64,000 nucleotides of DNA from Modestobacter sp. Leaf380. GTDB taxonomy: Bacteria > Actinomycetota > Actinomycetes > Mycobacteriales > Geodermatophilaceae. This document shows, in pieces, positions 1 through 64,000 of the stretch. The position numbers and the translations under genes are program-made. The stretch lies in contig NZ_LMQC01000021.1 of NCBI RefSeq assembly GCF_001424485.1, forward strand, positions 125,249-189,248. Reading direction: 5' to 3'. The stretch's first letter is position 1. Every line of letters begins with the position of its first letter. The notes below the pieces were generated by a model that did no database searches, was not told the origin of the DNA, and saw only the letters and a list, made by a program, of their open reading frames with translations.

Positions 1-41
1 CAGCACGGGCCCATCTTGCCCACGCGCGGCCCCCGGGACGA

Positions 42-77
42 CGACGACCCCCGGCAGCGCGTTGCCGGGGGTCGTCG
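42..77 (-). terminator. Rho-independent-type hairpin downstream of arc
   Basis: A perfect 15-bp stem (left arm CGACGACCCCCGGCA) encloses a 6-nt loop. It sits 11 bases beyond the stop codon of the leftward arc gene. No clear U-tract follows, as is common in high-GC actinobacteria. It would isolate arc from whatever lies to its left, where proteasome genes (dop, pup, prcBA) are expected by family synteny but lie outside this window. Confidence 0.75.
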
Positions 78-88
78 GGGCCGGAGGA

Positions 89-1870
89 CTACAGGTACTG
101 GCCGGTGTTGGTGGCCGTGTCGATGGCACGGCCGGACTCGCTGCCCTTGCCGCTGATGAGCGTGCGGATGTAGACGATCCGCTCGCCCTTCTTGCCCGAG
201 ATCCGCGCCCAGTCGTCGGGGTTGGTGGTGTTCGGGAGGTCCTCGTTCTCCTTGAACTCGTCCACGCAGGCGGCGAGGAGGTGACCGACCCGCAGACCGT
301 GGCCGCCGTTCTCCAGGTGGTCCTTGATCGCCATCTTCTTCGCCCGGTCGACGATGTTCTGCAGCATCGCGCCGGAGTTGAAGTCCTTGAAGTACAGGAC
401 CTCCTTGTCCCCGTTCGCGTAGGTCACCTCGAGGAAGCGGTTCTCCTCGGTCTCGGTGTACATCCGCTCGACCGTGGACTGGATCATCCCGGCGATCGTG
501 GCCTCGCGGCTGCCGCCGTGCTCGGCCAGGTCGTCACCGTGGATGGGCAGCGTGGGCGTCAGGTACTTGGTGAAGATGTCCCGGGCGGCCTCGGCGTCGG
601 GCCGTTCGATCTTGATCTTCACGTCGAGCCGGCCGGGCCGCAGGATGGCCGGGTCGATCATGTCCTCGCGGTTGGAGGCACCGATGACGATGACGTTCTC
701 CAGGCCCTCGACGCCGTCGATCTCGCTGAGCAGCTGGGGCACGATCGTGGACTCCACGTCGGAGCTCACCCCGGTGCCGCGGGTGCGGAAGATCGAGTCC
801 ATCTCGTCGAAGAAGACGATGACGGGCGCGCCCTCGCTGGCCTTCTCCCGGGCGCGCTGGAAGACCAGCCGGATGTGCCGCTCGGTCTCCCCCACGTACT
901 TGTTCAGCAGCTCGGGGCCCTTGATGTTGAGGAAGTAGGACCGCGCGCGGGTCGCCTCCTCGGCACCGTGGGCGACGGCGATCTGCTTGGCCAGGGAGTT
1001 CGCGACCGCCTTGGCGATCAGCGTCTTCCCGCAGCCGGGCGGGCCGTAGAGCAGGATCCCCTTCGGCGGGCGCAGCTCGTAGGTCTTGAAGAGGTCCTTG
1101 TGCAGGAAGGGCATCTCCACGGCGTCCCGGATCTGCTCGATCTGCCGGGACAGTCCACCGATGTCGCCGTAGTCGATGTCGGGGACCTCCTCGAGGATGA
1201 GCTCCTCGACCTCGCTCTTGGGGATCCGCTCGTAGACGAAGCCCGAGCGCGGCTCCAGCAGCAGCGAGTCCCCGCTGCGCAGCTTCTGCTCGGTCAGGGA
1301 CTCGGCGAGCTGGACCACCCGCTCCTCGTCGGTGTGCCCGACCACCAGGGCGCGACGCGGCTGCCCCTCGACGGGCTCCAGCAGCTCCTTGAGCAGGACG
1401 ACGTCGCCGGCCTTCTCGTAACCGCGGGCCTCGACGACGTTCATCGCCTCGTTGAGCATGACCTCCATGCCGTAGGCCAGGCCCTCGGTCTCCACGGCCG
1501 GGGACACCGAGACCCGCAGCTTGCGGCCGCCGGTGAAGACGTCGACCGACCCGTCCTCGTAGCGGCCCAGGAAGACGCCGTAGCCCGAGGGGGGCTGACC
1601 GAGGCGGTCGACCTCCTCCTTGAGCTGCACCAGCTGGTCGCGGGCACCCCGCAGGGTCTCGGCGAGCTTGTCGTTGCGCTCGGACAGGAAGGCGGCGCGG
1701 CCCTCGGCCTCGGCGACGCGCTCCTCGAGCGCGCGCACCTGGCGGGGGCTGTCGGACACCTTGCGGCGGAGCAGCCCGATCTCCTCCTCGAGGTAGGAGA
1801 TCTGGCTCACCAGCGAGGCGACGTCACGCTCGCGTCGCGCTCGGAACTCGTCGGGGCCGAGACCCATCAC
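89..1870 (-). CDS. arc: Proteasome-associated AAA ATPase ARC/Mpa
   Basis: This is the ring-shaped unfoldase that recognises Pup-tagged proteins and feeds them to the 20S core particle in the cytoplasm. The 593-residue protein has the family order: an N-terminal coiled coil (about residues 15-90), two OB-like interdomains (about 95-230), then one AAA module with Walker A GPPGCGKT (276-283) and Walker B ending FFDE (about 353-356). The C-terminus is GQYL, the penultimate-tyrosine tail that docks into the proteasome alpha ring. Length and architecture are normal for the family. The trmI gene lies just upstream on the same strand, the usual actinobacterial arrangement. Methionine codons at residues 1 and 2 are both possible starts. 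Confidence 0.96.
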
Positions 1871-1995
1871 GCACCTCCGGACACATCAGTGGAGCCGAGC
1901 CGCCACTGTATCCACGGGGTACGACAGCGCGCCGCGCGTGGACGGCGGGTCCGTGACGACTGGACGTCGCCGGGTCCCACCGGCCCCACCCGGCC

Positions 1996-3036
<1,041 letters not shown>

Positions 3037-3050
3037 TCACACCCCCGCCC

Positions 3051-3056
3051 TACCGT
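3051..3056 (+). promoter_or_regulatory. Putative -10 element, leaderless start of RecB-type nuclease gene
   Basis: TACCGT ends 7 bases before the ATG at 3064 with no ribosome binding site between. This favours the ATG over the GTG at 3055, which would overlap the hexamer. Confidence 0.4.
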
Positions 3057-3063
3057 GGTGGCC

Positions 3064-3999
3064 ATGACGACGACCGAGCTCCAGCGGACCGTCACCGACG
3101 CCGGACCGGGCGCGGCGGGCCCCCTGGGCGAGCCCCGGGCGACGTCGGCGGAGACCGGGCCGCGGCGCCCCTCGCTGTCGCCCTCGCGGGCGGCGGACTT
3201 CAGGACCTGCCCGCTGCTCTACCGCTTCCGCACCATCGACCGGCTGCCGGAGAAGAAGTCCCGCGCCGCGGTGCGGGGCACCCTGGTGCACACGGTCCTG
3301 GAGCGCCTCTACGACCTCCCGCCCGACGGCCGCACGGTCGCCGCCGCGCAGGAGCTGGTGGCCCCGGCGTGGGCCGAGCTGTCCCAGGAGCCGGGCGTGG
3401 CCGAGCTGTTCGCCGGCGAGGCGGCCGGTGACCTGGAGGGCTGGCTGGCCTCGGCCGGCACCCTGGTGGAGACCTACTTCCGGGTGGAGGACCCGACCCG
3501 CATCCGGCCCGAGGGCCGCGAGGAGCTGGTGGAGGTCACCCTGCCCGACGGTCTCCTGCTGCGCGGCTTCGTCGACCGCGTGGACGTCGCCCGCAACGGC
3601 GCCCTGCGGGTCGTGGACTACAAGACCGGCGGCATGCCGCGGGAGGCGTTCGAGGGCAAGGCGCTGTTCCAGATGAAGTTCTACGCACTGGTGCTGTGGC
3701 GCACCCGTGGCGTGGTCGCCGCCCAGCTCAAGCTGATCTACCTCAAGGACGGCGACGTCCTCACCTACGCCCCCGACGAGGCGGAGCTGCTGCGCTTCGA
3801 GCGCACCCTGAAGGCCATCTGGGCGGCCATCGCCCAGGCCGTGCAAACCGGGGACTTCCGGCCCAACAAGAACCGGCTGTGCGGCTGGTGCGACCACCAG
3901 GCCCTCTGCCCGTCCTTCGGCGGGACGCCACCGCCGTTCCCCGCCGAGGCCGCAGCGGCCGCCGGCTGGCGGACGGCCCTCCCGGTGACCGTGGTCTGA
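3064..3999 (+). CDS. RecB family exonuclease-like PD-(D/E)XK protein
   Basis: This is a stand-alone nuclease-domain protein of the RecB/Cas4/AddB-like superfamily, found in actinobacteria beside trmI and arc. After a disordered start come SPSRAADFRTCPLLYRF, in which a cysteine precedes the nuclease fold, then GTLVHTVLERLY, the catalytic region GFVDRVDV and VVDYKTG (the D...xxK signature), and the terminal cysteine motif CGWCDHQALC. The single upstream Cys plus the three C-terminal Cys match the iron-sulfur-cluster nucleases of this superfamily. The natural substrate is unknown; a DNA-repair role is inferred. The gene is divergent from trmI with about 90 bp between, so the promoters are back to back. 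Confidence 0.85.
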   Translation: MTTTELQRTVTDAGPGAAGPLGEPRATSAETGPRRPSLSPSRAADFRTCPLLYRFRTIDRLPEKKSRAAVRGTLVHTVLERLYDLPPDGRTVAAAQELVAPAWAELSQEPGVAELFAGEAAGDLEGWLASAGTLVETYFRVEDPTRIRPEGREELVEVTLPDGLLLRGFVDRVDVARNGALRVVDYKTGGMPREAFEGKALFQMKFYALVLWRTRGVVAAQLKLIYLKDGDVLTYAPDEAELLRFERTLKAIWAAIAQAVQTGDFRPNKNRLCGWCDHQALCPSFGGTPPPFPAEAAAAAGWRTALPVTVV

Positions 4000-4009
4000 G
4001 GTCCTGTGG

Positions 4010-4685
4010 TCAGGCCCGGACCGGGTGCGGCAGCGCGGCCAGATCGGCGGGGGTCACGCCCGCCAGGGTGGAGGCCACGGTGAGGCCGGGTTCGGCGGGG
4101 AGCACCTGACCGGCGGGCACGCCGAGCACCCGGCACCCGGCGTCCAGCCCGGCCCGGCTGCCGGTCAGGGAGTCCTCCACGACCACGCAGTCCGACGGCC
4201 CCAGCCCGAGCGCCGTCATCGCCTGCAGGTAGGGCGCCGGGTCGGGCTTGCGGGCCGGCACCTCGTCGCCGCACACCACGACCTCGAAGGGCTCGGTGCC
4301 CAGGTCCGGGCGCAGGTGGCCCAGCACGTGGGTGACCAGGGCCCGGGGTGTGGTCGTCACCAGGGCGGTGCGCACGCCGCCGTCCAGGCAGGCCAGCAGC
4401 AGCTCGCGGGCGCCCGGCTGCCAGGTGACCGAGCCGGCCATCAGCTGCTCGACGCGGTCGACCACCCAGCGGTGGTCCCCGGCGCTCTGCTCGGGGGTGC
4501 GGCTGACCCCGACGGCGGCCCGGACGATCGCCATCGCGCCGTCCAGGTCGACGCCGGCGGTGGCTGCCAGCGCCTCGGGGCCGACCGTCGTCCCCCAGCC
4601 GGCCGCCAGCTCGACGAGCGCTGCGTCCCAGTACTGCTCGGTGGCCAGCAGCGTCCCGTCCATGTCGAACAGGACGGCTCTCGGC

Positions 4686-4693
<8 letters not shown>
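4010..4693 (-). CDS. HAD-superfamily phosphatase
   Basis: This is a haloacid-dehalogenase-type hydrolase of about 227 residues. Motif I is FDMDGTLL, giving the nucleophile Asp and acid/base Asp. The helical cap follows (about residues 20-90), then the motif II Thr (VTTTPRAL) and a KPDPAPYL segment carrying the motif III lysine. [12 protein letters not shown] supplies the motif IV acids. It belongs to the beta-phosphoglucomutase/phosphatase-like branch; the substrate cannot be read from the sequence. Its ATG overlaps the end of metH by 8 bases, so it is probably translated from the metH message. Confidence 0.88.
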
Positions 4694-8495
<3,802 letters not shown>

Positions 8496-8674
8496 GGGAG
8501 TCCTCAGAAGTCGGTTCAGCTGGGAGTGCTGGGGTCGACCAGCGTCCGGCGGGCTCGCCTTCGCCCCGGGCCTCGTCGGACCGGGGTGCGTCCATCCTCC
8601 CATCCCGGCGCCACTCCCCCGGTCCCCGGCCGTCCCCGCGCGCCGCCCACGGCCGTCGGGGCGCCCACGCGACG

Positions 8675-8680
8675 TAGGCT
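8675..8680 (+). promoter_or_regulatory. Putative -10 element, leaderless start of PAC2 gene
   Basis: TAGGCT ends 7 bases before the GTG start and no Shine-Dalgarno sequence lies between them. The same hexamer stands at the same distance before trmI and before the histidine phosphatase gene. Confidence 0.5.
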
Positions 8681-8687
8681 CGGACGG

Positions 8688-9554
8688 GTGATCGACCCGA
8701 CGTCCCGTGCCGACGACCTGCCGGAGCTCATCGACCCCGTGGTCGTGGTGGCCTTCGAGGGCTGGAACGACGCCGGGGACGCCGCGACCGGCGCACTCGA
8801 GCACCTCGAGCTCATCTGGGACGCCGAGCCGCTGGCCGCCCTGGACCCCGAGGACTACTACGACTTCCAGGTCAACCGGCCCCAGGTGTCCCTCGTCGAC
8901 GGCGTCAGCCGCAAGATCGAGTGGCCGACGACCCGCATCTCGGTGTGCCGACCGCCGGACTCCGACCGGCACGTCGTGCTGGTCCGCGGCATCGAGCCGA
9001 ACATGCGCTGGCGGTCCTTCTGCGCCGAGCTGATCGCGATCCTCACCGAGCTCGACGTCAGCACGGTGGTCGGCCTCGGCGCGCTGCTGGCCGACACCCC
9101 GCACACCCGGCCCACCCCGGTGAGCGGCTCGGCCTACGACACCGAGACCGCCCACAAGTGGGGGCTGGAGACGTCGACCTACGAGGGCCCCACCGGCATC
9201 CTGGGCGTCTTCCAGGACGCCTGCGTGCAGGCCGGGCTGCCCTCGGTCAGCTTCTGGGCCGCCGTCCCGCACTACGTCTCCCAGCCCCCCTCGCCGCGGG
9301 CCACCGTCGCGCTGCTGCAGCGCGTGGAGGAGGTCCTCGAGCTCACCGTGCCGATGGGCGTGCTGCCCGAGCAGGCCGACGACTGGGTGAAGACCGTCGA
9401 CGAGATGGCCCAGGAGGACGAGGAGGTCGTCGAGTACGTCCGCAACCTCGAGGAGCGGGCCACCGAGAGCGACCTGTCCCAGGCCAACGGCGACCAGATC
9501 GCCCGCGAGTTCGAGCGCTACCTCAAGCGCCGCGGCACCGCCGGCGGCGCCTGA
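8688..9554 (+). CDS. PAC2 family protein
   Basis: This 288-residue cytoplasmic protein belongs to the PAC2 (proteasome assembly chaperone 2-like) superfamily that is conserved across actinobacteria. Its molecular role in bacteria is not established. It opens with the characteristic [20 protein letters not shown] and has an acidic C-terminal helix rich in Glu (about residues 230-270). The GTG start is chosen because the family similarity begins directly after it and a TAGGCT hexamer lies 7 bases upstream. The gene is divergent from metH and convergent with the HD phosphohydrolase gene, with only 5 bases between the stops. Confidence 0.9.
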
Positions 9555-9559
9555 GCCCC

Positions 9560-10594
9560 TCAGGGCAGCAGGGGCGTCATCCGGCTGGTGGCGTCGCCGT
9601 CGAACAGGCGGTCGTGCATGGCCAGGGCGTACCGGTCGGTCATCCCCGACACGTGGTCCACGACCTGGGTGACCAGGTCGGCCTCGGTGTCCCGGTAGGT
9701 GGCCGGGATCTGCTCGGGGTGGGCCAGGTGGTGGTCCACCAGCCGGCGGATGACGTCGATGGCCACGTGCTTCTGCCCGGCCGCGGTCGAAGACTCGTAG
9801 ACCCGCTCGAACATGAACGTCCGCAGCTCGTGCATGGCCTCCAGCGCGTCGGCCTGCATGACGACCGCCCCCGCGGTGTTCGACGCCGACAAGCTGCCGT
9901 CGACGACGGCGTCGATCATCGCCCCGACCATGGCGCTGCCCGGCTCGCCGAAGACGGCGCGGGCCCGCCGGGGCAGGTCGCCGGGCCGCAGCACCCCGGC
10001 CCGGACGGCGTCCAGCGCGTCGTGGGACAGGTAGCCGATGCGGTCGGCGTAGCGGACGCACTCGCCCTCGCGGGTCGCCGGCGGCGGGCTGATCTTCCAG
10101 CTGTGCGCGCGGACGCCGTCCCGGACCTCCCACGTCAGGTTGAGGTCCTCGAGCACCTCCACGATCCGCACGCCCTGCGCGGCGTGGTGCCAGCCGCCGG
10201 GGACGTAGGGCTCCAGCGCGTCCTCGCCGATGTGGCCGAACGGGGAGTGCCCGACGTCGTGGGCCAACGCGATCGCCTCGGCGAGGGTCTCGTTGAGGCT
10301 CAGCGCGGCGGCCAGTGACCGGGCCACCTGGGTGACCTGGAGGGTGTGGGTGAGCCGGGTGACGAAGTGGTCGCCGTCGGGGTGCAGGAAGACCTGGGTC
10401 TTGTGCTTGAGCCGGCGGAAGGCCTTGGCGTGCAGGATCCGGTCCCGGTCCCGCTCGTACGCCGTCCGCAGCGGGTCCTCGGCCTCGTTCCGGGCCCGGC
10501 CGCGGGTCGCCGTGGACCGCGCCGCGGCCGGTGCCAGGTCGGCCTCGGCGCGCTCGCGGGCCAGCCGGTCGCTGAGCCGGAACGGGGTGGTCAC
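9560..10594 (-). CDS. HD-domain dNTP triphosphohydrolase (dGTPase-like)
   Basis: The protein is predicted to hydrolyse deoxynucleoside triphosphates to the deoxynucleoside and triphosphate. HD-superfamily metal ligands are visible: His in RLTHTLQV, the HD pair in [13 protein letters not shown], and a later Asp in [13 protein letters not shown]. Substrate-pocket residues typical of dGTPase-like proteins ([21 protein letters not shown]) precede them. At 344 residues it is shorter than the roughly 420-residue actinobacterial Dgt encoded near dnaG, so it may be a second paralogue. The GTG start lies 5 bases after the mshC stop, so the two genes are probably cotranscribed. Confidence 0.88.
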
Positions 10595-10598
10595 CGGA

Positions 10599-11846
10599 TC
10601 AGAGGGCGATGCCGAGCAGCGCGTCCACGGCGTCGCGGACGACGGCGGGGGCCTGCTCCTCGAGCTCGGGGGCGGTGTCCCCGGCGAGCGTGGCGGCCGC
10701 CCAGGCGTCGACCGCGGCGATCGCGCCGGGTGAGTCCAGGTCGTCGGTGAGCCGCTCGCGCAGCGTGGTCAGCAGCGGGGCGGCCGGGGCGCCGGACTCG
10801 CGCTCGACGGCCTCGCGCCAGGTGGCCAGCCGGTCCTGCGCGGCGGTGAGCAGGTCCCCGGTCCAGGCCCGGTCGGTGCGGTAGTGCCCGGACAGCAGGG
10901 CCAGCCGGATGGCCATCGGGTCCACGCCGTCGCCACGCAGCCGGGAGACGAAGACCAGGTTGCCCCGGCTCTTGCTCATCTTCTCCCCGTCCAGGCCGAT
11001 CATCGCCGCGTGCACGTAGGCCTGGGCGAAGGGCTTGGTGCCGGTGAGCGCCTCGGCGTGCACGGCGGAGAACTCGTGGTGCGGGAAGACCAGGTCGCTG
11101 CCGCCGGCCTGGACGTCGAACCCCATGCCGACGGTGCCCAGCGCGATGGAGGCGCACTCGACGTGCCAGCCGGGGCGGCCGGCCACGCCCTGCGGGCCGG
11201 GCCAGGACGGCTCGCCCTCGCGGGCACCGCGCCACAGCAGCGGGTCCAGCCGGTTGCGCTTGCCCGGGCGGTCGGGGTCTCCCCCGCGCTCGGCGGACAG
11301 CCGCAGCATCGTCTCCTCGTCGTAGCCGCTCTCGCTGCCGAACCCGGGGGCCTGGCTCACGTCGTGGTAGACGTCACCGGTGCCGTCCTCGAGGGTGTAG
11401 GCCAGTCCCGCGGTCTGCAGGTCCTCGACGTGGGCCACGATCTGCGGGATCGCCTCGACGGCGCCCACGTAGTCCTCGGGCGGCAGCACGCGCAGGGCGG
11501 TCATGTCCTCCCGGAAGAGCGCGGTCTCCCGCATGCCCAGCACGATCCAGTCCTCGCCGTCCCGGTCTGCCCGCTCGAAGAGCGGGTCGTCGACGTCGGT
11601 GACGTTCTGCACGTAGTGCACCGCGTGCCCCAGGTCGCGCCACACCCGGTTGACCAGGTCGAAGGCCAGGTAGGTGGCGGCGTGGCCGAGGTGGGTGGCG
11701 TCGTAGGGCGTGATGCCGCAGACGTACATCCGCGCGGTGGTGTCCGGGGCGGTGGGGACGACCTCGCCGCGGGCGGTGTCGTGGAGCCGCAGGGCGGGAC
11801 CGCGCCCGGGGACCGAGGGCAGGAGGGGGGCGGGCCAGCTGAGCAC
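10599..11846 (-). CDS. mshC: L-cysteine:1D-myo-inositol 2-amino-2-deoxy-alpha-D-glucopyranoside ligase
   Basis: MshC performs the ATP-dependent ligation of cysteine to glucosaminyl-inositol in mycothiol biosynthesis, the actinobacterial counterpart of glutathione. It resembles cysteinyl-tRNA synthetase. The HIGH-like motif is HLGHA, the KMSKS motif is KMSKS in [10 protein letters not shown], and the zinc-site region includes [14 protein letters not shown]. The 415-residue length fits MshC rather than full-length CysS. The longer open frame upstream is discounted: the chosen GTG starts VLSWPAP, the usual MshC opening, and has TACCCT 6 bases before it. The neighbours are the usual actinobacterial ones (SCO1664 family, DUF3090, uppP). 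Confidence 0.95.
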
Positions 11847-11852
11847 GCACCG

Positions 11853-11858
11853 AGGGTA
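11853..11858 (-). promoter_or_regulatory. Putative -10 element, leaderless start of mshC
   Basis: TACCCT on the minus strand ends 6 bases before the GTG start of mshC, with no ribosome binding site between. It suggests mshC has its own promoter inside the long leftward gene run. Confidence 0.4.
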
Positions 11859-11991
11859 GTTGTGGGGTCCGACGGTCCCTGCTCCGGTCCGGCTGGCTGC
11901 GCGGTCGCACCCCAGGTGCGCGCCAGGGCCGCCCCGCCCGCCTGGTGGGCGGCCTGGACGCGCACCCACGTCCCTGGCGCGCGCCCTCAGC

Positions 11992-12939
11992 TCAGAACGG
12001 CGGCCAGGGCAGCGCGGGCCAGTCGCCGCTGGGCTCGGGGTGGCGCCCGGTGCGCAGCAGGTCCGCCACCCGCTGCTGGGTGCGGCGGACCTCGCGGCGG
12101 GTCAGGTGCTCGTGCAGCTGCTCGCCCAGGTCGCCCATGAGCTGCTCCTGCAGCCGGGTGAGGACCTCGACGGCCTCCTCGGTGAGCGGCTTGCCGGCCC
12201 AGCGCCACAGCAGGGTGCGCAGCTTGGGGTCGGCGGAGAAGCAGATGCCGTGGTCGACGCCGTACACGTGGCCGTCGGCCATCGGGATCATGTGGCCGCC
12301 CTTGCGGTCGGCGTTGTTCACCACGGCGTCGAAGACGGCCATCCGGCGCAGCTCGGGGACATCGGCCTTCACGAAGCGGGTCAGCTCGACCTCGGGGTCG
12401 CCGTTCTGCCAGAGCTGCACCATGCCGTGGCCGAAGGGCCCGTCGCGCAGCACCGTGGGCGGCACGACCCGCCAGCCGGTGGCCTCCGACACCAGGTAGG
12501 CGCTGATCTCACGGCCGGCCAGCGTGCCGTCGGGGAAGTCCCACAGCGGCCGCTCGCCGGCGACCGGCTTGTAGACGCACTCCCCGGCCAGCTCGTCGGT
12601 GCGGATGGCCCCGATCAGGGTCACGTTGCTGGCGTCGAGCAGCCGCCCCTCGAGGTCCAGGACGCCGTCGCGCAGCAGGGTCTGCGCCTCGGCGTCGTCG
12701 GCGGGGCGGCGGCGGTCGCCGTGGTCGAAGCCCAGGGTGTCCAGGCTGCGGGTGCCGTCGTCGGCGTCCTCGTCGTCCGGCTCGTCGTCGTCGGGCTCGA
12801 ACTCGTCGTCCAGGTCGCCGTCGAGGAAGGCGTCCACCAGCTCGTCCCCGGTCCGGTCGGCGCCCTCGGCGCTGCTCAGCGCCGGTACCCGTTCTGCCGC
12901 GGGCAGACGTGACCGGCGGGGTCCAGCGGCATGGAGCAC
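11992..12939 (-). CDS. SCO1664 family protein (phosphatidylinositol-kinase-like fold)
   Basis: This is an actinobacteria-conserved family distantly related to PI3/PI4 kinases; the activity is undetermined. The conserved part begins near residue 85 ([18 protein letters not shown]) and includes [17 protein letters not shown], resembling an ATP-anchoring lysine, and [11 protein letters not shown], resembling the catalytic loop with an Asp-Arg pair. Roughly the first 70 residues are extremely acidic (runs such as [13 protein letters not shown]). The start is uncertain: this ATG overlaps the DUF3090 gene by 64 bases, and an in-frame GTG near 12843 would remove the overlap. Translational coupling to DUF3090 is likely either way. 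Confidence 0.85.
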
Positions 12940-13427
12940 AGCGGGCAGGCCGGGCGGCCGGCGGAGATGACCCGACGGGCGCGGGCGATGAAGGAGCGTG
13001 CGGCGGCCGGGGTGATGGTGACCCGCAGGGCGTCGGGGCCCTCGTCGGAGTCGGACAGGATCGCGTCCTCGTCGATGGGCTCCTCGCCGGCGGCCACGGC
13101 CTCCACGACGACGGCCTCGGCGTCGCCGTCCCAGGCCAGGCCCATGGCAGCGACCCGGAACTCCTCGTCCACCGGGGCGGTGAGCGGGTCCAGGTCGTCG
13201 ACGTCGGCGTCCGGGGGGACGACGGTGGTCGCCCGGGTGGCGATCTCGTCGAGGAGCTCGCTCATCCGCTCGGCGAGCACCGAGACCTGGGTCTTCTCCA
13301 GGGCGACCGACACGACCCGGCCGGCCTCGTCGGCGGCCTGCAGGTAGAAGGTGCGGTCGCCGGGCTGGCCGACGGTCCCCGCGACGAAACGGGAGGGGCG
13401 GTCGAAGTGGAACACCTGGCGTGGCAC
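12876..13427 (-). CDS. DUF3090 family protein
   Basis: This is a 183-residue actinobacterial protein of unknown function, almost always encoded with the SCO1664-family gene and mshC. It begins PRQVFHFDRPSRFVAGTVG and ends with a zinc-ribbon-like tail in which CPLC and a later single Cys precede NGYRR. Both ends are diagnostic of the family. The GTG start has TAACCT 7 bases upstream and no Shine-Dalgarno sequence. Its 3-prime end overlaps the 5-prime end of the SCO1664-family gene. A shared role of the two proteins is inferred from their constant linkage. Confidence 0.93.
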   Translation of the reverse strand: MPRQVFHFDRPSRFVAGTVGQPGDRTFYLQAADEAGRVVSVALEKTQVSVLAERMSELLDEIATRATTVVPPDADVDDLDPLTAPVDEEFRVAAMGLAWDGDAEAVVVEAVAAGEEPIDEDAILSDSDEGPDALRVTITPAAARSFIARARRVISAGRPACPLCSMPLDPAGHVCPRQNGYRR

Positions 13428-13434
13428 GGCGACG

Positions 13435-13440
13435 AGGTTA
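13435..13440 (-). promoter_or_regulatory. Putative -10 element, leaderless start of DUF3090 gene
   Basis: TAACCT on the minus strand ends 7 bases before the GTG start of the DUF3090 gene. The 57-base gap to the upstream histidine phosphatase gene leaves room for a separate promoter. Confidence 0.45.
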
Positions 13441-13484
13441 CGCGCCGGGAGCCCGGGTGGCCCTGCCGTCAGACCGTGCTGCCC

Positions 13485-14186
13485 TCAGACCGTGCTGCCG
13501 GCACCGCCGCCGACGACGGCGTCGGAGGAGGCCTTGCGGCGTCGTCCCGGCTTCTTCTTCGGAGGGATGAGCGCGCTGACGTCGCCGCCGCTGTCGTTGA
13601 CCCGCAGCACGAAGGGCCGGGTCTCGGTGTAGCTGACCACCGAGATCGACGCCGGGTCGGCGACGATGCGCTGGAACTGGTCCAGGTGCATGCCGTAGGC
13701 GTCGGCCAGGATCGCCTTGATCACGTCACCGTGGGTGCAGGCCAGCCAGACGGCGTCCGGGCCCAGCCGGGCGTTCCACTCCCGGACGGCGGCGACGGCG
13801 CGGGCCTGCGTCTGTGCCAGCCCCTCGCCCTCGGGGCCGGGGAAGACCGCGGCGGAGGGGTGCTGCTGCACGACCTTCCACAGCGGCTCCTTGAGCAGGT
13901 CCTTGATCGGCTTGCCGGTCCAGTCGCCGTAGCGGCACTCGCCGAGCCGGTCGTCGGTCTGCAGCTGCAGCTCGCGGCCGGCCAGCACCGCGCCGGCGGT
14001 CTGCTGGCAGCGCTCCAGCGGGCTGGAGACGACGGCGGCCAGCGGGACCGACGCCAGCCGCTCCCCCACCGCCCGCACCTGGGCCTGCCCGGTCTCGTCC
14101 AGCTGCACGCCGGGGGTCCAGCCGGCCAGGAGACCCGAGGCGTTGGCCGTCGTCCGGCCGTGCCGCAGGAGGATCACGGTGGTCAC
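13485..14186 (-). CDS. Histidine phosphatase family protein (MSMEG_4193-like)
   Basis: The product is a cytoplasmic phosphoglycerate-mutase-like phosphatase. The catalytic core is LLRHGRTTAN, giving the RHG phospho-acceptor, followed by SSPLERCQQTA, the acid/base Glu region in ECRYGDWTG, and the second histidine in LACTHGDVIKA. A basic low-complexity tail follows (KKKPGRRRKAS). The substrate is unknown. The annotated GTG opens VTTVILLRHG and has TAGGCT 7 bases upstream; the 14 extra codons further upstream are not family-like. It lies between uppP and DUF3090, the usual actinobacterial order. Confidence 0.92.
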   Translation of the reverse strand: MTTVILLRHGRTTANASGLLAGWTPGVQLDETGQAQVRAVGERLASVPLAAVVSSPLERCQQTAGAVLAGRELQLQTDDRLGECRYGDWTGKPIKDLLKEPLWKVVQQHPSAAVFPGPEGEGLAQTQARAVAAVREWNARLGPDAVWLACTHGDVIKAILADAYGMHLDQFQRIVADPASISVVSYTETRPFVLRVNDSGGDVSALIPPKKKPGRRRKASSDAVVGGGAGSTV

Positions 14187-14193
14187 GACACCG

Positions 14194-14199
14194 AGCCTA
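14194..14199 (-). promoter_or_regulatory. Putative -10 element, leaderless start of histidine phosphatase gene
   Basis: TAGGCT on the minus strand ends 7 bases before the GTG start. It lies in the 19-base gap after the uppP stop codon. Confidence 0.45.
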
Positions 14200-14205
14200 G
14201 GCGCC

Positions 14206-15036
14206 TCAGGGGGTGAGGACGCCGGCACCGACGAGGGCGAGCAGGGCCAGGCCCAGCACGATCCGGTAGACGACGAACGGCGTGAACGTGCCGCGCTCGA
14301 GGTAGCGCAGCAGCCAGGCGATGACGGCCAGACCCACGCCGAAGGCGATGACGGTGGCCAGCAGCGTCGGGCCCCAGGAGATCGGGGTGCCCTCGGTGCC
14401 GCCGCCCAGGGCGTCGTAGGCCTGGTAGAAGCCCGAACCCAGGACGGCGGGGATGGCCAGCAGGAAGGAGTAGCGGGCGGCCGCGGCGCGGGAGTAGCCC
14501 AGGAAGAGGCCCATGGTGATCGTGCCGCCGGAGCGGGAGACGCCGGGGATGAGCGCCGCGGCCTGGGCCAGGCCGTAGAGGACGCCGTGCTTGACGGTCA
14601 GGTCGGTGAGCTGGCGCTGCTTGCTGCCGATCCGGTCGGCCAGGAAGAGCACCAGGGAGAACACGACCAGCGCGATGGCGATGATCCGCAGGTCGCGGAA
14701 CGTGGTCTCGATCTGGTCCTGGAACAGCAGCCCGAGGACGACGATCGGGACCGACCCGATGATGATCAGCCAGCCCATCCGGGCGTCGGGGTCCGAGCGC
14801 AGCGAGCGGTCCCGCAGCGACAGCACCCAGGTGCGGATGATCCGCCAGATGTCGTGCCGGAAGTAGAGGAGCACCGCGATCTCGGTGCCGATCTGGGTGA
14901 TGGCGGTGAACGCCGCGCCCGGGTCGTCCCAGCCGAAGGCGGCACCGACGACGCGCAGGTGCGCGCTGGAGGAGATCGGCAGGAACTCCGTCAGGCCCTG
15001 CACCAGGCCCAGGACGACGGCTTCGATCCAGCCCAC
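14206..15036 (-). CDS. uppP: Undecaprenyl-diphosphatase UppP (BacA)
   Basis: This integral membrane enzyme dephosphorylates undecaprenyl diphosphate to recycle the lipid carrier of cell-wall synthesis. The protein has 276 residues with about eight hydrophobic segments. It shows the family signatures [14 protein letters not shown] near residue 15 and [10 protein letters not shown] near 165, which contribute the active site at the membrane surface. Length is normal. The GTG start gives the usual [14 protein letters not shown] opening. It is first in the leftward run and diverges from the aldo/keto reductase gene across about 150 bp. Confidence 0.96.
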
Positions 15037-15172
15037 GGCTCAGACCCGCCCGGTGCGGGAGGTGGACGGGGGACGGCAGGCAGACGCGGGCACGGAAGCG
15101 ACCCTAGGGCGGCGGGCTGGGTCCGCAGCGCCGTCGGGCCGGGTGTCGCCGAGCGCGCCGCGGGCACGCCGG

Positions 15173-15178
15173 TAGGTT
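15173..15178 (+). promoter_or_regulatory. Putative -10 element, leaderless start of aldo/keto reductase gene
   Basis: TAGGTT ends 8 bases before the GTG start of the aldo/keto reductase gene, with no Shine-Dalgarno sequence between. Confidence 0.45.
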
Positions 15179-15186
15179 CACCTGTC

Positions 15187-16164
15187 GTGGAACAGCGGGC
15201 GTTGGGGCGCAGCGGCCTGGTGGTCTCCCGGCTCGCGCTGGGCACGATGACCTGGGGCCGGGACACCGACGAGGACGAGGCTGCGATGCAGCTCACGGCC
15301 TTCGTGGACGCGGGCGGGACGCTGGTCGACACGGCCGACGTCTACGTCGACGGGGAGTCCGAGCGGGTGCTGGGGCGGCTGTTGTCCGACGTCGTCCCCC
15401 GGGAGGACGTGCTGGTCGCGACCAAGGCGACCGGTCGCACCCGGCCCGGCGCGATGGGCCGAGGCAGCTCGCGCGGGCACCTGCTCGCCGCGCTGGACGC
15501 CTCGCTGGAGCGGCTGGGCCTGGACCACGTGGACCTGTGGCAGCTGCACTCCTGGGACGACGCCACCCCGCTGGAGGAGACCCTGGCCGCGGTGGACACC
15601 GCGGTGTCCAGCGGCCGGGTCCGGTACGTCGGGGTGAGCAACTTCACCGGCTGGCAGACCGCGCAGGCGGCGACCTGGCAGCGCGCCTGGCCGGGCCGCA
15701 CCTCGTTGGTCAGCACCCAGGTCGAGTACTCGCTGCTGCAGCGCGGCGTCGAGCGGGAGGTCGTGCCGGCCGCCGAGGCGATGGGCCTGGGTCTGCTGCC
15801 GTGGTCGCCGCTGGGCCGCGGCCTGCTCACCGGCAAGTACCGGCACACGACGCCGGCCGACAGCCGGGGCGCCTCGGCGCAGTGGTCGGGGTTCATCGAC
15901 GGACTGCGGTCCAAGGACGCCGACCGTGTGGTCGAGGCCGTCATCACCGCCGCGCAGGGCCTGAACACCGTCCCGCTGGCGGTGGCGCTGGCCTGGCTGC
16001 GCGACCGGCCGGGTGTCGTCGCACCCGTGGTGGGCGCGCGCACCGCCGCCCAGCTGCAGGTCAGCCTGGACGCCGAGGACGTGACCCTGCCCGCGGCGAT
16101 CCGCCGCGCCCTGGACGACATCTCCGCCCCGCACACCTCCTACCCGGAGCGTCGGCCCGGATGA
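15187..16164 (+). CDS. Aldo/keto reductase
   Basis: This is a 325-residue NADPH-dependent (alpha/beta)8-barrel oxidoreductase. The catalytic tetrad is visible as Asp and Tyr in DTADVYVDGESE, Lys in VATKATG and His in WQLHSWDD. The cofactor-binding end (VAPVVGARTAAQLQ) is present. The YghZ/tas-like branch is the closest guess; the substrate is not evident. The GTG start directly precedes QRALGRSGLVVS, the usual N-terminal hairpin. Its TGA overlaps the ATG of the downstream helicase gene (ATGA), so the two are translationally coupled. Confidence 0.93.
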   Translation: MEQRALGRSGLVVSRLALGTMTWGRDTDEDEAAMQLTAFVDAGGTLVDTADVYVDGESERVLGRLLSDVVPREDVLVATKATGRTRPGAMGRGSSRGHLLAALDASLERLGLDHVDLWQLHSWDDATPLEETLAAVDTAVSSGRVRYVGVSNFTGWQTAQAATWQRAWPGRTSLVSTQVEYSLLQRGVEREVVPAAEAMGLGLLPWSPLGRGLLTGKYRHTTPADSRGASAQWSGFIDGLRSKDADRVVEAVITAAQGLNTVPLAVALAWLRDRPGVVAPVVGARTAAQLQVSLDAEDVTLPAAIRRALDDISAPHTSYPERRPG

Positions 16165-18107
16165 CCGCACCACCGGACCCGGTCTTCGCCGCCTTCACCA
16201 CCGCGGGGCTCTGGCCCGGGCTGGGCAAGCGGGCGGCCGCCGAGCTGCCCGCCGCCGGCATCCAGACCTCCGACGACGTGACGGCCGACCGGCTGCTCAA
16301 GCTCCCCCGGGTGGGCCGTCAGCGCGCCGAGCGGCTGTTCTCCTCCTTCCTGGCCGCGCAGCCGACCTACCAGGTCGTGGAGCTGCTGGTGGCCGCCGGG
16401 ATCGCTGCGAAGCTGGCGACGAACGCCGCGGACGCGCTGGGCCCGGACGCGGCCCGCCGGTTGCGGGACGACCCGTGGCGGCTGCTGTCGCTGTCCCAGG
16501 TGACCCTCGCCGACGCCGACCGGCTCGCCGTCTCGGTGCTGCCCGGTGTGGACAAGCAGGACCAGCGGCGCGGCCGGGCGCTGGTCGCGCTCACGCTGCG
16601 CACGGCGACCCGGGACGGGCACACCGTGCTGCCGGTCGACCTGGTGCTCGCCGCGCTCAAGGCCGAGGACGTGCGGGAGCCGGTCGCGGCGATCGAGGCC
16701 GCGGTGGACTCCGGGGACGTGTTGCTGCACGAGCCGCCGTTCGAGGAGCCCGACGAGGACGACGCCGACGGGGGCGAGTTCTCCGATCCCGACCCGGCGC
16801 TGCGCACGCTGAGCCTGTCCCGCTACGGGATGGCCGAGGAGGCGGTCGCCGAGGCGGTGGCCCGGCTGGCCGCGACCGCCGAGCGGATCGCGGACCCGGC
16901 GTCGGTGCGCTCGGTGGCCAAGGGCCTGGACCCCGCGCAGCTGGAGGCGGTCGCCCAGGTGCTCGGGCACGGTGTCAGCCTGCTCACCGGCGGTCCGGGC
17001 ACCGGCAAGAGCCGCACGGTGGCCTCGGTGGTGAAGCTGCTGGAGACCAAGGGCGTCGAGGTGGCGCTGGCCGCCCCGACCGGGCGCGCGGCCAAGCGGC
17101 TGGAGGAGCTCACCGACCACCCGGCGGTCACCGTGCACCGCCTGCTGGGCGCGCAGGGCACCACCGGCGGGTTCGCCCGCAACGAGGAGTGGCCGCTGGA
17201 CGCCGACGTCATCGTGGTCGACGAGGCCTCGATGCTCGACGTCGAGCTGACCGCCGCGCTGCTGGAGGCCTGTGCCGACGGCACCCACCTGCTGCTGGTC
17301 GGCGACCCGGCGCAGCTGCCCTCGATCGGCCCGGGCCACGTGCTGGGCGACCTGATCGACTCCGGGGCCGTCCCGGTCACCGAGCTGACCACGCTGCACC
17401 GGCAGGCCGCCGGTGGGGCCATCGCCCGGCTGGCCACCGGCGTCCGCGGCGGGGAGCTGGTGCACGTCGAGTCCCCCGACCGCGAGGTCGTCATCGTGCC
17501 GGCGTCGGGCAGCGCCGAGGCGGCCCGCCGGGTCGTGCAGCTGGTCACCGACTCGATCCCCCGGGCGTTGTCGTTGGACCCGGCCACCGTCCAGGTGGTG
17601 ACGCCGGTGCACCGCGGTCCGGCGGGCACGATCGAGCTGAACAAGGCGCTGAAGGCCGAGCTGAACCCCGGCGACGGGACGGTGTGGGGCTTCGACGTCG
17701 GCGACCGGGTGGTGGCCACGGCGAACCACCTGGACCTGGAGCCCGTCGGGTTCGCCAACGGCGAGGTCGGCGTGGTCACCGGCACCGGCGACGGCTCGTT
17801 GTCCATCGACTTCAGCTCCGGCCCGTGCAACGTCACCGGCACCGCGCTGGGCGACCTCAAGCACGGTTGGGCGATCACCGTGCACCGGGCGCAGGGCTCG
17901 GAGTGGCCCGGCGTCGTCGTCGTGCTGCCGCCCGAGGCCGGCGGCATGCTGTCCCGGCCGCTGGTCTACACCGCGCTGACCCGCGCGCAGAAGCACCTGT
18001 CGATCGTGCACGCCTCCGGTGCGGCGCTGGCCCGGGCGGTGCGCGAGGTCGACGTCCGCCCGCGCCGGACCCGTCTCGCCCAGCTCCTCCGGGAACAGGC
18101 CGGCTGA
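16161..18107 (+). CDS. RecD-like AAA helicase with N-terminal HhH region
   Basis: This is a predicted superfamily-1B DNA helicase of the RecD2/exonuclease V alpha type. The N-terminal half (residues 1-250) has helix-hairpin-helix-like segments (LLKLPRVGRQRAERLF). The helicase core carries Walker A GGPGTGKSRT (about 275-285), AAPTGRAAKRL, Walker B VIVVDEASMLD, GDPAQLPSIG and the C-terminal AITVHRAQGSEWP and YTALTRAQKH motifs. The 648-residue length is close to RecD2. It is probably involved in recombination or replication repair, as inferred from the family. The ATG overlaps the aldo/keto reductase stop. Confidence 0.92.
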   Translation: MTAPPDPVFAAFTTAGLWPGLGKRAAAELPAAGIQTSDDVTADRLLKLPRVGRQRAERLFSSFLAAQPTYQVVELLVAAGIAAKLATNAADALGPDAARRLRDDPWRLLSLSQVTLADADRLAVSVLPGVDKQDQRRGRALVALTLRTATRDGHTVLPVDLVLAALKAEDVREPVAAIEAAVDSGDVLLHEPPFEEPDEDDADGGEFSDPDPALRTLSLSRYGMAEEAVAEAVARLAATAERIADPASVRSVAKGLDPAQLEAVAQVLGHGVSLLTGGPGTGKSRTVASVVKLLETKGVEVALAAPTGRAAKRLEELTDHPAVTVHRLLGAQGTTGGFARNEEWPLDADVIVVDEASMLDVELTAALLEACADGTHLLLVGDPAQLPSIGPGHVLGDLIDSGAVPVTELTTLHRQAAGGAIARLATGVRGGELVHVESPDREVVIVPASGSAEAARRVVQLVTDSIPRALSLDPATVQVVTPVHRGPAGTIELNKALKAELNPGDGTVWGFDVGDRVVATANHLDLEPVGFANGEVGVVTGTGDGSLSIDFSSGPCNVTGTALGDLKHGWAITVHRAQGSEWPGVVVVLPPEAGGMLSRPLVYTALTRAQKHLSIVHASGAALARAVREVDVRPRRTRLAQLLREQAG

Positions 18108-18205
18108 CGAAAAGCGGGTGACGGCGCCCGGCGGGCCGGGCAGACTCCTCGACGTGCGCTGAGCAGACGAGACCCCGGTCCCCCGTCCCCGCGCACCCCC
18201 CTGAG

Positions 18206-19816
<1,611 letters not shown>

Positions 19817-19820
19817 CAGC

Positions 19821-20606
19821 TCAGTCCTGGCAGCAGCGCCGGGCGGCGCAGAGCAGCCGGTGGACGGCGGGGCCCAGGTCCTCGGCGGTGGTGACCGGGA
19901 CGTCGAAGGGCACCCGGACGTCGCGGTGCCCGCGCTCGGACTCGATCCGCAGCCGGAACCCGGCGCGGTCCAGCCCCAGCGGCCGGACGACGTCGCCGTC
20001 CCGGACCCACTCGGCGGGGATCCGGGTGCGGAGCAGCGCCAGCTCCTCGGGGTGGTCGTCGTCCAGGTGCTGCAGGGCCGAGGTCTCGACGGCGACCAGC
20101 GGGTCGGGGCTGGCGGCGACGTAGTCCTCGGGCTCGATCTCCGCGGTGCCCCCGCCCTCGCCCAGGACGACCTCGGCCAGGTCCAGGCGCAGCAGGGTCG
20201 CGGTGACACCGACGTCCAGCAGTGACCCGGCGGGCAGCACGTCGGCGAAGTCCAGGGTCGCGGCACGGAGGTCCTCGTCGCGGACCGGGGTGAGCCAGCC
20301 CGAGAGCCAGAGCTGGGCGCGGACCTGGTCGCGCAGCGGCACCGGGGCGTGGTCGGTGACCATCACCAGGGCGGGCAGGTCGCCCTCGTCGGCGGCTGCC
20401 ACGGCGGCGGCGAGCTCCCCGTCGGTGGGGACGACGAGCAGCACCTGGCCGGTGAGCGTGGTGGCGTGGGCCAGCACCCGGGAGCCGGACACCCCGGCGG
20501 CGCAGACCGCGGCCGGGGGACGACAGGCCACGGTGCGGGCGCGCTCGGCGGGCGTGGGGCGGCCGAGTGCCTCGGGTCGGACGGCGGGCGGGGTGGTCGA
20601 CGTCAT
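19821..20606 (-). CDS. DUF2470 domain protein, probable heme/iron-related
   Basis: This 261-residue protein has an N-terminal split-barrel-like half (VSGSRVLAHATTLTGQVLLVVPTDGEL) and a C-terminal DUF2470 half. DUF2470 is the domain found at the end of heme-oxygenase-like HugZ heme-utilisation proteins. It ends in a cysteine cluster (AARRCCQD). The ATG is chosen because upstream codons run through the divergent promoter. An IdeR/DtxR-type iron box lies 26-44 bases upstream, consistent with induction under iron limitation for heme-iron use. It is convergent with the ABC-F gene and divergent from rpsD. Confidence 0.8.
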   Translation of the reverse strand: MTSTTPPAVRPEALGRPTPAERARTVACRPPAAVCAAGVSGSRVLAHATTLTGQVLLVVPTDGELAAAVAAADEGDLPALVMVTDHAPVPLRDQVRAQLWLSGWLTPVRDEDLRAATLDFADVLPAGSLLDVGVTATLLRLDLAEVVLGEGGGTAEIEPEDYVAASPDPLVAVETSALQHLDDDHPEELALLRTRIPAEWVRDGDVVRPLGLDRAGFRLRIESERGHRDVRVPFDVPVTTAEDLGPAVHRLLCAARRCCQD

Positions 20607-20631
20607 GGGGGGTCCTCGTCTCCGGTGTGAG

Positions 20632-20650
20632 TAAGGTGAGGCTAACCGAA
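20632..20650. promoter_or_regulatory. Candidate IdeR/DtxR iron box
   Basis: The 19-mer TAAGGTGAGGCTAACCGAA matches the established IdeR/DtxR consensus TTAGGTTAGGCTAACCTAA at 16 of 19 positions and keeps the dyad around the centre. It lies between the divergent DUF2470 gene and rpsD, 26 bases from the former start and 12 from the latter. The heme-utilisation domain of DUF2470 makes an iron-responsive operator plausible. Confidence 0.65.
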
Positions 20651-20662
20651 CGAGGAGGCTCC

Positions 20663-21277
20663 GTGAACACCCCCCGACCGAAGGTGCGCCTGTCCCGAGC
20701 ACTGGGCATGCCGCTGACGCCCAAGTGCGTGAAGTACTTCGAGCGCCGGCCCTACCCGCCGGGCGAGCACGGCCGCAAGCGCAAGAACACCAGCGACTAC
20801 AAGACGCGTCTGCTGGAGAAGCAGCGGCTGCGCGCCCAGTACGACGTGAGCGAGACCCAGCTGCGCCTGGCGTTCGACCGGGCCAAGAAGACCAGCCGCA
20901 ACACCGGCGCCAAGACCGGCGAGGCCCTGCTGCTGGACCTGGAGTCCCGGCTGGACGCCACCGTGCTGCGCGCCGGGTTCGCCCGGACGATCTACCAGGC
21001 CCGGCAGAACGTCACCCACCACCACGTGACGGTCAACGGCAAGCGCGTCGACCGGCCCAGCTACCGGGTCGAGCCCGGTGACGTCGTCGCCATCGCCGAG
21101 CGCAGCAAGCCCAAGCAGCCCTTCCAGGTGGCCGCCTCCGGCGCCCACGCCGAGGCCCCGAAGTACCTCGACGTGCGGCTGGCCGAGCTGAGCTGCTTCG
21201 TCGTCCGCCGCCCGCAGCGCACCGAGATCCCGGTGCAGTGCGAGGAGCAGCTGGTCGTGGAGCACTACTCCCGCTGA
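20663..21277 (+). CDS. rpsD: 30S ribosomal protein S4
   Basis: S4 nucleates 30S assembly by binding 16S rRNA. The 204-residue protein carries KYFERRPYPPGEHGRKRK, the Ribosomal_S4 domain, and an S4 RNA-binding domain near residues 95-160 (ARTIYQARQNV, VNGKRVDRPSYRV). It has no N-terminal zinc-finger cysteines, so it is a C-minus form. It resembles the Streptomyces-type S4, not the S4 of the alpha operon in other actinobacteria, and could be a paralogue. A strong GAGGAGG ribosome binding site precedes the GTG. The iron box just upstream is unusual for a ribosomal gene. Confidence 0.95.
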   Translation: MNTPRPKVRLSRALGMPLTPKCVKYFERRPYPPGEHGRKRKNTSDYKTRLLEKQRLRAQYDVSETQLRLAFDRAKKTSRNTGAKTGEALLLDLESRLDATVLRAGFARTIYQARQNVTHHHVTVNGKRVDRPSYRVEPGDVVAIAERSKPKQPFQVAASGAHAEAPKYLDVRLAELSCFVVRRPQRTEIPVQCEEQLVVEHYSR

Positions 21278-21282
21278 GCCCC

Positions 21283-21319
21283 GAGCCCGGTCGCGCCCTC
21301 CGCGGGTGCGACCGGGCTC
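21283..21319 (+). terminator. Hairpin terminator after rpsD
   Basis: A 12-bp perfect stem (left arm GAGCCCGGTCGC) with a 13-base loop starts 5 bases after the rpsD stop. It also touches the stop of the convergent membrane-protein gene and could serve both. Confidence 0.7.
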
Positions 21320-21830
21320 AGTCGGTGTTGAGCCGGACGGCGCGGCGGGTCCTGCGCCCGGTCCACCAGAAGGGCAGCGCCCAGACCAGAGCCCACCAGG
21401 GGACGTCGTCCCAGCGGCTCTGCACCGCGACGACCACGGCGCCCGCCCCCAGCAGGGCGAGCCAGGCCGCGGCGGCTACGAGCAGCGCGGTCCGCCTCCG
21501 CCCGTGCGGCGGCGCGGGCTCCCAGGCGCGTGCCAGGGCCACGACGGCGGCCCGTTCGGCCGGGTCCTGGAGCGCGTGGCCGCCCAGCAGGGCCGCCTCC
21601 AACCGCCCCATCGCCACCGGCGTCAGGCCATGGGTCCGCCGGACGTCACCCAGCACGTCGCGGTCCCGACCCGGCCGCAGTCGGGACCAGGCCGCCCGCC
21701 GGCTCCACCACACGGCAGCCGCGGGCAGGCCGAGCAGGAGCAGCAGCACCACCGTCCAGGCCCAGGTCACAGCGCTGATGATCACCTGCTCGTGCACTCG
21801 CCGCACCCCGTTCACCCAGGGGTCCCCCAC
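21318..21830 (-). CDS. Small membrane protein of unknown function
   Basis: This is an unrecognised protein of up to 170 residues. A hydrophobic segment near residues 20-42 (WAWTVVLLLLLGLPAAAVWW) and two more near 114-132 and 142-155 flank a soluble middle region rich in Arg and Ala. The end is basic (WTGRRTRRAVRLN), so the C-terminus is probably cytoplasmic. The start is uncertain: a GTG at about 21797 (VHEQVIISAV) would give a shorter and more membrane-like opening. It is convergent with rpsD across the terminator and divergent from the glycosyltransferase gene. Confidence 0.6.
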   Translation of the reverse strand: MGDPWVNGVRRVHEQVIISAVTWAWTVVLLLLLGLPAAAVWWSRRAAWSRLRPGRDRDVLGDVRRTHGLTPVAMGRLEAALLGGHALQDPAERAAVVALARAWEPAPPHGRRRTALLVAAAAWLALLGAGAVVVAVQSRWDDVPWWALVWALPFWWTGRRTRRAVRLNTD

Positions 21831-21859
21831 CGTCCGTCCGGCCCGGGGACGGTGCGGTC

Positions 21860-22978
21860 GTGCGCATCGTGCTCGTGGCCAACCTGCACCACCCCACCTC
21901 CGGTGGGCTGCGCACCGCCGTCGACCGGCTGGCCCTGGGGTACGCCCAGCGGGGGCACGCCGTCGCGGTGCTGGTCCCGGGCCCGCGCACCGAGGGCGAC
22001 CCGGCCGACGTCGTCCCGGGTGCGGTCACCCGGCTGACGCTGGCCGCCCCGCGGGTGCCGGGCACCGGCGGCTACCGGCTGATGGACCCCTGGCGGGTGC
22101 GTCGGCTGCTGGACCAGCTCGCCCCGGACCGACTCGAGGTCTCCGACCGGACTACGCTGCGGGGGCTCGGCCGGTGGGCCGCCGACCGTGGCGTGCCGAC
22201 ACTGGTCATGGCCCACGAGCGGCTGGACCGGCTGCTGACCCAGTGGCTGCTGCCGGCGGGGGCGGCCCGGCGGGTGGCCGACGTGGCGAACCGGCGGACG
22301 GCGGCGCGGCACGACCTGGTGGTCTGCAGCACCGACTTCGCCGCCGAGGAGTTCCACCGCGTGGGCGCCACCACCATCGCCCAGGTGCCGCTGGGCGTGG
22401 ACCTGCGCATGTTCGCCCCGGACCGCCGGGACTCGCGGCTGCGCGGTGAGCTGCTGGACCGCTCCGACGTCCTGCTGGTGCACTGCGGGCGGCTGTCGGC
22501 GGAGAAGGAACCCGAACGCTCGGTCGACGCCCTGGTCGAGCTGCGGGCCCGCGGGGTGCGGGCCACGCTCGCCGTCGTCGGGGACGGACCGCTGCGGGAC
22601 CGGCTGCGGACCCGCGCCGCCGGACACCCGGTGCGCTTCCTGGGCCACGTCGGCAACCGCACCGCCGTCGCCACCCTGCTGGCCAGCGCCGACGTGGCCC
22701 TGGCCCCCGGGCCGCACGAGACGTTCGGGCTGGCCGCCCTGGAGGCGCTGGCCTGCGGCACCCCGGTGGTGGCCTCGGCCAGCTCCGCGCTGCGCGAGCT
22801 GGTCACCGGCGGCGCGCACGGCAGCGCGGTCGCCGACGACGCGGCGTCCTTCGCCGACGGGGTGCAGCGGGTGCTGGCCCACGACGTCGACGTCCGCCGG
22901 GCCGCTGCCCGGGCGCGCGCCGCGGACTTCCCGTGGGCTGCGTCGGTCGACGCGATGCTGGGGCTGCTGGCCGCCTGA
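21860..22978 (+). CDS. Glycosyltransferase family 1/4 (GT-B)
   Basis: This 372-residue retaining GT-B glycosyltransferase is predicted to transfer a sugar from a nucleotide donor to a lipid or glycan acceptor at the membrane face. The N-terminal acceptor domain opens RIVLVANLHHPTSGGLRT. The donor domain has HCGRLSAEKEPERS and the EX7E-type motif in PGPHETFGLAALEALACGTP. Length is typical for the family. The acceptor is not predictable. It is followed closely by a secreted lipoprotein gene on the same strand. Confidence 0.9.
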   Translation: MRIVLVANLHHPTSGGLRTAVDRLALGYAQRGHAVAVLVPGPRTEGDPADVVPGAVTRLTLAAPRVPGTGGYRLMDPWRVRRLLDQLAPDRLEVSDRTTLRGLGRWAADRGVPTLVMAHERLDRLLTQWLLPAGAARRVADVANRRTAARHDLVVCSTDFAAEEFHRVGATTIAQVPLGVDLRMFAPDRRDSRLRGELLDRSDVLLVHCGRLSAEKEPERSVDALVELRARGVRATLAVVGDGPLRDRLRTRAAGHPVRFLGHVGNRTAVATLLASADVALAPGPHETFGLAALEALACGTPVVASASSALRELVTGGAHGSAVADDAASFADGVQRVLAHDVDVRRAAARARAADFPWAASVDAMLGLLAA

Positions 22979-23012
22979 TGCGCCGCCGCGGGGCAACCCG
23001 CAGGCTGGGTGC

Positions 23013-24029
23013 ATGCGCCCGGCCACCGCACGACGACGAACCGCTGCCCTGCTCCTCCCCCTGGCCCTGGTCCTCACCGCCTGCTCCGGCGGCGAGGACG
23101 GCGACGGGCCCAGCGAGTCCCCCGGGGCCGCCGAGCCCGCCGACTCCCCCGAGACCACGGTCGACCCGGCCGGCACGGTCGTCGACCTGGACCCCGATGC
23201 CGAGGGCATGGTCTTCGACCCGGTCACCGGGCTGCTCGCCGTCGCCGTCCGTGACCCCAACCGGCTGGTGCTCACCGACGCCCAGGGCGTCACCCAGCTG
23301 GAGGTCCCGCTGCCCGGGCACGCCCGGCACCTGCAGCTGGCCGCACCCGGCGGCCCGGTGCTGGTCCCCGCGGAGGACTCCAACACGCTGGTCGAGGTGG
23401 CCCTGCCCGGCGGCGAGGTGACCGAGACGACGGTCGGGGACTACCCGCACGACGCCGCCCAGGTCGCCAGCGGCCAGATCCTGGTCGGCGACGAGATGGG
23501 CGGCACGCTGTCCGTCGTCGAGGACGGCGAGGTCACCGCCACGCTGGACAGCCAGACCCAGCCCGGCGGCGTGGCCACCGTGGCCGACATCGCCGGGGTC
23601 GTCGACGTCGGGGCGTTCACGATCACCACCTACGACGTCCCGGCCGGGGAGCTGCAGACCGTGGCCGACGCCGGCGACGGCCCCACGCACGTGGCGGCCG
23701 ACGGCCAGGGCCGGTTCCTGGTCGCCGACACCCGCGGGGACGCCGTGCTGGTGTTCGGCTCGGACCCGCTGGAGCTGCAGTCGACGTACGAGCTCCCCGG
23801 CAACCCCTACGGCCTGGCGTACGACGGCACCGACCAGGTGCTGTGGGTGACGCTGACCGCCACCAACGAGGTCGTCGGGCTGTCCACCGCCGGTGCCGAG
23901 CTCACCGAGGTGGCCCGGTTCCCGACCGTCCGCCAGCCGAACACCGTCGCGGTCGACCCCTCCTCGGGGCGGGTGTTCGTGGGCAGCCGGGAGACCGGGC
24001 AGCTCCAGCTGATCGACGCCCGCGGCTGA
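23013..24029 (+). CDS. Secreted beta-propeller lipoprotein (YncE-like)
   Basis: The protein has an N-terminal signal peptide with lipobox LTAC near residue 23, so it is predicted to be lipid-anchored on the cell surface. A Ser/Pro/Glu-rich linker (to about residue 55) leads to a repeat region of about 280 residues with YncE/SMP-30-type propeller blades (MVFDPVTGLLAVAVRDPNRL, LVADTRGDAVLVFG, VAVDPSSGRVFVGSRE). Such proteins are usually binding or scaffold proteins; no catalytic motif is evident. The ATG is chosen because it starts the signal peptide (RPATARRRTAALLLPLALVL). It lies 34 bp after the glycosyltransferase. Confidence 0.87.
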   Translation: MRPATARRRTAALLLPLALVLTACSGGEDGDGPSESPGAAEPADSPETTVDPAGTVVDLDPDAEGMVFDPVTGLLAVAVRDPNRLVLTDAQGVTQLEVPLPGHARHLQLAAPGGPVLVPAEDSNTLVEVALPGGEVTETTVGDYPHDAAQVASGQILVGDEMGGTLSVVEDGEVTATLDSQTQPGGVATVADIAGVVDVGAFTITTYDVPAGELQTVADAGDGPTHVAADGQGRFLVADTRGDAVLVFGSDPLELQSTYELPGNPYGLAYDGTDQVLWVTLTATNEVVGLSTAGAELTEVARFPTVRQPNTVAVDPSSGRVFVGSRETGQLQLIDARG

Positions 24030-24040
24030 TCGCCCCGGGG

Positions 24041-24199
24041 TCAGCGGCGGGCGTCGTCCTCATCGAGGGGGACGGCGGCCCGCTGCTCGACGGCGTCGGC
24101 CTCGTCCACGTCGTCCCGGGCCGGGGTGGCCGGTCCGACCTGGTCGGTGACGGCCTGGTCCTGCTCGATGCGGTCGGCGTCGTCGACGGGGTTGCTCAT
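24041..24199 (-). CDS. Small acidic hypothetical protein
   Basis: This is a 52-residue, strongly acidic protein (DDADRIEQDQ, DDVDEADAVEQ) of unknown function with no hydrophobic segment. It is supported by an excellent Shine-Dalgarno sequence (AGGAGG) 5 bases before the ATG and by start and stop positions that fit neatly between neighbours. It is divergent from the DUF5703 gene and convergent with the lipoprotein gene. Confidence 0.55.
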   Translation of the reverse strand: MSNPVDDADRIEQDQAVTDQVGPATPARDDVDEADAVEQRAAVPLDEDDARR

Positions 24200-24305
24200 C
24201 GGTCCTCCTGGGTGGTCGGGGAGCACTGTCCTGCCCGTCCACGCGGCCGGTGACACGTGCGACGTCCAGGTGACCGGGCGGCGAACGGCTGGCACCATCG
24301 GAGTG

Positions 24306-24509
24306 GTGTCGATCAACGGTGAGTGGGAGTACGCGCCGCTGCGCATCCCGACCGGCACGTCCCGGTCGGCCGCGGCGCAGATGATGGCCCTGCAGTCCGA
24401 CGTCGGCGGCTGGGAGCTGTCCGGGCTGCAGGTGTGGGCCGACGGCACACGACGGGTCGTCATGCGCCGCCGGGCCCGGCTGAGCTACCTGCCCCTGCCC
24501 GCGGTCTGA
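24306..24509 (+). CDS. DUF5703 family protein
   Basis: This is a 67-residue protein of an actinobacterial family of unknown function. The conserved features are an opening GEWEYAPLRIPTGTSR, the centre GGWELSGLQVWADGTRRVV and a basic RRRAR segment. It has no membrane segment and probably adopts a compact alpha/beta fold. The GTG directly before SINGEWEY is the only sensible start. It is convergent with the quinone oxidoreductase gene across a short hairpin. Confidence 0.82.
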   Translation: MSINGEWEYAPLRIPTGTSRSAAAQMMALQSDVGGWELSGLQVWADGTRRVVMRRRARLSYLPLPAV

Positions 24510-24526
24510 GCGGGGTCCCCGCTCAG
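24506..24526. terminator. Short bidirectional hairpin
   Basis: CTGAGCGGGG and its complement are separated by a single T, giving roughly an 8-bp stem with a tight loop. It overlaps the stop codons of the two convergent genes on either side. Confidence 0.55.
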
Positions 24527-25476
24527 GGGACCAGGACGACCTTGCCCACCGTGCCGCGGTCACCGAGCGCACGCAGGGCAGCCGGTGCCTCGTCGAGCGG
24601 GAGGGTCTGCCCGACGACCGGGTCGATGGCGCCGTCGGCGAACAGCCGGCACAGCTCCTCGTGGACCATGCCGATCCGGCCCGGGTCCTTGCTGCGGTAC
24701 AGGCCCCAGTGCAGGCCGACCACGGAGTAGTTCTTCACCAGCACGTGGTTGGCGCGGGCCGAGGGGATCCGCCCGGAGGTGAAGCCGACGACGACCAGGC
24801 GGCCCTCGAAGGCGATGCACTTGGTGGAGCCGTCGAACACGTCGCCGCCGACCGGGTCGTAGACGACGTCGGCGCCGTGTCCGCCGGTGATCTCCTTCAC
24901 CCGGGCGACGAAGTCCTCGGCCAGGTAGTCGATGACGTGGTCGGCGCCGAGCTCGGCACACACCCGGGTCTTCTCCGGCCCACCCGCGGTGGCGATGACC
25001 TTGGCGCCGGCGGCCTTGCCGAGCTGGATGGCCGCCGTCCCCACGCCCCCGGCGCCGGCGTGGACCAGCAGCCACTCCCCCGCCTGCAGCCCGGCGCGAC
25101 GGTGCAGCCCGACGTAGCCGGTCTGGTAGGTCAGGTACAGCGCGGCCGCCTGGACGTCGCTCATCCCGTCGGGGACGGGCCACGCCGCGGCGGCGTCCAT
25201 CAGGGCGTACTCGGCGAAGGCGCCGGGCCCGCCCGCGGGCGAGCCGAGCACCCGGCGGCCGTCCTCCAGTTCCCCGCACAGCTCCAGGCCGGGCGTGAAC
25301 GGCAGCGGCGGCTTCTCCTGGTAGGTGCCCTGCGCCATCAGGATGTCCGGGAAGTTGAGCGCCGCAGCGAGGACCCGCACCTTCACCTGGCCCTCGCCGG
25401 GCACCGGCTCCGGGACCTCGTCGAGGGTCATGACGTCAGCAGGGTCTCCGAGCGAGTGGACTCGCCATGCACGCAT
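24523..25476 (-). CDS. Quinone oxidoreductase-type MDR protein
   Basis: This is a 317-residue NADPH-dependent medium-chain reductase of the quinone oxidoreductase branch, which lacks structural zinc. The GroES-like half contains NFPDILMAQGTYQEKPPLPF. The Rossmann half carries HAGAGGVGTAAIQLGKAAGAKVI, the nucleotide-binding glycine motif. The C-terminus VGKVVLVP is typical. The substrate is unknown (quinones or enones by family). The ATG gives the standard MRAWRVHSLGDP opening. It lies just downstream of an SDR gene on the same strand. Confidence 0.9.
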   Translation of the reverse strand: MRAWRVHSLGDPADVMTLDEVPEPVPGEGQVKVRVLAAALNFPDILMAQGTYQEKPPLPFTPGLELCGELEDGRRVLGSPAGGPGAFAEYALMDAAAAWPVPDGMSDVQAAALYLTYQTGYVGLHRRAGLQAGEWLLVHAGAGGVGTAAIQLGKAAGAKVIATAGGPEKTRVCAELGADHVIDYLAEDFVARVKEITGGHGADVVYDPVGGDVFDGSTKCIAFEGRLVVVGFTSGRIPSARANHVLVKNYSVVGLHWGLYRSKDPGRIGMVHEELCRLFADGAIDPVVGQTLPLDEAPAALRALGDRGTVGKVVLVP

Positions 25477-25532
25477 GCCGGCGACAGTGCCAGACCGGCT
25501 GGTGACCGGCGTCACGGGGTCGCGGGGTGCGG

Positions 25533-26336
25533 TCAGAGCGGTCCGCGCAGGTGCGCGGGGATGGCCGCGGACTCACCCGAGGCGGTCTTCGCCGCCGGCA
25601 CTCCCTTGAACCGGTAGGGGACGGCGCCCACACCGGGCTGCACGACGTAGGCCGCGCCCGGGTCGGCACCGGCCCAGGCGGCCTGCATCGCCGTCGCGAC
25701 CTCCTCGGCGGTGAGCACCGGGAACTCGGCGTCGGCGAAGTGCTCGCGCCACGGGTCGATGATCGCGGTGTCGGCGAAGCCGGGGCAGATCGCCGAGATG
25801 GTGATGCCCTCGGGGTGCAGCACCGGGGCGATGGACCGGACGAACGCCACCGCGCCGCCCTTGGCGATCGAGTAGGCCTGGTCGGTCGGCATCGGGGACA
25901 GCCCGGCCAGCGACGCGGTGACGACGATCGAGCCGCCACCGGCCCGGCGCAGCGCCGGGCGGACCGCGTCGGTGCCGAACACCACGCCGTGCAGGTCGAC
26001 GGCGATGACCCGCAGGTACTCGGCGACGTCGAGGGCGTCGGTGCCGCCCTGGCTGGCGATCCCGGCGTTGAGGAACGCGGCGTCCAGCCGGCCGTGCTCG
26101 GCCTCGACGTCGGCGACGACTCGCTGGTTGGCGGCGTGGTCGGTGACGTCCAGGACGGCGAAGGACACCCCCAGCTCGGCGGCGACCGCGCGGTTGCGCT
26201 CGCCGTCCAGGTCGGCCAGGACGACGCGGACGTCGGCGTCGCGCAGCCGGGTGGCCAGCGCACGCCCGAATCCTCCGGCGCCTCCGGTGACCAGGGCGAC
26301 GGAACCGGGGCGGGGGCTCGTGCGGGGCTCGGTCAT
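25533..26336 (-). CDS. Short-chain dehydrogenase/reductase
   Basis: This classical SDR has about 267 residues. TGGAGGFGRAL gives the TGxxxGxG cofactor motif, the acidic residue after VVLAD suggests NAD preference, NAGIASQGG is the NAG motif, and the catalytic Ser in VTASLAG pairs with YSIAK (Tyr and Lys). The physiological alcohol or ketone is unknown. The start is placed at the ATG giving TEPRTSP; another ATG nine bases upstream is possible. The quinone oxidoreductase gene follows on the same strand with a gap of 56 bp. Confidence 0.9.
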   Translation of the reverse strand: MTEPRTSPRPGSVALVTGGAGGFGRALATRLRDADVRVVLADLDGERNRAVAAELGVSFAVLDVTDHAANQRVVADVEAEHGRLDAAFLNAGIASQGGTDALDVAEYLRVIAVDLHGVVFGTDAVRPALRRAGGGSIVVTASLAGLSPMPTDQAYSIAKGGAVAFVRSIAPVLHPEGITISAICPGFADTAIIDPWREHFADAEFPVLTAEEVATAMQAAWAGADPGAAYVVQPGVGAVPYRFKGVPAAKTASGESAAIPAHLRGPL

Positions 26337-26472
26337 GCCCGGCATCGAAACACGCCGGTGACCCAGGCCACCCGGAGGGGTGATGAACGCGGCCCGCCCT
26401 CCATTCCGGCCCCTCATCGGCCGATGGACCGGGAGTAGACGTGTCGTGCACGACCGAACGGAGACCCCACTC

Positions 26473-28395
26473 ATGCGGCCAGGCCCGCTGCGCAGCCTGA
26501 CCTTCGTCGTCCTGGTCGCCCTGTCGGCGGTGGTCGGTCGCTGGACGGTCATCGAGGGCACCGAGGTCTACCTGGTGTGGCCGGCGGCCGGGGTCGCCGC
26601 GCTGTGGATGCTGCTGGAGCAGGGTCGCCGCGGGAGGTGGGTGGACGCCCTGGCGCTGGGCGCCGTCATCGCCGCCGTCGACCTGGCCACGGGCAGCCCA
26701 CCGCTGGTCGCGGTCAGCCTGGCCGTGCTGAACGTCGGGCAGGCGCTGCTGGTGGCCCGGTTGTACCTGCGCTGGAGCCACTCCCCCGCAGGCCCGCTGC
26801 TGCTGGACATGCGCGACCTGGCGGTGCTGCTGCTCGTCACCGGGCTGGCCACCACCGCGACCGCGGTCGTGGGCACCGGGATGCTCTTCCTGGAGACCGG
26901 GTCCTGGTCGCTGCTGGACGTCGTGGTGTGGCAGGCCCGCAACGGGGCCGCCGTGCTCATCGTCGTGTCCTTGGGTCTGCGCCTGCGGCAGGTGCTGCTG
27001 GTGCGCCGGGGCGAGGTCCGGGAGGTCGCCGCGCTGGCCTTCCTGCGGCCCACCGGGTGGCGGTGGGCCGAGCTGGGGCTGGCCGTCGTCGCCTCGGTGC
27101 TGGGCAACGTGGCGGTCTTCGTCTGGATGCCGTCCTACCCGGTCGCCTTCCCGCTCTTCGCGCTCACCGCCTGGGTGGCGCTGCGCTTCGACACCGGCTT
27201 CACCACGCTGCGGACGGCCGTCGTCTCGCTGGTCGCGGTCGCCTTCACCCTGCACGACAACGGCCCCTTCGCCGCCGTGGACGACGTCCTGGTGCAGGCC
27301 GTCATCGTGCAGGCCTACATCGCCCTCGGCGCCGGCCTGGGGCTCGCCCTGGCGCTGAACCGGGACGTGCGACTGGTCCTGGAGGACCGGTTGCGGGCCG
27401 CGGCCGACTACTCGGCCGAACGGCACCGCCAGGTCGAGGTGCTGGCCCGCGCCACCCGTCGGGTGCTCACCTCCGACGACCCCCGGACCGCGGTCTGCGA
27501 GGCGGTCCGCGAGGCCACCGGCGCCGACGGCGTCTACCTCATCGAGCCCGACGCCGACGGCGTCCTGGTCTCCACCGCCGTCGTCGGGGTGGACCTGCCG
27601 CCTCTCGCCTTCGACCCCGACCCGGCGTCGTCCATGACGGCCCGCCTGTTCAGCCAGGGCGCCGCCGTGTTCGCCTCCGACGTCGCCGCCGAACCGGGGA
27701 CACACGCCGCGGTGGTCGACCGGCTCGGCATCGCCTCGGCGGCCTGGCAGCCGGCAGTGCTGGCCGACGACCGGGTGGTCGCCCTGATCGGCGTCCTGTG
27801 GCGCACCCCGGTCCCGGAGCTGTGCGCCACCACGCTGGGCGTGCTCTCCGTGCTGGGCGGGGAGGCGGCCCGGGCGATCGAGCGCGGCAACCTGCTCGAG
27901 CAGCTGGCCCGTGCCGCCGACCGTGACCAGCTCACCGGGCTGGCCAACCGGCGGCGCTGGGACGAGCTGTCGCTCGTGGAGGTGTCCCGGGCCCAGCGCA
28001 GCGGACTGCCGCTCACCCTCCTGCTGCTGGACCTGGACCACTTCAAGGTCTTCAACGACACGTTCGGCCACGCCACCGGGGACGTGCTGCTGCGCGACTT
28101 CGGCGCGGCCGCCTCGGAGTGCCTGCGCGACGGTGACCTGATCGCCCGCTGGGGCGGCGAGGAGTTCGCCGTCGCGCTGCCCGCCTGCTCCGCGGAGGCG
28201 GCCCGTCCGGTGGCCGAGCGCATCCTCGCCGCCGTGCCGCACGGGCAGACGGCCACCGTCGGCATCGCGCAGTGGGTCCCCGGGGAGTCCGCGGCCGAGA
28301 CCCTGGGCCGCGCCGACGCCGCGCTGTACTGCGGCAAGCGCGGCGGCCGGGCGCGCGCGGTCGTCGCCGATCAGCCGGCGGTCGTGCCCGCCTGA
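26473..28395 (+). CDS. Membrane-bound GAF-GGDEF diguanylate cyclase
   Basis: This 640-residue protein is predicted to make cyclic di-GMP from two GTP. The N-terminal 300 residues form about eight membrane segments of MASE1 type (VYLVWPAAGVAALWML). A GAF-like sensor follows (about 310-480), then a GGDEF domain (DRDQLTGLANRRRWDEL onward). The active loop is GGEEF at residues 561-565, and RDGD lies five residues upstream in the position of the RxxD product-inhibition I-site. It should therefore be active and feedback controlled. The ATG precedes the first membrane helix. Its 3-prime end overlaps a convergent gene by 25 bases. Confidence 0.92.
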   Translation: MRPGPLRSLTFVVLVALSAVVGRWTVIEGTEVYLVWPAAGVAALWMLLEQGRRGRWVDALALGAVIAAVDLATGSPPLVAVSLAVLNVGQALLVARLYLRWSHSPAGPLLLDMRDLAVLLLVTGLATTATAVVGTGMLFLETGSWSLLDVVVWQARNGAAVLIVVSLGLRLRQVLLVRRGEVREVAALAFLRPTGWRWAELGLAVVASVLGNVAVFVWMPSYPVAFPLFALTAWVALRFDTGFTTLRTAVVSLVAVAFTLHDNGPFAAVDDVLVQAVIVQAYIALGAGLGLALALNRDVRLVLEDRLRAAADYSAERHRQVEVLARATRRVLTSDDPRTAVCEAVREATGADGVYLIEPDADGVLVSTAVVGVDLPPLAFDPDPASSMTARLFSQGAAVFASDVAAEPGTHAAVVDRLGIASAAWQPAVLADDRVVALIGVLWRTPVPELCATTLGVLSVLGGEAARAIERGNLLEQLARAADRDQLTGLANRRRWDELSLVEVSRAQRSGLPLTLLLLDLDHFKVFNDTFGHATGDVLLRDFGAAASECLRDGDLIARWGGEEFAVALPACSAEAARPVAERILAAVPHGQTATVGIAQWVPGESAAETLGRADAALYCGKRGGRARAVVADQPAVVPA

Positions 28396-28742
28396 CCCTG
28401 CCGCACCGCGGCCAGGAACGCCTGGGCCGCGGCGTCGTCGTCGACGACCGCGAAGCGCAGGGTGTTGCCGCCGGTCCACAGCGACAGCTCCCGTCGGGTG
28501 CCGGTCAGCCGCCGCGCCGTCCGGACGTCGGCGCCGGTGACCTGCGCCAGCGGGACGTCGGCGAGCGTCGGCTGACCGAACAGCCCGGCGTGCGCCAGCC
28601 ACAGCCGGCCGCCGGCCACCCCCAGCGCCTGAGCGCTGCCCGGCACCGGGAGCCGGCCCTGGGTCACCCGCAGCACCGTGATCGGGGCGTGCCCGTCCTG
28701 GGTGAGCTGGCCGACCAGGAAGGCGGTGAGCGCGTCGGCCAC
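28371..28742 (-). CDS. Hypothetical protein, PH-like
   Basis: This 123-residue protein is not recognised with certainty. It is beta-rich with alternating hydrophobic residues (ITVLRVTQGRLPVPG, GRLWLAHAGLFGQP, RELSLWTGGNTLRFAVVDD) ending in a helix (AAAQAFLAAVRQ), as in bacterial pleckstrin-homology-like domains. That assignment is inference. It is encoded immediately after the M20 hydrolase gene (one base between stop and GTG start), so the two are probably cotranscribed. Its last codons overlap the end of the diguanylate cyclase gene. Confidence 0.6.
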   Translation of the reverse strand: MADALTAFLVGQLTQDGHAPITVLRVTQGRLPVPGSAQALGVAGGRLWLAHAGLFGQPTLADVPLAQVTGADVRTARRLTGTRRELSLWTGGNTLRFAVVDDDAAAQAFLAAVRQGQAGTTAG

Positions 28743-28743
28743 C

Positions 28744-30072
28744 TCAGCTGGCGCGCAGGAAACGGTCCAGCACCCGGATGCCGAACTGCAGGCTCTCCAC
28801 CGGGACGCGCTCGTCGATGCCGTGGAACAGGCTGGCGAAGTCCAGGTCGGCGGGCAGCCGCAGCGGGGAGAACCCGAAGCAGCGCATGCCCAGGGTCTCG
28901 AAGCTCTTGGCGTCGGTGCCGCCGCTCATGGTGAACGGCACGGGACGGGCGCCGGCGTCCTCGGCCTTGAGGGCGGCGACCATCTGCTCCACCAGCGGGC
29001 CGTCGAACGTCGTCTCCACCGCCTGGTCGTGGTGGATGTAGTCGCGGGTGACGCCCTCACCGAGGAGCTCGTCGATCTGGGCCTCGAACGCCTCCTCCTG
29101 CCCGTAGAGGAAGCGGCCGTCGATGGTGGCGCTGGCGGTGCCGGGGATGACGTTGGCCTTGTAGCCGGCGTCGACCATCGTGGGGTTGACGGTGTTGCGC
29201 AGGGCCGCGCCGATCATCCGGCTGATCGAGCCCAGCCGGGACAGCGCCTCCTCGGGCTCGTCGGGGTCGATCTCGATGCCGTAGGCGTCGCTGACCTCCT
29301 CGATGAACTGCTTCATCGGCGGGGTGAGCACGGTGGGCAGCCGGGTCGACCCGATCCGGGCGACGGCGGCCGACAGCCGGGTGACGGCGTTGTCGTCGTG
29401 CACGAACGAGCCGTGCCCGGGGCGGCCGGCGGCGGTCAGCCGCATCCAGGCCAGGCCCTTCTCCGCCGTCTGGACGAGGTAGAGGCGCAGGTCGTCGCGG
29501 ACGGTGAGGCTGAACCCGCCGACCTCGCTGATCGCCTCGGAGACGTTCTCGAACAGGTCGGCGTGGTGGTCGACCATGTGGTGGGCGCCGTACTTGCCGC
29601 CGGCCTCCTCGTCGGCGACGAAGGCCAGCACGATGTCGCGCGGCGGGGTGACGCCGGTCCGGGCCCAGTCGCGCACCAGCGCGAGGGTCATGCAGTCCAT
29701 GTCCTTCATGTCGACCGCGCCGCGGCCCCACACGTACCCGTCGCGCTGCTCACCGGCGAAGGGGTCCACGGACCACTCGCTGGCGTCCGCGGGGACGACG
29801 TCCAGGTGGCCGTGGACGAGCAGCCCGGGCCGCTCCCGGTCCTGGCCCGGGATGCGGGCGACGAGGGAGGCGCGGCCCTTCTCCGACTCGTGGATGACGG
29901 AGTCGATGCCGACGTCGTCGAGCTTGGCGGCCACCCACTCGGCGGCCTGCCGCTCGCCCTTGCTGGTGGTCGTGTCCCCGGTGTTCGTGGTGTCGATCCG
30001 GATGAGCTCGCTCAGCAGGTCCGCGACCTCGGCCTGGGCGCGCTCCAGCGGTGCGGGTGTCGTCTCGGCCAT
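28744..30072 (-). CDS. M20/M25/M40 family metallohydrolase
   Basis: This 442-residue cytoplasmic zinc peptidase is of the ArgE/DapE/CPG2 type. Metal ligands are visible as His and Asp in VHGHLDVVPAD, Asp in RGAVDMKDMDC, the catalytic Glu followed by a ligand Glu in FVADEEAGGKYG, and a distal His region. The dimerisation domain sits near residues 200-320. Family members hydrolyse dipeptides or acylated amino acids; the substrate here is unknown. The start gives MAETTPAPLERAQAEV. It is followed without a gap by the small PH-like gene. Confidence 0.93.
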   Translation of the reverse strand: MAETTPAPLERAQAEVADLLSELIRIDTTNTGDTTTSKGERQAAEWVAAKLDDVGIDSVIHESEKGRASLVARIPGQDRERPGLLVHGHLDVVPADASEWSVDPFAGEQRDGYVWGRGAVDMKDMDCMTLALVRDWARTGVTPPRDIVLAFVADEEAGGKYGAHHMVDHHADLFENVSEAISEVGGFSLTVRDDLRLYLVQTAEKGLAWMRLTAAGRPGHGSFVHDDNAVTRLSAAVARIGSTRLPTVLTPPMKQFIEEVSDAYGIEIDPDEPEEALSRLGSISRMIGAALRNTVNPTMVDAGYKANVIPGTASATIDGRFLYGQEEAFEAQIDELLGEGVTRDYIHHDQAVETTFDGPLVEQMVAALKAEDAGARPVPFTMSGGTDAKSFETLGMRCFGFSPLRLPADLDFASLFHGIDERVPVESLQFGIRVLDRFLRAS

Positions 30073-30120
30073 GCGCCCGATCGTGCCACCGCGCCGTCCG
30101 CTCCCCCACCCGGCGGCATC

Positions 30121-30169
30121 CGGTCACCGCACAGGGACCCGTTCGGCGCGTGCGGTGACCGGGTCCCTG
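30121..30169. other. Interlocked pair of inverted repeats
   Basis: Two perfect inverted repeats overlap in an A-B-A'-B' order. CGGTCACCGCA (30121) pairs with 30151-30161, and CAGGGACCC (30132) pairs with 30161-30169. The arms abut with no linker, so the two hairpins are mutually exclusive rather than a simple pseudoknot. The element lies in the 200-bp gap between the M20 gene start and tRNA-Leu. It could be an alternative-folding leader or a regulator site; the function is unknown. Confidence 0.6.
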
Positions 30170-30274
30170 CCGGGTGACCAGCTGCGCGGCTCGCCGGTGC
30201 CGAGGGGGCGTGCGGACGCCGCGAGGGGCCCCCGTATGCTTCTCCACGGCCGCGCCGCAGTGCGCAGTCCACCT

Positions 30275-30359
30275 GTCCGGGTGGCGGAATGGCAGACGCG
30301 CTAGCTTGAGGTGCTAGTGCCCTTTATCGGGCGTGGGGGTTCAAGTCCCCCCTCGGACA
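30275..30359 (+). tRNA. tRNA-Leu (GAG)
   Basis: This is a class II cloverleaf of 85 bases without an encoded CCA. The acceptor stem pairs GTCCGGG with CTCGGAC (one G-U) and has discriminator A. The anticodon loop is TTGAGGT (anticodon GAG). A long variable arm (GCCC TTTATC GGGC) is present, and the T arm is GGGGG TTCAAGT CCCCC. The 3-prime end is the integration site of the downstream island: its last bases recur three more times to the right. Confidence 0.97.
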
Positions 30360-30360
30360 C
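30352..30360 (+). repeat. attL core at tRNA-Leu 3-prime end
   Basis: CTCGGACAC covers the acceptor-stem end of tRNA-Leu, the discriminator and one further base. The same nine bases occur at 43184-43192 and 43994-44002, and with one mismatch (CTCAGACAC) at 37728-37736. Integration of tyrosine-recombinase elements at tRNA 3-prime ends regenerates such copies. Confidence 0.8.
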
Positions 30361-30395
30361 AAGATCACTGGCTCAGGCCAGTGCCGAACGTACGG

Positions 30396-30416
30396 GGCGC
30401 CCACCACGTGGGCGCC
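30396..30416 (+). terminator. Hairpin downstream of tRNA-Leu
   Basis: A 9-bp perfect GC-rich stem (GGCGCCCAC / GTGGGCGCC) with a 3-base loop is followed by TTCTCGTCGTTT. It is preceded by a smaller 7-bp hairpin (CACTGGC / GCCAGTG, 30366-30383). It probably ends tRNA transcription inside the island. Confidence 0.65.
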
Positions 30417-30444
30417 TTCTCGTCGTTTGCGGCGGCTCCTCTTC

Positions 30445-30450
30445 TAAAGT
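30445..30450 (+). promoter_or_regulatory. Putative -10 element, leaderless start of first island gene
   Basis: TAAAGT ends 7 bases before the GTG start at 30458, with no ribosome binding site between. Confidence 0.4.
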
Positions 30451-30457
30451 CCGTCGG

Positions 30458-31273
30458 GTGCCAGCCCCGGACAGCCGTGCGGTCAAGGTCCTTCTGGACG
30501 CCTACTGGAGCAGCGAGGGCTGGCGATCCGGACCCGAACTGTCCCCGTCCGACCTCGTACACGCCGTACAGGCGGGGGTGATGGTCGGGGAAGCGACCTC
30601 CGCCTCCCACGACGAGGTCATCAGCGGCGTCCTCGACGCACTGGAAGGTGTTTCCAGCGAGGACGCCACGGGTTGCTTCCTGGCGTCCCTCACCTCTCGC
30701 CGACTAGACCTGCGATCGGCCCTCAGCAGTTATGTGCTGGCGCGACGTCTTGAGCCGCATGCCTTCGCGAAGGGGCCGGGCCACATCTCCGGTGCGTGCG
30801 CCGTGTGCGGCGTGGACGAGCAGGAGGTGGAGATCGACTGGGACGTCATGAACTTCGAGCGCTTCAAGTGGGGTGGTGTTCGTCGCGACGACCTGACGTA
30901 CGTCTGGCTGGATCTTCGACAGTTCGCGGCGGCGGACCATCCCCCTCCCACCTCCGCCGACAGGGCGACATTCGGCCAGCTTCTCGACGAGTTGGACGAT
31001 CCGTCCCCGACGACGACAGCCGCCAAGACGGCTGGCCAGCGTTGGTCCGCGATCCCATCCAACAAGGCGGAGCGGGAGGTGCTGCTCGACATCCTGGGCG
31101 TCTGCTCGGTGCTGGAGAGTCCTGAGCACCGGGGCTTCCTTGACCGCTGGGTCCCTGCGGCCGATCGGGTCCTCCCACCACTGCGATACGTGGAGCGCGC
31201 CTACCCGGTGTGCTGGTGGCGGGGCGAGCACGGGGTCAACCGATCAGCAGCCCGATCACTCGGTCTTCTCTGA
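30458..31273 (+). CDS. Hypothetical island protein
   Basis: This is an intact 271-residue soluble protein of unrecognised family. The N-terminal third is helical and acidic (AVKVLLDAYWSSEGWRSGP). A CAVCGVDEQEVEIDWDVMNFERFKWGG segment around residue 110 holds a CxxC pair followed by an aromatic stretch, which could bind metal. The C-terminal part has ILGVCSVLESPEHRGFLDRWVP. The GTG start is favoured by TAAAGT seven bases upstream. The RelA/SpoT-type gene follows 48 bp downstream on the same strand, so the two may form a unit. Codon use is less GC3-biased than in core genes, as expected for acquired DNA. Confidence 0.7.
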   Translation: MPAPDSRAVKVLLDAYWSSEGWRSGPELSPSDLVHAVQAGVMVGEATSASHDEVISGVLDALEGVSSEDATGCFLASLTSRRLDLRSALSSYVLARRLEPHAFAKGPGHISGACAVCGVDEQEVEIDWDVMNFERFKWGGVRRDDLTYVWLDLRQFAAADHPPPTSADRATFGQLLDELDDPSPTTTAAKTAGQRWSAIPSNKAEREVLLDILGVCSVLESPEHRGFLDRWVPAADRVLPPLRYVERAYPVCWWRGEHGVNRSAARSLGLL

Positions 31274-31321
31274 GGCACGTCAGGACCTCAGTCCGTCAGC
31301 GACCCCGCCTCTGGTCAGCGC

Positions 31322-32368
31322 GTGACATGGGTTGAGCCGCAGTTCTCGCGCGAGCAGGTACGCCGTGCTGGGCGTGACTTCATCGCCCCAGGCACAAGCC
31401 CTGCGGACCGGGAGGCTGCCCGCTCTGTCATCAACAACTGGCGGTCCGCTCATGCATTCCGCTCAACAGCGTGCAGATCATGCTGCGCAACAAGGTGCGC
31501 CGGTTCTCGTCGGGCGACCCAGTCGTCGCGCAGCGGACGAAGCGACTGCCTTCCATCATCAAGAAGCTGGAGCGCTTCGAGAAGATGGACCTCCCCCGGA
31601 TGCACGACATCGGCGGCTGCCGAGCCGTCGTGGAGTACTTCGACGAAGTACGCGCCATCGAGGACTCCTACGTCTCGGGCAAGAGCCGCAGCCGAAACCT
31701 CATCGGTCGGCACGACGACCACATCGCCAACCCGAAGGCGGACGGCCTACCGAGGCGTTCACGTCGTCGTCAACTACCAGGGGCAAGACCAGCAGAAGGT
31801 CCGGACGGGACTGCGGGTCGAGGTACAACTGCGCACCAAGATGCAGCACGCGTGGGCGACCGCCTTGGAGACGGTGGACACCCTCACCAAGCAGGCTCTG
31901 AAGTCGAACGTCGGCGAGCCGGAGTGGATGCGCTTCTTCGCCTTGATGGGCGCCGAGATCGCTCATCGTGAGGGGCAGCCGCTGGTGCCCGACACACCCG
32001 AAACAACGTCCGAACGTCGGGAAGAGCTGCGGGCGTTGGCCAAGACGCTGAAGGTCGTCCAGCGGCTTGGCGCGTACGGGCGAACGGTGCAAGTCCTGGA
32101 AGGGGAGGTCGTCCGCAAGGACCAGCGCCACTTCTTGCTCGACCTCGACATCCCCGCTGGAGAGCTCAGCGTCCGCACGTACTCGAACGCCGCAGCAACG
32201 GAGGATGCCTACGGGGGGCTAGAAAGCGAAGCAGGGAGCGACAGGGATGTCGTGCTCGTGGCGGTGAGCTCCATGGCGACGCTCCGTCGCGCCTACCCGA
32301 ACTACTTCCTGGACACGACGGCGTTCGTGAACCTGGTGTCGGACGTGGTCAAGGCTCCTCGTCGCTGA
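31322..32368 (+). pseudogene. RelA/SpoT-domain alarmone synthetase, two compensating frameshifts
   Basis: The product resembles actinobacterial stand-alone RelA/SpoT-domain proteins that pyrophosphorylate nucleotides or tRNA. Reading frame 1 gives the opening WVEPQFSREQ...VINNWRSAHAF. Near 31461 a base appears missing, and the family continuation PLNSVQIMLRNKVRRF...MHDIGGCRAVVEYF runs in another frame to about 31745. There an extra base returns it to the first frame as YRGVHVVVNYQGQ...VEVQLRTKMQHAWATALETVDTL. All expected synthetase motifs exist but are split, so the gene as sequenced cannot make the whole protein. Two compensating indels could also be assembly errors, though core genes show none. 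Confidence 0.8.
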
Positions 32369-32462
32369 GGCAGTGCGCTCATCTCCTGGAGTGCCAGGAC
32401 CCGCGAGAGCCCTGGTCCGCTTCGGCGCGTCGAGTAGATCAGCAGACAGGCATACTTCCGCC

Positions 32463-32816
32463 GTGGCCGACGACAGCGCGCAACGTCGGATCGAGGTCCT
32501 TGAGGAGTCGTTGGCCGAACTCCTGGCATGGGTGATGAGCCAAGAGGCGTACGACGACCAACTGTCCGATGCGACTCGGTGGGACCGACGACTGCAGGCG
32601 CACGTGCGGCCCGACGGACTCGCGCCGCTGGCACCGTTGTACGACGACCAGTTCGTTCGCCTGGACGAACTGCCCGAAGAGCTCGCCTCGCTGAGGCGCA
32701 TGGTGGAGCGAGCCGAGTCTCTGCTTGCGGATGGACGATTCGAGGCGGCGCTGGGGCGTGGCCGGCTGCGGGAACGCGTGGCCGAACGACGCTCGGCTGG
32801 GTCCCCGGACAGTTGA
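32463..32816 (+). CDS. Hypothetical coiled-coil protein
   Basis: This 117-residue protein is of unknown family. It is mostly alpha-helical and charged, with heptad-like stretches (QRRIEVLEESLAELLAWV and ELPEELASLRRMVERAESLL) suggesting a coiled coil. The start is taken at the GTG giving VADDSAQRRIEV. It lies downstream of the RelA/SpoT-type gene and is convergent with the next island gene. No catalytic motif is visible. Confidence 0.6.
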   Translation: MADDSAQRRIEVLEESLAELLAWVMSQEAYDDQLSDATRWDRRLQAHVRPDGLAPLAPLYDDQFVRLDELPEELASLRRMVERAESLLADGRFEAALGRGRLRERVAERRSAGSPDS

Positions 32817-32859
32817 GCCCCAGGTCCGCAGCTCGACCGGCTGCGGGCCAGGTGCACTA

Positions 32860-33819
32860 CTAGGCGGCGGGCGAGTCCGGGGGCACTTGTAGAGCCCACC
32901 AAGGGCGACGCACTGGTCCGATGTCCTCGCCGTCCATCCCGAGGTCCCGAGCGGGCACGAGAATGTGCACAGGGCGTCGCACGTCGTCGACACCGAGGTC
33001 TCGCAGTCGTCGCGCCACATCAAGCGTCCGGACGATCCAGAGCACGCCATGAGCCGCACCGAGCGTCTCGCAGGCCGCGGAGAGTTGCTCGACCTTCCCC
33101 CTCAACGGGGCGTTGGCCTTCAGCGTGCTCTCCGCCTCGACCAGGTACGTGGTCTCGGCGAGGTCGTCCGCGTCGGCGGGCGGACCGCCGAAGAGGCGGG
33201 CGTGCAACGCCTCCCCCGCTGGTCCCTGCGGTACGGACAACAGTAGAAGCCCATCCGGCACGACTCCGCCGGTGCACGAGCCGACGGCCCCGTCGCTGTC
33301 ACCGTGGGTCCTCAGGGCGGCCCAGGCGCGCGCGGTGACCTCAGCCGACCACCGGCGACAGGAGCCGCCGTACGTGCAGCGGACCGTGGTCCCGTGGCCC
33401 GCCAGCGTCTGGGTGCGAGTCGCCAGCCACTGCCCCAGCCGCGCGGGCGTCATCGCATAGGCGATGCCGTCGCTGGTCGGCGCAACCTCACGCCCGCTGG
33501 CCCGTCCGGTCGCTTGCCATCCCTGTCTCGAGAGCCAGGTCACAGGAGCGTTGCCGACGTAGCCGAGACGCAGGCGAGGGCGGCGCCTCCTGTCGTTGGC
33601 GTCCTCGGCGATCAGGTATGCCACCACGTCGCGGGGAGCGCCTGCGGACAGCAGCAGATCCAAGGGCATAGCGCCATCTGCCTCGGCCAGCAGGCGAAGG
33701 ACCTCCGCAGCAGCGGCCTCGTGGCCGCGCCGAGTCGCGGCGGTGATGCGGGCAGCGTCGAGAAGACTGTCGAGATCGGGCGCACCCTGGCCAACTTGTG
33801 CGGCCCCGGGCGCAAGCAT
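32860..33819 (-). CDS. Island protein with nuclease-like core (replication-relaxation-like?)
   Basis: This protein of about 319 residues is not securely identified. The N-terminal half looks like a winged-helix region (EVLRLLAEADGAMPLDLLLS, VTWLSRQGWQATG). The C-terminal half has VVPDGLLLLSV, then YLVEAESTLK and LRGKVEQLSAAC, an order of PD, E-x-E and K that recalls PD-(D/E)xK folds and the replication-relaxation family found on actinobacterial mobile elements. HGVLWIVRTLDVARRL follows. The ATG chosen begins MLAPGAAQ; the open frame extends another 700 bases upstream, but that part reads as low-complexity shadow. Identification is tentative. Confidence 0.55.
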   Translation of the reverse strand: MLAPGAAQVGQGAPDLDSLLDAARITAATRRGHEAAAAEVLRLLAEADGAMPLDLLLSAGAPRDVVAYLIAEDANDRRRRPRLRLGYVGNAPVTWLSRQGWQATGRASGREVAPTSDGIAYAMTPARLGQWLATRTQTLAGHGTTVRCTYGGSCRRWSAEVTARAWAALRTHGDSDGAVGSCTGGVVPDGLLLLSVPQGPAGEALHARLFGGPPADADDLAETTYLVEAESTLKANAPLRGKVEQLSAACETLGAAHGVLWIVRTLDVARRLRDLGVDDVRRPVHILVPARDLGMDGEDIGPVRRPWWALQVPPDSPAA

Positions 33820-34189
33820 CGCTGGGCCTCGCGCCCGGCTGCTGCCCAGGGGGCCGGCGTCGGACGACGCACAGGGGTCCCCGAGCGGCCGAGGTCGGCG
33901 CTGGGGGAGGTGCGGCGGCTGACGACGGCCCGGGGTCCAGGGGCCTCCCCCTTGTCGGGTGGGTGGATCTGCCAATGGGTCCCGGTCGCTGAGGCCCGTC
34001 GCGCAGCAGGGACACAGCGGTTCGGGTGGGCAGAGCCATCCGCCCGAGGCGGCCCGTCGCGCAGCGTCGGGCCGCCGGGGGTGTCGGGGGCTCGCCCCCG
34101 ATGCGGGCGCGGTAGCGGACAAGAGGCGGGTCCAGGACAGCGAGTCCTGGCGTTGCGCAGCGGCGGTGTCCTGGGGGCGTGGGCCGGTG
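33820..34189. other. Stretch without a convincing gene
   Basis: All frames are open or nearly so because of the GC content, but translations are Pro/Arg-rich and show no domain. It may be the eroded 5-prime part of the downstream minus-strand gene or the eroded end of the frameshifted gene to its right. No repeat, RNA or promoter pattern was recognised. Confidence 0.4.
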
Positions 34190-34494
34190 CTGATCGCTGC
34201 ACCGGGATGTCCCGGGCGGCACGCCGTAAGGCGGCGGGCATGGATGCGCCTGCATCCAGGTGCTCGGCGGCCAGCGCGCTGGTGCAACGTCAGGGCGGTG
34301 TGCTGGCTCAGGAGGCCACGGGCCCAGTGCGCGAGCGCCCCGACGGCTCCCGGTGGCGTGCCTGCTTCCCCCAGGTCACGGACCGTCTGAGCGATGCGGA
34401 AGAGCCGCAGGCGAACCGGGCAGGGCTCCGGGAGATCGGGAACGGTCCAGCCGTCCGGATTGGGCGTGGGTACGAGTCGCGGAGTCGTGGTCAT
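34190..34494 (-). pseudogene. Frameshifted island gene of unknown function
   Basis: From the ATG the frame reads a coherent amphipathic protein (DLPEPCPVRLRLFRIAQTV, GALAHWARGLLSQHTALTLHQR). Near 34275 coherence jumps to another frame, continuing LAAEHLDAGASMPAALRRAARDIPVQ. This fits a single-base insertion or two-base loss in a GCGCGC tract. The original 3-prime end cannot be placed. It lies just downstream of the similarly frameshifted helix-turn-helix gene, on the same strand. Confidence 0.5.
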
Positions 34495-34704
34495 GAGTTG
34501 CACCGTCCGGGCCCCGGGCGCATCCGCCACAGGGTCACCGGCTCGTCCTTCCGGATCGGTGCTCCTCCGGCATGGCGAGCTTGTCGGCCAGGCGAGCGAT
34601 CACGTCGCCCATGGCGCCGGATGGGGCCACTCACTCCGCACGCGGTTGGGGGACGCCCGGAGCCAAGTCATGCGGGACCGGTGACGCCCCCTCGGAGAGC
34701 CTGA

Positions 34705-35413
34705 TCAGACGCGCGTACAGGGCACGGGCAGGAGCGGGACGGCGGTCGGGGCGTCGGCAAGGTCGTCCGCCGACCAGCGGCCCGTTCCGCGTCTGCCTGG
34801 CCTCTGTCCGGTCAGGCTCGTCAACGTCCAGGCGAAGTTGCGTGCCTTCGCCAGCGTCCCCCAGTCCTCGGCGAACCGGGCGACGACGTTGTCGCGTAGC
34901 CGGACCAGGATGGCATCGAAGATCGGCCGAGCAGCGGCCCACACCTCCTCGGGCAGGTCGCCCGGAGGCGCCAGGAATCCCCCTGTGGGTCCTTCATGTG
35001 TGGGTTCACCTGAGGGTGTTCCTGTGCACCTGACGACATCCGTGTTGGCGCTCAGTTGCGCACTGGGCAGCGCCGAGGTGCGCACTGGGACGACTGCCTG
35101 CGAGTCCTCGCCGCTTGGTCCGCCGCCCGGGGGCAGGTGGAGCCGGTACCTGGTGCTGCGGCCCTGCGTGCCGGCCTGAAGGCGCGTCACCCATCCAGCA
35201 GAGATCAACTCCTCCAGGGCCGAGATGACGCTGCGGCGCGACCAGCCTGTCCCTTCAGCGAGGGTCTGCTGCGACGGCCAGGCGCATCCGTCCTCGCGGC
35301 TGGCGTAGGTGGACAGGACGAAGGCCACGAGTCGCGTCGTGGGCGGCAGCTCGGAGTCGCGCAGCGCGCTGGTAGGCGAAGACGTCGAACGGTGAGGGAG
35401 TCGGTGTAGTCAT
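34705..35413 (-). pseudogene. Helix-turn-helix protein, frameshifted near its N-terminus
   Basis: The main frame encodes a replication-protein-like or MarR-like winged helix: LVAFVLSTYASREDGCAWPSQQTLAEGTGWSRRSVISALEEL is the DNA-binding helix-turn-helix seen in many actinobacterial mobile-element proteins. In that frame no start codon precedes the conserved LRDSELPPTTRLVAFVL. An ATG at 35413 starts MTTPTPSPFDVFAYQR in a neighbouring frame that runs straight into it at about 35367. A one-base insertion or two-base loss in a GCGCGC tract therefore separates start and body. The C-terminal third (IFDAILVRLRDNVVARFAEDWG) is intact. A GTG at 35328 could restart a truncated form. Confidence 0.65.
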
Positions 35414-35540
35414 GCTCTGGCACCGTGCAGCGCCTCGTCGACCTGTCCACCGACTGCCACGTCCGGCGACTGCCACGTCCGGCAACGTTCGCCTGGAGCG
35501 GCCCTCTTACGGACATTCGACTACGGCAACGACCGCGGGG

Positions 35541-36062
35541 TCAGTCCTCTCGCATCAACAGGTCAACCCGACTGGCCAGCTCGTCCCAGGTGAGGCCGTT
35601 CCGCTGCTCTGCCGCGAGAGGGTGGTCCGTCGGCTCCACCTCGACGTGCGGGCGGACGCCAACCGGCTGGGTGTGAACCAGGGTCCGCAGGTTCAGCGTG
35701 GACTCGGCGTATGTGGGCAGTTCGGTAGACAACCAGCCGAACATTGGCGGGGTCGCCTCACGACCTTCTGATTCCCAGGCATCCATCGTCTGCCAGAAGT
35801 TGTCTTCGCTGAGGGAAGCCCACACGCCCCACTCAAAGTGCTCGTTGTGGCCGACGATTGGCACGCGGATGAGCCCACGGACGAAGAAGTGCTCACCGTG
35901 AATGACGCAGGCGTCGCTGGCTAGGTCGCAGTCGTCTGCACCGTCCATGTCCGGCGACCACGCGGCGGGCGCGGGAGGGTGAAACGCCAGGGGCATCTCG
36001 TTGTGCCACGCGCCGCACTCCGAACACGAGAATCCTGGGGCGCTGCGTTCGCTCTCTGTCAC
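35541..36062 (-). CDS. DUF2199 domain-containing protein
   Basis: This 173-residue protein of unknown function matches the DUF2199 pattern: a FSCSECGAWHNEMPLAF opening with a CxxC zinc-knuckle-like pair, CVIHGEHFFVRGLIRVPIVG, then FEWGVWASLSEDNFWQTMDAWE and a C-terminal helix (LTWDELASRVDLLM). The GTG just before TESERSAPG is taken as start because the knuckle follows closely. It sits between the helix-turn-helix gene and the integrase on the same strand and is probably cargo. Confidence 0.8.
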   Translation of the reverse strand: MTESERSAPGFSCSECGAWHNEMPLAFHPPAPAAWSPDMDGADDCDLASDACVIHGEHFFVRGLIRVPIVGHNEHFEWGVWASLSEDNFWQTMDAWESEGREATPPMFGWLSTELPTYAESTLNLRTLVHTQPVGVRPHVEVEPTDHPLAAEQRNGLTWDELASRVDLLMRED

Positions 36063-36145
36063 GCAGTGACCGTATGGCGAGGGGTCGTCAGGGACGCGCC
36101 CAGTGTCCCTGAGGCCGCCTTCAGGGCGAGTCGCTGGTCTCGGTG

Positions 36146-37087
36146 TCACATGCCGGCCATCGGCTCCTGCCAGACCTTCTTGACCGCCTGCCGCACTTCG
36201 TCGAGCGTGGCGCCCGTGTAGAGCACTGTGACGCCGGAACGCCCGCTCGGTCGGTGCCCGAGGAACTTGGCGGCGACCGAGTAGCTGGCGGCTCGTTCGA
36301 TCCGGGCCCCGGCGGTGTGCCGGGTCAGGTGCCAGGTGAACCACAGATCACCCCCCGGCCCCAGCCCGGGGACGTCAGCGCGCACACGAGCGGCTGTGTT
36401 CTCGAACCAGCGCCGCGTGATCGGCTGCCCACGTTGGTTGACGAGCAGCGGGTCCGTCGGCGAGAGCTTGCGCCCGTGGCGGGCAGTCGCCAGCTCCGTC
36501 AAAGTGTCGAATAACGTCATCATCACCGTCTGTTGCCGGTGCGAGGCGTTCTTGGCCCCGGCTCCGACGCGGATGCAACCGCTTGCCTTCTCCAGCGACG
36601 CCGCCGTGAGCCCGAGCATCTCGGCGCGCCGCGTGCCCGTCTCCAGGGCGAGTCGGAGGACCGTGAGGCCGAGTTCTGGATCAGCCGTGCGAACAGCGAT
36701 GGACTCCCACAGCTCCGACACCTCTGCTGGCGTGAGTCCTCGCCGCTCACGTGCCCGCGTCCGCTTCGGCTTGTTGACCGCCAGCGCGGGATTGCTCTTG
36801 GTGAGGCCGTCGGCGACGGCTCGCCGCCAGACTGCCCGTGCCGCAGTGATGAAGCCCTCGCGTGCGGAGAGACCGTCCCGACTGACGGCTCGGCGAAGCG
36901 CGGTGTTCTGGACCTGACCTGCCAGAGCCTCCAACTCAGTACTGATGACGTCGTCCAGGCGCCGGCCCTCGAACTCCGAAGCGATGAGCGTGAGGTAGCT
37001 CAAGCATCCTCTCGCCGTCGTCGGCGTCAACCCGGCGCGGACCTGCTCGACGTACCGGTCGACCGGCCAGTCCTTCGCCTTCACCAT
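36146..37087 (-). CDS. Tyrosine recombinase (integrase) of the first island segment
   Basis: This 313-residue site-specific recombinase is predicted to integrate at tRNA-Leu. The SAM-like core-binding domain (residues 1-105) precedes the catalytic domain. Catalytic residues are present: Arg in ETGTRRAEML (153/154), His and Arg in WHLTRHTAG (H253, R256), His in FLGHRPSG (H278) and the nucleophile Tyr in TVLYTGA (Y290). The ATG at 37087 is coupled to the upstream small gene by a short overlap, although the frame stays open further upstream. It lies about 640 bp from the internal core site at 37728, the usual position of int next to attP. Confidence 0.9.
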   Translation of the reverse strand: MVKAKDWPVDRYVEQVRAGLTPTTARGCLSYLTLIASEFEGRRLDDVISTELEALAGQVQNTALRRAVSRDGLSAREGFITAARAVWRRAVADGLTKSNPALAVNKPKRTRARERRGLTPAEVSELWESIAVRTADPELGLTVLRLALETGTRRAEMLGLTAASLEKASGCIRVGAGAKNASHRQQTVMMTLFDTLTELATARHGRKLSPTDPLLVNQRGQPITRRWFENTAARVRADVPGLGPGGDLWFTWHLTRHTAGARIERAASYSVAAKFLGHRPSGRSGVTVLYTGATLDEVRQAVKKVWQEPMAGM

Positions 37088-37614
37088 TCGAGCTGCTCCA
37101 TCCAACGAAGCGGCTGGAAGTCCTGCGACGGCATGAGCAGGACTGCGGAGCGCTGGCCGTCGGCCTCCCGCGCGACCTTCAGCAGCTGACGACCGAACGC
37201 CAGCAGCAGGCCTCCGTCTGCGACCCCCAGAGCCATCAAGGCCGGCGGGAAAAGGCGAACGCGTCGGCGTCGGTCGAGGTCGCTGCCCGATCCCGACCAC
37301 ATGCCGACCGTGCCTTCCCGGTAGGCGGCCAGCGGGTAGGCCCCAGGCCGTAAGACCACTCTGTGCAGTTCGATGTCGAACTCGACGGCCAGTTCGTCGC
37401 CGGGGTATCAACCCAGAGCTCCGGACGTTTGCGACAGATAGACCATCCCGTCGCTGAGGCGAGCTGCCTCGCAGACGGCCGACCCCGGCGAGCGGGACGG
37501 ACGTGGCGGCAATGGGGAATCCGGCCATGCGTCCAGTGGCGCGAACGGGTCGCCTGGCGAAACCACCTCGGGTTCGTCCAGCGTCTCCGGTGGTGGCCGC
37601 AGGCGAGAAGCCAC
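37081..37614 (-). pseudogene. Small gene upstream of int with an in-frame TGA
   Basis: A 178-codon frame ends with LMPSQDFQPLRWMEQLEW and overlaps the integrase start. A TGA at 37408-37410 interrupts it after YLSQTSGALG. The residues directly after the stop (YPGDELAVEFDIELHRVVLRPGAYPL) read as a continuous beta-rich protein with the downstream part. The downstream piece could be made alone from the GTG at 37359 (92 residues). The family is not recognised; its position is that of an excisionase or regulator gene, but no winged helix is visible. Confidence 0.55.
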
Positions 37615-37727
37615 CCCCAGGCTCTTCGCCTCTGGGGGCTAATTTAGCTCGGTCGTCATGCCCATGCTCATCTCATCGGTGTCTAATTGAAATGGCTTGA
37701 GCCAGAGATTGTGTGTCGAAAGGGATC

Positions 37728-37757
37728 CTCAGACACTCCTCACGGGGAAGCTTCCCC
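37728..37757 (+). repeat. Internal att-like site with 14-bp palindrome
   Basis: CTCAGACAC, one mismatch from the tRNA core, is followed by TCCTCAC and the perfect palindrome GGGGAAGCTTCCCC (37744-37757). Bases 37727-37759 match 43183-43215 at 32 of 33 positions. It marks the junction between the first and second island segments. Confidence 0.75.
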
Positions 37758-37836
37758 AGATCAACGCGACACAGGTCACGCTCACTCAGCCCCGTCGGCG
37801 AGTGGGACCGAGATTTCGTCCGGCACCAGTCTTGGA

Positions 37837-38306
37837 GTGCCTACCCCCTCTGGCCTGATTCGGGCCAAGCAGACCGAGCGGCTGGTCGCCGCGCTCATCC
37901 CGCCGACCGCCGCTTGGACCGTCGCCGTCCCTGACGCCGCCGCGACGGTCCTGCCGCCTCCGGCGCTGGCTCCGGTCCAGCCGGCGCGGTTCCTTCACCG
38001 AACCGCCCTGCTCGACGACCACGGCCGCGTGCGGGAGGCGATTCTCTTCGCCCTTCTCGGCTGGAAGTCCGAGCAGGCGGTGGAGGTCACCGAGCACGGT
38101 GCCGGCCTGCTTGTGCGTGCCACGCGCGACGGCCCGGTCGTCCTCGACCGGAAAGGCCGGGTCCGTGTCCGGGACGCCCTGCGGAAGTTCCGTGCCTGGG
38201 CCGCCGGTGAGGTCCTGCTGCTGTCCGCCTCCCCCGCCGACGGCGTCGTCGTTGTCTCCTCCACGTCCCCCTCGACTCCCTGGTGGTGCTCGATGCCTGC
38301 GCCTGA
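37837..38306 (+). pseudogene. AbrB/MazE-like swapped-hairpin protein, frameshifted
   Basis: The frame from GTG 37837 reads a transcription-factor-like protein common on actinobacterial elements. FLHRTALLDDHGRVREAILFALLGW is followed by VVLDRKGRVRVRDALRKFRAW and EVLLLSASPADGVVVVS, the AbrB-type beta hairpins. Near 38258 the sensible continuation (VPLDSLVVLDACA and a stop) moves to another frame, so one indel disrupts the last 15 codons. Its stop would overlap the ATG of the integrase pseudogene (38293), a typical coupled arrangement. The start is uncertain. Confidence 0.55.
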
Positions 38307-39339
38307 CTCCCTCACCCCCGACGACCTCGCGGCCCTGCTGGCCGACCCCGACCGCGGCCGGGGTCATCAGGGCGCTCGCAGACGGCCTCGGACTTCAGCC
38401 GGCCGCAGCCGCGACGGTGCCCACGGTCCGCGAGTACGCGCCGACGGTGCTCGCGGCTGCCACGCCCGGCACTCGCCGGACGTACTCGACGTACTGGAAC
38501 CTTCTGGTTCGCGAGCACGGCCAGGATCGCATCAACGAGGTGACCACGAGCAAGCTGCGCGCCCTGGCGCAGTCAGCGCGCGCCAACGCCGTGCGACGCC
38601 GCAACGGCCAGGGCGGGGCCAGCGCCGAGGAGGACTGTGTCGCGGCCCTGCGCGCGTTCTTCCGCTGCGCGGTCGAGGACAAGTACCTCACCGACAACCC
38701 GGCCGCCGCCGTCCAGCAGCCGGTGCGGCCGCCGAGCCAGCGCCGGGCGCTCACCGAGAACGAGTTCCGCGAACTGGACGAGGTCACCCGCACCGGCAGG
38801 AACGACCCCGTGCTCGACACGCTCCTGCTGCGCTTCCACGCGGAAACCGGTGCCCTGCGCGGCGGCGCGCTCGCCCTCACCCTGGCCGACCTCGACGAGG
38901 CACGGCTGTGCTGCGTCTGCGCGAGAAGGGCGGCAAGGCCCGTTGGCAGCCGGTCAGCCCCACCCTGTTCGCGGCTCTCGTCGAGCACGCCGCCGCCCGC
39001 AGTGCCCGGGACCCGCAGGAGCAGGTCTTCCGCTACCGGCCGCGTCGCGGCGAGGAGAAGGGCGCGCCGCTTACCCGCCGTCGGTACAACACGCTGGCCG
39101 ACCGCTGGCAGCGGTCGCTGCCCTGGGCGGCGCAGTACGGCGTCAGCCCGCACTGGCTGCGGTAAACCGCGCTCACGGCGGCCGAGCGAGTCGGCGGGTC
39201 CGACGGCATCGCCCGTGCCTACGCCGGCCACGCCGAGCCGACCGACGCCACGACCACCTACATCGAGGCCCAGGTGGGCGACGTGGCCCGGGTCCTGGCT
39301 GCCATCACCGGCGAGCCGCACCCATTCGCACAGTCGTGA
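38293..39339 (+). pseudogene. Second tyrosine integrase, inactivated
   Basis: The recombinase is recognisable from TRRTYSTYWNLLVREHGQDRI, through the FHAETGALRGGALALTLADLD catalytic region, to PHWLR and YAGHAEPTDATTTYIEAQVGDV. It is split over two frames: it leaves the ATG frame near 38350 and returns near 38910. At 39163 a TAA replaces the codon expected after PHWLR, within the HxxRH motif. Catalytic competence is therefore lost three times over. The glycine in ETGALRGGAL also stands where the catalytic Arg is usual. It belongs to the second island segment, adjacent to its left core site. Confidence 0.75.
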
Positions 39340-39381
39340 GTCGAGGTGGGCAGCCGACGTGGTGGCTGAGATGCTGCGCAG

Positions 39382-39855
39382 ATGGAGCAGTCCAACGAGG
39401 TCGGTCGCCCCACGCGTGCGCAGGTACGAGCGCGGTGGCGGGACCTGGCGGCTGGCCGCTGCGCTCGGTGGGAGGCGGCCACCTGGGCGGAGTGCCAGCT
39501 CGACGACGGCCTGGCGGACGAGGAGCTGGTGATCCAGGGACTCCTGTTCCTCCAATCCATCGACCTCGTGCCGGGTGACAGCGACGGCCCGGTCCACTCG
39601 GGGGACCCGAAGGCTCCCTTCTTCGTCGCAACGGCAGACATCGACCCAGCGCTCGGAGCCTGGGAGACGGAGCTCCGGCGGTATGACGCGGACCCTGACG
39701 CGTGGATGCGCGGCTACTTCCGCCGAATGCTGAGCGGCTACGCCGCGACGCACGGTGTCGAGGCCGCGCGAACCTTCGGCGGCAAGCTCGTGGCGTCGGG
39801 GGACCTCGCCGCGGAGGACGTGACAGCGGCGTTGGACGGGCAGCCAACGGGCTGA
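39382..39855 (+). CDS. Hypothetical island protein
   Basis: This intact 157-residue helical protein is of unknown family. It opens MEQSNEVGRPTRAQVRARWR and contains LQSIDLVPGDSDGPVHSG and YFRRMLSGYAATHGVEAARTFGGKL. No catalytic or DNA-binding motif is evident. It is probably cargo of the second island segment. Confidence 0.6.
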   Translation: MEQSNEVGRPTRAQVRARWRDLAAGRCARWEAATWAECQLDDGLADEELVIQGLLFLQSIDLVPGDSDGPVHSGDPKAPFFVATADIDPALGAWETELRRYDADPDAWMRGYFRRMLSGYAATHGVEAARTFGGKLVASGDLAAEDVTAALDGQPTG

Positions 39856-39923
39856 CACAGCGGTAAGGCGCATCGCCTTCTCTCGGGCCGCCTGGCCGTC
39901 GCCGGGTCCCGTCCGCCCCCGGC

Positions 39924-40247
39924 CTACGAACGTTGAGTGGGCGCAGGACGAGACGTCGAGGAGGGAGCGCGGGACGGCTTCGGGCCGGACGCCAGCCGCA
40001 CCACGAGGTACTCCTTCGCGGCTGAGTTCGTCTGCATTCCGGAGGCGACGCATCGAGCCTCGCCCTCGCTCGGGAAGCGATGGGCTTGGGACTCCCTGCC
40101 CCAGCGTTCGGCCGCGTTGCCCCGGTCGTCCCGGTGACGCTCATCGACGTAGTAGTAGGCGCCCGAGCCGTCAGCGAAGCGGGCGACGATGCCCCACTCC
40201 TGCGATGAGCCGGCACCGCCTTTCGGCGTCCGCCTCTCCTTCGACAC
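39924..40247 (-). CDS. Hypothetical protein with a WW-like beta sheet
   Basis: This 107-residue protein is of unknown family. The core EWGIVARFADGSGAYYYVDERHRDDRGNA and REYLV-like strands (KEYLVVRLASG) suggest a small beta-sheet fold. A proline/serine-rich tail follows (SRAPSSTSRPAPTQRS). It lies between two plus-strand genes and carries island-like codon use. Confidence 0.5.
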   Translation of the reverse strand: MSKERRTPKGGAGSSQEWGIVARFADGSGAYYYVDERHRDDRGNAAERWGRESQAHRFPSEGEARCVASGMQTNSAAKEYLVVRLASGPKPSRAPSSTSRPAPTQRS

Positions 40248-40402
40248 CCACCGCTCCTCGGTCTCGCACGTCCCAGCAACGCCGACACATCGTGCTGCCA
40301 GTCTGAGCGGGACGAGCGTAGTGACCGGGGCGTCTGAGCACTGGCGTCACGGCCGTCCGCGGGCTCCTGGCCACTCCACGGAGTCGCCGGACTGTCCCGG
40401 CG

Positions 40403-41563
40403 GTGACCGCGACCGAACACCTCTACAGCAGCACCCACGGCCCCTGCGCACGGCCTGTCCAACTGGCCGGCACCGAGGTCGATGCCTCGGCCGGCGAGGT
40501 GCTCGGCCGAAGGACAGTCGAGCGCCGCTGCGGCAGTCGGCTCGCCTCCCAGTGCCCGTCCTGCTCTGCGCTCTACGCCGCCGACGCCCGTGCTCTCATC
40601 CGCGCCGGGCTGACCGACCCGGACACCGGTCGGCCGCTGGCCGCCACCTCCGTCACCCTCACCGCTCCCGGCGCGAACGTGTTCGGCCAGGTCCACTCCC
40701 AGCGGCGCAGCGGCGGCAAGCGGGGCAAGGTCCGCACCTGCCGCTGCGGCCGGCGACACCGCGACGGCGACCCGCTCCTCGGCCTCCCGCTGGACGAGGC
40801 CACTTACCGCCACGACCTCGCGGCCCCCTACAACGCCGCCGCCGGCCGCCTCGCGGCCGTCACCTGGCAGAAGCTCGGCTGTGTCCTGGGCGAGCGTCTC
40901 CGCGTCGCCCAGGTGATGGAGTATCGGGCGCGCGGTCTGGTCCACGTCCACGCCCTTGTCATCGGCACCGTCTCTCAGGCCGACCAGGACCTCGTCGTCT
41001 CCGGCGGCACCCACCCCCGTACCGGCCAGCGCATCGCGCCGGTCCGGCACGGCCGGTGGAACTGGGGACCGCGCTGCCACGCCCGCCCGGTCCGGACCGG
41101 CCACACCGACCGGCTGGGGGCCAACAGGAGCAAGGTGACCGCCTACGCGGTCAAGGCAGCGGGCGAGGACCGGCCCAGCGGCGGATTCGCCGAGAAGATG
41201 GCCCGAGCCGGAGCTGCCGGCTGCCGGTGCCCGCACCCGCGCCCCGACTGCTGCGACGGCGAGCGCACCAGCATCCTGACCGCGGCCGACGGCAACCCGG
41301 TCACCGTCGTCTGGCAGTCCCGGCCGTCGCAGGTCCCCTGCCGCCGGCACGAGCTGGCCCGTCGCGGCTGGGGCTACCGAGGTCACGTCTTCGCGGCCTC
41401 CCGGAACTGGGGCACCACCTTCGGCGAACTGCGCGCGAAGCGCGCGGCGTGGGCCGCCGGCCGGCAGGCCGGCGCGTCCACGCCCAGGTCGTGCTCTGGG
41501 AGTCCCTGCAGTACCGCACCGACCGCCCAGGAGCAGGCGCAGCCTGGTCCCTTGATTCCCTAA
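40403..41563 (+). CDS. RepSA-type rolling-circle replication initiator, frameshifted near the end
   Basis: This is the replication initiator of pSAM2-like integrative elements. A zinc-ribbon-like start (CGSRLASQCPSCSALYAADA), the HUH-type metal motif in GLVHVHALV and the catalytic tyrosine context KVTAYAVKAAGE are all present, as is the cysteine cluster CRCPHPRPDCCDGE. The frame stays coherent to about WAAGRQAG; beyond about 41470 the coherent continuation (VHAQVVLWESLQYRTDRP) is in another frame, so roughly the last 30 residues are altered. Catalytic residues precede the shift, so partial activity is possible. The GTG start is the first in frame. Confidence 0.75.
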   Translation: MTATEHLYSSTHGPCARPVQLAGTEVDASAGEVLGRRTVERRCGSRLASQCPSCSALYAADARALIRAGLTDPDTGRPLAATSVTLTAPGANVFGQVHSQRRSGGKRGKVRTCRCGRRHRDGDPLLGLPLDEATYRHDLAAPYNAAAGRLAAVTWQKLGCVLGERLRVAQVMEYRARGLVHVHALVIGTVSQADQDLVVSGGTHPRTGQRIAPVRHGRWNWGPRCHARPVRTGHTDRLGANRSKVTAYAVKAAGEDRPSGGFAEKMARAGAAGCRCPHPRPDCCDGERTSILTAADGNPVTVVWQSRPSQVPCRRHELARRGWGYRGHVFAASRNWGTTFGELRAKRAAWAAGRQAGASTPRSCSGSPCSTAPTAQEQAQPGPLIP

Positions 41564-41642
41564 AGAAAGTCGTCACACCAGGACCCGGAAAGCCCACCGG
41601 GACAGCTACTGGCACCGGGGAACAGGCGCCGGACGGTGCTCA

Positions 41643-41861
41643 TTGGCCGGCGACCGCCGGCCCCGACACCCGGAGGCCATCCTCGGCCAGGGCAACGACC
41701 AGGCTGGGCGCATCCCGCTGTCCTCACCGGGTTGGGGCTTGCTCGCCACTGGTCCCGATGTGCGCGGCGTCCAGGTCTACGGCCTCGACCCCACCCGCCT
41801 TCCGGACTTCACCGTGGCCGGCCTGCGGACCGACGCGTTCACCGCTCCGGGAACGGCGTGA
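41643..41861 (+). pseudogene. FtsK/TraB-like translocase fragment (copy 1)
   Basis: Only the last 65 or so residues of an FtsK/SpoIIIE-type DNA translocase survive: EAILGQGNDQAGRIPLSSPG, then a GPDVRGVQVYGLDPTRLPDF tail. In actinomycete integrative elements such a protein (TraB/TraSA) moves double-stranded DNA between mycelia. The ATPase motifs are missing. A second fragment with the same tail lies at 43238, so the two derive from related elements. Confidence 0.7.
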
Positions 41862-42336
41862 GGTCGTCCTCCCAAGCCTGTGCGGCGGCGAGCAGGTCCC
41901 CGCGGCCGAGCCGGAGCAGCACGCTGTACGCGTAGAAGGCGTAGGGCGCCTCCTCGTCGGCCCCCGGCCGACCGGCCACCGACTCAAGCGAGAGGTGGAC
42001 CCGGACGACGAGGGAGTCCTCCTCCGCCGCTGCGACGCTGAACCCGAGGTTGGGCTCGGTGAAGGTGAGCAGAACCTCGGAGTCCTCGGTGGGGGCCTCG
42101 GTCACCGGAACGCGGCCGTCAGCAGCGGCCGGGAGCCAGTCGCGGAGCTCCCGCGCTTCCCACGTGGTGAGGCAGGAGTCGTCGAACTTCCAGGACTCTC
42201 CGGCCGTCGTCCGCACCTCGCCGTGGACCTCAAGCCAGTTCGCGTCCCAGTCGCCCGGCTCCTTCGGTGCGGCGGGGAACTGGTAGCGGGTCGGCCGCAG
42301 TTCGACGCTCGCGCCGTCGAGGGAGGTCAGCAGCAC
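41839..42336 (-). CDS. Hypothetical protein, WapI-like immunity family (tentative)
   Basis: This 165-residue protein resembles the small WapI-type immunity family. It opens with LLTSLDGASVELRPTRYQFP and contains DANWLEVHGEVRTTAGESWKFDD and LTTWEARELRDWL, with a later LTFTEPNLGFSV strand. Such proteins neutralise toxins elsewhere; no partner toxin is visible next to it. The assignment rests on recalled motif order and is not certain. It overlaps the end of the translocase fragment on the other strand. Confidence 0.55.
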   Translation of the reverse strand: MLLTSLDGASVELRPTRYQFPAAPKEPGDWDANWLEVHGEVRTTAGESWKFDDSCLTTWEARELRDWLPAAADGRVPVTEAPTEDSEVLLTFTEPNLGFSVAAAEEDSLVVRVHLSLESVAGRPGADEEAPYAFYAYSVLLRLGRGDLLAAAQAWEDDLTPFPER

Positions 42337-42345
42337 CGAGCGAGC

Positions 42346-43068
42346 ATGTCAGGCGTGTCAGGGGACCGAGTGCCGCAGGATGTGCGCATGAAGTGGGACG
42401 AGCGGGCCAGGGAGGGGATGAACGTCGCCCTCAACGAGGCAGAAGTTCTCGGCCTTCGACTGGAAGAGAGCGGTGCCTGGTGCGACCTCCTGCTCCACGT
42501 CGTGGCCCTGCCCGAGCACGGATCTATCGACCCTGACAGGCGACGCATCCTGCGGCTCCGCAGACCGGGCCACGTGACCGTCCTGCTTCGCCCGGACGAG
42601 ATGGAGGCTTCCGGATACGGCGACGCAATCCCGCTCGGCGGCCTGGAGGACGTGGAGGCGTTCTTCGCGTCGCTGACACGCTCGGACACGATGTACGGGT
42701 GGAGCTTCTTGCACCACCCGGCGCCTCCGAGTGACTGGCCAGCCGAGCCCAGCCTCACCGTGAAGCTCCGCGGCGACGCTGCTCCCCACTCCCTGTACTG
42801 GTTCAACGAGTGCGGCCGGGACGACGCCGCGTACTGCATCGAGGGGGTGGTGACGTTCGACGACATCGAAGTGCTCCGTGCCGACGGGACGCCGGAGCCG
42901 GTGGACGAGTTCGTCGCCGACGGCGCGCGCTACTGGCAGGCGCTCAACGCGAACGACGAGCGCCTCGACGTCGATGCGCAGACGGCCGCAATGACAGGAA
43001 CGCCCACCTGGCGTTCGTACGCAGGTGTCTCTGTGACTGTGCGCGGAACGAACAGTCCGGGCGACTAA
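42346..43068 (+). CDS. Hypothetical island protein
   Basis: This is a protein of up to 240 residues of unknown family. The conserved-looking body begins MKWDERAREGMNVALNEAEVLGL (a second ATG at about 42388) and includes CDLLLHVVALPEHGSIDPDRRRILRL and HSLYWFNECGRDDAAYCIEGVVTFDDIEVL. It ends with GDGARYWQAL-like and basic residues. It looks beta-rich and soluble. A much longer frame that includes it upstream is a concatenation of shadows. It is divergent from the WapI-like gene with 9 bp between. Confidence 0.6.
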   Translation: MSGVSGDRVPQDVRMKWDERAREGMNVALNEAEVLGLRLEESGAWCDLLLHVVALPEHGSIDPDRRRILRLRRPGHVTVLLRPDEMEASGYGDAIPLGGLEDVEAFFASLTRSDTMYGWSFLHHPAPPSDWPAEPSLTVKLRGDAAPHSLYWFNECGRDDAAYCIEGVVTFDDIEVLRADGTPEPVDEFVADGARYWQALNANDERLDVDAQTAAMTGTPTWRSYAGVSVTVRGTNSPGD

Positions 43069-43129
43069 CGCCGGGAGTTCTGCGCGACCTCATCGGGGTG
43101 CCGTAGGTTCCGGCACAGGCGATGTCCCC

Positions 43130-43192
43130 GTGGAGAACACGACCACGGAGAAGCTTCCCCACGTAGAGGACACAAGCCCCCCCCTCGGACAC
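43130..43192 (+). repeat. Right-end repeat R1 with att core
   Basis: A 63-base block ends in the core CTCGGACAC (43184-43192) and is repeated at 43941-44002 with about 85 percent identity. Shared parts include CGTAGAGGACACAA and GTGGAGAAC. It contains a near-palindrome (GGAGAAGCTTCCCC). It marks the right end of the second island segment. Confidence 0.75.
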
Positions 43193-43199
43193 TCCTCAC

Positions 43200-43213
43200 G
43201 GGGAAGCTTCCCC
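43200..43213 (+). repeat. 14-bp palindrome, left end of third segment
   Basis: The perfect palindrome GGGGAAGCTTCCCC stands 7 bases right of the core at 43184, exactly as at 37744. It is probably a recombination-protein binding site at the left end of an element. Confidence 0.65.
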
Positions 43214-43237
43214 AGCACTACGTGACGCAGCAGGTCG

Positions 43238-43649
43238 TGGGCCCATCTGGCGGCTGAGGGTACGAGCAAGCAGCGCGCCGAGGCCCACGACTTGCGGCGT
43301 CGCTACGTCTCGCTCGGGCGGGCGGTCGGCTGCTCCGCCGTCCTGGCGACCCAGCGGCCGACCAGCGACACCGTGGACACCGGCACCCGGGCATTGCTGG
43401 CACACCGCCTGGCCCTCCGCTGCGGCGACCGCTGGCAGTCCGAGGCCATCCTCGGCCAGGGCAACGACCAGGCGGCGCGCATCCCGCTGTCCGCGCCGGG
43501 CTGGGGGCTGGGGGCTGCTGGCCGGCGGCCCGGACGTGCGTAGAGGCCAGGTCTACGACCTCGACCCCGCACGCATCCCCGAGGTGACGTGCCGAGCCCT
43601 GCGCGTGAGCCTCCCGCGAGCCGGGCTCACTCGTACCCAGTCGCCGTGA
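43238..43649 (+). pseudogene. FtsK/TraB-like translocase fragment (copy 2)
   Basis: The fragment shows the C-terminal part of an FtsK/SpoIIIE translocase: RYVSLGRAVGCSAVLATQRP, ALLAHRLALRCGDRWQSEAI and LGQGNDQAARIPLSAPG. A small GGGGCTG duplication near 43505 shifts the frame before the tail GPDVRRGQVYDLDPARIPEV. It overlaps the next minus-strand gene. The N-terminal Walker A half is absent, so it is a deletion remnant in the 0.8-kb third segment. Confidence 0.75.
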
Positions 43650-43884
43650 CCAGGAGCTCTGCCACGTCTGCCCAGGTCGGCGTGCCCTCGAACGCCCGGT
43701 CCTCGGCAACGGCCGCCAGGGCCTTGAGGAACCGGTCCAGCGTGGCGTTTTCCCACTCGCGGGCTCCACTGCCGAGCAGGTCCTCGCGCATCTGCTCCAC
43801 CAGGACCGCCAGGTCGGTCACCGATCGAACGGCCGACGTCTGCTCAGGCGTGATGGCGGCGAAGCGTCCGCTCTCGTGGGCCAT
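43627..43884 (-). CDS. Small hypothetical protein
   Basis: This is an 85-residue helical protein. It contains VTDLAVLVEQMREDLL, then WENATLDRFLKALAAVAED and a C-terminal WADVAELLVTA. The EWEN-x-TL-x-FLxAL pattern is shared with a family of small proteins of unknown function found near mobile elements (DUF7660-like, from memory). It is the only intact gene in the third segment. Confidence 0.6.
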   Translation of the reverse strand: MAHESGRFAAITPEQTSAVRSVTDLAVLVEQMREDLLGSGAREWENATLDRFLKALAAVAEDRAFEGTPTWADVAELLVTATGYE

Positions 43885-43940
43885 TGCCGGAGGCTAGCGC
43901 CGGCCTGTGACCCGTACGGTCCCGACAGGAGGTGACCACC

Positions 43941-44002
43941 GTGGAGAACTCGACCACGGGGAACCTCCCCCACGTAGAGGACACAACTCCCACCTCGGAC
44001 AC
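43941..44002 (+). repeat. Right-end repeat R2 with distal attR core
   Basis: This is the second copy of the right-end block, ending in CTCGGACAC (43994-44002). Relative to R1 the palindrome has drifted (GGGGAACCTCCCC). What follows is chromosomal: a terminator hairpin and then non-island genes. It is therefore the outer right boundary of the whole island. Confidence 0.75.
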
Positions 44003-44006
44003 CACA

Positions 44007-44045
44007 CACACCCCGTTTTCCTGCAGGTCAGGGACACGGGGTGTG
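44007..44045. terminator. Hairpin, probable original tRNA-Leu terminator
   Basis: A 10-bp perfect stem (CACACCCCGT / ACGGGGTGTG) with a 19-base loop lies 4 bases beyond the distal core copy. Before island insertion it would have stood directly after tRNA-Leu. It can also serve the convergent epimerase gene on the minus strand. Confidence 0.65.
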
Positions 44046-44078
44046 GTCGTTCCGGGGAACTGAGAACCCGCCGCGGGT

Positions 44079-44987
44079 CTACCCGCCCGTGCTGAGCCCC
44101 CGCCGGAGCTCGCCCAGCGCCTCGGCCAGCCCCACCTGCGGCGCCCAGCCCCAGCGCCGCGCCCGGTCGGTGCGCACGGTGCCCGTCCAGACGGGCTCGT
44201 CAGTCCACTCCGGTGCGACGCCGACCGCATCGGCCACCGTCCCCAGGTAGTCCCGCCAGGTGGCCGGCTCCCCGGCGACGAGGACCGGGGTCGCGGCCCC
44301 GGGCACCGGGCCGTCCTCGGCGTCCGCGGCGCTGGCGACGGACCCCACGGCCAGGTCGGCCAGGAAGGCGGCCAGGTCCTCGACGTGCACCCACGGCCAG
44401 CTCTTGGCCGGGTTGGCGCTGCGCTCACCCTCGCGGACAGCGTGCGGGCGCAGCGAGTTCCAGACCGACGTCTCCCCGGCACCCAGGATCGCCGGCGGGC
44501 GCACCAGCACGGTGGTCAGCCCGGCGTTCCCGGCCAGCGCGGTGTCCGCCTCGTTCTTGGTGTCCGGGTAGTCCCCGCTCCCCTGCGGCAGCAGGCTGCC
44601 GTCCTCGACGAGGTCCCCGGCACCGGCAGAGCGGTCGTACACCCCGGCCGTCGAGACGTGCACCAGCCGGGCCACCCCGGCGTCCCGGGCCGCCCGGGCG
44701 AGGACGGCGGTGCCCTCCACCCCCACCTGGTGCTGCGCCTCCCGGGAGGAGCCCATCGGGTGCACCGTGGTGACCACCGCGTCGGCGCCCTCGGTCAGCC
44801 GACGGGCGTCCTCGGGGTCGGTGGCGTCGGCGACGTGCTCGTGGACGCCCTCGACCACCGGCGCGGTGCCCGGCCGCCGGACGACGGCGCGCACCTGCGC
44901 CGACCGTGCGGCCAGTGCCCGGCACACCGCCGCTCCCACGAGTCCGTTGGCACCGGTGACGACGACGACAGGGGTCCGATCGCTCAT
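44079..44987 (-). CDS. NAD(P)-dependent epimerase/dehydratase family protein
   Basis: This extended short-chain dehydrogenase has 302 residues. VVVTGANGLVGAAV is the TGxxGxxG cofactor loop, VHVSTAGVYD supplies the catalytic Ser/Thr region, and YPDTKNEAD the Tyr and Lys. The substrate domain follows (VRPPAILGAGETSVW). The substrate is unknown. The ATG giving MSDRTPVVVV is preferred over the GTG nine bases upstream. It is the first chromosomal gene right of the island and has normal core codon use. Confidence 0.9.
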   Translation of the reverse strand: MSDRTPVVVVTGANGLVGAAVCRALAARSAQVRAVVRRPGTAPVVEGVHEHVADATDPEDARRLTEGADAVVTTVHPMGSSREAQHQVGVEGTAVLARAARDAGVARLVHVSTAGVYDRSAGAGDLVEDGSLLPQGSGDYPDTKNEADTALAGNAGLTTVLVRPPAILGAGETSVWNSLRPHAVREGERSANPAKSWPWVHVEDLAAFLADLAVGSVASAADAEDGPVPGAATPVLVAGEPATWRDYLGTVADAVGVAPEWTDEPVWTGTVRTDRARRWGWAPQVGLAEALGELRRGLSTGG

Positions 44988-45020
44988 GGCGACCACCCTG
45001 CCAGCCGGACCGTCGGGGCG

Positions 45021-45854
45021 TCAGGGGCTGGCGACGACGGCGAGCAGCTGCAGCTTCTCGTGGGTCTCGCTGCCGGGTTCCGCCGTGTAGACGAGCAGGG
45101 ACTGGGCCTGCTGCGGGTCCGACAGGGTCTGGCACTGCAACTCCAGCAGTCCGACCTGCGGGTGGACGAAACGCTTCACCGGCCCCGGTCGGAGGCCCAC
45201 CTCGTGGGTGGCCCACACCCGGCGGAACTCCTCGCTGCGGGTCAGCAGGTCCTCGGCCAGCGCGGCGGCGCGGGACCGCGGGCCGCGCCGCGCGATCACC
45301 TCCCGCAGTCCGGACGCCCACGTGCGGGACAGCAGCGGGTGGTCGTCGGGGTGGTAGAGGTCGCGGGCCGTGGGCTCGGTGAACCAGCGGTAGCCCAGGC
45401 TCCTCCCGGGCCCGGTGCGCAGCGAGGCGTCCCCCAGCAGGGCGGTGCCCATCCGGGTCTGCCGCAACGTCTCCCCCAGCTCGGTGACGACCTCGGCGGG
45501 GGTGTCGGCGAGCCGGTCCAGGATGCGCAGCACGCCCGGGCCGACGTGCTGGCTGTCCGCGCCCCGCGCCGGCGGGTGGTGGCCGGCCAGCAGGAACAGG
45601 TGGTCGCGCTGGTCCAGCGACAGGTGGAGGCCCTGCGCGATCGCTGCGACCATGCCCTCGGAGGGCTGCGGGCCGCGCTGGCGCTCCAGGCGGGCGTAGT
45701 AGTCCGCGGACATGAAGGCCAGGGCGGCGACCTCCTCCCGGCGCAGGCCGCTGGTCCGCCGGCGCTGCCCGCGCGGCAGGCCGACGTCCTCGGGCTGCAG
45801 GGACTCCCGGCAGGTGCGCAGGAACTCCGCCAGCCCGGTGCGGTCGATGTCCAC
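45021..45854 (-). CDS. XRE-family regulator with MmyB-like ligand domain
   Basis: This is a 277-residue transcription factor. Residues 10-85 form a helix-turn-helix preceded by the characteristic RRRTSGLRREEVAALAFMSADYYARLERQRG. The rest is the MmyB-like PAS-type ligand domain (RILDRLADTPAEVV, LGYRWFTEPTARDLYHPDD, FVHPQVGLLELQCQTL). Such regulators usually control an adjacent dehydrogenase; here the divergent SDR gene (194 bp away) is the obvious target. The effector is unknown, possibly a fatty acid as in MmyB structures. Confidence 0.9.
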   Translation of the reverse strand: MDIDRTGLAEFLRTCRESLQPEDVGLPRGQRRRTSGLRREEVAALAFMSADYYARLERQRGPQPSEGMVAAIAQGLHLSLDQRDHLFLLAGHHPPARGADSQHVGPGVLRILDRLADTPAEVVTELGETLRQTRMGTALLGDASLRTGPGRSLGYRWFTEPTARDLYHPDDHPLLSRTWASGLREVIARRGPRSRAAALAEDLLTRSEEFRRVWATHEVGLRPGPVKRFVHPQVGLLELQCQTLSDPQQAQSLLVYTAEPGSETHEKLQLLAVVASP

Positions 45855-46048
45855 GCGCTCCCCCTCGTCCTGCCCACGGTCGTCGCGACCTTCGTACCGC
45901 CTCCCGACCCGGGCAGGCAGGACCTGTCGATCCCCCTCTGCGCGTCAGGCCCGGCCCGGCCAGCCACGGATCGACAGGCCGTGGATGCGCCGCCGGAGTG
46001 CGCGCAGTGTCGTCGGCGACCCGCTCGACACCGACCCCGGAGGTCCCC

Positions 46049-47002
46049 GTGGCCCGCACCCCGATCGACATCACCGTCCCCGACCTGACCGGCACCCGCG
46101 CCGTGGTCACCGGCGCCAGCGACGGCATGGGCCGGCACATCGCCACCCGTCTGGCCGCCGCCGGCGCCGAGGTCGTGCTCCCCGTCCGCAACCCGGACAA
46201 GGGCCGCGCCGCCCTCACCGCGATCACCGCTGCCGTGCCCGCGGCGCAGGTGTCACTGCGGACGATGGACCTGTCCTCGCTGGAGTCCGTCGCCGCTCTG
46301 GGTGCCACGCTGCGCCAGGAGGGCGTCCCCGTCGGGATCCTGGTCAACAACGCCGGCGTCATGACCCCGCCGCAGCGGCAGACCACCGTCGACGGTCACG
46401 AGCTCCAGTTCGGCACCAACCACCTCGGCCACGTCGCGCTGGTCGGTCAGCTGCACCCGCTGCTCACCGCCGGGCGCGCCCGTGTAATGTCCCAGCTGAG
46501 CATCGCCGCCGACCACCACGCCGTGCACCCCGAGGACCTGGACTGGGGGCGGTCCTACGACGGCATGAGGGCCTACAGCTCCTCCAAGATCGCGCTGGGG
46601 CTGTTCGGGCTCGAGCTCGACCGCCGCAGCAGGGCCGCCGGGTGGGGCATCACCAGCAACCTGTCCCACCCGGGCATCGCACCCACCGCCCTGCTGGCCG
46701 CCCGGCCCGAGGTCGGCCGCTCGCGGGACACCCTGGGCCGCCGGCTCATCCGGGTGCTGTCGGACCGCGGGATCCTGCTGGGCACGGTCGAGTCGGCGAG
46801 CCTGCCGGCGCTCCTGGCCGCCACCGACCCGGCCGCCGACGGCGGCCGGTTCTTCGGCCCCAGCGGCTTCCGCAACCTCGGGGGCGCCCCGGCCGAGCAG
46901 CCCCTGTACAGCCGACTGGCCGACCCCGCAGAGGCCGCCCGGGTCTGGGACCTGTCCCTGCGGCTGACCGGCACGACCGCCCTGGACGCCTCCCCGAGGT
47001 GA
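46049..47002 (+). CDS. Short-chain dehydrogenase/reductase next to MmyB-like regulator
   Basis: This 317-residue SDR of the retinol-dehydrogenase/protochlorophyllide-reductase-like branch has TGASDGMGRHIA as the cofactor motif, NNAGVMTPP, and the catalytic Tyr and Lys in YSSSKIAL. The GTG start has GGAGG five bases upstream. It is divergent from the MmyB-like regulator, which presumably controls it. The physiological substrate is unknown. Confidence 0.9.
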   Translation: MARTPIDITVPDLTGTRAVVTGASDGMGRHIATRLAAAGAEVVLPVRNPDKGRAALTAITAAVPAAQVSLRTMDLSSLESVAALGATLRQEGVPVGILVNNAGVMTPPQRQTTVDGHELQFGTNHLGHVALVGQLHPLLTAGRARVMSQLSIAADHHAVHPEDLDWGRSYDGMRAYSSSKIALGLFGLELDRRSRAAGWGITSNLSHPGIAPTALLAARPEVGRSRDTLGRRLIRVLSDRGILLGTVESASLPALLAATDPAADGGRFFGPSGFRNLGGAPAEQPLYSRLADPAEAARVWDLSLRLTGTTALDASPR

Positions 47003-47075
47003 TGACCACCGCGCGGGTGGCCCCCGGCTGTCGGTGGTCTGTGCCACGGTGTCCGCACCCGACGAGGAGGCCCAG

Positions 47076-47771
47076 ATGGCCCGGACGACGACGACCGCAC
47101 CCGACGTGACGGTGGCGGAGGTGCGCATCGAGCTGGCGGCCCTGGTCGACCCCCGGATGCGGGAGGTCAACCTGCGGCACGGCGACGACCACGGGGTGAA
47201 CCTGACCGCCCTGCGCGGCTTGGCGAAGCGGCTGCGGACCCAGCACGAGCTGGCCCGGGAGCTGTGGGCCACCGGGGACTCCGACCCCCGCCTGCTGGCG
47301 CTGCTGGTCTGCCGTCCCAAGGCGTTCTCCCTCGAGGAGCTGGACACGATGCTGCGCGAGGCCCGGCGGCCCAAGGTGCACGGCTGGCTCGTCGACTACG
47401 TGGTGAAGAAGACCGCGCACGTCGAGGAGCTGCGGGTGCGCTGGCTGGCCGACCCGGACCCGGTGGTCGCGAGCGCCGGCTGGGCGCTGACCACCGACCG
47501 GGTGGCGAAGGCCCCCGACGGGCTGGACCTGTCCGGGCTGCTGGACGTGGTCGAGGCGGAGATGGCCACCGCGCCCGAGCGGCTGCAGTGGGCGATGAAC
47601 CACTGCCTGGCCCAGGTCGGCATCGAGCACCCCGCCCTCCGTGCGCGGGCGATCGCGATCGGCGAGCGGCTGCAGGTGCTCGCCGACTACCCGACCCCGC
47701 CGAACTGCACCTCGCCCTTCGCCCCGGTGTGGATCGCGGAGATGGTGCGCCGCCAGGAGGCGGCACGCTGA
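47076..47771 (+). CDS. DNA alkylation repair protein (AlkD-like)
   Basis: This 231-residue all-helical protein is of the AlkC/AlkD HEAT-repeat glycosylase superfamily, which removes alkylated bases from DNA. It shows LRGLAKRLRTQHELARELWATGD, WLVDYVVKKTAHVEELRVRWL and WALTTDRVAK, matching the AlkD repeat pattern. A strong GAGGAGG precedes the ATG. The C-terminus is rich in conserved Pro/Cys (PTPPNCTSPFAPVWIAEMV). It is convergent with the antiporter gene. Confidence 0.82.
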   Translation: MARTTTTAPDVTVAEVRIELAALVDPRMREVNLRHGDDHGVNLTALRGLAKRLRTQHELARELWATGDSDPRLLALLVCRPKAFSLEELDTMLREARRPKVHGWLVDYVVKKTAHVEELRVRWLADPDPVVASAGWALTTDRVAKAPDGLDLSGLLDVVEAEMATAPERLQWAMNHCLAQVGIEHPALRARAIAIGERLQVLADYPTPPNCTSPFAPVWIAEMVRRQEAAR

Positions 47772-47778
47772 GGCCCGT

Positions 47779-49647
47779 TCAGCCCAGCTCGCTGTCCACC
47801 CAGCACCAGCGCCACGCCTCGTCCGGTTCGGCGCTGACGACGACCGGGTGGCTGCTGGCGTCGTAGTGCGCCCGGGAGTGCCGGCGCGGCGAGGAGTCGC
47901 AGCAGGCCACGTGCCCGCAGCTGAGGCAGGTTCGCAGGTGCACCCAGGTGGTGCCCTCGGCCAGGCAGTCGACGCAGGCCGCCTCCGGGTGCGCCGCACC
48001 GGCGGGGGCCGCGGCCAGGTGCGCGCACGCGGCGGCGCGCGGGCGCGGTGCCAGCGCACGGTCCCGATCGCCGGACACCACCTCCTCGTTGCGGTCCAGC
48101 AGCGACTCCTCGACGTCGATCGCGGCCAGCGCCGCCTCCAGCACCTCCCCCGGCGCCGTGCCCTCGTCCCGTGCCCGGACGACGACCTCCCGCTCGGCGT
48201 CCAGCATCTGCATCCGGAGCCGCGCGTAGACGCTGGAGGGCGTGTCCTGGTCGGCCAGCGGGCGGCCCAGCCGCTCCCAGGCCGCGTGCGAGCGGGCCAC
48301 CGAACGGTCCCGCAGCCGGTCCACCACGCCCTCGGGCTCGTCCCCGGTGGTCAGCTCAGCCAGTCGACGCAGTCCGGCGGCGTTCGCCGCGTCGCCCAGC
48401 TCGGCGGCCTGCAGCGCGTCCTCGGCGGGGTCCGGGGCGGGCAGCCCCACCCGGCGCACCAGCCAGGGCAGCGTCGACCCCTGCAGCAGCAGGCTGCCCA
48501 CCACCACGGTGAACGCGGCCAGCAGCAGCACCTCGCGGTCGGGGACGTCGGCGGGCAGCACCTGCGCCGCGGCCAGCGTGACCACCCCGCGCATGCCCGC
48601 CCACGACACCAGCCCGGCGACCGCTGGCCGCCAGGCCAGCCGCCGCATGCCCGCCGTCCCCACGGTGAGCACCCCGGCCAGCCCGAAGACGAACACGAAC
48701 CGGGCCACCACGGTCGCCACCAGTACCCCGCCGCAGACCAGCGCGATCCGGCCCCAGCCCAGCCCGCTGTCCCCGGCGCCGGCGAGCAGGCCGGGCAGCT
48801 GCAGCCCGATGAGCAGGAAGACGCCGTTCTCCAGCACGAAGGCCACGGTCCGCCAGGTGACCGCCTCGGTGACCCGGGCGGTCGCCGTCTGCACCCGGGG
48901 GGAGAGCTGGGCCAGCGTCAGACCGGTGACGACGGTGGCCAGGACCCCGGAGGCGTGCACCTCCTCCGCGGCCAGGAACGCCAGGTAGGGGGCGACGAAG
49001 GAGACCAGCGTGTCCAGCACCGGGTCCCGCAGCCGCGCCCGCACCACCGCCAGCACCGCGGCGACCACCCCGCCGACCAGCACGGCCCCGACGACGGCCC
49101 AGACGAACTCCAGCGCCACCTCGGGCGCCGACGGCGAGGACGTCAGCGCCGAGACGGCGACGCTCAGTGCGATGAGTGCGGCGGCGTCGTTGACCAGGCT
49201 CTCGTGCTCGAGCAGGGTGCCGACCCGCCGGGGCAGGCCCAGCCGCCGGCCCACGGCCGACGCGGCGATCGCGTCCGGCGGCGCCACGACCGCGCCCAGT
49301 GCGAGCGCTGCGGCCACCGCCACCCCGGGCAGCAGCAGCCAGGTCACCGCACCCACGACCACGGTGGTGAACACGACGAGCACCACCGACATCGCGACGA
49401 TGCTGGTCTTGTTGTGCCGGAAGTCGAACAGCGACGTCCGCGCGGTCGTGGCGTACAGCAGCGGGGGCAGCACCGCGAAGAGCACCACGTCGGGGTCCAG
49501 CTGCACCTCGGGCACGTGCGGCAGGTAGGACGCCGCTGCACCCACGACCACCAGCACCAGCGGGGTCGGCAGGCCGAACCGGTCGCAGAGGCCGGCGACC
49601 ACGCCCACCGCGATCACCAGGGCCACCAGCTCGGCGGTCAGTTCCAC
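47779..49647 (-). CDS. CPA1 Na+/H+ antiporter with C-terminal UBP zinc finger
   Basis: The first 400 residues form 12 or so membrane helices of the CPA1 sodium/proton exchanger family. The ion-binding ND pair lies in LEHESLVNDAAAL (about residues 147-159) and the conserved Arg in SWAGMRGVVTLAAA. A cytoplasmic tail follows (about 400-530). The last 80 residues are a UBP-type (ubiquitin-hydrolase-like) zinc finger: CAHL, CVDC, CLSCGHVACCDSS and H-x3-H before HPVVV. The finger normally binds free C-terminal Gly-Gly of ubiquitin. Its role in a bacterial transporter is unknown, perhaps sensing; the fusion itself is seen in some actinobacteria. Confidence 0.9.
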   Translation of the reverse strand: MELTAELVALVIAVGVVAGLCDRFGLPTPLVLVVVGAAASYLPHVPEVQLDPDVVLFAVLPPLLYATTARTSLFDFRHNKTSIVAMSVVLVVFTTVVVGAVTWLLLPGVAVAAALALGAVVAPPDAIAASAVGRRLGLPRRVGTLLEHESLVNDAAALIALSVAVSALTSSPSAPEVALEFVWAVVGAVLVGGVVAAVLAVVRARLRDPVLDTLVSFVAPYLAFLAAEEVHASGVLATVVTGLTLAQLSPRVQTATARVTEAVTWRTVAFVLENGVFLLIGLQLPGLLAGAGDSGLGWGRIALVCGGVLVATVVARFVFVFGLAGVLTVGTAGMRRLAWRPAVAGLVSWAGMRGVVTLAAAQVLPADVPDREVLLLAAFTVVVGSLLLQGSTLPWLVRRVGLPAPDPAEDALQAAELGDAANAAGLRRLAELTTGDEPEGVVDRLRDRSVARSHAAWERLGRPLADQDTPSSVYARLRMQMLDAEREVVVRARDEGTAPGEVLEAALAAIDVEESLLDRNEEVVSGDRDRALAPRPRAAACAHLAAAPAGAAHPEAACVDCLAEGTTWVHLRTCLSCGHVACCDSSPRRHSRAHYDASSHPVVVSAEPDEAWRWCWVDSELG

Positions 49648-49681
49648 GTTCGTCCGTCCCGGTCCACAGCGGAGGATCCTG

Positions 49682-50344
49682 TCAGCCCAGCGGACCCCGC
49701 AGTGCGTCGAGGACGGGTGCGTACATCCGGGCCTTGATGGTGCCCAGGGTCGGTCCGGCCTTGCCGGTGAGGGCCGCGGCCAGCTCGACCGCGGTGTCGC
49801 GGACGGCGTCCTCGGCGACGGCGTGCTCGACGATCCCCGCGGCGCGGGCGTCCTCGCCGCCGTAGCGGCGGGCCGTCGTCATCGACTCGTGGGCGGTCTG
49901 CGGCGCGAGCCGGGCCTGGATGAGCGCGGACATGCCGACGGTGAACGGCAGCCCGATGTCGGCCTCGGGCAGGCACCAGAACCCGCGGTCGGCGCGCATG
50001 ACCCGGGTGTCGTGGGCCAGGGACAGCATCGCGCCGGCGGCGAAGACGTGGCCCTGCAGCGCGGCCACGGTGACCAGCGGCAGCGACAGGCAGCGGGCCA
50101 GCAGCACCTGGACGTCGGCCAGGTACGTCTCGTACTGGTCGCGGTGCGCACCCAGCCAGTCCAGGTCCAGGCCGTTGGAGAAGAACTTGCCCGTCGCCGC
50201 GGTGACCAGCGCGCGCGGGCCCTCGGCGGCCTCGACCTCGTCCAGGGCGGCGTGCACGGCGGTCAGCCAGTCGGGGTGGAAGCGGTTCTCGGTGTCGCCG
50301 AGGTCGAGCACGAACACGTCGTCGTGGCGGTCCAGGGTGGGCAC
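49682..50344 (-). CDS. Enoyl-CoA hydratase/isomerase family protein
   Basis: This 220-residue crotonase-fold protein shows an oxyanion-hole region in LQGHVFAAGAMLSLAHDTRVM and VTAATGKFFSNGLDLDWL. The usual catalytic Glu pair is only partly visible (PEADIGLPF), so isomerase or hydrolase activity is as likely as hydration. The GTG start has the strong ribosome binding site GGAGGAG upstream. It is shorter than canonical hydratases (about 260), lacking part of the C-terminal helices, as in the plant-peroxisomal ECI-like group. Confidence 0.85.
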   Translation of the reverse strand: MPTLDRHDDVFVLDLGDTENRFHPDWLTAVHAALDEVEAAEGPRALVTAATGKFFSNGLDLDWLGAHRDQYETYLADVQVLLARCLSLPLVTVAALQGHVFAAGAMLSLAHDTRVMRADRGFWCLPEADIGLPFTVGMSALIQARLAPQTAHESMTTARRYGGEDARAAGIVEHAVAEDAVRDTAVELAAALTGKAGPTLGTIKARMYAPVLDALRGPLG

Positions 50345-50488
50345 GGGTCTCCTCCAGGGGACGGCGGCCCACGCGGGCCGGCGCGGCTGGTGACGATCCT
50401 CCACGCCTGCGACGCCGGTGGAGGCGGTCGTCGTGTCCTGAGTACCAGCACCCAGCCCGTCACCCGTCCGTCCGGGGAGGCTCGGGGG

Positions 50489-50869
50489 ATGACCACCCCT
50501 CGCGAGCCCGTCGTCCCGCGCACCACCCGGCCCCGCTGGCCGCTCGTCGGCGCCGCTGTCCTGCTCCTGGTCGCGTTGGGGACGGCGGTGCTGCTGGCGC
50601 GACCGGTCGTCGGCGCCGACATCGGCGGTGGGCTCGCGCTGCTGTGCACCGCCCTGCTCACCGTCGTGCTCGGGGTCGCGCTCGCGGTCCGGTCCACCGC
50701 CGTCGTCCCGCGCCGCGTGGCGTCGGGCGCCCTGGCGGTGAGCGGCGTGGCGGGGACCGTGGCGGGGACCGTGGCGGCGTTCGTGGCCGTGGACGGCTCA
50801 GCCCAGCGCATCGCGGTCATCGGTGCGGCCGCGGTCGCCACGTCGCTGGCCGCTCTCCTCGCCCGGTGA
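50489..50869 (+). CDS. Small four-helix membrane protein
   Basis: This is a 126-residue protein of unknown function with a short basic N-terminus (TTPREPVVPRTTRPRWP) and about four hydrophobic helices (LVGAAVLLLVALGTAVLLA; GLALLCTALLTVVLGVALAV; VSGVAGTVAGTVAAFVAV; IGAAAVATSLAALLA). GGGGAGG precedes the ATG. It is convergent with the oxidoreductase gene and divergent from the enoyl-CoA hydratase gene. Confidence 0.65.
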   Translation: MTTPREPVVPRTTRPRWPLVGAAVLLLVALGTAVLLARPVVGADIGGGLALLCTALLTVVLGVALAVRSTAVVPRRVASGALAVSGVAGTVAGTVAAFVAVDGSAQRIAVIGAAAVATSLAALLAR

Positions 50870-50887
50870 GGGCCTGCCGGGTGGGCC

Positions 50888-51886
50888 TCAGCGCATGCTG
50901 ACGACGATCTTGCCCTTCGCCCGCCCGGTGGCCAGGTGCTCGTAGGCCCGGTCGGCCTCGGCGAACGGGTACACCCGGTCGATCACCGGACGCAGCGTGC
51001 CGTCGTCGACGAGGGCGGCGATTTGCTCGAGCTGGGCACCCGAGGCGTGCACGAAGAGGAACGAGTAGCGCACACCGTGCTTCGCGGCCTGCCGGTTGGT
51101 GCGGAACGCCAGGGCTCCCATGACCACCTGCAGCACCGGGTTGAGCCCCATCCGCACGGCGAACCCCCGGTCCGGTGGCCCGCTGACCCCGATGACCTGC
51201 CCACCGCGGCGCAGCACGCCGAAGGACCGGGTGAGCGTCTCCCCGCCCAGCCCGTCCAGGACGACGTCCTGGTCGTGCACCAGCTCGGTGAAGTCCTGCG
51301 TGCGGTGGTCCACGACCAGGTCGGCGCCGAGGGCGCGCACCCACCCGACGTTGCTGGTGCCGGTGGTGGTGGCCACGGCGGCACCCAGGTGCTCGGCCAG
51401 CTGGACGGCGATGCTGCCCAGCCCACCGGAACCGGCGTGCACGAGGACCCGCTGCCCCGGCTGGACGGCGGCCCGCTCGACCAGCACCTGCCAGGCGGTC
51501 AGCGAGACCAGCGGCAGCGACGCCGCCTCGGTCATGGTCAGCGACGTGGGCTTGCGTGCCAGGTCCCCCTCGGCGACGGCGACCCGCTCGGTCATCGTCC
51601 CGCCGCGCCGGGCCAGGTCCGGGCAGCCGTAGACCTCGTCGCCGACGGCGAACCGGGTGACGGCGCTGCCCACCGCGGTGACGACGCCGGCCAGGTCGAG
51701 GCCGTGGGTCATCGGCATCTCGGCCGGGAGGAAGGCCTTGAAGGCGCCCTTGCCGGCCAGCAGGTCCGCGACGTTGAGCGAGGCGGCGTGCACCTCGACC
51801 AGGACGTCGTGGGCACCGCGGACGGGCTCGGCGACCTCCGCCAGGTGCAGCGGTGCGCCGTACGCGTCGATCTGCCAGGCCTGCAT
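50888..51886 (-). CDS. NADP-dependent MDR oxidoreductase
   Basis: This 332-residue zinc-free medium-chain reductase of the quinone oxidoreductase-like group opens MQAWQIDAYGAPLHLAEVAEP. It contains HAASLNVADLLAGKG and the cofactor motif VHAGSGGLGSIAVQLAEHLGA. It ends GKIVVSMR. The substrate is unknown. GAGAGGA upstream of the ATG serves as ribosome binding site. It is downstream of the thioesterase and HxlR genes on the same strand, with an inverted repeat in the gap that may be an operator. Confidence 0.9.
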   Translation of the reverse strand: MQAWQIDAYGAPLHLAEVAEPVRGAHDVLVEVHAASLNVADLLAGKGAFKAFLPAEMPMTHGLDLAGVVTAVGSAVTRFAVGDEVYGCPDLARRGGTMTERVAVAEGDLARKPTSLTMTEAASLPLVSLTAWQVLVERAAVQPGQRVLVHAGSGGLGSIAVQLAEHLGAAVATTTGTSNVGWVRALGADLVVDHRTQDFTELVHDQDVVLDGLGGETLTRSFGVLRRGGQVIGVSGPPDRGFAVRMGLNPVLQVVMGALAFRTNRQAAKHGVRYSFLFVHASGAQLEQIAALVDDGTLRPVIDRVYPFAEADRAYEHLATGRAKGKIVVSMR

Positions 51887-51930
51887 CGGTGGGTCCTCTC
51901 GGTGGTGCTGCGGCGGGACCCCGAGTCCAC

Positions 51931-51960
51931 CACCTGGCTTGCCTAGAAGCAAGTCAGGTG
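51931..51960. promoter_or_regulatory. Inverted repeat upstream of oxidoreductase gene
   Basis: CACCTGGCTTGC and GCAAGTCAGGTG pair at 11 of 12 positions around a 6-base centre. The repeat lies 45-74 bases upstream of the oxidoreductase ATG and contains the AGTCAG half motif that recurs at the neighbouring hxlR promoter. It is a candidate operator. Confidence 0.5.
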
Positions 51961-51962
51961 GG

Positions 51963-52757
51963 TCACCCGCGGGGCAGGCGCCGGGTCTGCCGCGCCGACG
52001 CCACCAGGCGGCCCGCCTCGTCGTGCAGCGCCGCCTCGTCGACACAGGCCCACCCGTCGCTCCAGGCCACGACCTGGTCCACCCGCACCCACGCCCCCAC
52101 CGGCGGCGGCTCCCCCACCAGGTGCAGCGTCAGCTCGACGGTGGGCAGCCCGACCGGCGCCGTGGTGACGGCGAACAGGCTCGGCGGCAGGACGTCCACC
52201 AGCACCCCGAGTGCGACCAGCGGGTCGGTGACCCCGGCCGAGGGCCGCAGGCGCGTCCACATCGTCAGCCGCGGCTCGGCACCCCCGGTCAGCGGCCGGC
52301 CCGAGCCCACGGCACGGAAGTCGGCGTGCTGGCTCATCGGCACGAAGTCCACCGGCAGGACCAGCTCCTCGGCGTGCGAGGGGACCACCCAGCCGACCGG
52401 CAGGGTCGGGACGGGCACCGGTCCGACGGTCGCCGCACCTGCCGCCGAGGACACCAGCACCTGGCTGACGGCGCACAGCACGTCGCCCTGCCGGGCCTCG
52501 ACCCGGATGCTCGAGGTGGCCGCGACCCGGTCCGCCACCGCCTGCACCACGAGGGCCACGTCGGGCACGACCGGGGCCAGCAGGTGGGTCGCCGCCGTCC
52601 GGACCAGGACCTCGCGGCCGGGCGGGCCCTGCCGCGCGACGAGGTCGCGGGCGGCCTGGAGCACCGTACCGACGACCAGACCACCCTGGACGGCGGTGAA
52701 GGACCGCCACGTCGGGTCCCAGCGGTGGGTGGTCAGGGCGTCGACGGTCGGCGGCAT
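51963..52757 (-). CDS. Acyl-CoA thioesterase-like double-hotdog protein
   Basis: This 264-residue protein is of the TesB/acyl-CoA thioesterase-like superfamily: WRSFTAVQGGLVVGTVLQAARDL, a first hotdog helix, then a second half with MSQHADFRAVGSGRPLTGG and WACVDEAALHDEAGRLVASARQTRRL, the usual closing strand. It probably cleaves or binds acyl-CoA thioesters; the chain length is unknown. It sits between hxlR and the oxidoreductase gene, probably co-regulated. Confidence 0.8.
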   Translation of the reverse strand: MPPTVDALTTHRWDPTWRSFTAVQGGLVVGTVLQAARDLVARQGPPGREVLVRTAATHLLAPVVPDVALVVQAVADRVAATSSIRVEARQGDVLCAVSQVLVSSAAGAATVGPVPVPTLPVGWVVPSHAEELVLPVDFVPMSQHADFRAVGSGRPLTGGAEPRLTMWTRLRPSAGVTDPLVALGVLVDVLPPSLFAVTTAPVGLPTVELTLHLVGEPPPVGAWVRVDQVVAWSDGWACVDEAALHDEAGRLVASARQTRRLPRG

Positions 52758-52770
52758 GCCGGCACGCTAC

Positions 52771-52798
52771 AGCTGACTCAACCCGCCGTGAGTCAGCT
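52771..52798. promoter_or_regulatory. Perfect 10-bp inverted repeat between hxlR and thioesterase genes
   Basis: AGCTGACTCA and its exact complement flank 8 bases. The repeat overlaps the hxlR stop and starts 14 bases upstream of the thioesterase ATG. Its TGACTCAAC half is identical to one in the hxlR/SDR promoter, which argues for an operator over a terminator. Confidence 0.55.
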
Positions 52799-53275
52799 CG
52801 CGGTGCGGACCAGGCCGGGCCCCGGTGAGACCTCGACCTCGCCCGGACCGACCCGGTGCCCCTCGGTGCACCGCAGCTCGACCTGCACCGGCGCACCACA
52901 GTCCGCGTGGTCGACGGCCAGCGTCGGACCCGCCTCGGGGCTCGCGTAGCGGTCCCCCCACTGCCGCAGGGCCATCAGGGCCGGGACGAGGTCGCGGCCC
53001 TTCGCGGTCAACCGGTACTCGTCGCGCCCACGGCTGCCCGGCTCCCGGTAGGTGTGCCGCTCCAGCAGCCCGCTGGCCACCAGGTCCTTGAGCCGGCGGG
53101 CGGTCATCGGCTCGCTGAGCTGGGCCCGGACGGCGAAGTCGCTGAAGCGCGTCGTCCCCAGGCTGGCCTCGCGCATCAGGAGCATCGTCGAACGGGCGCC
53201 CACCAGGTCCAGGGTCGCGGCGATGGAGCAGCCGTCGGTGGACCAGTCGGCACGCTCTGCGGCGAGGTCGGACAC
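52793..53275 (-). CDS. HxlR family transcriptional regulator
   Basis: This 160-residue winged-helix regulator contains CSIAATLDLVGARSTMLLMREASLGTTRF, the HxlR opening with its redox- or effector-linked Cys. It continues with SDFAVRAQLSEPMTARRLKDLVASGLLER, the recognition helices, and the wing YRLTAKGRDLVPAL. The last 45 residues are a less conserved extension. It is divergent from the SDR gene and probably represses both that gene and the downstream thioesterase and oxidoreductase genes. Confidence 0.92.
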   Translation of the reverse strand: MSDLAAERADWSTDGCSIAATLDLVGARSTMLLMREASLGTTRFSDFAVRAQLSEPMTARRLKDLVASGLLERHTYREPGSRGRDEYRLTAKGRDLVPALMALRQWGDRYASPEAGPTLAVDHADCGAPVQVELRCTEGHRVGPGEVEVSPGPGLVRTAS

Positions 53276-53304
53276 GGGACCACCCTACGCCTGACTTGCT
53301 GGCC

Positions 53305-53335
53305 GTTCAGTCAGATGGTGTACACCTGACTCAAC
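53305..53335. promoter_or_regulatory. Candidate HxlR operator in divergent promoter
   Basis: The perfect palindrome GGTGTACACC (53317-53326) is flanked on the left by GTTCAGTCA (with a 3-base spacer) and on the right by TGACTCAAC, which complement each other at 8 of 9 positions. A further CTGACT...AGTCAG pair starts at 53291. It lies between hxlR and the SDR gene. Confidence 0.6.
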
Positions 53336-53366
53336 CGCAGTTCCGCCAGCTGTCCGAGGAGCGCCC

Positions 53367-54074
53367 GTGCCCACCACCCGTGACCTGTCCACCGCCACCG
53401 CCCTGGTGACCGGCGCCAACCGCGGCCTCGGCCGGCACCTCGCCGCCGAGCTCGTCCGCCGGGGTGCCACCGTCTACGCCGGCGCCCGCGACCCGCGCTC
53501 GGTCGACCTGCCCGGCGTCGTCCCGGTCCAGCTCGACGTCACCGACGCCGCGTCCATCGCCGCCGCCGTGGAGGCCGCACCCGGGGTCGACCTGCTGGTC
53601 AACAACGCCGGGTCCGCCGCCGGCGCCGACCTGCTCACCGGGTCCCTGGACGACGTCCGCACCGAGCTGGAGACGCACTACGTCGGGTCCCTCGCCGTCA
53701 CCCGCGCCTTCCTGCCCTCCCTGGTCGCGCACGGCGGCTCGGTGGCCAACGTGCTGTCCGCGCTGAGCTGGGTGACCTTCCCGCCGGTCGGCGCCTACGC
53801 GGCGGCGAAGTCCGCCGCCTGGTCGATGACGTCGGCGATCCGCCAGCAGCTGGCACCCCAGGGCGTCACGGTCACCGCACTGCACGTGGGCTACATGGAC
53901 ACCGACATGGCCGCCGGCGCCGAGGGCCCCAAGGCCGACCCGGCCGAGGTCGCCGTCGCCCTGCTGGACGCCGTCGCCGCCGGCGAGTACGAGGTGCTCG
54001 TCGACGACACGAGCAGGCAGGTGCGCGCCGGCCTGTCCGCCGACCTCACCGCGCTGTACCCGCACCTGGCCTGA
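53367..54074 (+). CDS. Short-chain dehydrogenase/reductase, HxlR-linked
   Basis: This 235-residue classical SDR has TGANRGLGRHLA as the cofactor motif, NNAGSAAG and the catalytic residues in YAAAKSAA. The C-terminus (YEVLVDDTSRQVRAGLSAD) is typical of the SDR family often divergent from HxlR or TetR regulators. GAGGAG precedes the GTG start. The substrate is unknown. Confidence 0.9.
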   Translation: MPTTRDLSTATALVTGANRGLGRHLAAELVRRGATVYAGARDPRSVDLPGVVPVQLDVTDAASIAAAVEAAPGVDLLVNNAGSAAGADLLTGSLDDVRTELETHYVGSLAVTRAFLPSLVAHGGSVANVLSALSWVTFPPVGAYAAAKSAAWSMTSAIRQQLAPQGVTVTALHVGYMDTDMAAGAEGPKADPAEVAVALLDAVAAGEYEVLVDDTSRQVRAGLSADLTALYPHLA

Positions 54075-54160
54075 GGCCCGGGGCTCGCGTCCGGTCGTCG
54101 GCACGACGACGATGTGCCTCGGACGGTCGGCACCCGCCGGCCCACGGGGAGGACGACGAC

Positions 54161-55819
54161 GTGACGGTGCTGGCCAGGCTGGGTGGACTGCTCGTGGACG
54201 CGGCCCTGGGGCTGCCACTGCGCGCCCGTGCGTACAGCGTCGACCGCGACGTCGCCGTGCCCATGCCCGACGGGGTGACCCTGCTCGGGGACCACTACCG
54301 GCCGGCCGGCCGCGGCCCGTGGCCGGTGGTGCTCATCCGGCTGCCCTACGGCCGGGCCGGGCTCTTCGCGCACGCCTTCGCCGCGCCCTACGCCCGCCGC
54401 GGCCTCCAGGTCTTCGTGCAGTCCACCCGGGGCACGTACGGCTCCGGCGGGCAGTTCCGGCCCTTCACCACCGAGCACGAGGACGGGCTGGCGACGCTGG
54501 CCTGGGTCCGTGCGCAGCCCTGGTGCGACGGGCGGGTGGCGATGACCGGGGGCAGCTACTTCGGCCACACCCAGTGGGCGGTCGCGCCCTACGCCGACCC
54601 GCCGCTGGTCGCGGTCTCCCCGCACATCACCGCCGCCCGGATCACCAGCGCCTTCTACGACCACGGCGCCCCGGGGGCCGAGAACGCGTTGCGGTGGGCG
54701 GTGCAGATCGGGGCGCAGGAGTCCGGCGGCCTGCCGCTGCCCACGCCCTGGGGGAAGGCCCGGGTCGAGCGCGCCCTGCGACGCTGGCCGTTGCAGGCCG
54801 CCGACACCGTCGCCGGCGGCGCCCCGGTGCCGTTCTGGCGGGACTTCACCGGCCACGCCGGCCCGGACGACGACTTCTGGCAGACCGCCGACCACCACAC
54901 CGCCGACCTGTCCTCCTTCCCGCCGGCCAACGCCGTCACCGGCTGGTGGGACCTCTTCGTCGCCCAGCAGCTGCGCGACGTCACCCGGCTGCAGGAGGCC
55001 GGCGTCCCGGTCCGGCTCACCGTCGGCCCGTGGATCCACGGCGAGCCCGGCGAGATCCGCGAGCTCGTCCGCACCGACGTCGCCTGGCTGGGCCACCACC
55101 TGCAGGGCCGCCGGGCCCCCCGGGGAGCCCCGGTCCGGCTGTACCTGCAGCAGGCCGACACCTGGCTGGAGGCCGCGAGCTGGCCGCCGCCGGGCACCCG
55201 GACCGAGCACCACCACCTCCACGCCGACGGCTCCCTCACCCCCGCGACGCCCGCCGGAGGGGCCACCAGCACGTTCGTCTTCGACCCGGCCGACCCCACG
55301 CCGACCGTCGGCGGGCCGCTGCTGCAGGGCCCGGGCAAGCAGGCCGACAACGCCGCCGTCGAGGCGCGCCCCGACGTGCTGGTCTTCACCGGCCCCGCCC
55401 TGACCGAGGACCTCGACGTGGTCGGCCACGTCGGCGCGCGGTTGTACCTGCGTCCCGAGCTCGAGCACACCGACGTCTTCGTCCGGCTCTGCGACGTCGA
55501 CCCCGACGGCGTCTCCCGCAACGTGGTCGACGGCATCCGCCGGCTGCACCCGGCCACCGTCCCCGCCGACGACGTCACCCGCGGGGAGGACGGCGTCCTC
55601 GCCGTCGACGTCGAGCTGTTCCCCACCGCCTACCGGTTCCGCCGGGGCCACCGGCTCCGCGTGCAGGTCTCCGGCGGCGCCTTCCCCCGGTTCGCCCGCA
55701 ACAGCGGCACCGAGGAGCCGTTCGCCGTCTCTGGCCGGGGTCTCCGGAACCGGGTCGTGGTGCTGCACGACGCCGAGCACCCCTCCCGGCTCGAGCTCCC
55801 CGTGCTGCCCACCCGGTGA
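54161..55819 (+). CDS. CocE/NonD family X-Pro dipeptidyl-peptidase-like hydrolase
   Basis: This 552-residue serine hydrolase has PVVLIRLPYGRAGLFAHAFA, an oxyanion region, and VFVQSTRGTYGSGGQFRPF, the CocE signature. The nucleophile Ser lies in MTGGSYFGHTQW, an Asp in a later loop, and a C-terminal jelly-roll domain (VGHVGARLYLRPELEHTDVF) completes the CocE architecture. Family members cleave esters or acyl-peptides; the substrate is unknown. There is no signal peptide, so it is probably cytoplasmic. Its TGA overlaps the GTG of the next gene (GTGA), so the two are translationally coupled. Confidence 0.9.
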   Translation: MTVLARLGGLLVDAALGLPLRARAYSVDRDVAVPMPDGVTLLGDHYRPAGRGPWPVVLIRLPYGRAGLFAHAFAAPYARRGLQVFVQSTRGTYGSGGQFRPFTTEHEDGLATLAWVRAQPWCDGRVAMTGGSYFGHTQWAVAPYADPPLVAVSPHITAARITSAFYDHGAPGAENALRWAVQIGAQESGGLPLPTPWGKARVERALRRWPLQAADTVAGGAPVPFWRDFTGHAGPDDDFWQTADHHTADLSSFPPANAVTGWWDLFVAQQLRDVTRLQEAGVPVRLTVGPWIHGEPGEIRELVRTDVAWLGHHLQGRRAPRGAPVRLYLQQADTWLEAASWPPPGTRTEHHHLHADGSLTPATPAGGATSTFVFDPADPTPTVGGPLLQGPGKQADNAAVEARPDVLVFTGPALTEDLDVVGHVGARLYLRPELEHTDVFVRLCDVDPDGVSRNVVDGIRRLHPATVPADDVTRGEDGVLAVDVELFPTAYRFRRGHRLRVQVSGGAFPRFARNSGTEEPFAVSGRGLRNRVVVLHDAEHPSRLELPVLPTR

Positions 55820-56610
55820 CGCCGTCCCTGCGTCGGCGCTCGGTGCTGGGACTCGGCTTCTGGGGCGGGTTGGCCGCGCTGGTGGGCTGCGGCTCGCGGC
55901 CCGCGCGCCCGGCCGACGGCCGCACCCGGTACGGCGATGACCCCAGCCAGTACGCCGACCTCTACCGGCCCACCGGGACCCCGCGCGGCGTGGTGGTCGT
56001 GGTGCACGGCGGTTTCTGGCGCGCCCAGTACGACGCCACCCTGAGCGCCCCGCTCGCCGAGGCGCTGGCCGGGCAGGGCTGGGCCGCCTGGAACCTGGAG
56101 TACCGCCGCGTCGGGGACGGCGGCGGCGTCCCGGCCACCCTGGACGACGTCGCCGCGGGCATCGACGCCCTGGCCGACACCGACCTGGACCTGGCCACCG
56201 TGCTGGCCCTGGGCCACTCGGCCGGTGGCCACCTCGCCGTCTGGGCCGCGGGCCGCCCGGACGCCGTCGTGCCGCTCACCGGCGTCGTCTCCCAGGCCGG
56301 CGTCCTGGACCTGCGGACGGCGTTCGACACCGGGCTGGGCGGCGGAGCCGTGCGGGCCTTCGTCGGCGGCGAGCCCGACGCAGCGGTCGACCCGTTGCAG
56401 CAGGTGCCCCTCGCCGTCCCGGTCCGGTGCGTGCACGGCCGCTCCGACGGCAACGTCCCGCTGAGCCAGTCGCAGGCCTACGTGGCCGCCGCCACCGGCG
56501 CCGGTGCCGACGCCACCCTCACCGAGGTCGAGGGCGACCACTTCACGCTGATCGAGCCCTCCGGGCCGGTCTGGGACACCCAGCTGCAACTGCTCGCCGA
56601 CCTCGCGTGA
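55816..56610 (+). CDS. Tat-exported lipoprotein alpha/beta hydrolase
   Basis: This 264-residue hydrolase begins with a twin-arginine signal (SLRRRSVLGLGF) and lipobox LVGC near residue 25, so it is predicted to be exported folded and lipid-anchored. The fold shows VVVVHGGFWRAQYD (oxyanion), LALGHSAGGHLAVWAAG with the nucleophile Ser, Asp in VHGRSDGNVPL, and His in EGDHFTLIEP. The BD-FAE/esterase-like branch is the closest; the substrate is unknown. The GTG overlaps the CocE-type gene stop, so the two hydrolases may work on the same compound on opposite sides of the membrane. Confidence 0.87.
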   Translation: MTPSLRRRSVLGLGFWGGLAALVGCGSRPARPADGRTRYGDDPSQYADLYRPTGTPRGVVVVVHGGFWRAQYDATLSAPLAEALAGQGWAAWNLEYRRVGDGGGVPATLDDVAAGIDALADTDLDLATVLALGHSAGGHLAVWAAGRPDAVVPLTGVVSQAGVLDLRTAFDTGLGGGAVRAFVGGEPDAAVDPLQQVPLAVPVRCVHGRSDGNVPLSQSQAYVAAATGAGADATLTEVEGDHFTLIEPSGPVWDTQLQLLADLA

Positions 56611-56640
56611 GGGCCCGGGCCAGCGGGTAGGGCGACCGGC

Positions 56641-57207
56641 ATGAGCGGCAAGTCGGCGAAGGACTACGAGGACGACTACACCGAGCCCGAACTGCGCGCC
56701 CGGCTCAAGGACGAGATCAAGACCGGTGAGAAGGGCGGCCGGAGCGGGCAGTGGAGCGCGCGCAAGAGCCAGCTGCTGACCCACGAGTACGAGGCGCAGG
56801 GCGGCGGCTACCGGCACGAGGGCGAACGCACCCCGGAACAGCAGCACCTGCAGCAGTGGACCGACCAGGACTGGCACACCGCGGACGGCGACGCGGAGGC
56901 CCGGGACGAGGACGGCACCGCCCGCTACCTCCCCGACGCCGCCTGGGAACTGCTCAGCGACGCGGAGCAGGCGGCCACCGACCGCCGCAAGCACCGAGGG
57001 TCCACCCAGCACGTGTCGAACACCGAGGCCGCACAGCAGGCCCGCGCGGCCGCCGAACTGCTCGACGTCGACGCCGACGAGGCCCGCCGCAGGGTGCGCC
57101 GGATGCTCGGTGCCGACCAGCTCGACCGCGCCGAGCGGGCCGAGTCCGAGCTGGGCCGCGACCGGAAGACGGTGCTGGAGCAGATCGAGCGACAGCGGGA
57201 GCACTGA
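56641..57207 (+). CDS. DUF5872-like conserved protein
   Basis: This 188-residue soluble, highly charged protein opens with SAKDYEDDYTEPELRARLKDEIK, then GEKGGRSGQWSARKSQLLTHEYEAQGGGY, a motif of DUF5872-like proteins, and RYLPDAAWELLSDAEQAATDRRK. The C-terminus is helical (ELGRDRKTVLEQIERQREH). The function is unknown, possibly nucleoid or stress related given the charge. It is probably transcribed with the upstream hydrolases or alone. Confidence 0.75.
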   Translation: MSGKSAKDYEDDYTEPELRARLKDEIKTGEKGGRSGQWSARKSQLLTHEYEAQGGGYRHEGERTPEQQHLQQWTDQDWHTADGDAEARDEDGTARYLPDAAWELLSDAEQAATDRRKHRGSTQHVSNTEAAQQARAAAELLDVDADEARRRVRRMLGADQLDRAERAESELGRDRKTVLEQIERQREH

Positions 57208-57238
57208 GACCGTCGGACCCCTGGGCCACACTGCGCCG

Positions 57239-57616
57239 GTGACCGCCTTCTTCCTCCCCCGCGCCGAGGACGCCGACCAGGCCGAGCGGCTCTACGAGGC
57301 CCTCGCCGAGTTCGCCGGCTGCGAGCCCGCGCCGCCCGGCGCCCGGGTGCAGTCCGTCGTCTTCACCGTCGACGGCGCCCGGTGGGTGGCCGCGGTCGGC
57401 GAGGAACTGGCCGGGAGGCACACCACCTCCCGGTTGCGCCGCGGCGAGCTGATCGAGCTCACCCGGGAGCTGACGACGTCCACCCGGGTGCTCGCGGTCT
57501 ACCCCGGCGCGCCGTTCACCGTGGTCACCGACGCCGCCCCGATCACCGGCGCGACGTCGGAGTGGGCCAACCCGTTCACGGTCACGCCGGAGGAGGTCGT
57601 GCTGTTCACCGGGTGA
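57239..57616 (+). CDS. Hypothetical protein
   Basis: This 125-residue soluble protein is of unrecognised family. The N-terminus is helical (AEDADQAERLYEALAEFAGC), then strand-rich (RVQSVVFTVDGARWVAAVGEEL, TRVLAVYPGAPFTVVTD), with a final ITGATSEWANPFTVTPEEVVLF. It resembles a ferredoxin-like fold. The GTG start lies 31 bases after the previous stop, suggesting cotranscription. Confidence 0.65.
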   Translation: MTAFFLPRAEDADQAERLYEALAEFAGCEPAPPGARVQSVVFTVDGARWVAAVGEELAGRHTTSRLRRGELIELTRELTTSTRVLAVYPGAPFTVVTDAAPITGATSEWANPFTVTPEEVVLFTG

Positions 57617-57708
57617 GCTGAGTAGTCACCCGCTGCACCGGCCGCGCGGTCCCGGGCACCGTCGTCCCCGACGGGCGCACCCGGCGCCCCCGGTGGACGG
57701 AGACCCCC

Positions 57709-58008
57709 ATGAGCGCGAACACCAACCCGATGAAGAACAAGAACACCGCCGCGTTCTTCGCCCAGGCCGCCCTGGCCTTCGGCGTCAGCGCCGTGGGCCT
57801 GCTGGTCGGCATCCTGTACCTGCCGCTGGACGCCTGGCAGCGCTCGTTCCTGGCGATGACCGGGCTGTTCGTCATCACCTCCTCGTTCACGCTGGCCAAG
57901 GTCATCCGGGACGCCCAGGAGGGTTCCAGCGTGCTGAGCCGGCTGGACGAGGCCCGGCTGGAGCGGCTGCTGGCCGAGCACGACCCGTACCGAGCCAACC
58001 AGCTCTGA
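57709..58008 (+). CDS. YiaA/YiaB family inner membrane protein
   Basis: This is a 99-residue protein with two membrane helices (AFFAQAALAFGVSAVGLLVGILYL and FLAMTGLFVITSSFTLAKVI) joined by a short loop (DAWQRS), and a cytoplasmic helical tail. The pattern NxAAFFAQAALAFG and SSFTLAKVIRD is typical of YiaA/YiaB domains. The function is unknown. It is convergent with the YggT gene. Confidence 0.85.
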   Translation: MSANTNPMKNKNTAAFFAQAALAFGVSAVGLLVGILYLPLDAWQRSFLAMTGLFVITSSFTLAKVIRDAQEGSSVLSRLDEARLERLLAEHDPYRANQL

Positions 58009-58014
58009 GGCCGC

Positions 58015-58284
58015 TCAGACCGAGAGCAGCACGGCACGGAGCACGACGACGGCCAGGAAGACGACGGTGAACGCCAGGTCGAGCCCCACCCCGCCGATGC
58101 GCAGCGGCGGGAGCGCCCGGCGGACCGGGGCGATCACCGGCTCGGTGAGGCCGTGGGTGAACCGGCGGACGCCACCGATCCGGGCGGCCCCGGCCGGGGC
58201 GAGCACCCCCACCCAGTCGACGACGACGCGGGCGACGAGCACCAGCTGGAACAACAGCAGGACGGTGGCGAGCAGGGTGGTCAC
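58015..58284 (-). CDS. YggT family membrane protein
   Basis: This is an 89-residue protein with two hydrophobic helices (LLATVLLLFQLVLVARVVVDWVG and LAFTVVFLAVVVLRAVLL) flanking the conserved FTHGLTEPVIAPVRRALPPL loop. YggT proteins are implicated in cell division or osmotic protection in other bacteria. It is downstream of the OleD-like gene on the same strand, with a gap of 61 bp, and may be read from the same message. Confidence 0.88.
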   Translation of the reverse strand: MTTLLATVLLLFQLVLVARVVVDWVGVLAPAGAARIGGVRRFTHGLTEPVIAPVRRALPPLRIGGVGLDLAFTVVFLAVVVLRAVLLSV

Positions 58285-58345
58285 GGTGGGTCCTCCGATC
58301 GGTGGGAGCCCACTGTCACGCGCTCGTCTGGACGTGGCCCGGGGG

Positions 58346-59254
58346 TCAGCTGTGCGGTGGCCGTGAGCTGGCGGCGAGCCAGTCGGACACCGTGCGGGTG
58401 GGGGTCCAGCCGGTCGCCCGGGTCCGGGTGAGGTCCAGGGTGATCTCCGCCGCGAGCTGGTCGACCGCGTACCGCGTCAGCACCGGCTCCCCCGGGGCCA
58501 GCCGCAGCAGGTCGGCGGCGGCCCGGGCCAGCCGCACCGGCACGTGCCGCACCCGGACCGGGCGGCCGAGCACGGCGCCCAGCACGGCGGCGACCGTGGC
58601 GTCCCGCGGGTAGGGCTGAGGGTCGGCGACGTTGTAGGCACCGGGCGCCCACCCGGGGGCGGCGAGGCAGGCGTCGGCGAGGGTCTCGACGGCGGTCAGG
58701 CTGGTGGGGACGTCGTCCCCGGGGAGCGTGAGGACCCCGCGCCGGACCGCCCGCAGCAGCCGCGGCAGCAGGTGCCGGTCCCCCGGGCCGTAGACGGCGT
58801 GCGGCCGCAGGACGACGGCTCCGGCGTCCAGCGCGAGCCGGTCACCGGCGGACTTGGTGCGGCCGTAGGCGTTGAGGTGCCCGCTCGTGGTGGGTGCGTC
58901 CTCGCCGACGTCGGCCCGCGAGCACCGCGGGTCGTAGACGCTGGCCGAGCTGACCCACACGACCGGCCGGCCCGCGGCCGCCGTCAGCACCCCGGCGGTC
59001 GCGGTGACGTTGACGGCCTCGAACTCGGCCGCGTCGCGGCCCCGGTGCGCATCGCCGACCGCGGCGGCCAGGTGCACCAGGACGTCGACGCCGGCCAGGT
59101 CGGGCGGGCCGGTGCGGGCGTCCCAGCGGCGGTGCTCCCCCACCGGGCCCGGACGGCGCCCCAGGCAGACCACCCGGTGACTGGCGGCCTCGGCGGCCCG
59201 GGCCACCACTGCCCCGCAGAACCCGCTCGCGCCGGTGACGCCGATGGTGGTCAC
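58346..59254 (-). CDS. NAD(P)-dependent reductase, OleD-like
   Basis: This is a 302-residue extended short-chain dehydrogenase. VTGASGFCGAVVARA is the cofactor loop, SSASVYDP the Ser region and YGRTKSAGD the catalytic Tyr and Lys. The segment RPHAVYGPGDRHLLPRLLRA closely follows the pattern of OleD, the 2-alkyl-3-oxoalkanoate reductase of olefin and beta-lactone pathways. It is the last of five genes with 4-base overlaps and would reduce the beta-keto acid made by the OleA-like enzyme. Other roles, such as sugar or steroid reduction, cannot be excluded. Confidence 0.82.
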   Translation of the reverse strand: MTTIGVTGASGFCGAVVARAAEAASHRVVCLGRRPGPVGEHRRWDARTGPPDLAGVDVLVHLAAAVGDAHRGRDAAEFEAVNVTATAGVLTAAAGRPVVWVSSASVYDPRCSRADVGEDAPTTSGHLNAYGRTKSAGDRLALDAGAVVLRPHAVYGPGDRHLLPRLLRAVRRGVLTLPGDDVPTSLTAVETLADACLAAPGWAPGAYNVADPQPYPRDATVAAVLGAVLGRPVRVRHVPVRLARAAADLLRLAPGEPVLTRYAVDQLAAEITLDLTRTRATGWTPTRTVSDWLAASSRPPHS

Positions 59255-60291
59255 CGGGTGGCCTCGACGACCAGGGACGCCCAGGACGGCAGGGCGGACC
59301 GACGGTCGGCGCGGGCGGACACCACCCGCGGGCGGGACGGCGCGAGCGCGGCCAGCAGGTCGCCCAGCTGGGCCCGGGCGACCCCGGCGCCGGGGCAGGC
59401 GTGCCCGCCGGCACCGAAGACCAGCTGCTGCTGGGCCGGTGCCGCGGGGTCGGCAACCGAGGGGTTGCGGACGTGGGCGGCCGCAGCGTGCCGGGTCACC
59501 AGCAGCATACGGTCACCGCGACGCACGGGGCAGCCGGCGACCTCGCCCTCGGCCGCGGCGACGCGGGGCAGCAGTGGGCTGGCCGCGGTGACCCGCAGCA
59601 GCTCGGCGACCAGGACGGTGCGCCGGACGGGATCGGCGGCGGCGTCCCAGAGGCCTGCGTCGGCGGTCCAGGCCACCGCCCGCGGGAAGGCGGCGACGGC
59701 CGTGCTCACGGTGGCGACGGCGGTGGTCGCCGCCGCCGCGGTGCCCACCAGGTCGGTCAGCGTGGTCGGCACCGGCCGGGCGCGGCGGCCGGGCAGGTGG
59801 GCCGCCGCGGTGGCGTCGGCGGTCGCCCGGGCGGCCGCGGCCAGGACCAGCGGGTCGACGTCGAGGTCCAGGACGGCGGCCGCGGTGCTGCCACCCACCT
59901 CGGCGGCCAGCGCGACGAGGTCCACCCGCCCGCCGCCGGCCAGGGTCGCGGCGGTCCGGTCGATCGGCGCCTGCCAGACCGCGCGCAGCTCCCGGGACGC
60001 GAGCCGGACACCGAGGTCCCGGCGGGCGGTGCGGTGCTGCTCGCCGGTCTGGTCGAACAGGCCACCGCCGCCGGCCGCGGCCACCGCCGCGCCGGTCGTG
60101 CCCGCGCCCAGCCGGTCCAGCGGCAACCCGGTCAGCACCTGCCGGCAGGCCTGCTCGTCGTGCACCAGGACGACGGGGCCCAGTCGCAGCACCGGCCGCC
60201 TCCGGGTGGCGGCGAGCAGGGCCAGCAGCACCGGGTGCCCGGCCAGGTAGACCCGCCGGTCCCGGCGCCGGGCCCGGGCGTGCCCGGTCAC
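59251..60291 (-). CDS. Short, atypical cytochrome P450
   Basis: This heme-thiolate protein of only 346 residues (most bacterial P450s have about 400) has the heme loop FGAGGHACPGAGVAR with Cys299, the ExxR motif in AELLRVT (E230, R233) and the C-helix H-x-x-x-R (EQHRTARR). In the I-helix the usual A-G-x-(D/E)-T is replaced by GTAAAATT (183-190), with no acidic residue before the threonines, so the normal proton relay is missing. It could act as a peroxygenase, use another oxidant or be specialised. No redox partner is encoded nearby. It overlaps both neighbours by 4 bases. Confidence 0.88.
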   Translation of the reverse strand: MTGHARARRRDRRVYLAGHPVLLALLAATRRRPVLRLGPVVLVHDEQACRQVLTGLPLDRLGAGTTGAAVAAAGGGGLFDQTGEQHRTARRDLGVRLASRELRAVWQAPIDRTAATLAGGGRVDLVALAAEVGGSTAAAVLDLDVDPLVLAAAARATADATAAAHLPGRRARPVPTTLTDLVGTAAAATTAVATVSTAVAAFPRAVAWTADAGLWDAAADPVRRTVLVAELLRVTAASPLLPRVAAAEGEVAGCPVRRGDRMLLVTRHAAAAHVRNPSVADPAAPAQQQLVFGAGGHACPGAGVARAQLGDLLAALAPSRPRVVSARADRRSALPSWASLVVEATR

Positions 60292-61739
60292 CGGCGCGCC
60301 AACCGCTCGGCGGCCCAGCGGGCGGTCGCCGCGCGGTCGGGTTTGCGGGAGCGGCCGGCCACCGGGACCGGACCGACGAGCACGGCGTCGGGGCGGGCGG
60401 TGCCCATCCGAGACAGCGGGGTGGCCAGCGCGCGACGCACCTGCACCTCGGTGCTGCCCGGCGTCGGCTGCACGACGGCGACCACCCGCTCGTCGCCGTC
60501 CTCCCCGGGCACCCCGACCAGGACCGCGAGGTCCACACCGGGCACGTGCAGGGCGGGCTCGTACAGGCCGGGGTACACGTTCTCGGCCCCCCGCAGCAGC
60601 ATGTCCTTGGCCCGGCCGGCCAGCACCACGGTGCGGCCCTCGAGTCGGGCGCGGTCGCCGGTGGCGACCTCCTCGAGCGGCTCGCCGCCCAGGTAGCGGT
60701 CGGCGGTGGTGGCGCCGGCGACCAGCAGCTGCCCGGTCCCGTCGACCCGGGCGCGGACGCCGGGCAGCAGCTCGCCGACCAGGTCGCCGTCCCCGGTGTG
60801 GGCGTGCTTCGCCGTCCACTCGACGGCGGCGACGGGGAACGCCTCGGTGAGCGCGTAGACCCCCCACGCCTGGTCCGCCCCGGCGTCCCGGACCCGACCG
60901 AGCAGACCCTCGGACACCGGGGCGGAGCCGGCGAACACCCGGCCGGTGAAGCCCGCACCCGCAGCGAGCGCGCCGCGCAGCTGGGGCGGGGTCAGGTAGG
61001 TGGCCGCCGGTGCCAGCCGGGCGAGCTGGCGGGCCAGCGCGGGCGGTCGCCGGGCCGGGGCCAGCACCGGGGCACCGGCGTGCAGGGCGGGCACGAGGAC
61101 GAAGAAGGTGCCGCCCAGCACCGGCTCCCCGGGGCGGGGGCCGACCAGGTCGGCGACCGCGGCCATCCCGGCGGACATGCTCGCGACGGTGTGCACGACG
61201 GCCCGGGGTGCCGCCGTCGTCCCCGAGGTGAAGACGACGACCGCGTCGGCGTCGTCGCCCCGGCGGTCCGGTGCGGGCCCGCTCCGGGGCTCAAGCGCCG
61301 GCGCGGTGCCGGGCAGCCGCCGCCCCACCGTGGCCACCGGGGCGAGCAGCTCCAGCCGGGGCAGCGACAGCCCGAGCCGACGGGCCACCGGCGCCGCCCA
61401 CCCGGCTGCGGCCTGCACCACCGGGTCGGCGACGACCAGTGCGGGACGGGCCAGGGCCAGTCGCGCGGTGACGACGTCCGGGCCTGCGCCGGGGTCGACG
61501 ACCGCCACCCGGACCCGCAGCCGCAGGGCCGCGAGCACCAGGGCCAGCGCCCGGCCGCCGGGCCGGACGGCGAGGGCCAGGGTGTCGCCCTCGCCCAGCC
61601 CGCGGTGGTGCAGTGCGGCCGCGTACCCGTCGGCGAGGTCGGCCAGCTCGCCCCGGGTGGTCGGTCGCCGGCCCAGCAGTGCCGGGGCGCCGGGCCGGTC
61701 GCGCAGGGCGTCGAGCAGACCGTCGACGAGCAGCGTCAC
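60288..61739 (-). CDS. Adenylate-forming enzyme, OleC-like
   Basis: This 483-residue ANL-superfamily enzyme has core A3 VFTSGTTAAP (170-179), A5 GVYALTEAF (293-301) and TGDRARLEG with the downstream Arg/Lys hinge (GRAKDMLLRGAENVYP). The A10 lysine in GRSRKPDRA is K466. In this operon, next to OleA- and OleD-like genes, it occupies the place of OleC, the beta-lactone synthetase that adenylates a beta-hydroxy acid. A role as ordinary acyl-CoA or acyl-ACP ligase remains possible. It overlaps the GT2 gene and the P450 gene by 4 bases each. Confidence 0.8.
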   Translation of the reverse strand: MTLLVDGLLDALRDRPGAPALLGRRPTTRGELADLADGYAAALHHRGLGEGDTLALAVRPGGRALALVLAALRLRVRVAVVDPGAGPDVVTARLALARPALVVADPVVQAAAGWAAPVARRLGLSLPRLELLAPVATVGRRLPGTAPALEPRSGPAPDRRGDDADAVVVFTSGTTAAPRAVVHTVASMSAGMAAVADLVGPRPGEPVLGGTFFVLVPALHAGAPVLAPARRPPALARQLARLAPAATYLTPPQLRGALAAGAGFTGRVFAGSAPVSEGLLGRVRDAGADQAWGVYALTEAFPVAAVEWTAKHAHTGDGDLVGELLPGVRARVDGTGQLLVAGATTADRYLGGEPLEEVATGDRARLEGRTVVLAGRAKDMLLRGAENVYPGLYEPALHVPGVDLAVLVGVPGEDGDERVVAVVQPTPGSTEVQVRRALATPLSRMGTARPDAVLVGPVPVAGRSRKPDRAATARWAAERLARR

Positions 61740-62470
61740 CGGGGGTCCACCGGCCTGCCTGCCGAGCCGCGGTCCAGGTACCAGGCCGCCGTGCCGAGCA
61801 CGCCGTAGGCCCGCAGCCGCCGGGTCGAGTTCTCCACCACGGCGTCCCGCCGGTGCACGACGGCCGCGCTGTGCTCCCGGACGGCGTTGAGGAACGCCCG
61901 GTCGGTCGGCGAGGGCCGCCGCGGCATGCCCCCGCAGCGCAGGTACAGGTCGGCGGTGATCGCCATGTCGTTGCCGGCGTGCATCCGGTAGGGCACCCGG
62001 TAGCGCGGGTGCCGGTGCGCCGGCCGCCAGCGGCCGAAAACCGCGGCGACGGCGACGAGCCCGGAGAACACGGCCCGACCCAGCGGACCGTGCTCGTCCC
62101 GGCGGGCCACCACCCGGCCGCACACCATCTCGGCGCCCTCGTCCAGCGCGGCCATCGCGGCGGCGAACCAGCCGGGCCGGGGCAGGCAGTCGGCGTCGGT
62201 GCGGGCGATGCGGTCGGCGCCCGCGGCGATCGCGTGCCGGAAGCCGGTGTCCACCGCGCTGCCCACGCCCTTCTCCGGCTCGGTGAGCACCACCACCGGG
62301 AAGGGGGCGGTGGCCGCGAACCCGCGGGCGATGTCGGCGGTGCCGTCGGTGGAGGCGTTGTCCACGACCAGCAGGGTGAAGTCCCGGCGCGTCTGGGCGG
62401 CCAGGGCCGCGAGGGTGCCCGGCAGCCGGAGCGCCTCGTCGTGCGCGGGGACGACGACCCAGGCGGTCAC
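61736..62470 (-). CDS. Glycosyltransferase family 2
   Basis: This 244-residue inverting GT-A glycosyltransferase shows VVVPAHDEALRLPGTLAAL, then LLVVDNASTDGTADIAR (nucleotide binding), the DxD in ARTDADCLPRPGWF, and GNDMAITADLYLRCGGMP for acceptor binding. There is no membrane helix except a weak hydrophobic stretch (VFSGLVAVAAVFG). Located between the OleA- and OleC-like genes with 4-base overlaps, it probably glycosylates the operon product or a lipid precursor. The sugar is unknown. Confidence 0.85.
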   Translation of the reverse strand: MTAWVVVPAHDEALRLPGTLAALAAQTRRDFTLLVVDNASTDGTADIARGFAATAPFPVVVLTEPEKGVGSAVDTGFRHAIAAGADRIARTDADCLPRPGWFAAAMAALDEGAEMVCGRVVARRDEHGPLGRAVFSGLVAVAAVFGRWRPAHRHPRYRVPYRMHAGNDMAITADLYLRCGGMPRRPSPTDRAFLNAVREHSAAVVHRRDAVVENSTRRLRAYGVLGTAAWYLDRGSAGRPVDPR

Positions 62471-63489
62471 GACTTCTCCCACACCATCGTGGTCAGGCTG
62501 ATCCCGCCGCCCAGGCCCACCAGCAGCACCTTCTCCCCCGGCGCCAGCTGCGGGAAGACCCGGGCCAGCTGGACACCGAGGCCGGCGCTGGCCAGGTTGC
62601 CCAGCTCACCGACGATCGGCTCCAGCTTGTCCGCCGGCACCCCGCTCACCTCCAGGAAGCGCTGCAGGTAGGGCCCGGTGACCTGGTGCACCAGCACCCG
62701 GGCGACGTCGTCCCAACCCAGGCCGGTGGCTGCGAGCGTGCGCTGCAGGATCGCCGGGCCGACGGCCTCGAAGACCTGCCGCAGCTGGGTGCCGGATCCG
62801 GTGAACCAGGTGTGCTCGTCGCCGCGCGGGTGCCGGGAACCACCGCCGGGGATGCCGCCGACCTCCCAGTGCTCGCTGTGCGCCTCGGCGTCCACGTGCA
62901 GGATGCCGCCGCGCGCGACCGGCTCCAGCACGACGGCCGCACCGCCGTCACCGAAGGTGAAGCCGGCGACCGACTCACGCAGCTGGGCCGGCCCGGACAC
63001 CTGCCGGCGCATCGACCGGGTCGGGGTCTCCCCGGTGACCACCAGGGCGCGGCGGGCCCGGCCGGCGGAGATCATCGCGGCGGCCAGGTCGATGCCGTTG
63101 ACGAAGCTGGTGCAGGCGTTGGTGACGTCCAGGCAGTGCGCGCGGGTGCCCAACCCGGCCTGCACGATGTGCGCCGTCGCCGGCTCCACGACGTCCCGGG
63201 TGGCGGAGGCGAACAGCAGCAGGTCGACGTCACCGGGGCCCGCCTGGGCCAGCGCGGCGCGACCGGCCCGGACGGCGAGGGTGGAGGCGTACTCGTCGTC
63301 CCGGGCGATGCGGCGGGAGCGGATGCCCGTCGCCGTCTGCAGGGTGCCCGGGCGGAGCGCGAGACCGGAGGCGTCGGCGATCTGCTGCTGCAGCTCCGCG
63401 GTGCTGACCACGGCCTCGGGCAGGGCCTCCGCCGCGGCCACGATGCCGACGGCCGGGCGGTCGGAGGGGTCGGGTCGGGTGGCTGCCAC
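62467..63489 (-). CDS. 3-oxoacyl-ACP synthase III / OleA-like thiolase
   Basis: This 340-residue thiolase-fold condensing enzyme has its catalytic Cys126 in VTNACTSF, His268 in LVHQVTGP and Asn298 in [10 protein letters not shown], the KAS III triad. The segment [10 protein letters not shown] places Glu102 where OleA has its catalytic glutamate, which deprotonates the second acyl chain. This favours non-decarboxylative head-to-head Claisen condensation over FabH-type chain initiation. The GTG start has TAACTT six bases upstream, so it is probably a leaderless first gene. It is first of the five-gene operon and divergent from selO. Confidence 0.85.
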
Positions 63490-63495
63490 GGGAGG

Positions 63496-63501
63496 AAGTT
63501 A
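63496..63501 (-). promoter_or_regulatory. Putative -10 element of the five-gene operon
   Basis: TAACTT on the minus strand ends 6 bases before the GTG of the OleA-like gene. The intervening CCTCCC is not a ribosome binding site. It probably drives the whole operon. Confidence 0.45.
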
Positions 63502-63589
63502 CGGGTGGCCGTCGTCCGGGACGTCCGTAGCGGTACTCAGCGCGCCCGGACGGTCGCGGTCAGCAGGTGTCGGCAGCGCGAGCCGGTCG

Positions 63590-63595
63590 TACCGT
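63590..63595 (+). promoter_or_regulatory. Putative -10 element, leaderless start of selO
   Basis: TACCGT ends 6 bases before the GTG start of the selO gene; the spacer GAGGGG is purine-rich but too close to act as a normal Shine-Dalgarno sequence. Confidence 0.4.
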
Positions 63596-63601
63596 CGAGG
63601 G

Positions 63602-64000
63602 GTGACCACCGCACCGCCCTCCGCCGTCGTCCTCGGGAACCGGTTCGCCCGCGAGCTGCCGGAGCTGGCACTGCCCTGGCAGGCCGAGGAGGCGCCCGAC
63701 CCACGGCTGCTGGTCCTCAACGACTCCCTGGCCACCGAGCTGGGCCTGGACCCCGAACAGCTGCGGGGGGACCTGGGCCTGCTCACCGGGACCCGGGTCC
63801 CCGAGGGCGCCACACCGGTGGCGCAGGCCTACGCCGGGCACCAGTTCGGCGGGTTCAACCCGCGGCTGGGCGACGGCCGGGCGCTGCTGCTGGGTGAGCT
63901 GACCACCCCCGACGGGCGGCTCGTCGACCTGCACCTCAAGGGCTCCGGGCGCACCCCGTTCGCCCGCGGCGGCGACGGCCTGGCCGCCGTCGGGCCGATG
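63602..64000 (+). CDS. selO: Protein adenylyltransferase SelO, 5-prime part
   Basis: SelO (YdiU) is a pseudokinase-fold enzyme that AMPylates proteins in redox regulation. The first 133 residues are present: [32 protein letters not shown], then [26 protein letters not shown] and [18 protein letters not shown], all family signatures. Catalytic Asp and metal-binding residues lie beyond the right edge. The GTG start is favoured by TACCGT six bases upstream. It is divergent from the OleA-like gene across 112 bp. Confidence 0.9.

Follow-up and report, generated by a model that had tools for sequence, protein, structure and literature searches.

A five-gene operon, probably of the ole/lipstatin kind, in Modestobacter sp. 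Leaf380 and its possible beta-lactone lipid product

Introduction

What would be made by a bacterial operon that combines an OleA-like thiolase with a glycosyltransferase, an AMP-forming ligase, a cytochrome P450 and a reductase, and that includes no OleB? The question is raised by a locus near one end of a 64,000-nucleotide stretch of the Modestobacter sp. Leaf380 genome (the window; Table 1). Lipstatin (lst) and nocardiolactone (nlt) clusters are of the oleACD type without OleB, and the lipstatin-type operon carries an NRPS, a formyltransferase and two OleA genes. The window operon resembles these clusters in its OleA-, OleC- and OleD-like enzymes without an adjoining OleB, but it has one OleA, an extra GT2 and P450, a distant ligase and reductase, and five genes without NRPS or formyltransferase. 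With the actinobacterial ole hydrocarbon clusters (OleA-OleBC-OleD or OleA-OleB-OleC-OleD) it shares the OleA catalytic set and the pathway logic, whereas it lacks OleB or OleBC and its ligase and reductase are far more diverged. The reading adopted here, with moderate confidence, is that this self-contained operon is of the ole/lipstatin kind, was acquired horizontally and would make a beta-lactone lipid by the route inferred below.

Both the gene set and the beta-lactone hypothesis are already published. The available part of a 2020 paper describes an OleA-glycosyltransferase-OleC-P450-OleD region in Actinoplanes atraurantiacus and proposes a glycosylated, hydroxylated beta-lactone as its product (PMC7064751). 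The two regions are alike in the five domain types, their order as given in the text, the lack of OleB and the type of product proposed; the organism is different, and the likeness is to the published description rather than to the sequence. Beta-lactones are enzyme-inhibitor warheads. The same part of the paper notes that lipstatin led to an anti-obesity drug; no mention was found in it of the hinge of the ligase, of the I-helix of the P450 or of loci where OleC and OleD stand instead of ligase and SDR (PMC7064751). New here are the OleA clade placement, the CoA-ligase-type hinge, the gene replacement in loci L200 and L201, the acid-less P450, the variable GT2 and the horizontal acquisition.

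Results and Discussion

Operon layout

Table 1. Positions of the operon genes, their junctions and the flanking genes in the window
Feature	Position	Strand	Remarks
YggT-family gene (left flank)	58015..58284	-	kept at the same site in congeners
Extended SDR / OleD-like reductase	58346..59254	-	Tyr130-xxx-Lys134
P450-SDR overlap	59251..59254	-	GTGA, stop/start
Short cytochrome P450, 346 aa	59251..60291	-	ExxR and heme Cys, without I-helix acid
Ligase-P450 overlap	60288..60291	-	GTGA, stop/start
AMP-forming ligase, probably OleC-related, own clade	60288..61739	-	altered P-loop, CoA-ligase-type hinge
GT2-ligase overlap	61736..61739	-	GTGA, stop/start
GT-A glycosyltransferase family 2 (GT2), 244 aa	61736..62470	-	DAD metal motif
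OleA-GT2 overlap	62467..62470	-	GTGA, stop/start
OleA-like thiolase (KAS III family), 340 aa	62467..63489	-	Cys126-His268-Asn298 and Glu102
SelO-family gene, start (right flank)	63602..64000	+	runs past window end; kept at the same site in congeners

The original prediction, made from the DNA letters, described five ORFs joined by four 4-base overlaps. All five are present at the positions it gave, spanning 58346-63489 with GTG as the start codon of each, and all four overlaps were found. Its claim that OleB is absent also agrees with a domain search, which revealed neither an OleB beside OleA nor any FAAL or carrier protein in the operon; with only five genes between the flanks, there is likewise no NRPS, formyltransferase or second OleA gene. 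The best match to an OleB in the whole genome (32% identity, 79 bits) lies on another contig and is not decisive.

The thiolase

The four OleA residues named in the prediction (Table 1) are all present, align with those of OleA and are invariant between the window protein and three orthologues from named genomes. In a tree of 48 rows (15 of 63, operon loci of genus g38, were left out beforehand), the clade of the window protein has a support of 100/99, and a 100/100 branch sets it, together with the ole enzymes, apart from FabH-like rows. The glutamate specific to OleA, which precedes a proline (E102-P103), occurs in 12 of 12 rows of this clade, the window included, and is absent from the six FabH rows of the FabH clade, as well as from L042, L116, L121, L125 and L126. 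The best PDB matches are 3fk5/3row, which we take to be X. campestris OleA (117 bits), followed by matches of 100 and 89 bits. The phylogenetic check proposed for the thiolase thus returned neither a grouping with FabH nor a missing glutamate; these comparisons support an OleA-type enzyme that groups with the ole enzymes away from FabH, and a plain FabH reading is ruled out by the tree and the glutamate.

Tree labels had been assigned by locus number before the content of the loci was known. L116 and L121, labelled canonical ole, fall on the FabH side, whereas L031 (identical to L124) carries the glutamate and groups with the ole side in spite of its FabH-like label. Amongst the 'class3' rows (L103-L112), L104, L107, L111 and L112 proved to sit in ole clusters that also encode OleC-like and OleD-like proteins and a hydrolase from the OleB family (the three genes of L104 were checked).

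Conservation of the gene order

Relatives were sampled from 24 of 28 high-scoring genomes and, of three lower-scoring ones, only from G1423. The synteny search suggested with the prediction recovered homologues of all five genes in the window's order in 24 of 28 loci of this type, window included, so the arrangement is beyond chance. The exceptions are L085, where part of the locus is deleted, L086 and L087, which run into the ends of their contigs, and L095, which has no SDR; some genes of L077 and L083 match in pieces. A second gene order, OleA-GT2-P450-ligase-SDR, is found in 14 of 18 related loci. A search of viral contigs returned no relative.

It is scarcely credible that the locus is a chance meeting of everyday primary-metabolism genes for FabH and acyl-CoA synthetase. 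Although the Pfam domains alone are compatible with such an origin, it conflicts with the OleA glutamate and the tree position, with the gene order kept in the related loci, and with a search of 111 other genomes of the family, none of which matched the OleA profile at E <= 1e-60; a separate, weak KAS III match (29%, 40 bits) lies on contig C20 of the Modestobacter sp. Leaf380 genome. Tree and synteny together refute the chance reading.

The ligase and the OleC question

The assignment of the ligase to OleC is only tentative. The trees lean towards OleC, with the ligase grouping with OleC/OleBC at 90/86 (40 rows, 20 of 60 having been left out beforehand) and at 94/97 in a tree of the N-domain (48 rows). 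However, its score on the NCBIfam OleC model is 31 bits against a cut-off of 900, which two actinobacterial OleC references (243 and 376 bits) likewise do not reach. The hinge (GRxKDM...ENxYP) resembles that of CoA ligases and FAALs and differs from that of OleC, and the C-terminal motif reads RSRKPDR where the OleC references have RHNxKID, with the A10 lysine aligned. A secure OleC call is not accepted in view of the hinge and the low model scores, and the comparisons lean towards a probably OleC-related enzyme in a clade of its own. A profile built from OleC/OleBC gave up to 170 bits for CoA ligases, up to 116 for the window's ligase clade and up to 161 for its type II sister; profile scores favour OleC in one direction only.

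If the enzyme really worked as an acyl-CoA or acyl-AMP transfer ligase, a glycosylated lipid or ester of the 2-alkyl-3-hydroxy (corynomycolate-like) type would result, without a beta-lactone. This somewhat unlikely alternative would account for the CoA-ligase-type hinge, the ENxYP motif and A10 lysine, and the best PDB profile matches, which are malonyl-, oxalate- and fatty-acyl-CoA synthetases. A membrane glycolipid would also fit the second GT2 seen in 10 of 33 loci, in some of them behind a BrkB-family membrane domain. The lean of the ligase trees speaks against it, as does the OleC-type ligase that L200 and L201 have instead.

Gene replacement in two related loci

In L200 and L201, where the OleA is of type I and the P450 lacks the acid, OleC-type, OleD-type and NRPS-like genes stand where the cassette has the ligase, the SDR and the GT2. 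Their ligases carry the OleC-type P-loop and the RHNAKID motif, and reach 481 and 485 bits with the OleC model (under the cut-off of 900) and 556 and 560 bits with PRK09274 (cut-off 478). The reductases are OleD-type (206 and 215 bits), and the NRPS-like protein, with AMP-binding and carrier domains, adds to the likeness with lst and nlt. Their OleA nests within the window's OleA clade beside that of L198 (100/99), a locus with the usual five genes, in a tree from which L042, L031, L124, L116, L125 and L110 were left out. Since the two loci are closely related, the replacement counts as one event. It lends indirect support to the OleC assignment and is the best evidence for a lipstatin-like role of the operon. 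The five-gene set and these natural replacements allow a direct test of whether the ligase clade forms beta-lactones, and the same comparison offers a way to learn what the acid-less P450 does to them.

The reductase, P450 and glycosyltransferase

The OleD-like string of the prediction, RPHAVYGPGDRHLLPRL, was found in the translation, and OleD is the best NCBIfam model for the SDR. The score is weak (64.5 bits against a cut-off of 580, of which the OleD references, at 327 and 345 bits, also fall short), and a tree without the rows of 12 operon loci gave no resolved placement, with no usable outgroup (one SDR from the same genome, end branch 8.77).

The P450 scores under the Pfam cut-off (16.6 vs 22.8), but contains the ExxR (ELLR) and heme-cysteine (FGAGGHACPG) motifs, and its model matches P450 structures in Foldseek. 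Only the overall fold of this model was used, its confidence being medium (pLDDT 72, lowest at residues 1-14 and 266-298). The heme motif is present in 25 of 26 P450 rows, the exception being L083, whose frame ends early. The acid of the I-helix acid-threonine pair is replaced in all 26 rows compared and present in 20 of 20 P450s from 13 type II loci. With this acid missing, plain hydroxylation is uncertain. Glycosylation of the product is plausible, although the GT2 is absent from 4 of 33 loci.

Proposed pathway

In the favoured beta-lactone route, the thiolase would carry out a non-decarboxylative Claisen condensation of two acyl thioesters. The 2-alkyl-3-oxo acid would then be reduced by the SDR to its 3-hydroxy counterpart, and the ligase, as an OleC equivalent in its own clade, would activate the carboxylate so that the 3-OH closes the beta-lactone. 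The P450 may oxidise the lipid at an unspecified position, perhaps by non-standard chemistry, and the GT2 may add a sugar to a hydroxyl as a late, not universal step.

By comparison, it is quite unlikely that the OleA-like enzyme draws on different acyl donors, be they short, branched or bound to a carrier protein, and so leads to a non-fatty specialised metabolite. According to the available part of the Actinoplanes study, that OleA was active in a p-nitrophenyl ester screen, and the purified enzyme, which was limited in amount, gave no condensation with any acyl-CoA offered, from C8 to C16; low yield and precipitation may account for the negative assay (PMC7064751). In type II loci L098-L102 the core genes adjoin genes for an acyl carrier protein and for an AMP ligase resembling FAALs, but neither is among the window's operon genes.

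The beta-lactone reading can be extended to a bolder and unlikely proposal, in which the ligase clade common to both gene orders would be a separate beta-lactone synthetase lineage that keeps a CoA-ligase-type hinge. Paired with an acid-less P450 performing non-hydroxylating or peroxide-type oxidation, it would yield oxidised and sometimes glycosylated beta-lactone lipids of a class so far undescribed, distributed among actinobacteria by horizontal transfer. No product of the operon was found in the open-licence literature.

Genomic site

Between the conserved flanking genes, five of five congeners sampled carry a single alcohol dehydrogenase gene at the site of the operon, and Modestobacter sp. 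Leaf380 is the one genome with an OleA profile match among the 112 family genomes searched. Together, these two observations argue for horizontal acquisition of the operon. A tblastx comparison of the congeners' gene with the window gave short high-GC matches, which were disregarded.

Operon layout and gene orders

The five minus-strand ORFs of the original prediction and the 4-base overlaps at their four junctions are all borne out; each frame opens with GTG and each overlap reads GTGA. The encoded proteins carry the Pfam domains ACP_syn_III, Glycos_transf_2, AMP-binding, Epimerase and 3Beta_HSD.

Features located in the window
Feature	Positions	Strand
Operon (OleA-like thiolase, GT2, AMP ligase, P450, SDR)	58346-63489	minus
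Stretch compared with congeners	57612-58011	

Two gene orders occur among related loci. Type I, OleA-GT2-ligase-P450-SDR, is found in 24 of the 28 loci of the main locus comparison (window counted), in L174 and L198, and, by annotation, on a Streptomyces viridifaciens plasmid. Type II, OleA-GT2-P450-ligase-SDR, is found in 14/18 related loci (L098-L102, L177-L184, L202) and is incomplete in L175, L176, L185 and L186. The five loci L098-L102 adjoin flavin monooxygenase, PurF-like, FAAL-like ligase, acyl carrier protein and DUF6506 genes (domains checked in L099, where a PurM-like gene also lies behind the cluster), and these clusters and their neighbours perhaps form a nucleoside-lipid pathway. 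L085 resembles a remnant, with matches to OleA and to pieces of the SDR and none to GT2, ligase or P450. L187 and L188 hold an ole cluster in the order OleA-OleC-OleD-OleB.

OleA-like thiolase

The assignment of the first gene to OleA instead of FabH stands. In a 48-row tree, a single clade (support 100/99) unites the operon OleA with its orthologues; a 100/100 branch places it among the ole enzymes and separates it from the FabH clade. The glutamate marking OleA is present in all 12 rows of the operon clade (window counted) and absent from all 6 rows of the FabH clade, as well as from five more rows on the FabH side or apart (L042, L116, L121, L125, L126). The closest solved structures are 3fk5 and 3row (Xanthomonas campestris OleA; 117 bits), followed by the PQS biosynthetic enzyme 3h76 (100 bits) and the FabH-type chain 4ryb (89 bits).

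AMP ligase, reductase and replacement loci

The proposed OleC-like adenylating enzyme is upheld in part. The ligase clade groups with OleC/OleBC, apart from CoA ligases, FAAL-like ligases and A-domains, in a whole-length tree (40 rows; 90/86, not starred) and in an N-domain tree (48 rows; 94/97, not starred). On the NCBIfam OleC model, however, the window ligase scores 31 bits and a Nocardioides orthologue 53, versus 243 and 376 for OleBC and OleC from two ole clusters. A profile of the ligase clade and its type II sister gives OleC/OleBC medians of 129 and 139 versus 106 for CoA ligases; under the reverse profile, from OleC/OleBC, the top scores are 170 bits for CoA ligases, 161 for type II and just 116 for the window's clade. 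The ligase has an altered P-loop, TSGTTxxP[RK]AVVH, and its hinge, GRxKDMxLRxAENxYPGLYEP, is of the CoA-ligase/FAAL pattern, unlike OleC. On balance, kinship of the ligase to OleC is likely, while OleC membership goes beyond this evidence. For the reductase, OleD is the best NCBIfam model, but the match is weak (64.5 bits versus 327 and 345 for references).

Two loci bear on the roles of both enzymes. The OleA of L200 and L201 is of type I (62 and 63% identity to that of the window) and falls within that clade next to L198, a locus with the standard five genes (100/99); their P450 is also of type I and acid-less. After OleA and P450 come a ligase of OleC type, a reductase of OleD type (206 and 215 bits) and an NRPS-like protein of 1003-1005 aa with AMP-binding and carrier domains; GT2 is absent. 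On the OleC model the two OleC-type ligases reach 481 and 485 bits, under its cut-off of 900, and on PRK09274 they reach 556 and 560, over its cut-off of 478; their P-loop is of OleC type and they carry the RHNAKID motif, whereas in L198 and L199 the cassette ligase lacks both. The resulting arrangement, OleA-P450-OleC type-OleD type-NRPS-like, is lipstatin-like, with an acid-less P450. Because OleC-type and OleD-type genes stand here in place of the cassette ligase and SDR, the simplest reading of these sequences is that the latter two would take the roles of OleC and OleD. The OleA proteins of L200 and L201 are 90% identical, and the replacement therefore counts as one event, not two.

P450 and glycosyltransferase

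The window P450 is sub-threshold on Pfam p450 (16.6 bits; cut-off 22.8) and retains ExxR and the heme Cys. The I-helix acid of P450s normally serves proton delivery. In 26/26 rows (window counted) S, N, T or A takes the place of the acid in the acid-threonine pair, and the acid is likewise missing from the P450s of L198-L201; the position reads TET in all 20 P450s from 13 type II loci, 10 of these P450s belonging to five loci that closely resemble one another.

The predicted GT2 structure (pLDDT 85) resembles GT-A family 2 enzymes (e.g., K4CP chondroitin polymerase and WrtF fucosyltransferase). GT2 is absent from 4 of 33 loci (L085, L199, L200, L201); an RTDAD motif is present in the 29/29 loci with GT2 and in all second copies, which occur in 10/33 loci. 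The second GT2 of Nocardioides is preceded by a BrkB-family membrane domain. In L040, L041 and L174 such a domain lies immediately ahead of a second GT2, and in L041 the two share one open frame.

Relation to prior work

PMC7064751 describes an OleA-glycosyltransferase-OleC-P450-OleD region in Actinoplanes atraurantiacus, points out that OleB is lacking and suggests as its product a beta-lactone that is hydroxylated and glycosylated, so the product idea of the original prediction is already in print. According to the same text, the A. atraurantiacus OleA was active in a p-nitrophenyl screen and unreactive with the acyl-CoAs tried (C8 to C16), the enzyme supply being small. No later report of a product from such clusters was found in the open-licence library searched. 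New here are the tests of ligase and P450, the loci with replaced genes, a second gene order and the acquisition of the operon.

Distribution and genomic site

Searches with an OleA profile (E <= 1e-60) matched 3/396 genomes in a phylum draw, 27/394 in a class draw (10 at 542 bits or more) and 8/298 in an order draw, each including the window's own genome; among 112 genomes of the window's family, that genome was the single match. Matches were found in 47 of 295 genomes of genus g38 (28 at 538 bits or more) and in 3/215 of the genus of genome G928. Genus g38 is probably Streptomyces, one ground for this being the named S. gossypii copy L039. The nearest OleA (L199, from family f16 of the same taxonomic order) is 68% identical, in a weakly supported pair (80/81). 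On the S. viridifaciens plasmid pKVP2 (L205, CP090842.1), OleA is 64% identical and is followed, by annotation, by GT2, acyl-CoA ligase, P450 and NAD(P)-dependent oxidoreductase genes.

The operon site was compared in five congeners (G001-G004, G006) out of eight in the genus. All five have the YggT-family and SelO-family flanks, 1.34-1.38 kb apart, and between them, where the window has the operon, a single open frame reading as a zinc alcohol dehydrogenase (by a Pfam run on L137). The GC content of the operon is 78.8%, versus 73.9% for the window. At this site none of the five congeners matches the second stretch in the table; several of their genomes carry similar stretches at other positions.
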